Shown: positions 1 through 30,492 of the stretch, piece by piece
Numbering within the stretch: position 1 is the stretch's first letter
Layout of the letters: each line of letters opens with the position of its first letter
Virus record (IMG/VR): IMGVR_UViG_3300030329_004996
Coordinates: 1-30,492 of that record
Reading direction: 5' to 3' (one strand)
From: a virus
DNA: 30,492 nucleotides
The notes under the pieces: model-generated
What the model saw: only the letters and a program-made list of their open reading frames with translations
Databases searched by the model: none
Told to the model about the DNA's origin: nothing
Translations under genes and position numbers: made by a program

Positions 1-57
1 TCTGAAGATGTGATCTGTATAAAATGCGGATCTAGTATGTACTCTGATAAAGGTTGA
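1..57 (+). CDS. 3' part of zinc-ribbon micro-protein (complete at 30343-30450)
   Basis: This is the C-terminal part of the 35-aa protein read whole at 30343-30450, opening at Ser18 and ending with TGA at 55-57. It carries the second cysteine pair (CIKC) of the putative zinc ribbon. It is partial only because the circular genome was opened here; it is not a broken gene. The next gene starts 4 bases later. Confidence 0.75.
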   Translation, partial: SEDVICIKCGSSMYSDKG

Positions 58-98
58 AAAGATGACTTGGCTTTATACATTAGTTGGGGGATTGATAG
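1..98. repeat. Left copy of the contig-end overlap
   Basis: These 98 bases are identical to 30394-30491, so the contig closes into a circle of about 30,393 bp. The base after the repeat differs (c at 99, a at 30492). Overlaps like this arise when a circularly permuted or terminally redundant phage genome is assembled; a true short terminal repeat is less likely because the repeat cuts through two coding genes. Confidence 0.9.
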
Positions 99-430
99 CA
101 GGGATCGGTGGAACTGTTCTTGTAATCAAAAGCAGAGCCCCAGTCTCTGATCCGGTTCAGCCCATCATAGAGCAAATCGAAGTACAGAAGAACCTGACAG
201 AGCCCGACCTTCTGGAAGTCCCTTGTTCTGATGCTTATATAGAGAAGCATGGAGAAGGGCTTTGCAGAGAAATGTTTTGCCGAATGACAACCAGGGGGAT
301 CGACAGCAAAACCAGCGGCCAGGAGTGCGAAGAAATAGCTAACCTTCTGAACTCTCTACAGATGTTAGAAGCCTGCTCCGATCAAGACCCTCTGGAGGAC
401 TGTTACGATGTCTTCAGATACCGCAAATAA
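62..430 (+). CDS. Small Cys-rich membrane-anchored protein
   Basis: A 122-aa protein of unrecognised family. Residues about 5-23 form a Gly/Val/Leu-rich hydrophobic segment followed by Lys and Arg, giving an N-terminal anchor or uncleaved signal. The rest is acidic and polar with six cysteines (about 55, 68, 73, 89, 105 and 114), suggesting disulfides in an exported domain. AAAGG at 50-54 is a usable ribosome site. The gene follows the zinc-ribbon micro-protein by 4 bases and overlaps the holin-like gene by 23 bases. From its position after the endolysin candidate (crossing the circle junction and two reverse genes) a lysis or envelope role, for instance spanin-like, is possible, but no lipobox is visible. 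Function is unassigned. Confidence 0.75.
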   Translation: MTWLYTLVGGLIAGIGGTVLVIKSRAPVSDPVQPIIEQIEVQKNLTEPDLLEVPCSDAYIEKHGEGLCREMFCRMTTRGIDSKTSGQECEEIANLLNSLQMLEACSDQDPLEDCYDVFRYRK

Positions 431-656
431 AAGCAGCGAATTGCGCAGCTGGGTGGAGCTAATGACGGGTCCTTTTTCTGCTCTGATTCTGAGCCTTTCC
501 ATCATTTATGCTGTAGGTTCATACGTCCCAAAAGTTGTTGATCGTCATCTGCTACAAATTGACAAATTGATTGAGCAGCAAGAAGCCGATCGGGCTTTGT
601 ATCAAAGGAGCCTCCAGGAAATCTTGATTAGGCTGGAAAGGATAGATGAAAGATGA
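408..656 (+). CDS. Holin-like single-span membrane protein with coiled coil
   Basis: An 82-aa protein with one strong hydrophobic span at residues about 22-40 and a polar, heptad-like C-terminal helix (about 45-80, regular Leu/Ile spacing among Glu, Gln, Arg and Asp). One span with a charged coiled-coil tail occurs in small phage holins and in inner-membrane spanins, and this is the best holin candidate in the window. It overlaps the upstream Cys-rich membrane gene by 23 bases and the downstream gene by ATGA, which fits a translationally coupled lysis cassette. The family was not recognised; the call rests on topology, size and context. Confidence 0.6.
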   Translation: MSSDTANKSSELRSWVELMTGPFSALILSLSIIYAVGSYVPKVVDRHLLQIDKLIEQQEADRALYQRSLQEILIRLERIDER

Positions 657-868
657 AGGATAAGGATTTAAATATTGATATTGATATAGATATGAAAATA
701 TACAAAATGTCTAATCTTAGCTATGTGATCCGGCTAAAAGACAGAGCCAGGACCATCAAAGAGAAAATCACGATTCAATACAGCAAAGAAGCAGCTGCAA
801 AGAAGGCTCGTCAAATCTTACAAGAATGGCTAGAAGAGCAAGAAAATGAAAAATCAGCCAGATCTTGA
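653..868 (+). CDS. Small basic protein, unknown
   Basis: A 71-aa protein starting at ATGA (ATG 653, upstream stop 654-656), with AAGGAT at 638-643 as ribosome site. Residues about 20-45 look like two short beta strands rich in Arg and Lys, followed by an Ala/Lys-rich helix and a Glu/Lys tail. An alternative start at 692 (Met14) lies in an AT-rich GATAT-repeat context much like that before the C5 methyltransferase at 12184, so part of the N-terminus may be regulatory DNA read as protein. The last 20 bases contain one arm of an inverted repeat (853-889). Confidence 0.6.
   Translation: MKDKDLNIDIDIDMKIYKMSNLSYVIRLKDRARTIKEKITIQYSKEAAAKKARQILQEWLEEQENEKSARS
668..704 (+). promoter_or_regulatory. 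AT-rich GATAT island overlapping a gene start
   Basis: Repeated ATTGATATTGATATAGATATG followed by AAAATATAC. The same pattern occurs near 6554, 10071, 12157 and 15066. It may be a promoter or operator, but here it lies within the reading frame of the 653-868 gene. Confidence 0.3.
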
Positions 869-929
869 AATTGTTGCGATCTGGCTGATAGTGATCTTTA
901 GCTTGTTTCTGGTTCTCTATTCGACCTGA
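846..929 (+). CDS. 27-aa transmembrane micro-protein (candidate)
   Basis: The ATG at 846 opens a 27-codon frame in a different phase from the gene ending at 868. It encodes a short polar N-terminus (MKNQPDLE) and then an almost continuous hydrophobic stretch to the end, a single membrane span. A weak GAAG-type ribosome site lies upstream. It follows the holin-like gene by one gene and could be an antiholin or accessory lysis peptide. It converges with, and overlaps by 13 bases, the reverse-strand membrane micro-protein 917-1060. The short length and the inverted repeat inside the frame keep confidence low. Confidence 0.35.
   Translation: MKNQPDLEIVAIWLIVIFSLFLVLYST
853..864 (+). terminator. 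Hairpin 853-864 / 878-889, possible terminator
   Basis: A perfect 12-bp inverted repeat: 853-864 pairs with 878-889 across a 13-base loop holding the stop codon of the 653-868 gene. It sits where + and - strand transcription converge. No proper U-run follows on either strand, so termination would be weak or factor-assisted. Confidence 0.45.
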
Positions 930-1060
930 TCGCAGTTATCAGGACCGCATAACACTTGATATCCAGAAGCATCTGAGATTCTTGAAATGCCAAATATCAG
1001 CAACAAAACCATCATAGCCAAAGCCCACATGAAGACCTCAATCATATCTTTGTCTTTCAT
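917..1060 (-). CDS. 47-aa membrane micro-protein
   Basis: This frame is read leftward from ATG at 1060 to TAG at 917-919. After MKDKDMIEVF comes a hydrophobic span at residues about 8-26 (Met/Leu/Val/Ile-rich), then a short polar tail with two cysteines (about 38 and 43). It is coupled to the upstream 65-aa gene by an ATGA overlap at 1057-1060, strong support for translation despite its size. It ends the - strand cluster that begins near 3868. Function is unknown; a small membrane-acting host-modulation protein is possible. Confidence 0.6.
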   Translation of the reverse strand: MKDKDMIEVFMWALAMMVLLLIFGISRISDASGYQVLCGPDNCDQVE

Positions 1061-1254
1061 TGTTCGATCCTCACTGTTGCAATAGTCGTTCCCATTTTGA
1101 TGCTTTTCCCGTCATATTGTTCAGCATTATTGTGACTGAGCAAAGTTACGATCAAATCTTGCTCTTGCTGTGTCAGCAATTCCCAATGCTTTTGGTTTCC
1201 GCTTTTGATTGTGATTTCTGAGCCTGTTTTGTAATCGTAAAGAATGATTTTCAT
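1057..1254 (-). CDS. Small phage protein carrying a duplicated N-terminal module
   Basis: A 65-aa protein of unrecognised family. The first 16 residues (MKIILYDYKTGSEITI) are nearly identical to the start of the 21-aa peptide at 1679-1744, and the DNA matches over 48 bases with 3 differences. The rest contains a Gln/Leu/Glu-rich predicted helix (about 23-45) and a terminal beta-like TTIATVRIEQ. It starts by ATGA overlap with the 1251-1682 gene and ends by ATGA overlap with the 917-1060 gene. No membrane segment is visible. Confidence 0.65.
   Translation of the reverse strand: MKIILYDYKTGSEITIKSGNQKHWELLTQQEQDLIVTLLSHNNAEQYDGKSIKMGTTIATVRIEQ
1207..1254 (-). repeat. 48-bp direct repeat, copy 1
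   Basis: Matches 1697-1744 at 45 of 48 bases. The repeat begins exactly at the start codon and runs for 16 codons; homology ends on both sides. Confidence 0.85.
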
Positions 1255-1682
1255 GATGTGGTTCCGGCTGGTATTTTGTTACAATTATCGTCCCATTTAC
1301 ATTTGATTACCTTCCGGCTGCGTGGGTCAAACAAGTGGGGATCCTTTCCATATTTCTGCTCATGAGGAGCGTTTCTAAGAAGTGCCAGCTCCCCGTCCTC
1401 CAATTGGTGTACGAACTCCCAGACTTCTGGATCTACGATACCAAAGTCGTATGGATAACGGGTCTTCCAACCCTCCCGGAAGAATGGATCTCTCAGACCT
1501 GTGACCTCTTGCCCCAGGATATAATCCCGGTTGGCTCCGACATCTCCATAGCGGGTGGGCCATGAAGAAACGACAACATAAGATCCAGCCGGGACATGAA
1601 AGCTTCCAGGCTGGTTCAAAGATCTGTCTCCCATTTTGACTCTCTTTAGGGTCCTGAGGACCATACCTAGCTGTAAATTCAT
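1251..1682 (-). CDS. Unknown phage protein, 143 aa
   Basis: The frame is open to 1820, but the preferred start is ATG at 1682, which overlaps the TGA of the upstream 21-aa peptide (ATGA at 1679-1682). The product has a basic start, a region that looks like a small beta barrel with PAGSYVVVSS, aromatic/Arg motifs (WPTRYGDVG, DYILGQEVTGL) and a C-terminus with CKWDDNC. The cysteine pair could bind metal with partners elsewhere. The family was not recognised. It sits in the tightly coupled - strand cluster and is followed by the 65-aa gene. Confidence 0.65.
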   Translation of the reverse strand: MNLQLGMVLRTLKRVKMGDRSLNQPGSFHVPAGSYVVVSSWPTRYGDVGANRDYILGQEVTGLRDPFFREGWKTRYPYDFGIVDPEVWEFVHQLEDGELALLRNAPHEQKYGKDPHLFDPRSRKVIKCKWDDNCNKIPAGTTS

Positions 1683-1744
1683 CTTAGTATCCCTATGATT
1701 GTGATTTCTGACCCTGTTTTGTAATCGTATAGAATGATTCTCAT
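1679..1744 (-). CDS. 21-aa leader-like peptide, truncated duplicate of the 65-aa protein start
   Basis: ATG at 1744 is preceded by AGAGGAAAAT, one of the better ribosome sites in the cluster. The peptide is MRIILYDYKTGSEITI plus five residues (IGILR), and its stop overlaps the start of the 143-aa gene by ATGA. It therefore looks like a translated leader or coupling peptide derived from the same module as the 65-aa protein at 1057-1254. The same frame is open upstream to a TTG at 1870 (63 aa in all), so a longer protein cannot be excluded. Confidence 0.5.
   Translation of the reverse strand: MRIILYDYKTGSEITIIGILR
1697..1744 (-). repeat. 48-bp direct repeat, copy 2
   Basis: Second copy of 1207-1254 with 3 mismatches; it encodes the first 16 residues of the 21-aa peptide. 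The high identity points to a recent duplication. Confidence 0.85.
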
Positions 1745-1784
1745 ATTTTCCTCTGTTGGGGTTGAAAAATGATACTTTTGTTTT

Positions 1785-1840
1785 GCCGCGGCTGTCTCCT
1801 CTTGCCTCAGATTTTTCCAAATCTTGTTGATAGCCGCGGC
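1785..1840. repeat. Nested inverted repeats in an intercistronic gap
   Basis: The outer arms GCCGCGGCTGTC (1785-1796) and GATAGCCGCGGC (1829-1840) pair with one non-Watson-Crick position. The inner arms AGATTT (1809-1814) and AAATCT (1819-1824) pair around TTCC. The element lies in the about 100-base gap between the RHH gene and the next - strand start, and could be an RNA structure or processing site. There is no U-tract. Confidence 0.5.
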
Positions 1841-1845
1841 CTTTG

Positions 1846-2148
1846 CTATTCTGGAACCTGAAGAAAACAAGCGACAGCAGCTCTGACGATAGCGCTCGGT
1901 GTTACTCCGTTCTCTTCAGCAGATGCTTTGATCTTCTTGTGCATTGTGAGCGGAATGCTGATGCTCATTCTTTTGGCTCCGCTTTTCCCGTGAGATGGTG
2001 ATCCTCTGGTTTCCCCTCCGATTATCGGATATCGATACCCACAGGCGGGACATTCTGAAGACAGAGGACCAGAAGCAGGATGCAAATTGATAGCTCTGCA
2101 ATTTGGACACTGGACCGCTATGTTCCCGAAAAGTTTATTTTTTTGCAT
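1846..2148 (-). CDS. Zinc-ribbon plus ribbon-helix-helix DNA-binding protein
   Basis: A 100-aa protein. The frame is open upstream, but ATG 2148 is chosen because the N-terminal zinc ribbon follows directly: CPNC at residues 14-17 and CPAC at 33-36, with the knuckle spacing of a Cys4 ribbon. A Gly/Ser/Lys linker leads to residues about 58-96, which fit a ribbon-helix-helix domain: a strand (KRMSISIPL), a helix (MHKKIKASAEENG), then a turn and second helix (TPSAIVRAAVACFL). RHH proteins bind operators as dimers, so this is a good candidate phage transcription regulator. It overlaps the SWIM gene by 14 bases. Confidence 0.75.
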   Translation of the reverse strand: MQKNKLFGNIAVQCPNCRAINLHPASGPLSSECPACGYRYPIIGGETRGSPSHGKSGAKRMSISIPLTMHKKIKASAEENGVTPSAIVRAAVACFLQVPE

Positions 2149-2416
2149 GATATATAGTTTCCTTGATGGTTGATAATTTGCTGAGATGTTTACAGAATGA
2201 GTGCCGAAATTTGAAGTCTGGACATTCGCAGAACCATTCTGGGGGGTCCTGAAAAATGACGGCTTCGTATTTTCGATCTGATTTTTGGCTTTGCATAACC
2301 GCGCTAACGCTGACAAGCCGATCACCAAAAAACTGGTATCTTGGAGCTGTTGCAAAGAGTACAGTTTTTGCCTTCTCCACTTTTGGAGAAGGCAAGCCGA
2401 AAAGGTCTATCTTCAT
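2135..2416 (-). CDS. SWIM zinc-finger protein
   Basis: A 93-aa protein with a SWIM-type zinc-binding signature near the C-terminus: C63-E-C65-P, ten residues, then C75-K-H77, inside WFCECPDFKFRHSFCKHL. SWIM domains (CxCxnCxH) mediate DNA or protein contacts and are typically part of larger proteins, so a free-standing one is notable. The N-terminal half looks beta-rich, ending with the strand YEAVIFQD. It starts by ATGA overlap with the 161-aa gene and ends overlapping the zinc-ribbon/RHH gene. No enzymatic domain is seen; an adaptor or nucleic-acid-binding role is inferred. Confidence 0.75.
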   Translation of the reverse strand: MKIDLFGLPSPKVEKAKTVLFATAPRYQFFGDRLVSVSAVMQSQKSDRKYEAVIFQDPPEWFCECPDFKFRHSFCKHLSKLSTIKETIYHAKK

Positions 2417-2898
2417 GGAAGCTTTCCATGGAGATATTCATCAATATGATCTTGATTCAAGTCGTTAAAAAATACGAATTCTTCGAGTGTTACACCAAAC
2501 TTATGGCAAAATTCTCTTGCTTCCACTCTGCCTGAAATCTTCAAACAGGGCTTATTGAAGTGGAGCCACTGAAGCACCAGACTCCAAAATCTATTGATGT
2601 TGCTAAGCATCTCATAGCCCCAAGATGTATGCGATGATTCTTCTCTGGTAAGAGTAGCTCCGCAACCCTGACAGATAAGGGCACTCCATCCCACAAAATT
2701 AATATCTTTGTGGAGGTGGTTGCATCCAGGACAATAAAAGTCCACAAGATGAGTCAATCCTTTCTGTGTATTTTCTCTTCGGAATCCATGGAATGAAACG
2801 CTCCACTCCAGATCCTCAGGGATCGGTCCGTCGATCTCTCTGCTGACTGGCAGCCCATCAGCATATATCTCATTCATCAATTTTTCTGTGCTTTTCAT
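2413..2898 (-). CDS. Zinc-ribbon protein, unknown function
   Basis: A 161-aa protein. Start ATG 2898 is preceded by AAGGAAGAT, a good ribosome site; Met8 is an alternative. The middle holds two cysteine knuckles, CPGC (about 56-59) and CQGC (about 76-79), about 17 residues apart, a Cys4 zinc ribbon. The C-terminal half is Trp/Phe/Leu-rich with predicted helices (NINRFWSLVLQWLHF, AREFCHKFGVTLEEFVFF). The ribbon suggests nucleic-acid or protein binding. Between the HNH gene and the SWIM gene, it forms a run of metal-binding small proteins. The family was not recognised. Confidence 0.65.
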   Translation of the reverse strand: MKSTEKLMNEIYADGLPVSREIDGPIPEDLEWSVSFHGFRRENTQKGLTHLVDFYCPGCNHLHKDINFVGWSALICQGCGATLTREESSHTSWGYEMLSNINRFWSLVLQWLHFNKPCLKISGRVEAREFCHKFGVTLEEFVFFNDLNQDHIDEYLHGKLP

Positions 2899-2911
2899 AT
2901 CTTCCTTGGGG

Positions 2912-3382
2912 TTATTGCAGCCTGTTGGGGGCCTTGTTCATGTCTTGGCCGTTTGCAATCCAGAAAGCAGCGGCTACGATCTGCTGGCCGAATCGGGTAA
3001 TATTTGATTTGTTGAGGATCTTGATCCGCTCTGAAATCTCAAAAGTGATCCTTGCCTTGGTAGACTCATCAAGGCTATCAATCCAGTTATTTATGCTTTT
3101 GTCTCCTCTGCTGCTGTTGCATGAGCGGCAAAGGGTGATCAGGTTGCAGGCTGCGTTTGAGCCCCACTTTGACCAGCAAGCCAGATGATCGAGGGTGAGG
3201 ATCTCGTTTCCAGTCATATCAGAAACATGCTTTCCACAGCAGCGGCACTGATATCCATCAAGGGCATAGATCGCCCATCGTACTTTCTTGGAGATCCATT
3301 TTCCGGCCGGCCGCGGTCCGCGGTCTTTTGAGCTTCTTTTGCTTCTTGGAATAAAGTTTTTGCTTGAAAGTTGGATACTCAT
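2912..3382 (-). CDS. HNH endonuclease
   Basis: A 156-aa protein with a classical HNH core: a CRCCG knuckle (about 46-50), LTLDHL with the Asp-His pair (about 65-66), NLITLC with the central Asn, and CRSCNSSRGDKS closing the second knuckle. The fold nicks or cuts DNA with a divalent metal. ATG 3382 is preferred over ATG 3385 because AGGA is too close to the first. The N-terminus is strongly basic. HNH proteins of this size are either free-standing homing enzymes or packaging-associated nucleases; this one is far from the terminase genes on the map, so the homing or accessory role is favoured. Confidence 0.88.
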   Translation of the reverse strand: MSIQLSSKNFIPRSKRSSKDRGPRPAGKWISKKVRWAIYALDGYQCRCCGKHVSDMTGNEILTLDHLACWSKWGSNAACNLITLCRSCNSSRGDKSINNWIDSLDESTKARITFEISERIKILNKSNITRFGQQIVAAAFWIANGQDMNKAPNRLQ

Positions 3383-3396
3383 CATTTCCTCACAAT

Positions 3397-3431
3397 ATTA
3401 ATATAACATATTAGATCTCAATATGTGATAA
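3397..3431 (-). promoter_or_regulatory. AT-rich island upstream of the HNH gene
   Basis: The 90-base gap before the HNH gene contains ATATTAATATAACATATTAG and related repeats. It is placed as expected for the promoter of the HNH/SWIM/RHH cluster and resembles the islands at 29742 and 30184. No convincing -35 element was seen. Confidence 0.4.
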
Positions 3432-3472
3432 TAACCATGATCAGAAGCAAAATAGTATGCTTTTCAGCCTTT

Positions 3473-3868
3473 TTATCCGTCAATTGAATCAAATACGATC
3501 GCAATACGATCCAGAATCTCCTTTTCTGGATCTTGTGACTTGGTTGGCAAGAGAGGAATCCTAACAATGTCTTCAGGTATTGCTTCATAGCCGTATTTTC
3601 TAAGCATTTTGCTCAGCCTTTTGATGCTGCTTTTGTTTGCTACAAAGAACTTTGAAAGAATAATCAGCTCAGATACTTTCTCAATTGCCTGCTCTTCTTT
3701 GCCTTCATCAGAAACCCAAAAGTAAGATCCGAGGATTTGCTTTCTGTCTGTCGCGACTGCTATCAGCAGCAGATGTTTTGTAGTTGATTCCAGAAAGAAA
3801 ACAACCCTATTCAGTCGAAACATTTGCCATGATTTGAGGCCGTCGATTGCTGATGCTTCAGAGTACAC
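3473..3868 (-). CDS. Unknown phage protein, 131 aa, GTG start
   Basis: The start codon is GTG (3868), chosen because AAGGAGG lies just upstream with a spacing of about 6. The N-terminal half appears beta-rich (MFRLNRVVFFLES, HLLLIAVATD, SYFWVSDEG), the C-terminal half helical (EQAIEKVSELIILSKFF, IKRLSKMLRKYG). No family was recognised and there are no metal-binding or membrane signatures. It is transcribed separately from the tail-appendage cassette: a strong reverse terminator lies upstream at 3912-3938 and an AT-rich island at 3886-3903. Confidence 0.7.
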   Translation of the reverse strand: MYSEASAIDGLKSWQMFRLNRVVFFLESTTKHLLLIAVATDRKQILGSYFWVSDEGKEEQAIEKVSELIILSKFFVANKSSIKRLSKMLRKYGYEAIPEDIVRIPLLPTKSQDPEKEILDRIAIVFDSIDG

Positions 3869-3885
3869 AAATCCTCCTTGGATGA

Positions 3886-3903
3886 TAATATCATATCATA
3901 TAG
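3886..3903 (-). promoter_or_regulatory. Candidate promoter island before the 131-aa gene
   Basis: On the reverse strand it reads CTATATGATATGATATTAT, related to the ATATATGATATTAT of the repeats at 29703 and 30145. It sits between the 3912-3938 terminator and the GTG start, where a promoter is required. Confidence 0.45.
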
Positions 3904-3911
3904 ACACAAAA

Positions 3912-3938
3912 AGGCCCGGTCAACAAATGACCGGGCCT
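3912..3938 (-). terminator. Rho-independent terminator of the tail-appendage cassette
   Basis: A perfect 11-bp GC-rich stem (3912-3922 with 3928-3938) and 5-base loop, followed on the reverse strand by TTTTTG. It lies 24 bases beyond the stop of the tail-fibre gene. Confidence 0.88.
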
Positions 3939-3961
3939 GACTATTTGGAAACCTAAGAAAA

Positions 3962-5788
3962 TCAGGTCAAGTAGTCAAAGATCAGGCTGTCACTGTTTGG
4001 AGCAGAGCCGAAAGTAACAGCACAAACACCACCTGATCCATCATTGGCAACCGTGTACTCTGAAGCATCAGCAGGAGAAGATCCTACCTTTTTGCATCTC
4101 ATACCATTGCGAAACACACAAACACCATCAAGAAAACTAGCATCAACAGTTCGACCGAGATCGTATTTAGTAGCACCTGATCCGGTCTGGCTTTCTGTAT
4201 ATCGACGCGCTCCGATCTTGGCGATTGTGACAGCATCGTCTTGAATTTTGGCTGTCTGAACAGCGTTAGCTCCCAGCTTTCCAGACGTGATTGCATTGGC
4301 TGAAATCGTAACAGCGCCAGAGCTAGCCATAGTAGCATCTCCTGACATAGCTGTTCCGGCTGGTCGGTTGCTTGCATTTCCCAGAAGCATTTGACCGGCG
4401 TTCAGATTGCTCAGCTTGTCCAAAATGACAGCACCGTCAGAAATTTTTGCAGACGATACAGAATTGGCCGCAAGTTGAGCACTCCCGATCCCATTTGCTG
4501 GAACTTTCAAATTATCGCCGTCAATGGTGATCGTAGACCCATCAGTACCAACAGCAAAAACACCAGACGAAGCAGTGATCCCGGCCCCAGCCATAGCAGT
4601 CGCAAGACTGGAAATAGTTTTCATCTTACTGATGTTGCTGTCCCCAGCATCAATCATCGGAAGCTTATCTGCTCCGACATCCCAGGCATCAAGGGCGGGC
4701 AGGTCGTTAAGGTTTACTTCAAACTGTCCAGAAATAGCCGCAAGTCCTGTCCCTCTCATAGCAGAAGCGACATCGGCGATACTTCCTTTTTTGCTGCTGT
4801 TGTCGCTTGCATCAATAAACGCAATGGAATCAGCAGCTACAATTGTAGCCGCTCCCAAAGTGTTGAGGTCAAGCTTTACAGCATCACCACTGACGGTAAC
4901 ACCATCAGAAGCAGAGACAGCCAGAGCCGCTCCGCCTCCTCCGGTCAGTCCGGCCCCAGCTACCGAAGTCGCAATTTTTCCGGCCGTGATCGCTGCATCG
5001 GCGATCTTAGCAGTTGAAACACCAGCCGCTTTAATGATTACATTGTTTCCAGCCAATGCTATAGAGCTGTCATCAACTGAAACCGACAGAGCAGAACCAC
5101 CACCACCTGAAAGACCGTTTCCGGCTACTGAGGTGTTCAGTTCTGTTGCTGTGATCCCTGCTGCTTTCACTTTCAAGGCATCAGATGCGATCTGAACAGT
5201 CGAATTGTCAACATTTACAGAAAGAGTGTTTCCAGTTTTGGCCAGACCGTCACCTGCTACGATCGATCCCGCTCCGCTAAACTGGGTCCAGTTCTGAGAT
5301 GCAAAACTAGAAAGTTCAGCGGTTTGGGTGAATGCTTCATTTTCGGAAGTTCCTTCTGTGATGAAAACAGCAGCACCTTGGAGTTCTGTATATGGGTCAG
5401 CATCTGTGGCCCGTGTCATTGCTGCAGCTGCACCGTTCCATACATAGATTCCATTTTGGGAGCCTGTACTTTGAGCCGTACACAGAACACGATCGCCGGC
5501 CGCAAGATTTACACCATCAAGGGCCGCGCCTGGACTGGAAAGGTTTACATTTGATCCGACTTTGACCCGACAAGAATCTTTCCAAGAAAGACCCTGTACA
5601 AGACCATCAACATACTGTTTACGCACAAGGTCATTCGCTGCAGTCGGATCTGCGTTGACGGTAGGCAGAGCAGTGAAAGCCCATACCTGATTGAGGGCCG
5701 CTTTTGCTGGGGTTACTACGGCTGAGCCGAGTTTTGAGGACGAGATCGCGCTATCTGCAATCTGATCCGATACTATACGAATAGGCAT
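3962..5788 (-). CDS. Tail fibre / appendage protein with repeated shaft motifs
   Basis: A 608-aa Ala/Ser/Gly-rich protein, almost free of Cys until the end. It is built from many imperfect repeats of the type D-x-A-I/V-T-x-x-K-I/L (e.g. SDQIADSAISSSKLG, ISDGAVILDKLS, DDAVTIAKIG) alternating with AGxGLSGGGG-type turns, typical of trimeric phage fibre shafts. The N-terminus probably attaches to the tail; the last about 75 residues form a tip domain with a YDLG start, VCVFRNGMR and a SLIFDY ending, matching the separate 89-aa protein upstream. Three - strand appendage genes lie together opposite to the tail genes. The host receptor-binding role is inferred. Confidence 0.85.
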   Translation of the reverse strand: MPIRIVSDQIADSAISSSKLGSAVVTPAKAALNQVWAFTALPTVNADPTAANDLVRKQYVDGLVQGLSWKDSCRVKVGSNVNLSSPGAALDGVNLAAGDRVLCTAQSTGSQNGIYVWNGAAAAMTRATDADPYTELQGAAVFITEGTSENEAFTQTAELSSFASQNWTQFSGAGSIVAGDGLAKTGNTLSVNVDNSTVQIASDALKVKAAGITATELNTSVAGNGLSGGGGSALSVSVDDSSIALAGNNVIIKAAGVSTAKIADAAITAGKIATSVAGAGLTGGGGAALAVSASDGVTVSGDAVKLDLNTLGAATIVAADSIAFIDASDNSSKKGSIADVASAMRGTGLAAISGQFEVNLNDLPALDAWDVGADKLPMIDAGDSNISKMKTISSLATAMAGAGITASSGVFAVGTDGSTITIDGDNLKVPANGIGSAQLAANSVSSAKISDGAVILDKLSNLNAGQMLLGNASNRPAGTAMSGDATMASSGAVTISANAITSGKLGANAVQTAKIQDDAVTIAKIGARRYTESQTGSGATKYDLGRTVDASFLDGVCVFRNGMRCKKVGSSPADASEYTVANDGSGGVCAVTFGSAPNSDSLIFDYLT

Positions 5789-5803
5789 TTTTTTTATCCA
5801 TGG

Positions 5804-6073
5804 CTATAGGGGAGAATAATCAACGATCAAAGAATCGCCTGGATGGGCGACAAATGACGTATTGAAAGTTGTTCCACTTGCCTCAGATATTTGTATTCCA
5901 TTTGTTTGTCTGACACCGTTCCAGTATACTCTGAGAGTTCCTGTTTTGTAGGCTTGGCCCAAATCAAACGATTGATTGCTGTCTCCAATCTGATTAGAAA
6001 GATCCTTGCTCTTTTCTGTCGTCCCGAGAGAAGCAGTGCCACCCTCGGCATTGAATACATTCGATATAGCCAT
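5804..6073 (-). CDS. Free-standing fibre-tip domain protein
   Basis: An 89-aa protein, alignable by eye with the C-terminus of the 608-aa fibre: FDLGQAYKTG... against YDLGRTV..., VYWNGVRQ against VFRNGMRC, and PGDSLIVDYSPL against NSDSLIFDYLT. This pattern (F/Y-x-L, V-x-x-N-G, a F/Y strand and a final ...L-I-V-D-Y) is a widespread domain near the ends of phage fibres. It may be a small separate tip or accessory fibre subunit, or a paralogue split from a longer fibre. It is 15 bases upstream of the main fibre gene in the same operon. Confidence 0.75.
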   Translation of the reverse strand: MAISNVFNAEGGTASLGTTEKSKDLSNQIGDSNQSFDLGQAYKTGTLRVYWNGVRQTNGIQISEASGTTFNTSFVAHPGDSLIVDYSPL

Positions 6074-6074
6074 A

Positions 6075-6476
6075 TTACCTATATGTCAGAACGACCTTGT
6101 TGATCGTTATCGTACCAGTGTCAGTTTTGAGATAAAAATACAGCATTTCCTGCTCAATTACAACATCAATATCAAAGCGCCAGACTGATGTGCCGGCTGT
6201 TGTTGATGTAAGACCAAAAGAAATAATGCTTTCTGTGTCTGTAACCAGAGCCAGATCTCCGTCTGGCTCTTTGCATAGTCGCATGGTTGCGGCTGTCGGA
6301 TCCCCTCCGGTTTTCGTCATATATACCCAAAGTGTTTTGAGCTCACCAAAGAATCTTCCCTGTAGGTAGAAAGGGATCGAAAGAGCAACCCCTTTAGAGG
6401 GGTCAAAAGATGAGCTGACCCCTGCTATATTTGGTGTTGCTGTCGCCGACTGGATCTTTGTGGCTTGCGTGGACAT
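6075..6476 (-). CDS. Tail-appendage accessory protein
   Basis: A 133-aa protein; the frame is open to 6551, but ATG 6476 (MSTQATKIQ) is preferred because the segment upstream reads through a strong hairpin and Arg/Gly-rich sequence unlike a protein start. It is beta-rich (SIPFYLQGRFFGELKTLWVYM, ISFGLTSTTAGTSVWRFDIDV, MLYFYLKTDTGTITINKVVLTYR) with few charged helices, like phage fibre or baseplate head domains. It ends one base before the 89-aa tip gene, so they are cotranscribed. An appendage role is inferred from fold impression and operon; the family was not recognised. Confidence 0.65.
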   Translation of the reverse strand: MSTQATKIQSATATPNIAGVSSSFDPSKGVALSIPFYLQGRFFGELKTLWVYMTKTGGDPTAATMRLCKEPDGDLALVTDTESIISFGLTSTTAGTSVWRFDIDVVIEQEMLYFYLKTDTGTITINKVVLTYR

Positions 6477-6494
6477 AACACCCCAATCAGATAG

Positions 6495-6520
6495 GCGGCC
6501 GGGCCAAGAGGCCCGACCGC
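6495..6520 (-). promoter_or_regulatory. GC-rich leader hairpin upstream of the appendage operon
   Basis: The arms 6495-6505 and 6510-6520 pair over 11 bp with a 4-base loop and one imperfect position (a wobble on the reverse-strand RNA). It lies about 20 bases upstream of the chosen start, in the 5' leader. It may stabilise the mRNA or regulate initiation. No U-run follows. Confidence 0.55.
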
Positions 6521-6553
6521 GCAACCCCACGAAGAAAATGAATATCTTCAAGG

Positions 6554-6580
6554 GTATATTATATCAATATCAAAATATCC
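6554..6580 (-). promoter_or_regulatory. AT-rich promoter-like island of the appendage operon
   Basis: On the reverse strand it reads GATATTTTGATATTGATATAATA; TATAAT is present as a candidate -10. It lies in the 45-base gap between the exonuclease gene and the appendage operon, upstream of the 6495-6520 hairpin. Confidence 0.55.
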
Positions 6581-6596
6581 GCAATTAATCAGCAGA

Positions 6597-7199
6597 TTAT
6601 AGCAAGATCTTGATCTCATGCGGAAGAGGTCCCGGACCGTGCAAACCTAGCCACTGATGAACAAGAAAACGAGCATAGGGGTCGAAAGGATTCAAGATCT
6701 TGCAAATCTCATAGCAAGCATAAGCATCAGAATATGCGCTGTGTGGTCTATGGTTTACAAGGCCCAGAAAATCACAAACTGACTGAAGAGTAAAACTTTG
6801 TAGCCCGTATTGACTGAGTAAGGAAACAGAAAGATCTCTAGTGCAAATCCGCCGAAAGGGTACAGACTGGATCTGCTCAGAGTTCAGAATTGAGCAAAGA
6901 AATTGTCTGTCAAACCAGATGTTGTGCCCAACCAAAAGACCCGGCTCATCAAAGAAGGAGGCTATCAAATATGCGGCCTCTTCCTGAGTATTCGCATCTC
7001 TCCATTTTGATTTGCTATACCCGTTGACCTGTAGCGCTTTCGGATCTATCTCTTTGCTTTCGTCTGGTTTGATCTTGATGTCTATCTCTTTTGCGATCAG
7101 CCCTTCGCAAACCTTGATCCCACCAAACTCTATGATGCTGTTTCGCCTGTAATCCAGGCCCGTCGTCTCTGTATCGATAAAATAATAGCAAGAGGTCAT
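6597..7199 (-). CDS. DnaQ-like DEDDh 3'-5' exonuclease
   Basis: A 200-aa RNase H-fold exonuclease with all four acidic residues and the His of the DEDDh class: DTETTG at 9-14 (Asp9, Glu11), GHNIWFDRQF at 91-100 (Asp97) and HSAYSDA at 153-159 (His153, Asp158). Such enzymes remove 3' nucleotides from DNA or RNA; many phages use stand-alone copies for nucleotide recycling or repair. There is no polymerase domain. AAGGAT about 9 bases upstream of ATG 7199 is the ribosome site. It is transcribed leftward from the divergent region holding the 64-bp palindrome. Confidence 0.92.
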   Translation of the reverse strand: MTSCYYFIDTETTGLDYRRNSIIEFGGIKVCEGLIAKEIDIKIKPDESKEIDPKALQVNGYSKSKWRDANTQEEAAYLIASFFDEPGLLVGHNIWFDRQFLCSILNSEQIQSVPFRRICTRDLSVSLLSQYGLQSFTLQSVCDFLGLVNHRPHSAYSDAYACYEICKILNPFDPYARFLVHQWLGLHGPGPLPHEIKILL

Positions 7200-7214
7200 T
7201 TGTAAAAGATCCTT

Positions 7215-7278
7215 GTAAAAGAGAGGGATTCAAGTTACTATAAGCATGCTTATAGTAACTTGAATCCCTCTCTTTTAC
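7215..7278. repeat. Perfect 64-bp palindrome in the divergent intergenic region
   Basis: Bases 7215-7246 are the exact reverse complement of 7247-7278, with no unpaired centre (GCATGC in the middle). It occupies most of the 112-base gap between the leftward exonuclease gene and the rightward 7312 gene. By symmetry each strand carries TATAGT (7251-7256; reverse at 7237-7242), one base off the TATAAT consensus, 16 bases from a weak TTCAAG -35. Both promoters overlap. A regulatory switch, cruciform or replication origin are the candidate roles. Confidence 0.95.
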
Positions 7279-7311
7279 TAGGCTTAACCCCAAAATCAGG
7301 AAATTATATTT

Positions 7312-8370
7312 ATGAGAATATCTGAATATCTATATAAATATCAAGAAAAAGATATATCTTTGACAAAAGGACAGACAAGAATTGTCCGGTTGTGCTGTGA
7401 GTGGAACATCAAAGTCAGTGATCCAGTTGCTGATCTTCAGCGTGTTATTGATGCCTGTCCCGGATCCAACCTTGATCCATATTATGAATCTGTTCATATT
7501 TTCGCATGGTTCCTGAAGCTGAAAGCCGAGAACAGAGATCGGAACATCTGGCGATATCAGCCCAACAGCAGGTTTGACTTCTCTCATGCTCTCCTGTCTT
7601 GGTGGAGAAATACAAAGAGAGCCGAAGGAATGGAGCTTGCTAGCAAGAATCCACATTTCAAGCAGGCTCTGTCTTGGTTCAAATCACAGGAAGCCAAAGA
7701 CAAGAAATCAGAGCAAAAGCCCGATCTATGGTCGGAAGTCAGAAAATACCCTGATAGCCAAATATTTGCTGAAATGTCAGCAAGACGAGCAGAGTACACA
7801 GGACCAGACCTGTCTGATCGGTTCAACCTCCTTTTGGAGGCGATCGGCTATAGAAAGCTGTCTTGGTTAGAGAGCCTGGATCGGCTGATTACATTTTGGG
7901 ACCTCGGAAGAATACCGAAAGACCTGGCTGCGTTCATCAAAATAGAAAGCGATAGCCTAGAAACACCGATCCGTATTCTTCAGCAAGGTGGAACACTTGA
8001 ACGATATATGCGGCTGTCTCTTACTGGGCATGAGAATCAAGCCACAAAAGAACAAATACAGCCAGAGACAAAAGAAGACAAACCAGAAGCAAAAGAAGAA
8101 TTTGATGCTTCTGGTCTTCAGAAAGTACGAATAAAGATGCCAAATACAAGAATACCTTTCGTTGGGTGGATCCTCTCAAAAGATCAGGCTTCTTCATTGG
8201 TCCGTTTGTCTGCTCCTTTACAAAATGGTGAGAATATGGTAACTATACCTAACGAAAGGATAACTCTCATCGAGACAAAGAAGAAGGCGGCAAAGCCTTC
8301 TCCAAAACTCCAGGCTCATCTGGATAGGATCATTTATGAGCATCAACAAAGACAAAGATCTACCGCCTAA
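7312..8370 (+). CDS. Unknown protein, first gene of the rightward operon
   Basis: A 352-aa protein of unrecognised family. ATG 7312 is preceded by AGGA with a spacing of about 10. The first 240 residues look largely alpha-helical, with many Trp/Tyr and basic residues (HALLSWWRNTKRAEGM, NPHFKQALSWFKSQEAK). A Lys/Glu-rich linker at about 240-265 leads to a beta-rich C-terminus (about 270-330) that could be a small barrel, then a basic tail. No Walker, metal-binding or polymerase motif was found. Being first in the operon, next to the palindrome, it is a possible replication initiator or DNA-binding protein; this is inference only. Confidence 0.8.
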   Translation: MRISEYLYKYQEKDISLTKGQTRIVRLCCEWNIKVSDPVADLQRVIDACPGSNLDPYYESVHIFAWFLKLKAENRDRNIWRYQPNSRFDFSHALLSWWRNTKRAEGMELASKNPHFKQALSWFKSQEAKDKKSEQKPDLWSEVRKYPDSQIFAEMSARRAEYTGPDLSDRFNLLLEAIGYRKLSWLESLDRLITFWDLGRIPKDLAAFIKIESDSLETPIRILQQGGTLERYMRLSLTGHENQATKEQIQPETKEDKPEAKEEFDASGLQKVRIKMPNTRIPFVGWILSKDQASSLVRLSAPLQNGENMVTIPNERITLIETKKKAAKPSPKLQAHLDRIIYEHQQRQRSTA

Positions 8371-8575
8371 CATGACACAATATGGAAACCGTGTCAGAAT
8401 GATGGTTTCCGTCGATGCCCAACTAGCTCAGCGCCTGGCCTTGTTTCTGTCGAAACGGCCGGGCGTTTCCACTTCCAGAGCAATCGTCTCTTTGATTGAT
8501 TACGGACTGAGGATCGAAGAAGCCAGAATCCAGAACATAGGACCCGACTTGGCTTTGCCTAGGGTGAAAAAGTGA
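8336..8575 (+). CDS. Ribbon-helix-helix-like DNA-binding protein
   Basis: A 79-aa protein starting at ATG 8336 (AGGAT at 8326-8330) and overlapping the upstream gene by 35 bases; ATG 8372 is a weaker alternative with no visible ribosome site. Residues about 20-60 fit an RHH pattern: a strand (RVRMMVSVD), a helix (AQLAQRLALFLSKRPG) and, after a turn, a second helix (STSRAIVSLIDYGLRIEEARI). Arg and Lys residues lie on the strand. It joins the small-terminase gene by a GTGA overlap. A regulator or accessory DNA-binding role is inferred. Confidence 0.6.
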   Translation: MSINKDKDLPPNMTQYGNRVRMMVSVDAQLAQRLALFLSKRPGVSTSRAIVSLIDYGLRIEEARIQNIGPDLALPRVKK

Positions 8576-9015
8576 ACAAGACCGGAAGAAAGGGCATGCT
8601 CACGCCTGAACGATCAAAGATGATTTGCGATGCAATCAGTCTTGGAAGCACTTACAAAATAGCGGCCGGATACGCTGGTATCACAGAAAGAACCCTATAT
8701 CTTTGGCTGGCTAAAGGTGAGCGAGGAGAAGAAAACTACATTCAGTTTTTTCAGGACGTGAAGAAGGCCGAATCAAAAGGCGCTATTCAGCATCTCGGCA
8801 AGATCGTACAAGCCGCGCAAGATGGGACCTGGCAAGCTTCAGCCTGGATACTGGAGAGGAGGCACGGATATTTTAGAAACCCGGAAGTTATCCCTGTTTC
8901 GATACAGATTGATGCTGAACAGGTTTCAGTGAGCGCCTTGATCGAAGAACTGAAAACGCCGGTTGAATCACTGAAAGCGATCGACGGTCCTATTATTGAT
9001 GTGGGGGAAGAATGA
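8572..9015 (+). CDS. Terminase small subunit-like HTH protein
   Basis: A 147-aa protein with GTG start 8572 (AGGGTGA upstream). Residues about 10-48 form an N-terminal HTH, with TYKIAAGYAGITERTLYLWL as the recognition part. Then comes a helical region with the small-terminase pattern YIQFFQDVKKAES...A...LGKIVQAA..GTWQASAWILERR. Small terminases recognise the packaging site and stimulate TerL. The tail is short and acidic. The gene lies 4.1 kb upstream of terL, with five genes (three of them methyltransferases) in between, which is unusual. It overlaps the Dam-like gene by ATGA. Confidence 0.78.
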   Translation: MNKTGRKGMLTPERSKMICDAISLGSTYKIAAGYAGITERTLYLWLAKGERGEENYIQFFQDVKKAESKGAIQHLGKIVQAAQDGTWQASAWILERRHGYFRNPEVIPVSIQIDAEQVSVSALIEELKTPVESLKAIDGPIIDVGEE

Positions 9016-9764
9016 GGTTAAAACCTTTCTTTTCATATTATGGATCTAAATGGTTGACGGCTCCACACTATCCACACCCAGCAGAGGAGACAATAGTGGA
9101 GCCTTTCTGCGGGTCTGCTTGCTATTCGCTCTTGTATCCTTGGAAGAGAGTAGAGCTTTATGATCTGGATCCTTTGATCTGTTCGGTCTGGGATTATCTG
9201 ATCAACGTCTCAGAAAGAGAAATCCTCCAGCTCCCGGACCTGCTACCAGATCAGACTACAGAGGATCTCTCTGTCTCTCAGGAAGCAAAATATCTAATTG
9301 GTTTTTGGCTTCTTAATGCTGGATCAACCCCAAGAAAAATCCGGTCTTCGTTGTGGGATGGTGGAGTTTTTTGGTCTGCTAAAATCAGAAGAAGGATAGC
9401 CAGCCAGATCCACAGGATAAGACACTGGACCATAACAAACACAGATTATCGTCTCATACCCAATAAGAGAGCCACCTGGTTTATAGATCCTCCATATCAG
9501 GAGAAAGGTATCCATTACAGACACAGCTCCAAGGCGATAGAATTCCATCATCTGGCTAAATGGTCTCAAGAAAGAACAGGGACTGTAATAGTCTGCGAGA
9601 ACGATGGAGCGGAGTGGATGGACTTCTCTCCGCTTTATCAGCTCAACGGACAGAGAGGAAAGACAACGGAGAGTGTATGGATAAAAAACAATCCACAGCA
9701 AAATCTTTTTGATAATAGAGAAAGGAACAAAACAAATGAGAGCAGCAACAGAAGCAAAAGCTGA
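9012..9764 (+). CDS. Dam-like DNA adenine methyltransferase
   Basis: A 250-aa D12-class N6-adenine methyltransferase. FSYYGSK (7-13) is the N-terminal motif, VEPFCGSACYSL (29-40) the SAM-binding motif I, ELYDLDP (48-54) follows, and WFIDPPY (156-162) is the catalytic motif IV. Dam itself recognises GATC; the specificity here cannot be read from sequence, but GATC is frequent in this genome. The recognition domain (about 60-150) is smaller than in E. coli Dam. It overlaps the small terminase by ATGA and the next gene by 29 bases. Role: self-protection, or marking DNA for replication or packaging. Confidence 0.9.
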   Translation: MRLKPFFSYYGSKWLTAPHYPHPAEETIVEPFCGSACYSLLYPWKRVELYDLDPLICSVWDYLINVSEREILQLPDLLPDQTTEDLSVSQEAKYLIGFWLLNAGSTPRKIRSSLWDGGVFWSAKIRRRIASQIHRIRHWTITNTDYRLIPNKRATWFIDPPYQEKGIHYRHSSKAIEFHHLAKWSQERTGTVIVCENDGAEWMDFSPLYQLNGQRGKTTESVWIKNNPQQNLFDNRERNKTNESSNRSKS

Positions 9765-10077
9765 AAGAGCCTATCAGATGAGAAAAAGAACAGGATGCTC
9801 ATGGGAGGTTATTGCCAGAGCTGTTGGATACTCGAGGATCGGAGCCTGGACCACGGCCAGACGGTGGGCAATGAAGCACAAGAAGAAATGGCCTCCCGCG
9901 CCTTATCTTTCAACCGGTAGGATCTGCTATGATCTTGCTTCAAATGAGAAGATGAAATGGGAAGACATAGCCGAAGAACTCGGTAAGAGTAAAAGACAGG
10001 TATTCTCTTCTGCATTTTGCCACGCACAAACGCACGGGCTTTTCTGGCCAAGATTAGGTAGGTTTTCAGAATATTAA
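9736..10077 (+). CDS. Tandem helix-turn-helix protein
   Basis: A 113-aa protein. ATG 9736 is preferred over TTG 9709 because AAGGAA (9722-9727) fits as ribosome site. Two similar HTH units are visible: WEVIARAVGYSRIGAWTTA (about 25-43) and WEDIAEELGKSKRQVFSSA (about 74-92), each preceded by a short helix and followed by a WP or FWP. This points to an internal duplication that can contact two half-sites. No catalytic domain is present. Between the Dam-like enzyme and the ParB-methyltransferase, it may be a regulator of the operon or a packaging accessory. Confidence 0.65.
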   Translation: MRAATEAKAERAYQMRKRTGCSWEVIARAVGYSRIGAWTTARRWAMKHKKKWPPAPYLSTGRICYDLASNEKMKWEDIAEELGKSKRQVFSSAFCHAQTHGLFWPRLGRFSEY

Positions 10078-10094
10078 TATCAAATATCAATATA
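10071..10094 (+). promoter_or_regulatory. AT-rich ATATTAATATC island
   Basis: ATATTAATATCAAATATCAA TATAA lies in the 28-base gap before ATG 10106, next to AAGAGG as ribosome site. It is almost the same as the island at 12157-12192. Confidence 0.45.
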
Positions 10095-10105
10095 AAGAGG
10101 CAGAT

Positions 10106-10462
10106 ATGAAACTAGCGATTGAGAAAGACATCTATATACAGCTGACTGATGGAGTAGATCAAAGAGTGCTAATCTTTGCTTCCGAAATCACAGCTATCAC
10201 AGAATACAACCATGATGAAGATCCCGGGAGCACTTTGATCTATCTGTCTGGGTGCTATAGGCCGATCGTCGTGACTGAGAAATTTGATGAAGTCTGTAAA
10301 ATGATTGGCATCAAACCAGAGCAACCAAAAGAGCAGCAGAAAGAACCGCCTGATAATCTGATTAGCCTCTTCTCTGATATGGACAAACGACAGCTTAGCG
10401 CTATGAGCATTATGATTAAGAATGCTCTAACAAAATCAAGGCTGCACGATGATCCAGAATGA
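10106..10462 (+). CDS. Small protein, beta-rich N-terminus, unknown
   Basis: A 118-aa protein with AAGAGG as ribosome site. Residues about 1-60 appear to be a beta sheet (IYIQLTDG, QRVLIFASEITAITEY, STLIYLSGCYRPIVV) of the short FlbD-like / phage accessory type; then comes a Pro/Gln/Glu-rich linker and a C-terminal helix (DMDKRQLSAMSIMIKNAL). No catalytic signature. It precedes and overlaps by 14 bases the large methyltransferase gene, so it is probably cotranslated with it. Family not recognised with confidence. Confidence 0.65.
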   Translation: MKLAIEKDIYIQLTDGVDQRVLIFASEITAITEYNHDEDPGSTLIYLSGCYRPIVVTEKFDEVCKMIGIKPEQPKEQQKEPPDNLISLFSDMDKRQLSAMSIMIKNALTKSRLHDDPE

Positions 10463-12164
10463 ACAAGCGGCCGCAATTTACATGGATATTGATAGCCTTG
10501 TTCCTTGGGGTGATAATCCCCGGGACAATGATCAGGCTGTGGATGCTGTAGCCGATAGCATCAAGCGCTTCGGTTTCGGCTCTCCGATCGTAGCGCGAAA
10601 AGACGACCTAATGATCATCAAAGGCCACACCAGAAGAAAAGCAGCGATCAAGCTTGGCCTGTCAAAAGTTCCGGTTCGTCTTCTGGATATAGATTTGGTT
10701 GATGCTCAGCTCTTAGCACTTGCCGATAATAAGATCGGAGAAATAGCCGATTGGAATGATGATAAGCTTTCAGAGATCATTCACAACCTGAAAGAAGAAG
10801 AGGTTGATATATCCGGGCTTGGCTTCTCCGATGAAGAGATCGAAAGGCTGTCAGAGCTTGTTCCTGATCCTGACTGGAAAGAGTTTGATGAAGCAATCGG
10901 AGAAGGCGAACACGAAAACCAGAACCAGCACGATCAGATCCCGGATGAAGTGGAAGCCATCACTAAGCCAGGTGAGCGGGTAGACATCGGGAGACATGTT
11001 CTTCATTGTGGGGATTGTATCGAAGTGCTAAAGTCTATGCCTTCTGATTCTGTTGATGCTGTTGTTTGTGATCCACCCTATGGGATCGGCTTCATGTCTA
11101 AAGACTGGGACTGCTCTGTTCCTTCTGATGAATGGGCTACTGAATGTCTCAGGGTATTGAAACCGGGCGGGCATCTGATAGCCTTTGCGGCTACTCGGAC
11201 AATTCACCGGCTGATGATAGCTGTTGAGGATTCAGGCTTTGAGATCAGAGATATGATTTCTTGGTGCTACTTCTCAGGATTTCCGAAAAGTCTGGACGTA
11301 TCAAAAGCGATTGATAAGCATTTTGGGGTTGATAGGAAAGTGATAGGCTCAAAAAAAGGAAAGGGTGGACAAGACTTAAACGACATCATTGGAAATAAAG
11401 ATGTCGTCAGAGAAAGGGAAGAAGGCAAAGGCGGCGTGGGTGCTTATGGCATTGGAGCCAAGCAGACTCAAATTGATATACCAATTACAGCCCCAGCCAC
11501 CGAAGAAGCTAAGAAATGGTCTGGATGGGGAACAGCCTTAAAGCCAGCAGTTGAACCCGCAGTTCTCGCCCGCAAACCTCTATCAGAAAAGACTGTTGCA
11601 GAGAATGTTCTGAAGTGGGGAACTGGAGGACTTAACATTGATCGGTCAAGGTTCGGATATGGTGATCCTTGTTGGGTTGGTCCACATGGTGAGGTTGTGA
11701 ATATGGTAGGACAGAGAAGAGGAACGATCGGACACAAACTATCAGAGCAAAACATAATTAATAATACTCCACCGTCTGAACTTGGCCGATGGCCTGCTAA
11801 CCTCTTCCAATGTCCAAAAGCATCAAGATCCGAAAGGGAAGAAGGCTGTGAAGATCTGCCATCAATATCAGGAGCCGAAGCCACCGATCGAAAACCAGAC
11901 ACAGCCGGTCTGAACAATCCAAGGGCCGGAGCAGGAAGAACAGCTTCAGAGGTTCGGAACATTCACCCAACAGTCAAGCCGGTAAAGCTTATGCGATGGT
12001 TGATCGGTCTTGTCACTCCTGAAGACGGGATCGTCCTTGATACATTTGCGGGATCAGGAACTACCCTTGTCGCTGCTCAACTGGAAGAAGTGAAATCCAT
12101 CGGCATAGAAAGAGAACCGGGCTACTGTGACATCATCAGAGCAAGATTACAGTTCCATATATGA
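10449..12164 (+). CDS. ParB-domain/DNA methyltransferase fusion
   Basis: A 571-aa two-domain protein. Residues about 10-120 are a ParB-N/sulfiredoxin-like nuclease-type domain (LVPWGDNPRDN..., DDLMIIKGHTRRKAAIKLGL, LLALADNKIGEIADW). From about 180 comes a DNA N6-adenine or N4-cytosine methyltransferase: GDCIEVLKSM, VDAVVCDPPYGIGF (catalytic DPPY at 208-211) and, after a long insertion holding target recognition (about 215-515), the SAM motif FAGSGTT (533-539). Motif IV before motif I is the beta-class order. The ParB-plus-methyltransferase arrangement is known in phage and mobile-element modification genes. No partner restriction enzyme is nearby. Confidence 0.92.
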   Translation: MIQNEQAAAIYMDIDSLVPWGDNPRDNDQAVDAVADSIKRFGFGSPIVARKDDLMIIKGHTRRKAAIKLGLSKVPVRLLDIDLVDAQLLALADNKIGEIADWNDDKLSEIIHNLKEEEVDISGLGFSDEEIERLSELVPDPDWKEFDEAIGEGEHENQNQHDQIPDEVEAITKPGERVDIGRHVLHCGDCIEVLKSMPSDSVDAVVCDPPYGIGFMSKDWDCSVPSDEWATECLRVLKPGGHLIAFAATRTIHRLMIAVEDSGFEIRDMISWCYFSGFPKSLDVSKAIDKHFGVDRKVIGSKKGKGGQDLNDIIGNKDVVREREEGKGGVGAYGIGAKQTQIDIPITAPATEEAKKWSGWGTALKPAVEPAVLARKPLSEKTVAENVLKWGTGGLNIDRSRFGYGDPCWVGPHGEVVNMVGQRRGTIGHKLSEQNIINNTPPSELGRWPANLFQCPKASRSEREEGCEDLPSISGAEATDRKPDTAGLNNPRAGAGRTASEVRNIHPTVKPVKLMRWLIGLVTPEDGIVLDTFAGSGTTLVAAQLEEVKSIGIEREPGYCDIIRARLQFHI

Positions 12165-12192
12165 TATTAATATCAATATGAATATGAAAATA
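12157..12192 (+). promoter_or_regulatory. AT-rich ATATTAATATC island at the C5 methyltransferase start
   Basis: GATATTAATATCAATATG and AATATGAAAATATC repeat the island theme. It overlaps the end of the previous gene and the start of the C5 methyltransferase. Confidence 0.4.
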
Positions 12193-13170
12193 TCAAAACC
12201 CTTAACCGTTGTATCCTGCTTTGCTGGTATGGGTGGATCATCACAAGGCTACAAAGAAGCAGGTTGCAAAGTCCTTGCAATGGTTGAATGGGAAGACCAT
12301 GCCTGTCAGGTCTATAGGCTGAATCACCCAGATACAGAGATCATTCAGGCCGATATTGAAAAGCTGTCTGGATCTGAAATCCTCAGAAGGACAGGACTAA
12401 AGAAAGGAGAACTGGACATTCTGGACGGTTCTCCACCTTGTCAAGGCTTCTCTATGGTTGGAAGAAGACAGCTTGATGATCCAAGAAATAGCCTGTTTCG
12501 GTCATTCCTAAGAATAGCTGATGAGATTGATCCTAAGAATATAGTTATCGAAAATGTGGCCGGTATGATCAGGGGAAAGATGAAACCAGTTGCGGCTGAA
12601 ATAATCCGAGCACTAAAAGACAGGGGCTATCAGGTCACAGCCGGATTGATTAAAGCTATGTATTTCGGGGTTCCACAGCAAAGGCCGCGCGTCTTCTTCC
12701 TTGCTTCTAAGAACAGAAAGCCGGTATTACCTCAGCCTACTCACAGGTTCCCTGTTTCAGCCGGTAAAGCCTTAGAAGGAGTCAGAGATATATCAGGGAT
12801 CTCTGTTCCTGATATTACAGGAGAATGGAGAAGGGAATTTGTTAATAATGCCTTTCCTGGGGAAGATGGTAGGCAATACAACAGAAGAAAAATAACACGT
12901 CGCAGCCCTAATTATGGGTTTGGTTGGATAGTTAGTTCTTCAAAAGATCCAGTTTGGACTTTAATTAAAGTCCAGTGTATCTTTCATTGGGAAAAAAGAC
13001 ACTTCAACATAACCGAAGCCCTGATCCTTACAGGCTTTCCTGCTGACTACAAAATGACAGGAACATATGGTCAGTGTTGGCAAAGAATAGGAAACTCAGT
13101 AGCTCCACCAATGACCAGGGCAATAGCCCGATCTCTGATGAAGACCTATGAACAGATCTCAACTGATTAA
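12184..13170 (+). CDS. C5-cytosine DNA methyltransferase
   Basis: About 328 aa from ATG 12184 (ATG 12178 and GTG 12127 are in frame upstream; none has a clear ribosome site). Motif I CFAGMGG (12-18), motif IV GSPPCQGFS with catalytic Cys86, motif VI ENV (123-125), motif VIII QQRPRVFF (165-172) and motif X GNSVAPPM (303-310) are all present in the canonical order. Between VIII and X, the variable target-recognition domain is less like its neighbours in base use (GATC is sparse around 12840-12980) and contains a 20-bp palindrome. The site is unknown. It overlaps terL by 23 bases. Confidence 0.93.
   Translation: MKISKPLTVVSCFAGMGGSSQGYKEAGCKVLAMVEWEDHACQVYRLNHPDTEIIQADIEKLSGSEILRRTGLKKGELDILDGSPPCQGFSMVGRRQLDDPRNSLFRSFLRIADEIDPKNIVIENVAGMIRGKMKPVAAEIIRALKDRGYQVTAGLIKAMYFGVPQQRPRVFFLASKNRKPVLPQPTHRFPVSAGKALEGVRDISGISVPDITGEWRREFVNNAFPGEDGRQYNRRKITRRSPNYGFGWIVSSSKDPVWTLIKVQCIFHWEKRHFNITEALILTGFPADYKMTGTYGQCWQRIGNSVAPPMTRAIARSLMKTYEQISTD
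12955..12974. repeat. 20-bp perfect palindrome inside the C5 methyltransferase gene
   Basis: TGGACTTTAATTAAAGTCCA is its own reverse complement. It lies in the target-recognition region of the gene. Confidence 0.9.
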
Positions 13171-14602
13171 GAAGGTAGAAGCGAGAAGGAAGCTCAAAGA
13201 GATAGCCGAAAACTTCCCACTTTCAACTGCTCGGCTATGGCTTCCTTATTGTCACCGATGGGATGGAAGAGGGAAAGATTCGGACCGGCCGATCGGCTGT
13301 GGTAAAGTCATGGTCAGAGTAGGCGGGAACCTTTTCACCTGTCCCGACTGTGAAATAACAGAGCAAAGGACATGTCAAGCCAATGCACTTTTGAACCTCG
13401 GAAGAGAAGCCAGTCTGATAAGTGGAGGCAACCGAGCAGGCAAAACTGAGATCGGTGCTATGTTGGCTGTAGCATCAGCAGCCGGATCTGGTGAGTGGTG
13501 GGTTAGAGAATGGTTGCGAGCTAACAATCTACCGGAAGATATTGTTCCTGATAAGCCTTCTACAGTCTGGGCTTCAGCTTTAAGCTATGCCGATGCCCTG
13601 GAATATATCAGGCCGAAGATAGCGCGCTTTTGTCCAGCCGGATCAAAGTTCGTCATGTGGAAGGCTCAAAACAGAGCATCAGTCATCCTACCTAATGGAG
13701 GCCGAATTGTTTCGATGTCTGCTGATGCTGGGAGAGAGAAATACCAGGGATCATCCGTTGAGCTGGTCTGGATGGACGAGGAGCATCCAGAAGATATATT
13801 TGAAGAGTGCATGTTAAGAACGATCGACTCAGGAAAGGGCCGGATCATTTTGACCATGACACCGCTTAAGGGAATGACCTGGGTTTATGATCGATTCATT
13901 CATGAACTTCAAGACGGCTTCAGTCATTACGCTATTTCAGGTCTTGATAATCCTTGGGTTTCATCGGTCAAGCTTTACCGGGCTACCCGCCACCTATCAG
14001 AAGAGAGCAGACGATCGCGATTATTCGGTGAGTTCACAAACCAGTCCGGTCTTGTATACAGTGAGTTCAACCGGTCGATTCATGTCATCGAATCGAAGCC
14101 GATCCCGGAAGACTGGCCAAGATATCGATCGATAGACTTCGGAGTAAAAAACCCTTTCTGCTGTCTATGGTTCGCCCTTGATGAGTCTGATAATACTCTT
14201 CATGTATACCGGGAACATTTCGCAACTGAAAAGACGACCCTTGAAAATGGATCGATCATCAACTTCAAAAGCCGGAATGATCCGCCGGTAGTTTTCACTG
14301 TAGCTGATCCCGAGTCAAAAGACGGTCGGCTATTGTTAGCCAGGAATTGCAATATCCCAACAAAGCCAGCTATGAAGAGAGTCAGCGAAGGCATCAACCA
14401 AGTAAAAGAAAGGCTGTGTCCTGATGCTGAAGGTAAGCCCCACCTTCTGATCCATGATTGCTGTACTTCACTGCTTCGAGAGTTCAGACTATACCGATGG
14501 GACAAATCAGCAGGAGACAAGCCAGTCAAAAGAGACGATCACGGAATGGACTGCCTGAGATATCTGATCGTGTTCCTAAATAGATATCTTCTCCATCGGT
14601 GA
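13148..14602 (+). CDS. terL: Terminase large subunit
   Basis: A 484-aa DNA-packaging motor. Its N-terminus has a cysteine cluster that resembles a zinc ribbon (C35, C51, C65, C68). The ATPase follows: Walker A GGNRAGKT (93-100), Walker B ELVWMDE (205-211) and a TMTPLKG coupling motif (about 236-242). The C-terminal nuclease has RSIDFGVKNPF (Asp330), VADPES (Asp387) and DHGMD (Asp464/468), the acidic triad of the RNase H-like nuclease. The length is normal for siphoviruses. It overlaps the C5 methyltransferase, so packaging and methylation genes are cotranslated. There is no ribosome site stronger than the upstream coupling. Confidence 0.95.
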   Translation: MNRSQLIKKVEARRKLKEIAENFPLSTARLWLPYCHRWDGRGKDSDRPIGCGKVMVRVGGNLFTCPDCEITEQRTCQANALLNLGREASLISGGNRAGKTEIGAMLAVASAAGSGEWWVREWLRANNLPEDIVPDKPSTVWASALSYADALEYIRPKIARFCPAGSKFVMWKAQNRASVILPNGGRIVSMSADAGREKYQGSSVELVWMDEEHPEDIFEECMLRTIDSGKGRIILTMTPLKGMTWVYDRFIHELQDGFSHYAISGLDNPWVSSVKLYRATRHLSEESRRSRLFGEFTNQSGLVYSEFNRSIHVIESKPIPEDWPRYRSIDFGVKNPFCCLWFALDESDNTLHVYREHFATEKTTLENGSIINFKSRNDPPVVFTVADPESKDGRLLLARNCNIPTKPAMKRVSEGINQVKERLCPDAEGKPHLLIHDCCTSLLREFRLYRWDKSAGDKPVKRDDHGMDCLRYLIVFLNRYLLHR

Positions 14603-14635
14603 TATAATTGGGTCACTTCTTCAGGAGGTCCCGAA

Positions 14636-15067
14636 ATGGAAGAATCAGTTTTTAGTGTTCTTATAGATTACGGAACACTTGGGATAACATGTGGCGTGTT
14701 ATTTTGGCTTCATATTCAAAACACAAAGCGAAATGATACACTCATAGCAAATTTCCAAAAGCAGGTTGAAAAGTTAAGAGCATCAGCAAAAGAAGAAGAA
14801 ACCCAGATCAGAAACAGGTGGATGGCGGTTGTAGAGAAATACGACATGGAAAGGGAAGCTATGGTTGATGAGCGTACACAACTGCGTTCGAACTTGGCTT
14901 CTCAAATGAAAGATATCGGGAAAGAAATCGACAACCTGAAGAACAGGATCGAGGGTCTTGTCATATCTCAGGAAAGCCAGACTACCTTGATGAAAGACAT
15001 AGCAAATGAAGCCAGACTCAAAGAACTGGCAAGAGCAGCATCAAAAAAGGACAATGCTTCTGATTAG
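14636..15067 (+). CDS. Membrane-anchored coiled-coil protein between TerL and portal
   Basis: A 143-aa protein with one of the best ribosome sites in the window (AGGAGGT, spacing about 6). Residues about 7-27 form a hydrophobic segment, followed by about 110 residues of charged heptad-type helix (LIANFQKQVEKLRASAKEEETQ... NLKNRIEGLVISQESQTTL). Topology: N-terminal anchor with a long cytoplasmic or periplasmic coiled coil. Holin, spanin or DNA-injection roles are possible; none can be assigned. Its place between terL and the portal suggests a morphogenesis link, but the strong independent initiation suggests high expression. Confidence 0.75.
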   Translation: MEESVFSVLIDYGTLGITCGVLFWLHIQNTKRNDTLIANFQKQVEKLRASAKEEETQIRNRWMAVVEKYDMEREAMVDERTQLRSNLASQMKDIGKEIDNLKNRIEGLVISQESQTTLMKDIANEARLKELARAASKKDNASD

Positions 15068-15090
15068 ATATTAATATGATATAGATATCA
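15066..15090 (+). promoter_or_regulatory. AT-rich GATAT island before the portal gene
   Basis: GATATTAATATGATATAGAT ATC lies in the 36-base gap before ATG 15104, which has only a weak ribosome site. Candidate promoter of the portal gene. Confidence 0.4.
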
Positions 15091-15103
15091 AAATGAGTGT
15101 ATT

Positions 15104-17149
15104 ATGTCAGACTTACCAGCAAAACAGCCGTTATGGATCAGCCGAATCTTTTCCTCTCTTATAAAAGGTTACGGGAAAAAAGAAGACAAGCCAACAGAAG
15201 AAAACCACGGCGCGAACTGGAACAACCCATATGGAGTAGACCCGACCTATTCACAGCAGCAAGCTTTGTATGCATATGGAGGTCATGGTTACACTTATGC
15301 AGCTGTCTCCAGATCTGCGGCTGATCTTGCGGCTCTTCCTCTAGTGCTCACATCAGGCAGGGGAAAGAGCGCCAAAATAATAGATGATAGTCCAGTGCTT
15401 GATCTGTTTGATGAGCCGTCGACAAATATGGACGGCTATCTTTTCCGGGAACAGCTCCGAACAGATCTGATGCTTTCGGGAAACTGCTATATCCTTTTGC
15501 TCGGCATATCAGAACAACCAGACTCTATTATTCGTCTTCATCCAGCCGAGGTTGAGATCGTTACTGATGAAAGATCAGGAATCACAGGATATCGTCATGA
15601 GTCAAACGGGCAGGTTGTAATCTACCCACTTGAAAGAGTTCTGCACGGAAGAAATCCAACCTATGCAAAAGGGCCGAAATCTCTTTATGGTGTGGGAGTA
15701 GTCGAGCCTCTTACCAGGGAAATAAATGCCGACATCAACGCACAAAAGCTGGCCTCAACAAGTTCAGCAAAAGGAAGGCCTGATATATTAATCCATCCAC
15801 TAGACCCGGCTGATGTTTGGGGACTGGAAAGAAGACGGGAAATCTTAGATCAATATCGTGGCCTAGCTTCAGAAGGAGGAGCAATGGTTTTGTCTGGTCA
15901 AGTTGGGATCGAACCTCTGAAGCTGACACCGAGAGAAATGGAATTTGAAGCTTCTCGGAGAATGGCCAGAGAATCAATTTCGGCCGTTTGTGGAGTCCCG
16001 CCGGTTGTGCTCGGTTTGCCTTCTGCGAACTATGCAACAGCAAGACAGCAAAACATAACCTACTGGACCAACCAGCAAAAAGCATCAAAGCGCCTGGATC
16101 ACCTTTTCACTTTAATAGCCAAAAAGTTTTCTCCTGATTATCGGATTTATCACGACTTCACAGATGTGGAGGCTTTGCAATCAGTACGTGATTCTCAGCT
16201 TCTTAGGGTTCAGCAACATATAGCAAACGGAATGAGTCCCGCAGATGCTTATAAGTATGAAAATATGGCAGATGCTCCGATTGTGACAGATTCCAGATCA
16301 AAGCCAGAAGAGGAAGTTGATACAAGATCATTAGCTATGGTCATATCGAAAACTTTAGATTACGAAGACGAAAAAAAAAAGACTTGGCATAACTGGATCA
16401 GAAGAGAGCATAGCCCACAAGAAAGAAGGCTCTACAGAGCGGCCAGGTCTTATCTGTCAGGAGCATCAAAAAGATATGCTTCCAGGCTTCGAAATGTGAT
16501 GATTTCCAAGAACATTGCAAACGGATCAGTAGTGAAAACTATTAGCGACTGGTCCGAATTGTTGGACGAAGCAGAAGAAAGAAAGAGGATACAAGCCGAG
16601 ATCGGATCAGTTTGGATTAAAGGATTCATGAACGCAGGAGCAAAAGAATTGGCCAGAATCTTCACTGATAGCAAAGCTGTACAAGGATCGATCACCTTTT
16701 CAGACTTTTCTATTCCTGGAATGATGGTTTCACAACTTGCTTCAGAGCTGATTAAAACAACTACAGAGAAAATCAGAAGAGTAGTAGAGTTCTCCCTTTT
16801 GGAAGGAGCAAGCGAAACAGAGGTTGCAGAAAGAATTTTGGCATCAAAGACTTTTGATAAAGCCAGAGCCTCTTTGATAGCGAGAACAGAAGCAACCCGC
16901 TCCCTAAATGCAGCCAAAATCAGAGCCGGACAAATAGCTGTAGGCGAAGGTCTTGGAGTCAGAAAGCAGTGGGTCACTGAAAATGACGACAAAGTGAGAG
17001 AAGAACATGTTCTTCTGGATGGTCAAACAGTTATGCCCGATGATGTCTTTGAGGTCGCCGGAATGACAGCGCCTGGACCTGGGCAGTTTGGTGAATCTTC
17101 AATGGACTGCAATTGTAGGTGTATGGTTTTGACGGTAGTGATCAAATAA
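15104..17149 (+). CDS. HK97-type portal fused to a MuF-like minor head domain
   Basis: A 681-aa protein. Residues about 50-400 are an HK97-family portal: AYGGHGYTYAAVSRSAADLAAL, a conserved LMLSGNCYILLL segment, HPAEVEIV, and at the end CGVPPVVLGLPSANYATARQ with the post-stem region (to about 400). After a Lys/Glu-rich linker (about 410-430) a second, basic helical part leads to a MuF / SPP1 gp7-type C-terminus: SLIARTEATRSLNAAKIRAGQ, WVTENDDKVREEH, MDCNCRCMV (about 594-677). In most siphophages these are separate genes. A run of ten A at 16371-16380 lies exactly at the linker. Confidence 0.92.
   Translation: MSDLPAKQPLWISRIFSSLIKGYGKKEDKPTEENHGANWNNPYGVDPTYSQQQALYAYGGHGYTYAAVSRSAADLAALPLVLTSGRGKSAKIIDDSPVLDLFDEPSTNMDGYLFREQLRTDLMLSGNCYILLLGISEQPDSIIRLHPAEVEIVTDERSGITGYRHESNGQVVIYPLERVLHGRNPTYAKGPKSLYGVGVVEPLTREINADINAQKLASTSSAKGRPDILIHPLDPADVWGLERRREILDQYRGLASEGGAMVLSGQVGIEPLKLTPREMEFEASRRMARESISAVCGVPPVVLGLPSANYATARQQNITYWTNQQKASKRLDHLFTLIAKKFSPDYRIYHDFTDVEALQSVRDSQLLRVQQHIANGMSPADAYKYENMADAPIVTDSRSKPEEEVDTRSLAMVISKTLDYEDEKKKTWHNWIRREHSPQERRLYRAARSYLSGASKRYASRLRNVMISKNIANGSVVKTISDWSELLDEAEERKRIQAEIGSVWIKGFMNAGAKELARIFTDSKAVQGSITFSDFSIPGMMVSQLASELIKTTTEKIRRVVEFSLLEGASETEVAERILASKTFDKARASLIARTEATRSLNAAKIRAGQIAVGEGLGVRKQWVTENDDKVREEHVLLDGQTVMPDDVFEVAGMTAPGPGQFGESSMDCNCRCMVLTVVIK
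16371..16380 (+). promoter_or_regulatory. A10 run at the portal/MuF boundary (candidate slippage site)
   Basis: Codons 423-426 read GAA AAA AAA AAG. One extra A would give KKKDLA and a stop, making a 429-aa portal only; one fewer A gives a stop after about 39 residues. Either would yield the portal domain without MuF. Poly-A runs of this length promote transcriptional slippage. Equally, the run may be a sequencing-error risk. Confidence 0.4.
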
Positions 17150-17160
17150 TTCTAATTGTT

Positions 17161-17185
17161 AAAATATTTATATATATATAGATAT
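17161..17185 (+). promoter_or_regulatory. AT-rich upstream element of the capsid promoter
   Basis: AAAATATTTATATATATATAG just upstream of the -35 fits an UP-like element or the shared AT-island theme. Confidence 0.4.
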
Positions 17186-17214
17186 TTGACAAATACGATC
17201 CATAAATGTATTCT
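17186..17214 (+). promoter_or_regulatory. Sigma70-like promoter of the protease/capsid unit
   Basis: TTGACA (17186-17191), 17-base spacer, TATTCT (17209-17214). It is the best match to the consensus in the window. The predicted start near 17221 is directly at the ribosome site AAGGTGG (17221-17227), giving a very short leader to ATG 17232. An AT-rich island precedes it. Confidence 0.75.
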
Positions 17215-17231
17215 GCTTTCAAGGTGGTTCT

Positions 17232-18026
17232 ATGATTAAGAAATCTCTGATTGTTGAAAGAATATCTCCTGACTCTGGAACAAATGAGTCAGGAGTACTT
17301 TCATTTGTTGCTTCAACAGCATCAGAGGATCGCTATGGGGATGTTGTTTCCCAATCATGGTCCCTAGATAATTACAGATCAAACCCGATCGTCCTTCTCA
17401 ATCATAATAGCAATGAACTTCCGATTGGGCGCGGGGATGTCGAAGTAGTTGACGAGCAATTACTCATAGATATTACCTTCGATATGGAAGATCCCAAAGC
17501 GGCTGAGGTCGCCAGAAAAGCACAGGCCGGATTTCTGAATGCTGTTTCAGTTGGGTTCAATCCAACAAGATCGATCCCTCGGTCCGAACTTCCAGAAGAT
17601 CATCCTGCTTATGGAGAGCGCGGAAATTATTATGAGCGCTCCGAACTTCTGGAAGTTTCTATCGTAACCATTCCCGCAAATGGAGAAGCCACTAGCTTAG
17701 CGGCAAAATCTTTTGCTGAATATGGAATCCCGGATCTGAACCTCATCAAAGAAATAATTGATTTGAGGATACAAAAGAGAGAACAAGAGCTATCCATTTT
17801 TAGGCATATATCTGAAGTTGAAGAACTGGAAGATCGCTTTGTGGTCACCTATCGGAAAGCCAAAGAAGAAGAAGAAATCGAAGAAGAAGACACCGAAAGC
17901 TTTGAAGAAATAGAAGAATCTTACATTGAAGAAGACAGCGAAGAAGAAGACAAAAAGAAAAGCCTTCTTTCAGCTGATAAAGAAATCCTTTCCTACCTGC
18001 TAAAAATAGGTGATACAAATGAGTGA
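17232..18026 (+). CDS. HK97-type prohead protease
   Basis: A 264-aa S78-family serine protease. H58 in VLLNHNSNELPIG, S106 in NAVSVGF and E141 in LLEVSIVTIPANGEA match the His-Ser-Glu core of HK97 proteases, with characteristic SEDRYGDVV near 31-39. The last about 60 residues are an extreme Glu-rich, low-complexity tail (about 206-245) ending in Lys and a helix; acidic tails like this may interact with the capsid scaffold. It releases the capsid delta domain during maturation. A strong promoter (17186-17214) precedes it, and it overlaps the capsid gene by 8 bases. Confidence 0.93.
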   Translation: MIKKSLIVERISPDSGTNESGVLSFVASTASEDRYGDVVSQSWSLDNYRSNPIVLLNHNSNELPIGRGDVEVVDEQLLIDITFDMEDPKAAEVARKAQAGFLNAVSVGFNPTRSIPRSELPEDHPAYGERGNYYERSELLEVSIVTIPANGEATSLAAKSFAEYGIPDLNLIKEIIDLRIQKREQELSIFRHISEVEELEDRFVVTYRKAKEEEEIEEEDTESFEEIEESYIEEDSEEEDKKKSLLSADKEILSYLLKIGDTNE

Positions 18027-19488
18027 AACCAAGACTGATCGCGCTATGGTTGAAGAAGCTAAGCGTATTATTGATGGTATTGTTAGCCATCAGAAAAGCA
18101 CTGAAAACCGCCTTTCTGGATTTGAAAAGCAGGTTGATGATTTGAAGAAAGCCCAAAGGTTGATGACTGAAGCAGTTCAGACTGTAGCAGTCCCGGCTTT
18201 TGGTGGAGAAGCTCGGCTTCGTTCTTTCGTTAAAGAGAATGGCTCTATTCAGTGGACTTCTGAAACCAAGGCGATCAAAGTCGCCGGCCGCGGAACCATT
18301 AACACTGATGTACCTGGGATCCTTGATTCAGTTCCCGCAAATGATTGGCATTCTGATCTTCAAAAGATTGCATCAGAGCGCGCCTTTTGTCGTCTGGTTA
18401 TGTCTTCCCCTCATACACCCAAGACCGATCTGAAGCTGTACAAGCATCTGGAAAAAGCGCCAAAGTCGCTTGCTCCTGCTATACAGCGGTCCTTTTATGA
18501 TGCGGCCGGTCAGGGTGCAGAATGGATTCCTGATCAGTTTGTACCACAACTAACTGAAGAGTTCACGATCCCTCGCGGCTTGCGTGCTTTGTTTCCAGAA
18601 GTTGAAGTAGACAGAAGCACAATTTTGATTCCTCGCTTACAAAGAGGCGGAAGGCCATATCTCAAAGGTATGGTCAGCTCTGATTCACCAGCCAATTATC
18701 AAGCGAGCACAGTACAAACGGCTCAATCCACAATTTCTATCGGTGGCCTTGCAACTCGCTACGTAATTGACGACGCAGCTGCCGAGGACTCCGCAATTGC
18801 TTTGCTTCCTACGTTGGGAAGGCAGATAATTTCTGATCTTGAAAGCGCTTTTGAAGATGCAATGATCAATGGGGATACTTCTGCTGTCCATCAAGATGAT
18901 TTGGCAAATTGGAATATTCGCGGACGATGGGGAACTACTCCTGCTCTCGGATCTGGATCCGATCATCGACGCGGCATGAATGGCTTCAGGCGGGAAGCTT
19001 TCGCACGCGGAACAGGTACACCAGAAGCAACAGGAAGTTTGACCCTCGATATTCTGATTGCAGAACTTGGAAAAATGGGAGAACTTGCGGCTGCTCGTCA
19101 GCTTCTTGTTTGCTCTCCTGAGTTCATGGTTAAGCAACTGATGACACTGGACCAGCTTCAAACTATTGATCAGTTTGGCCCGGCTGCTGTACTCTTGACC
19201 GGTCAGGTGGCTAGTGTTCTCGGGATTCCCGTGGTTATGAGTCGTTTCATGGGTGCTGATATGAATGCGGTCGGTGTCTATGATAATGTAACAACAGACA
19301 AAACCGGTTTCTGCCTTGTGAACCGTGATAGCTATTCTATATACAACCGCCGTGGTATTTTGGTCGAAACTGACAAAAATATCAGTGCAGGATGTATTGA
19401 GCTCGTTAGCACAATGCGCGCCACGATGGCCAGTCCTGATTCTGCGACCGCAAAGAATGTTGTTTATAACTACAACTATTCAATCTAA
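18019..19488 (+). CDS. HK97-fold major capsid protein
   Basis: A 489-aa protein from ATG 18019 (GGTGAT upstream; GTG 18010 is in frame but weaker). Residues about 5-60 form a coiled-coil (KTDRAMVEEAKRIIDGI..., LSGFEKQVDDLKKAQRL) like the delta/scaffolding domain removed by the protease. The shell fold follows: WIPDQFVPQLTEEFTIPRG (N-arm), STILIPRLQRGG, the AEDSAIALLPTLGRQIISDLESAFEDAMINGD spine helix, and P-domain/A-loop regions to the end. It is longer than HK97 gp5 (385 aa), suggesting an insertion (about 300-345, GTTPALGSGS... GTGTPEATG). Confidence 0.93.
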   Translation: MSETKTDRAMVEEAKRIIDGIVSHQKSTENRLSGFEKQVDDLKKAQRLMTEAVQTVAVPAFGGEARLRSFVKENGSIQWTSETKAIKVAGRGTINTDVPGILDSVPANDWHSDLQKIASERAFCRLVMSSPHTPKTDLKLYKHLEKAPKSLAPAIQRSFYDAAGQGAEWIPDQFVPQLTEEFTIPRGLRALFPEVEVDRSTILIPRLQRGGRPYLKGMVSSDSPANYQASTVQTAQSTISIGGLATRYVIDDAAAEDSAIALLPTLGRQIISDLESAFEDAMINGDTSAVHQDDLANWNIRGRWGTTPALGSGSDHRRGMNGFRREAFARGTGTPEATGSLTLDILIAELGKMGELAAARQLLVCSPEFMVKQLMTLDQLQTIDQFGPAAVLLTGQVASVLGIPVVMSRFMGADMNAVGVYDNVTTDKTGFCLVNRDSYSIYNRRGILVETDKNISAGCIELVSTMRATMASPDSATAKNVVYNYNYSI

Positions 19489-19505
19489 GCAATAGAGGTT
19501 TTCAA

Positions 19506-19868
19506 ATGTCTCACATGATCCTTTTGGGGTTCACAGCCGCCAAAACTGTATACGTTCCCTTCTATAGAAATATGACACTCAAAAGTGCTCGTTATGTCTC
19601 AACTGCTTCATCTGCAAAAGACGGCTCTAACTATTTTGAGTTAAAAGTCTATGCTAATGATGGCACTGAAATCTTGGCAGCCTGGACAAATCATAATCCT
19701 TCTGGACAAGATTTTACAGGCGGAGTTCCTGTTGCTAAGTCACTTGTAAACATGGACGAAGGAGACTTTGATTCTACCCAGGTTTGTAAAGTAGAATCGA
19801 CTCTTCATGGAACTGGAACCATCGGCGGTCACCTTTTGCTTGAATTTGCAGACGCGCGATCTTATTGA
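19506..19868 (+). CDS. Putative capsid-associated or decoration protein
   Basis: A 120-aa protein, 17 bases after the capsid gene, with AGAGG as ribosome site. It looks beta-rich (MILLGFTAAKTVYVPFY, NYFELKVYANDGTEILAAW, GTGTIGGHLLLEFADARSY) with little helix. No family was recognised. Position immediately downstream of the major capsid gene and a compact beta fold are usual for head decoration (cement) proteins; this is an inference from position only. Confidence 0.6.
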   Translation: MSHMILLGFTAAKTVYVPFYRNMTLKSARYVSTASSAKDGSNYFELKVYANDGTEILAAWTNHNPSGQDFTGGVPVAKSLVNMDEGDFDSTQVCKVESTLHGTGTIGGHLLLEFADARSY

Positions 19869-19887
19869 TTGAGAAGGTTTATGCTAA

Positions 19888-20502
19888 ATGGCGATCACAA
19901 CTGTATCATTATTAAAGGAATATTTGCCTGAAGTTTCTGGGGCTTCACTTGATACAGAACTCGCCAGGATGATCAACAGGACCGAGGTAGCAATTGCGCG
20001 CTACCTCGGTTTTCCTGTTTCTGATTCTGGAACAGCTCCGTCTCTTGATCAGACCACTTATACTGTTTACTTGGATGGTCCAAAACATACAGATAATCAA
20101 GTGATTCAAATGCCTGTCAAACCGCTTGTTTCTGTTGCTTCGATTCATTCAGATATAAATCTAGCCTATGGTTCTGATACACTGATCACAGCTTCAACTT
20201 ATCAAATAGACACAGGAAAAGCCCAGATCTTCCTTTTGCCAGACAAAGCAACGAAAAGCTTTGATCGTGGCTTCAGGGCTTTAAAAGTGGTCTGCTCGGC
20301 TGGTTATTCTGTTGCAAATCCTCCTGATGATCTTGTTCATGCGGTCTTGGTATGGTGTTCTGCTCTTCAAAGAGCAAAAGCCAATCAAGGAAAAGATTCA
20401 ATCACCCAGAGAAATTCTACTGTTCGTCTATCTCCTCGGCAAATGCCTACAGAGGTCAGGGAACTTGTGAAGCCATTCATGAACCCTTTCATGGTGTTAT
20501 GA
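19888..20502 (+). CDS. Head-tail connector (HK97 gp6-like adaptor)
   Basis: A 204-aa protein with the connector pattern: an N-terminal helical LLKEYLPEVSGASLDTELARMINRTEVAIARYLGF, a beta region (TYTVYLDGPKHTDNQVIQMPVKPLVSVASI) with YQIDTGKAQIFLLPDK, and a C-terminal helix with GYSVANPPDDLVHAVLVWCSALQRAKANQGK. These adaptors bind the portal at the neck and open the ring for tail attachment. It overlaps the next gene by 4 bases (ATGA), consistent with cotranslation. The order connector, completion, terminator is standard. Confidence 0.88.
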   Translation: MAITTVSLLKEYLPEVSGASLDTELARMINRTEVAIARYLGFPVSDSGTAPSLDQTTYTVYLDGPKHTDNQVIQMPVKPLVSVASIHSDINLAYGSDTLITASTYQIDTGKAQIFLLPDKATKSFDRGFRALKVVCSAGYSVANPPDDLVHAVLVWCSALQRAKANQGKDSITQRNSTVRLSPRQMPTEVRELVKPFMNPFMVL

Positions 20503-20876
20503 TGGCGATCACTTTTGAACAAATGGCTCAGGATTTGGCAAGATCAGATAGAAAATTTAATAGCTCACTGGATCGGCTTGCTAAGCGTACAGCCAACAAG
20601 ATGAAGAATCAAGCTATCAAAAATGCTCATATCTACCCGAAAAGAAGAACAGGGACTTTGATAGAATCCATTCAGGCAGATGTGGATGTAGAAAGTGACG
20701 GGAAGCACAATATTTATATATTTCCCGATCTTGATGTCGCCCACTATGCTGAATATGTTGAGTTTGGTACATCAAGGATGAAGCCAAGACTGTACATAAA
20801 GAGAGCCATAGACAAAGAATTGCCGGCCTTTCAAAAGGCAACAGAAAAGCTAATACAAAAAGCTTTTGCTCGGTGA
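20499..20876 (+). CDS. HK97 gp10-like head-tail joining protein
   Basis: A 125-aa protein; ATG 20499 overlaps the connector stop (ATGA), and a second ATG follows at 20502. The sequence is basic and helical at the start (EQMAQDLARSDRKFNSSLDRLAKRTANKMKNQA), followed by RRTGTLIESIQADVD and the typical end AHYAEYVEFGTSRMKPRLYIKRAI. The YxxYVEFGT-x-M-x-x-RPF/Y signature marks the gp10-like neck/tail completion family. It connects the tail to the head connector. It ends 3 bases before the tail terminator gene. Confidence 0.88.
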   Translation: MMAITFEQMAQDLARSDRKFNSSLDRLAKRTANKMKNQAIKNAHIYPKRRTGTLIESIQADVDVESDGKHNIYIFPDLDVAHYAEYVEFGTSRMKPRLYIKRAIDKELPAFQKATEKLIQKAFAR

Positions 20877-20879
20877 TTT

Positions 20880-21332
20880 ATGGCAGATGCTACAATAGTC
20901 CAAATCCACAAAAAGCTTTCTGAGCTGATTGCTGTAAACTATGCGGCCGGGTTTTCAGGGCTTGACCTGTCTAATCTTGTTGTCAGAGGTTCAGTCTCAG
21001 ATCCTCCTTCTGTTCCTTTTGCCTGTGTTCATTTCTCTGATGCCCTTGAAGATTACGGTCCAACTATGGGCCGGTTCTCAACAAATGCAATCTTTGAGAT
21101 TTATGCTTTTGCTGCCGGGTCCAGTGTAGCAGAGCGATCAGATAATAGTTTGAATCTTGTTAGCGACTGCATAAAAGCTTTGACCAACGATCGCACGCTT
21201 GGATTATTCGGGCTGATTGATGATATCAAATGCTCTTTTCTTTCTCTTGACGGCGATCGTTATGGAGTTAGCGGAGTTGGGATCGGGTATATTAGAGTCG
21301 AAGTCCAATTTCAGAGCGCAACAGGAGTTTGA
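20880..21332 (+). CDS. Tail terminator protein
   Basis: A 150-aa protein with a small alpha/beta fold: an N-terminal helix (IVQIHKKLSELIAVNYAAG), then strands and the helix-rich core LNLVSDCIKALTNDRTLGLFG, and a final IGYIRVEVQFQSATGV strand. The position, size and last strand are those of siphophage tail terminators (gpU or gp37-like) that cap the tail tube. No catalytic residues. It is followed by the 254-aa DUF2341-like gene rather than directly by the tail tube, which is unusual. Confidence 0.7.
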   Translation: MADATIVQIHKKLSELIAVNYAAGFSGLDLSNLVVRGSVSDPPSVPFACVHFSDALEDYGPTMGRFSTNAIFEIYAFAAGSSVAERSDNSLNLVSDCIKALTNDRTLGLFGLIDDIKCSFLSLDGDRYGVSGVGIGYIRVEVQFQSATGV

Positions 21333-21335
21333 AGC

Positions 21336-22100
21336 ATGGCGGGAAACTGGTATAATACTAACTGGAAAATGCGTTGGCCTGTTGCAATTAGCAATCTGGG
21401 AGGCGGAGGGGGAACAGGAAATGTGGACGTTGAGATACCTATCCCTTCCGACTGGGACGACTTTTGGAGCAATTGCAATTCTAATATGTTTGATGTTGTT
21501 CCTGTTGACAGATTTGGAAACTTGATCCCTTTTCAAAGGAAGGCGGGATCTACTTATGCAACAAAAACTTTGACTCTGCAATTAGATAATGTTCCTGTCA
21601 ATTCATTAGATGCTAATCTACTTTGTTATATATATTGGTTCAATACATCAGCAACAGATCAAGCAACTCCGTTCGCAATCGGATCAATCAAAGCCGGCAA
21701 TATTTTCTTAGGAATGCCTACTGGGCGGATAGTTCAAAGCCTACCGAGCCGGGCGACATCAGAAGCCCCACAAACCAGCTTTTCAAAAGCAACCAATGAA
21801 GAAGTTGATGTTTGGTTTTCGACAAAAGGATTATTGTCCAAAAGAGGAAGCACATACAACCAAAGAGACGGATTTGAGGATGTGGACTTTGTACAAATCC
21901 GAAGTCTGGACTCTTCAGGGGTTGACGATGCTGGGCGATATGATGAAATCGAAACGCGTTTTCTGCCTGGCTGGATTAAGGTTCGATCAAAAGGCGGATC
22001 AAATAATACAGATTACACATTAGAGTGTAAAATAGTTACAACTACCAGCCAAATAATATCACTAAGAACTATGATCAAAGTCAGAGATCTTTTGCCATAG
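21336..22100 (+). CDS. DUF2341-like beta protein in the tail module
   Basis: A 254-aa beta-rich protein whose start (NWYNTNWKMRWPVAISN) resembles the W-x-x-R-x-x-I/V opening of DUF2341-type domains often linked to surface or carbohydrate-binding proteins. Later segments include PFQRKAGSTYATKTLTLQLDNVP and a C-terminal FLPGWIKVRS... The resemblance is by eye and not certain. It is inserted between tail terminator and tail tube genes. Possible roles: tail decoration or surface contact. There is no signal peptide and no membrane segment. Confidence 0.6.
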   Translation: MAGNWYNTNWKMRWPVAISNLGGGGGTGNVDVEIPIPSDWDDFWSNCNSNMFDVVPVDRFGNLIPFQRKAGSTYATKTLTLQLDNVPVNSLDANLLCYIYWFNTSATDQATPFAIGSIKAGNIFLGMPTGRIVQSLPSRATSEAPQTSFSKATNEEVDVWFSTKGLLSKRGSTYNQRDGFEDVDFVQIRSLDSSGVDDAGRYDEIETRFLPGWIKVRSKGGSNNTDYTLECKIVTTTSQIISLRTMIKVRDLLP

Positions 22101-22111
22101 AGGACTAAAAA

Positions 22112-23053
22112 ATGCCTGTTGTACTTGGAAGAAATTCATTTATAAAGCTTGGAGAAGAAAGCAGCTGGGGAGCAGGAGGGGCTTCAACCCCTGTTTCAAA
22201 TCGTATTATTTCAACTTCATTACAAAGAAAGCAAGAAAGGAATCAAACCACTTTTTTGTCAACCTCGGCAGCCGCTTTCAGTGAGGGCTTCTTTGATGGG
22301 ATGGAACTTACAGGAGGTACTATTGAGCTTCCTGTTTATTATGAAGGAACAGGAATGCTCATCAAAGCAGCGGTCGGCAGCGTTTCATCCAGCGCGGGAC
22401 CAGCGCCATATACCCATACCTATACACCAATAACCGCTCTTCCTAGCTTAGAAATTCAGCTTCAAAGAGGAAATTCTCAAGTTGAGAACTTTGAGGGATG
22501 TATTATTTCTTCTATGGCTTTGTCAGTTGAAGCAGGCGGAGAAATGACAGCCAGTTTTGATATTGTAGCTGAGACAGCAACAACAAGATCAGGATCTGTC
22601 AGTCCATCATTTGGAGACGGTCGTCAAGTGTTGCACTATGAAGCCGGTCAGTTGAACTTTAATGCTGTGAACTATTCTTTGAGGTCTTTAGAATTTACCC
22701 TGGATAATAAGATAGACAGAAGAAACCTTCTTGGCTCAAAGCTTACGGCTGAACCGTTGATAACAGACATCAGAGAAGTAACCCTATCAACAACTCTGGA
22801 TCTTGAAGATAATAATCTTTACAACGCTCAAATTGTTGGCACTCAAGGAACTGTTGATATCACATTCACAAATAGCGATGGAGATACATTTCGACTTCGC
22901 TTGTACAACGCAGTTGTAATCGACTATGACGATAGCATCAATACGGTGGGACGTATAGAAAGAACATGTACCTGGCAGGGTCTGTCCGGCGGAGGGAATC
23001 CGGCTTTTGATATTGTTATTGTTAACCAAGACGCATCAGGTATAGCTAATTAA
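22112..23053 (+). CDS. Major tail tube protein
   Basis: A 313-aa beta protein with AGGA upstream. The N-terminal LGRNSFIKLGEESSWGAGGASTPV... and the later GCIISSMALSVEAGGEMTASFDIVAETATT are typical of siphophage tube subunits, with strands arranged as a repeated barrel (NFNAVNYSLRSLEFTLDNK..., STTLDLEDNNLYNAQIVGTQGTVDITF). The protein is longer than the usual 160-250 aa, so the last part may be an extra surface domain. It precedes the tail assembly chaperone, as in all lambda-like tails. Confidence 0.85.
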   Translation: MPVVLGRNSFIKLGEESSWGAGGASTPVSNRIISTSLQRKQERNQTTFLSTSAAAFSEGFFDGMELTGGTIELPVYYEGTGMLIKAAVGSVSSSAGPAPYTHTYTPITALPSLEIQLQRGNSQVENFEGCIISSMALSVEAGGEMTASFDIVAETATTRSGSVSPSFGDGRQVLHYEAGQLNFNAVNYSLRSLEFTLDNKIDRRNLLGSKLTAEPLITDIREVTLSTTLDLEDNNLYNAQIVGTQGTVDITFTNSDGDTFRLRLYNAVVIDYDDSINTVGRIERTCTWQGLSGGGNPAFDIVIVNQDASGIAN

Positions 23054-23079
23054 ATCACCTAAATTCAAAGAGGCAATGA

Positions 23080-23586
23080 ATGAAGGATTTTTTGAAGAAA
23101 GTGGCAGAACAAAGCCGCTTTGAAATTGATATTTTTGATGGGGCTTTGAAGGTTCAAGGCCGTATTCTCTCACCACAGGAATCTGAAGCCCTGGGTATTA
23201 CTTCGGGCATGTTGGCTGCTCAACTCTTTCCGGGAAGAGTGAAACAAAAGATGCCAGACTTTTCTGCTTTGAATGACATCGAAAACATGAACGAAGAAAA
23301 CTGGGCTAAGCTGTTGGAAATCATGGAAGAAATCCAACCTGAAACCCTTCTTCAATTCTCGGAGCATCAGGATCGAATAATCAGCAAGTGTATAAAGATG
23401 GGCTCAACAGATGACGGAAAAACCTGGTCAAAGCTTCATCTTGTTTTGACAGAAGAGGAGCAAGCCCCAGATCTTGATAGACTCTGGATCGGTCTTCTCA
23501 AACCAGAAGACCGAAAGGCAATTGTGGATCGTGCTATGTCAGGACATGAGGAGGCCGCAAAGCGGTTAGCCAGTTTTCGATCGTGA
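23080..23586 (+). CDS. Tail assembly chaperone G (pre-frameshift product)
   Basis: A 168-aa acidic, helical protein with AGAGG ribosome site. It is placed between tail tube and tape measure, the standard position of gpG-type chaperones. The helix-rich core includes MNEENWAKLLEIMEEIQPETLLQFSEHQ and a C-terminal DRKAIVDRAMSGHEEAAKRLAS. Its last codons are AGT TTT CGA TCG TGA. A downstream open phase (23579-23797) has no good start of its own, and its product is expected from a frameshift at TTT-CGA. The chaperone complex binds the tape measure before tube assembly. Confidence 0.85.
   Translation: MKDFLKKVAEQSRFEIDIFDGALKVQGRILSPQESEALGITSGMLAAQLFPGRVKQKMPDFSALNDIENMNEENWAKLLEIMEEIQPETLLQFSEHQDRIISKCIKMGSTDDGKTWSKLHLVLTEEEQAPDLDRLWIGLLKPEDRKAIVDRAMSGHEEAAKRLASFRS
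23575..23580 (+). promoter_or_regulatory. Probable +1 frameshift site UUU-CGA
   Basis: UUU at 23575-23577 is followed by CGA, a slowly decoded codon; slipping by one base lets Phe-tRNA repair on UUC. The new phase has a stop at 23567-23569, so any shift must occur in the 15 bases up to the zero-frame stop, and this is the best slippery site. A -2 shift would give the same phase. Confidence 0.65.
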
Positions 23587-23797
23587 TGAAAACTTAATAT
23601 ATTTATATGATATCATATCCAGAACATACGGCTGTTTGCCCTCAGAGGTTGCAAAGCTTGATTGGTCCGACCTGTTGATCTGCTGTCGCTGCATATGGTC
23701 CCGATCTGTCAGAATGAAGAGGGCTATGAAAGCAGGCGGAAAAAAGGCTATGTTGTTCCCAACAATTCCTATTTCTGATTTGGTTGATATTTTATAG
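23579..23797 (+). CDS. Tail assembly chaperone T extension (G-T frameshift product)
   Basis: Open in the +1 phase from the shift site to TAG at 23795-23797, adding 72 residues to give a G-T protein of about 238 aa. Its content is protein-like: a helical YDIISRTYGCLPSEVAKLDWS segment, then a cysteine-rich LLICCRC, a basic region and IPISDLVDIL at the end. T domains bridge gpG to the tape measure. The AT-rich stretch 23592-23620 lies within it. There is no independent ribosome site and no early ATG in this phase. Confidence 0.75.
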   Translation, partial: DRDENLIYLYDIISRTYGCLPSEVAKLDWSDLLICCRCIWSRSVRMKRAMKAGGKKAMLFPTIPISDLVDIL

Positions 23798-23807
23798 GGC
23801 TCCAATT

Positions 23808-26051
23808 ATGGCTGATAATGTTGTACGATATGTCCTGTCAATAGTTGATAAGGCTTCCAAAAGCCTGCAGAAAGTTGGGAAGGAAGCAGAAAAAGCCTCG
23901 AAAGAAATGGGCAAAACCCAGAAGGAAAGCAAAAGAACAGAGAAGGCCTTTGCAAATATGGCAAAAGCTTCTGCCGGAATGGCTGCAGGAATAGGCATAG
24001 CATCAGCCGCTCTGGTTGCCGGCGTTGGAGCGTTGACAATGTTCGCGCAAAAGTCTAGCGATATTGTCAACACACTTAACGATTTGGCGACCCGATCAGG
24101 AATGGCGAGCAAATCAATTCTTGCTCTACAGTTGTCCTTTATGGCTTCAGGCCAGTCAGCAGAGACAGTCCAGCAATTGGTAGATAAAATGCCCAAATTG
24201 ATGTCTGAGCTAGCCAGAGGAATCGGGAAATCAACTGAAGCAGCGAAGAAATTGAAAGTGGATGCTTTTGATCCGTTGACAGGCAGCCTAAGAAAATCAG
24301 ACGATGTATTTGCTGATCTTGTTACCGAGCTCCAAAAAATAGGAAATGAAACAGAGCGGGCGACTTTAGCGGCTGATCTCTTTGGAAGACAAGCTGGAAA
24401 CATGCTTCAAGCTTTCGGGCAAACCGAAGGTCTAAAGACATTTCTTAGTTTCACTGAAAAGTTTGGTGTTGATACAGGAGAAAAAGCAACACTGCAAGCG
24501 GCTCAATTTCAGCAGGCAATAGCAGCATTGAATATTGTTGTTGATAAGTTTGGACAGTCTTTTGCTATGGTTTTCGGAGAAAAAGGTTTTCTTATACCTG
24601 TAAAATTTGCCGCTCTTTCTATTGTTGGTCTTGGCGCTTTGATTGAGGATCTTGCAACCAATATTCCTTCGTTGTTCTCCAGGGCATTCAACTTTGTAGA
24701 AAGGGCTATTCATGCTTTTTCGCTTACAATATCTCAAACTTTCGCAAAGCTTTTCTCTGCTTTTGGGCTTACAGATCTGGAACAAAGAACAGCAAAATCA
24801 ATAGCCTTTTTTCAGGAAAAGATAAAAGCACTAAATGAAGAACAGCCCAAATTACAAATTACAACCTTCTCACAAATGGAAAAGTTTGGCGTTGAGTTTG
24901 ATACCCTTCTGGATAAACTAATCAACACAGGCAACAAAACAGGGACTGTCATATCAAAGTCTGAAGATGCAGCAAAAGCAGCAAAGTCCGCCTTTGATGA
25001 AGCACAAAAACAATTGAATCGCTTTGTTTCAGGACTTGATCGTGTTGCTGACAAAATGGCCTCTTCTTTTGAGTCGGTATTTGTTGACATTGTGGACCCA
25101 ATAAATGAAGTCATTAAACAAGTTGAAGACAGGATTATCGGAACAGCAAATGCACTTAATGAGTCCGTATCTTCTATTGCTTCAGGTGATACAATTGGAC
25201 TTTTGGGTGCTGCACTTGAAGAGGTTGCAAAGCAATTTGGTTCAAGTTTACAAGCCAAAATAATCAAGATCATAGTCAAGCTAATGGGAGCAATCGCACG
25301 TCTTGGCGGTGTTGCTGTCCAGGAGGCGGATGAACTTGCCGGGAAAATGATTGAAAGAAGAAGGGAAAAGCTTCGATCAATGGTTGAAAGTGGGCAAATC
25401 TCACAGCAGCAAGCCGATAAAATGCTCGAAAGACAAACCCCACAAATCGAGCAAAGAGCAGCTGAAATAGCAGAACAACAGCAATTAGGGCAAGAACAAG
25501 TACAAGAAAACATGCAGAACAGAGTCCGGGCTTTTGCGTTGGGATTAAAGATGCTCCCTGGTATCCTTCTCGAAGTTCTGCCTAATATATTGATGACATT
25601 TGCCAAAGAAATTGTTTTGGCTGTTCTCAGTTTGCCGGGTTTAATATTCAAAGCCTTGAAAGGCCTGTTGATTGCAATCAAAGAAGCAATCTGGTTAGAT
25701 AGAGAAGGACGAAAAGAAAGAAGACGAAGAATAGCATCGACAACAGGAGAGGCAATTGTCGCCCCCTTCATGGCTTCGGGCGGTCGTTTTCTTGGTTCAG
25801 CAGCAAAAGGAATGTTCACAGGAAACAGAGAAGGGCTTGCTTATTTGCATAGGAATGAGTTTGTTGTTCCTCAGTCGGGCGGAATGCCTCAATCCGTAAG
25901 CCGAGCATTTGAGGGATCAAGAAGCCCAGTCAACATAACGATCAATTCTGACATCATTGAAAGAAATGCAGTGGACGAACTAGTGAGAAGAATAGAAAGA
26001 CAGTTTCGCTTATTCGGAACTTCAACAAGTCCATTATTCAACGAGAGCTGA
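23808..26051 (+). CDS. Tape measure protein
   Basis: A 747-aa protein with ATG 23808 preferred over the longer frame from 23784, which overlaps the T extension. The first 45 residues are highly charged coiled-coil (SIVDKASKSLQKVGKEAEKA...), then a Gly/Ala-rich hydrophobic segment (about 58-80) and long helices. A second hydrophobic part with several spans lies at about 575-635, typical for tape measures that enter the host membrane. The C-terminus is NITINSDIIERNAVDELVRRIERQF-like. Its length fixes tail length; by the usual 0.15 nm per residue the tail would be about 110 nm. It follows the chaperone by 10 bases. Confidence 0.92.
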   Translation: MADNVVRYVLSIVDKASKSLQKVGKEAEKASKEMGKTQKESKRTEKAFANMAKASAGMAAGIGIASAALVAGVGALTMFAQKSSDIVNTLNDLATRSGMASKSILALQLSFMASGQSAETVQQLVDKMPKLMSELARGIGKSTEAAKKLKVDAFDPLTGSLRKSDDVFADLVTELQKIGNETERATLAADLFGRQAGNMLQAFGQTEGLKTFLSFTEKFGVDTGEKATLQAAQFQQAIAALNIVVDKFGQSFAMVFGEKGFLIPVKFAALSIVGLGALIEDLATNIPSLFSRAFNFVERAIHAFSLTISQTFAKLFSAFGLTDLEQRTAKSIAFFQEKIKALNEEQPKLQITTFSQMEKFGVEFDTLLDKLINTGNKTGTVISKSEDAAKAAKSAFDEAQKQLNRFVSGLDRVADKMASSFESVFVDIVDPINEVIKQVEDRIIGTANALNESVSSIASGDTIGLLGAALEEVAKQFGSSLQAKIIKIIVKLMGAIARLGGVAVQEADELAGKMIERRREKLRSMVESGQISQQQADKMLERQTPQIEQRAAEIAEQQQLGQEQVQENMQNRVRAFALGLKMLPGILLEVLPNILMTFAKEIVLAVLSLPGLIFKALKGLLIAIKEAIWLDREGRKERRRRIASTTGEAIVAPFMASGGRFLGSAAKGMFTGNREGLAYLHRNEFVVPQSGGMPQSVSRAFEGSRSPVNITINSDIIERNAVDELVRRIERQFRLFGTSTSPLFNES

Positions 26052-26053
26052 TC

Positions 26054-26914
26054 ATGAGTGCACGATTCTATTATTATCCACAGCCGGCCGGAAATCATAA
26101 GGTCATTATTGACCTCGAAGAAAACCTATCTGAGCTATTCAGTGATTGGGATGTTGATGCTTCTGATGGGAGGGGAATGGATGGATCTATCTTTCGGTCA
26201 GTTGGGAGGAATGGAGAAGTCATCAACATCCAGCGGGACAGAATGAAAGGCGGAGAATCTTTAGCCGTGAAATTTCTGGCTCTGCAAAATCACCTTGATC
26301 GCGGCTTCTCTGTCAGCTTCACAACAGACCACACAAAAGCATGGGCAGCTCCGGTTTTGAATACTCCAAACGGAGGAGACTTCACTTTTTTTGTAGGAGC
26401 AAATCCTTTCTCTGTTGTTACTCATTACACTGGAACAAATGTCGAACCGGCTAACGGTCAATATTTGGTCATAGAAAACCAGCCTCCAGGAATGATACAG
26501 GAAGTATTGAAGATTGATGTTCAGAATGTTGATTTCAATACAGGCGGATATATCACAGCATCAGATAGGATTAATTTCTCTTATCCGAGCACTCCGTTTG
26601 TGAGATGGTATCGATATTGGCCCATTCTCAAGAGGCCACAGGAAGATATTGGAAAAAACATAATCTCAAACGAGCACGGTTTAAACTTTTCATTGAGCCT
26701 TCGACTGGTCCCGGACTATTCGACATTATTCGCTTTTCATCCAGGCGAAAGGCGAGTTTTTGATCCGGGTTTAATACAGGACTCTCCTGTAACTGGTCCT
26801 CTTCCCGACACAGCAGGCCGGTTTTCCCTTGATAGTTATGCGGATCCTAGGGTCAATCAAGCAGCTGAAATCGCCAGCGAAAAAATGGATCGCTTTTGGT
26901 CAAGGTTCAGATAA
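26054..26914 (+). CDS. Distal tail-like protein
   Basis: A 286-aa beta-rich protein starting with ARFYYYPQPAG, followed by a DLEENLSELFSDWDVDASDGRGMDGS region, then NIQRDRMKGGESLAVKFLALQNH and a long C-terminal beta part ending with a helix (DPRVNQAAEIASEKMDRFWSRF). Immediately after the tape measure this is the slot for the distal tail (Dit) protein that forms the hub for the tail-tip. No direct Dit motif was recognised, so the call is positional. A TAATG junction links it to the next tail-tip gene. Confidence 0.65.
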   Translation: MSARFYYYPQPAGNHKVIIDLEENLSELFSDWDVDASDGRGMDGSIFRSVGRNGEVINIQRDRMKGGESLAVKFLALQNHLDRGFSVSFTTDHTKAWAAPVLNTPNGGDFTFFVGANPFSVVTHYTGTNVEPANGQYLVIENQPPGMIQEVLKIDVQNVDFNTGGYITASDRINFSYPSTPFVRWYRYWPILKRPQEDIGKNIISNEHGLNFSLSLRLVPDYSTLFAFHPGERRVFDPGLIQDSPVTGPLPDTAGRFSLDSYADPRVNQAAEIASEKMDRFWSRFR

Positions 26915-28578
26915 TGGGCTGGAGTTCTGATTTCGTCAGCTTTCTCGGCAAAGCTTCCATCACTCCGATCTATGAATTGGAATTTCTTAGCATTCCTGAT
27001 AGCTTCCCAGGTGGGTTCATAATATCGAGCAACACAGGATCAGCAAAAATAGCAGACTCATCCCCCAGAGTATATGGAACTAGGGTTATTCCTGGACGGT
27101 GGAATGTTTCTTTCGGTGGCTTCGATGTTGATGTTGTTGGGGATATTAGGCCGTATCTTTCACAAATAGCAAAGGGTATTTTTGCTGTTTTGAGATGCAA
27201 ATTAACAGGGGGGGGATCCTCCTCTGCTTTTGAACTTATTGGATATGGACAGCTTTATGATATAACAGGAGGCCGTGATCGGTTCACTTTTCGATTCCGT
27301 GATCTTCTTTCTGCCTTTCAAACAACAAGCTCGTCAGTGATAACTGGATCAGTTCATGCTACCTCTGGCTTGTATCCACAATTTAGAATGTTCACAAACG
27401 CAGGAAGAACAACAACGATCGGCGCTCCCTGGAATGGTGTAAGTACAACCATCTTAGTAAATGACTATCGATTCTTTGAGAAAGAATCTGCTGTTAACGG
27501 AATTATCAAAGTAGACAAATTATCAGCAAGTGAAACTTTTTATCTAGAATGGACATCCTCGGCAGCAACAGCAAGCCCGGCCGGAACGATTACACTTTCT
27601 TCAGCGAACTCAAAATATCCAAGTCCAAATTCTTCATCTAATCTTTTGGCCGGGTCTTCAAATACGACAATAACAAATTGCGCGCGTCTTCTTGGAACAC
27701 CATGGCGAATTATGGCTAAGATTTTGCAGAGTACGGGAGACAATAACCCAGCTGGACCCGGTTCACATGGTGTAAATGATACCTATCCTCTCACCTGGTC
27801 AGCAGGCGGAGGTTTTGAAAATGAGATCTTCGATTTTGCTGATGCTGACACAATGAAAAATTATGTTCGCACTTCTACCGGAAATTTGTATCACTACGAT
27901 CTGATTTTGGATTCATCTGTCTCTGATGGGTTCAGACACTTAACAACCATCTCAGCTAACAGTGGTCAGTGGCCAGTCTGGAGGCAGGGGGCCGTTTCTT
28001 GGCGGGCGGCAATTCATCCTTATGGGATTGGATGCTTTCAAACCCCTATTGTTGTTGCTGAGATTCGAGATCATGACATCCTAAGAATTGGAAATCATTC
28101 TTTTTTTAGCCCAAACATCCAGACCAATTATGCCAATTCATCTATTGTCGTTAATCAGAATTGGTATGATGGAACAACATTTGTTCCCTATAGTTCAGTC
28201 AGCACCCCAACAACGATCACAACATCAAGAATAAAAGGATTACCGGCTGAGTCAATACATCAATATGATAATAGCAGGGCATATAGGCAAAAGGGAACAA
28301 GCGTTGTTCCTGCTGATATGGCCAATGCAGATCTGCAAAGGTTGAAATCTTGGGACGGATACAACCATGAGCTAATAACGATAGATGTAAAGCTGAAATT
28401 TTGTACACTTTGCGCAGGTGATATTGTTGAAGTCTCCTCAAGCTTGATTTATGGGATTAGTGAGTGGGGCGGAGGAACATACACCAACAAAAGAGCAATG
28501 GTCACAAGTGTTGATTTTGCCATATCGGAACAAAGATGCACTTTAGAGCTGGCCATACTACCGACGAGGCCCCTATGA
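26914..28578 (+). CDS. Tail-tip / baseplate hub protein
   Basis: A 554-aa beta-rich protein. The frame is open from TTG 26896, but ATG 26914, overlapping the upstream stop (TAATG), is the better start. There is no extended helical region; many Ser/Thr/Gly/Trp-rich strands, with WTSSAATASPAGTITLSSAN and TITTSRIKGLPAESI. The last 80 residues include a cysteine-containing LKFCTLCAGDIVEVSS. Position after the distal tail protein suggests a tail-associated (Tal) or hub protein that contacts the host. The receptor role is inferred. It overlaps the lysis candidate by 4 bases (ATGA). Confidence 0.7.
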   Translation: MGWSSDFVSFLGKASITPIYELEFLSIPDSFPGGFIISSNTGSAKIADSSPRVYGTRVIPGRWNVSFGGFDVDVVGDIRPYLSQIAKGIFAVLRCKLTGGGSSSAFELIGYGQLYDITGGRDRFTFRFRDLLSAFQTTSSSVITGSVHATSGLYPQFRMFTNAGRTTTIGAPWNGVSTTILVNDYRFFEKESAVNGIIKVDKLSASETFYLEWTSSAATASPAGTITLSSANSKYPSPNSSSNLLAGSSNTTITNCARLLGTPWRIMAKILQSTGDNNPAGPGSHGVNDTYPLTWSAGGGFENEIFDFADADTMKNYVRTSTGNLYHYDLILDSSVSDGFRHLTTISANSGQWPVWRQGAVSWRAAIHPYGIGCFQTPIVVAEIRDHDILRIGNHSFFSPNIQTNYANSSIVVNQNWYDGTTFVPYSSVSTPTTITTSRIKGLPAESIHQYDNSRAYRQKGTSVVPADMANADLQRLKSWDGYNHELITIDVKLKFCTLCAGDIVEVSSSLIYGISEWGGGTYTNKRAMVTSVDFAISEQRCTLELAILPTRPL

Positions 28579-29174
28579 ATAAAAGACCTGAAATCCTTAA
28601 CATATTAGAAAGAAAATATGGGTTTGCTGTATTTGATGATGATGCTGACTATGACCTTAATATTATTGGTGTGAGATCGGAGAACAGAGAAGCAGGCCGA
28701 TATGATGATCAACTGGTGATTTGTTACAAAGTTGGGGGCAAGTGGAAAGAAGAGCGCTTTCCATGTACAACCGATCCCGGCGTCTACTGGCTAAAGAATG
28801 GTCGCAAATCAGGAACGGCAATTGTAAAGCATCCCCAGCAAATGAGAGGGGCCTATTCGATCGGCCTTCATCGGGGTAAGCATGAATGTCTCCGGCAAAT
28901 GAAACCGGTGGATTATTGGCGCGACGATAACAAAGATTCGATCCTTGATTTTGAAGACTGCGGTCCGGTCTATCGTGGGGTGATACATGTGAACATTCAC
29001 AGATCATCAGCTTGGCGAGATACAACAGATGAACCGATCGGTCAATATTCAGCCGGCTGCACTGTTTTAAGCAGCCCCGAAAATATGGACCGGGTTTTGT
29101 GGCTATGCCGAAAACAGATCGAGCATAACAACTGGCAAAGGTTTACTTATACTCTGATCATGGGCGATTATTGA
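28575..29174 (+). CDS. YkuD-like (L,D-transpeptidase-fold) endolysin candidate
   Basis: A 199-aa protein; ATG 28575 overlaps the upstream stop, with GAGG just upstream. The C-terminal half carries the L,D-transpeptidase signature: His142 in VIHVNIHRSS, then 17 residues to Ser159-Ala-Gly-Cys162 (QYSAGCTVLSS), matching H-x(14-17)-[S/T]-x-G-C with Cys162 as nucleophile. Such enzymes act on peptidoglycan cross-bridges. It has no signal peptide, so a holin is needed for export. The N-terminal 70 residues hold short basic/aromatic strands, possibly for wall binding. Its position after the tail-tip and before the lysis-like genes supports a lysis role. Cleavage specificity is unknown. Confidence 0.7.
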   Translation: MNKRPEILNILERKYGFAVFDDDADYDLNIIGVRSENREAGRYDDQLVICYKVGGKWKEERFPCTTDPGVYWLKNGRKSGTAIVKHPQQMRGAYSIGLHRGKHECLRQMKPVDYWRDDNKDSILDFEDCGPVYRGVIHVNIHRSSAWRDTTDEPIGQYSAGCTVLSSPENMDRVLWLCRKQIEHNNWQRFTYTLIMGDY

Positions 29175-29335
29175 TGATCTCTTGGGATTTGATACAAGAA
29201 AGTGAATCATCATTCATTCTTAAAATATTCTACGGCTGCTATCTGATAGAAGAGCATAAGATAGCAGGAACAGAAGCAGAAGCAGAGCAAAAAAAAAGCC
29301 TCCATCTAAGGAGGCTGATCGGGTGGAGCTTTTGA
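29174..29335 (+). CDS. 53-aa ORF coupled to the lysis candidate
   Basis: The ATG at 29174 overlaps the upstream stop as TGATG, and the frame runs 53 codons to TGA 29333-29335. There are charged segments (ESSFILKIFYGC, Glu/Ala repeats) and a basic end (LHLRRLIGWSF). No membrane span. The last 15 codons lie over the antisense terminator (29288-29316), so the 3' end could be non-functional. Coupling supports translation, but coding evidence is modest. Confidence 0.45.
   Translation: MISWDLIQESESSFILKIFYGCYLIEEHKIAGTEAEAEQKKSLHLRRLIGWSF
29288..29316 (-). terminator. Rho-independent terminator of the 121-aa gene
   Basis: A 7-bp stem (29297-29303 with 29310-29316), followed on the reverse strand by nine T. 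It is placed 20 bases past the stop of the 29337-29702 gene. On the forward strand it only supplies an A-tract and hairpin, no terminator. Confidence 0.9.
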
Positions 29336-29336
29336 T

Positions 29337-29702
29337 TTAGATTGTGTACATAGCCCATTTAGCTATCTTGATTTCTGGCAAGTTGTGAAGAGCAGCCTGA
29401 AGAGCAGACAGATCAGACTTCATAGAAATGATCTTCTGATCGTTTCCACGATAAGCCCATCTTTCTTCAGCAAGCTTGATAGCCGTTTGGCCAACTTTTC
29501 CATGCATATATGCTTTTGAAATATCAATGAAGGGACTTTCTATTTTGAAGCACCATTCTAGATCAAGAGCTTTGATTAGATCTTGATCGTAGTTTCCAGC
29601 GTCAAGCCAGGCTTCTGATTTGCGAACCAAGTAGCGAAGAGCAACCAGTCTAGCTTCGATTTCTTTGGCGGTGGATTTTACTGGATTTGTCTTGATAGTC
29701 AT
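29337..29702 (-). CDS. Small protein, unknown (121 aa)
   Basis: The frame is open to 29750, but ATG 29702, preceded by ACGGAG with 6-base spacing, is the better start. The protein looks helical: KEIEARLVALRYLVRKSEAWLDAGNYD, IKALDLEWCFKIES, and SALQAALHNLPEI. No metal-binding site or membrane span; family not recognised. It has its own transcription unit, with its leader being repeat copy A (29703-29863) and a U9 terminator at the end. Located beside a second independent small gene with a matching leader, it may be an early or accessory host-takeover protein. Confidence 0.7.
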   Translation of the reverse strand: MTIKTNPVKSTAKEIEARLVALRYLVRKSEAWLDAGNYDQDLIKALDLEWCFKIESPFIDISKAYMHGKVGQTAIKLAEERWAYRGNDQKIISMKSDLSALQAALHNLPEIKIAKWAMYTI

Positions 29703-29863
29703 TTTTTCTCCGTTTGGGTGTTTTAGAGTGTTCATTAACTCTATATACATAATATCATATATTAGAGCATTTATCTAAGAAATCGACATTTAAACCCCAA
29801 ATAAGGCTATTTTTCTCTGCTTTTTACTAGATGGGTGATCGTAGGCGGATCCTTTCAGAAAAT
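29703..29863 (-). repeat. Promoter/leader repeat, copy A
   Basis: This 161-base stretch is a highly similar direct repeat of 30145-30317. Shared parts are the ribosome site region CTCCGTTTGGG, an ATATATGATATTAT core, a block with ATGTCGATTTCT, and a perfect 32-base block at 29832-29863 matching 30286-30317. It contains the whole region before the 121-aa gene start, so it likely carries its promoter and 5' leader. Confidence 0.85.
29742..29768 (-). promoter_or_regulatory. Core ATATATGATATTAT element, copy A
   Basis: On the reverse strand it reads CTCTAATATATGATATTATG and contains an interrupted palindrome of CTCTA/TAGAG arms. Candidate -10/operator for the 121-aa gene. Confidence 0.5.
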
Positions 29864-29867
29864 AAGG

Positions 29868-29890
29868 AAGGCCCGGATTATCCGGGCCTT
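29868..29890 (-). terminator. Rho-independent terminator of the 78-aa gene
   Basis: A perfect 10-bp GC-rich stem (29868-29877 with 29881-29890) and 3-base loop, followed on the reverse strand by a short T-rich run. It is 18 bases beyond the stop of the 29908-30144 gene and directly upstream of repeat copy A. Confidence 0.85.
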
Positions 29891-29907
29891 GTTGCTGTCA
29901 GGGGCTG

Positions 29908-30144
29908 CTATGCCCTTTCAGACAATGCAATAGCAATATTATATATTTGCTGGTTTTGCTCCTCTGTTGGAAACTCTCCTCTGATGTAAAGAACAGCATA
30001 ATCATATCGACATTGATTTATCAAAGAAGCAACAGCTCTATGCAGCTGTTTATGTCTGGAGATCAGTCTAATCTTTTCTGGTTCTCCTGTTGACTGACAC
30101 CAGGAATTAGGATCTGTCTTCCAGATTTCATATTGATATTTCAT
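29908..30144 (-). CDS. Small protein, unknown (78 aa)
   Basis: A 78-aa protein with ATG 30144 and ACGGAG upstream. A short beta start (MKYQYEIWKTD), a basic middle (KIRLISRHKQLHRAVASLINQCRYD), then AVLYIRGEFPTEEQNQQIYNIAIALSERA with a helix. No known family or motif. Its 5' leader is repeat copy B and it is closed by the hairpin 29868-29890, so it is a separate unit from the 121-aa gene although both share leader sequence. The products are not similar. Confidence 0.7.
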   Translation of the reverse strand: MKYQYEIWKTDPNSWCQSTGEPEKIRLISRHKQLHRAVASLINQCRYDYAVLYIRGEFPTEEQNQQIYNIAIALSERA

Positions 30145-30317
30145 TTTGTTTCTCCGTTTGGGGGTTTTGAGTTCTTCATTAACTCTATATATATAATATC
30201 ATATATTAGAGCCTATGTCTTAGAAATCGACATTTAAACCCTAAAAAAGGCCAAATAAGGCTATTTTTCTCTGATTCTTCCTAGCTGGGTGATCGTAGGC
30301 GGATCCTTTCAGAAAAT
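30145..30317 (-). repeat. Promoter/leader repeat, copy B
   Basis: This 173-base repeat of 29703-29863 has a small insertion (12 bases longer). Between the leftward 78-aa gene and the rightward micro-protein at 30343 it is the divergent promoter region. The 32-base perfect block lies at its far end (30286-30317), close to the right-hand promoter. Confidence 0.85.
30184..30211 (-). promoter_or_regulatory. Core ATATATGATATTAT element, copy B
   Basis: On the reverse strand CTCTAATATATGATATTATA; nearly identical to 29742-29768. Candidate -10/operator for the 78-aa gene. Confidence 0.5.
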
Positions 30318-30342
30318 GATATGATAGGCAAAAGGGGAAAAG

Positions 30343-30450
30343 ATGATCTATCATTGTAACGATTGCGAACATTCAGAAGAATGGCCTGAAGGGTCTGAAG
30401 ATGTGATCTGTATAAAATGCGGATCTAGTATGTACTCTGATAAAGGTTGA
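30343..30450 (+). CDS. 35-aa zinc-ribbon micro-protein
   Basis: ATG 30343 is preceded by AGGGGA (spacing 5-6) and the frame ends TGA at 30448-30450. Two cysteine knuckles (CNDC at 5-8 and CIKC at 23-26) give a Cys4 zinc ribbon of nearly the whole protein. The gene is the first of the + strand cluster that continues at 62 after circularisation. Such micro-proteins often bind host proteins or nucleic acid. It is too short to be classified further. Confidence 0.75.
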   Translation: MIYHCNDCEHSEEWPEGSEDVICIKCGSSMYSDKG

Positions 30451-30491
30451 AAAGATGACTTGGCTTTATACATTAGTTGGGGGATTGATAG
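30394..30491. repeat. Right copy of the contig-end overlap
   Basis: Identical to 1-98. The genome should be closed here; the last base 30492 differs from 99, which may be a read error or a real minor variant. Confidence 0.9.
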
Positions 30492-30492
30492 A
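30455..30492 (+). CDS. 5' end of the Cys-rich membrane protein (complete at 62-430)
   Basis: ATG 30455 begins the same protein as 62-430 (MTWLYTLVGGLIAG...); only 12 codons fit before the edge. It is not a separate gene. Confidence 0.85.
   Translation, partial: MTWLYTLVGGLI

Follow-up and report, generated by a model that had tools for sequence, protein, structure and literature searches.

The stretch of viral DNA analyzed in this study (IMG/VR record IMGVR_UViG_3300030329_004996, positions 1 to 30,492; hereafter the window) contains a perfect palindrome of 64 bp at positions 7215-7278, which raises the question of what such an element does in a phage genome. Its two 32-bp arms meet without a spacer, 7215-7246 being the exact reverse complement of 7247-7278, as had been noticed in a preliminary description of the sequence; allowing one mismatch, the inverted repeat extends to 36-nt arms (72 bp, 7211-7282). 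The preliminary description interpreted the palindrome as two symmetric divergent promoters and listed a replication origin, an operator for a symmetric dimer and a hairpin-telomere site as alternatives.

Gene-family searches identified the window as a tailed-phage genome that encodes HK97-type head proteins, a portal, TerS and TerL, together with three DNA methyltransferases; they revealed no polymerase, helicase, primase or integrase. Positions 1-98 and 30394-30491 are identical over 98 bp, and the contig is therefore a circular or circularly permuted phage genome of approximately 30.4 kb. The palindrome was correctly placed by the first reading in a divergent gap, 7200-7311, where a minus-strand block ending at dnaQ meets a plus-strand block starting at P352. 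The dnaQ gene (6597-7199, minus strand), with its start codon 15 bp from the palindrome, encodes a DnaQ/RNase T-like 3'-5' exonuclease (Pfam RNase_T, 9.6e-24; PHROG DNA polymerase exonuclease subunit, 1.1e-34). On the other side, approximately 30 bp (33 bp) away, starts the gene for P352 (7312-8370, plus strand), a protein of 352 aa for which no significant relative was found in Pfam, PHROG, NCBIfam or PDB. P352 was modelled twice with AlphaFold; both models were of low confidence and gave no significant fold match and no catalytic-domain match; the protein is predicted, at a pLDDT of 67, to be mostly helical with a C-terminal SH3/KOW-like barrel.

A palindrome of 64 bp is far beyond chance. 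In 20 first-order Markov shuffles, the longest spacerless arms were 6-10 nt, and the second-longest perfect palindrome in the window has arms of 12 nt. Among 1.93 Mb of other phage DNA (199 loci), arms longer than 18 nt were found only in the related element of contig L008 described below and in a fold-back at the end of contig L083. The latter, L083:1-98, is a perfect 98-bp palindrome that coincides with the terminus of a viral contig of 39 kb; it may have arisen by fold-back during assembly or be a genuine hairpin end. The window also carries a perfect 21-nt inverted repeat at 3848-3868 and 4053-4073, with 184 nt between its arms. The earlier remark that palindromes of such length are often selected against was overstated; in E. 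coli, palindromes become strongly unstable only at lengths well above 100 bp.

Homologues of P352 were detected in only two IMG/VR contigs besides the window, L001 (63% identical over the aligned part) and L008 (37% identical). No relatives were found in species genomes, phage records or plasmids, and TerS and alignment-guided P352 searches returned no fourth member. It had been suggested that conserved palindromes be looked for upstream of homologues of the gene at 7312, and one is present in both contigs: a perfect 64-bp palindrome at L001:7896-7959, and at L008:3483-3544 a 62-bp element with 29-bp arms around the 4-nt centre TAAG. Hence 3 of the 3 phages with a P352 gene have a perfect or near-perfect palindrome of 62-64 bp beside it. 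The L001 and L008 palindromes have unique flanks on each side, different from those of the window. Because different palindromes (64 and 62 bp) occur at the homologous place in these independent contigs, a fold-back assembly error in the window can in practice be dismissed. The L001 element has no dnaQ-like gene beside it, and another gene lies to its left at a distance of 193 bp; the palindrome therefore travels with P352 and not with dnaQ.

The three elements, the only sequences of this kind known (n = 3), were aligned without gaps and their base pairs counted. All 29 shared pairs were Watson-Crick in all three phages; 16 of these 29 had changed between phages, in each case on both arms, with no one-sided change. 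These pairing and covariation values were unmatched in 500 shuffles, and slid registers paired at only 31-45%. No part was free except the 4-nt centre and the outer boundary of the L008 element. When folded as single strands, all three elements formed one long hairpin, with z scores of -14 to -15 against shuffles. Conservation of the sequence itself was limited to TCA-N-GTTACTA-N12-TAGTAAC-N-TGA, whose invariant columns define a left half-site, TCAAGTTACTA (conserved TCANGTTACTA), at 7230-7240 on the plus strand and a right half-site of the same motif at 7253-7263 on the minus strand, with 12 bp between the GTTACTA and TAGTAAC cores. Since the pairs covary while only this block is conserved in sequence, two things appear to have been kept: a half-site of about 11 bp, and perfect self-complementarity over some 30 bp per arm. 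The earlier argument that retention of the palindrome implies function gains support from this comparison, as perfect pairing was kept in both known relatives while the sequence diverged, which points to functional retention. A host or prophage element was also considered and rejected, the conserved pattern being present in no species genome searched.

Template switching between the arms of an inverted repeat is a known way of keeping them identical (PMC8794818, PMC8604942), and selection might therefore act on less than the full stem. The half-sites alone could suffice for an ordinary operator or origin function, and the rest of the stem would then be a by-product of homogenization. Two observations argue against this: nowhere else in approximately 1.9 Mb of phage DNA has an inverted repeat become perfect over such a length, and the three phages, although diverged, have elements of one size (62-64 bp); we consider an unselected stem rather improbable. 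Template switching is, on the other hand, compatible with the palindrome being an origin core, as the mechanism of its maintenance.

The two promoters proposed in the preliminary description were then compared among the phages. TATAGT is indeed present at 7251-7256 and 7237-7242, each copy 16 bp from a TTCAAG. At the same offsets, however, the -10 hexamer reads ATTAGT in L001 and TGTAGT in L008, so that the A at position 2 is lost in both relatives, and the -35 hexamer reads ATCAGG and GTCACG, respectively. A scan for consensus promoters found none inside the palindrome of the window, L001 or L008, and symmetric divergent sigma-70 promoters were thus not upheld. Because the hexamers vary and the conserved block does not coincide with them, the promoter model does not account for what is conserved; matched changes at arm positions 14-31 are likewise left unexplained, as is perfect pairing at variable positions far from the half-sites. 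Better promoter-like matches lie in the AT-rich stretch next to the palindrome, at 7332-7303 and L001:8027-7998, both pointing left. In a broader form, the element would be a symmetric switch starting the leftward and rightward units, to which RNA polymerase would bind in either orientation and which a symmetric regulator, perhaps P352 itself, would also occupy. Such a switch would suit an element that fills the sole divergent gap and lies 15 and 33 bp from the two start codons, with half-sites conserved in dyad symmetry; moreover, pseudo-symmetric bidirectional promoters are common in prokaryotes and occur in E. coli (PMC12825309). The latter resemble the present element in their symmetric position between divergent genes and in possible two-way engagement of RNA polymerase, but here the hexamers are not conserved and pairing far outside them is. 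An operator with several sites is not indicated, no further exact copy of the half-site being present elsewhere in the window, and in L001 the leftward unit begins with another, more distant gene. A simple operator would account for the half-sites; perfect pairing would be left unexplained unless it is maintained by template switching alone. An operator for a dimer is possible in view of the conserved half-sites, and since both start codons are so close, a regulatory role in addition to another function is also possible; as the main function of the palindrome, a promoter or operator seems unlikely to us.

Covariation of this kind is typical of RNA stems, and the palindrome might act as a transcribed hairpin of 30 bp, either a bidirectional terminator or insulator or a leader that is stabilizing or processed by RNase III. 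Terminator-like matches (a stem followed by a T-run) were found on both strands in the window and L001, and the leftward promoter-like matches mentioned above are strong and would put the palindrome in a leader. The L008 element, in contrast, has a poor T-run and is terminator-like on one strand only. Other features also speak against an RNA element: not one G-T (G-U) pair occurs in the 87 cells of the three-phage alignment, the placement is divergent and not convergent, the half-sites are conserved in sequence with dyad symmetry, and the window has no Rfam match at gathering thresholds. We regard this explanation as improbable. A search of viral contigs for GTTACTA-N12-TAGTAAC gave, among the matches listed, the same phage, chance matches and a palindrome in L094. 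This near-perfect 50-bp palindrome with the same core (L094:3449-3498, in a 212-kb viral contig) is similar to the present one and might be cited in favor of a terminator, as it sits between a DHFR-like gene and a convergent gene and is probably a two-way terminator. It was judged unrelated to the P352 element.

An A+T-rich stretch of 60 bp (7301-7360; 15% GC) follows the palindrome and overlaps the start of P352; its low GC content and the GC skew make it a candidate DNA unwinding element. Corresponding stretches are present in L001 (at 7984) and L008 (at 3565), and in 3 of the 3 phages this stretch, immediately 3' of the palindrome, is one of the two 60-bp spots with the lowest GC content in the contig. 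The probabilities of such a placement beside the palindrome were 0.5%, 1.1% and 1.2% for the three phages. The cumulative GC-skew minimum of the window falls at 7297, between the palindrome and the AT-rich stretch, a value to be read with the caveat that gene orientation, on which skew depends too, reverses at this very point. Some other genes also begin in AT-rich tracts, and that at 17136-17195 (17144) is as AT-rich as 7301-7360. Tracts of this kind, built of words similar to AATATC/GATATT, recur at gene starts and in gaps (672-706, 6556-6578, 10083-10111, 12159-12198, 15074-15096 and 17162-17193); they may represent an unusual kind of leader or promoter. No DnaA boxes were found near the palindrome, and no tandem array lies beside it, the only repetition being two copies of GAATATCT at 7316-7331.

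Comparison with syntenic relatives, whose TerL proteins are 57-63% identical to that of the window, showed what may occupy the same position. To the right of dnaQ, L018, L019, L022 and L025 have iteron-like tandem repeats, and immediately after these comes the stretch where GC content is lowest in the contig. The repeats are 22 bp × 3.8 in L019 (5356-5439; AT window at 5432), 22 bp × 2.7 in L022 (4709-4777; 4795), 11 bp × 5.8 in L025 (1317-1380; 1436) and 11 bp × 4.7 in L018 (3343-3394; 3438). These four were picked out after inspection, and by the same criteria L011, L013, L016 and L026 have no array plus lowest-GC stretch. In L019 and L022, the gene that contains the array and AT stretch matches HTH_36 and phage replication initiation proteins. 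This is exactly the anatomy of ori-lambda, in which O-binding iterons and then a 40-bp A+T-rich region are located in the O gene (PMC5043065). The palindromes of the window, L001 and L008 would, by position, take the place of the iterons, and P352 that of the initiator. The likeness is positional, homology between P352 and the O-like initiators of L019 and L022 being undetectable. With P352 as a candidate initiator, the window would share with ori-lambda the location at an initiator gene and inverted-repeat sites for a symmetric initiator, and like ori-lambda it has an A+T-rich stretch beside these sites (PMC5043065). It differs in that tandem iterons are absent: where ori-lambda has several iterons of 19-22 bp within the gene, the window has one 64-bp palindrome upstream of it. 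The presumed initiator is, moreover, unrelated in sequence to O-like proteins.

Of the alternatives listed at first, a replication origin is now the best supported, and we infer, from the features described above, that the palindrome is probably the initiator-binding, hairpin- or cruciform-forming core of the phage origin. Our confidence in this is moderate, because three sequences are compared, the P352 models are weak, AT tracts occur elsewhere, the iteron-bearing relatives were chosen post hoc and four relatives are without the pattern. P352 would be the initiator, of a family without known relatives, and as a dimer or tetramer would recognize the two TCANGTTACTA half-sites. The adjacent AT-rich stretch would then melt, allowing the helicase and polymerase to load; these are presumed to be those of the host, because none was seen in the searches of this genome, nor was a primase. 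With less certainty, the arms may at some stage form a hairpin or cruciform, a transition that the AT-rich DNA next to them would favor; this most simply explains why pairing is perfect outside the half-sites as well. The 4-nt centre of the L008 element, which is free, is consistent with a hairpin loop, and Bowater et al. in 1991 reportedly found that AT-rich flanking DNA promotes cruciform extrusion. During replication, template switching between the arms would keep them identical. The element may also control expression of P352 and dnaQ, as initiator binding sites often do.

A long palindrome between the two arms of a genome is also the anatomy of the telomere resolution site telRL, which makes this the most interesting rival of an origin. 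At such a site, circularized DNA would be cut and closed into hairpins by a resolvase, here P352 or another protein. In the telomere phages N15, PY54 and P840, which are siphoviruses, a large palindrome divides the genome into two arms and the gene of the enzyme adjoins it (PMC10612081); the window has a palindrome so placed, next to a gene and likewise in a siphovirus, and perfect arms fit hairpin copying. These phages differ from the window in the enzyme, however. The preliminary description had reported no protelomerase, and our searches agree with it: the ResT-TelK catalytic domain (PF16684; control detected) and the tyrosine recombinase domain (PF00589) each matched in 0 of the 3 contigs (window, L001 and L008). 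The P352 models, helical with a small barrel, likewise gave no catalytic-domain match, the centre of the L008 element is not palindromic, and no linear-plasmid partition or repressor genes were recognized in the window, where the palindrome has instead an AT-rich stretch and an initiator-slot context. The hairpin-telomere alternative is thereby weakened, and we consider it very improbable.

The proposed origin was also compared with those of other mobile elements. The RepA origin of the Vibrio satellite PLE similarly lies in a non-coding region and has inverted-repeat sites for the element's own initiator (PMC7145576), but it consists of direct repeats (iterons) with 3-13-bp sub-repeats and uses a RepA_N initiator, whereas the window has a single palindrome and no RepA_N match. 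In rolling-circle plasmids, at the origins of pT181 (RepC) and pC221 (oriD), an inverted repeat is extruded as a cruciform with the initiator (PMC9180970, PMC5775427), as would be the case here; their initiators, unlike P352, are nicking Rep proteins, and P352 matches no such family. Whether the phages described here represent a new type of origin is a more tentative matter. In such a type, a perfect palindrome of 62-64 bp, maintained by copying between its arms and forming a cruciform beside an AT stretch, would have displaced the iteron and O-like module together with the new initiator family P352; this appears possible but doubtful. If it is true, a phage lineage has replaced its complete origin module of iterons and O-like initiator by a single long palindrome and an unrelated initiator, and an initiator family absent from current libraries would be added. 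The three versions, with the same pairing and different letters, would then offer a clean natural test of structure versus sequence recognition at an origin. The concerted changes of their arms clearly exemplify how perfect pairing can persist while sequences diverge over a long time.

Further features were observed elsewhere in the window. The three methyltransferases, in a phage of 30 kb, are a D12-like enzyme (9012-9764), a ParB_N-like domain fused to an N6/N4 DNA methyltransferase (10449-12164) and, adjoining this fusion, a C5 methyltransferase (12127-13170). An imperfect direct duplication of approximately 170 bp (29702-29863 and 30146-30317; 87-92% identical, spacing 444-454 bp) lies in the non-coding end region, and a 49-bp direct repeat, 94% identical, is present at 1206-1254 and 1696-1744, the copies being 490 bp apart.
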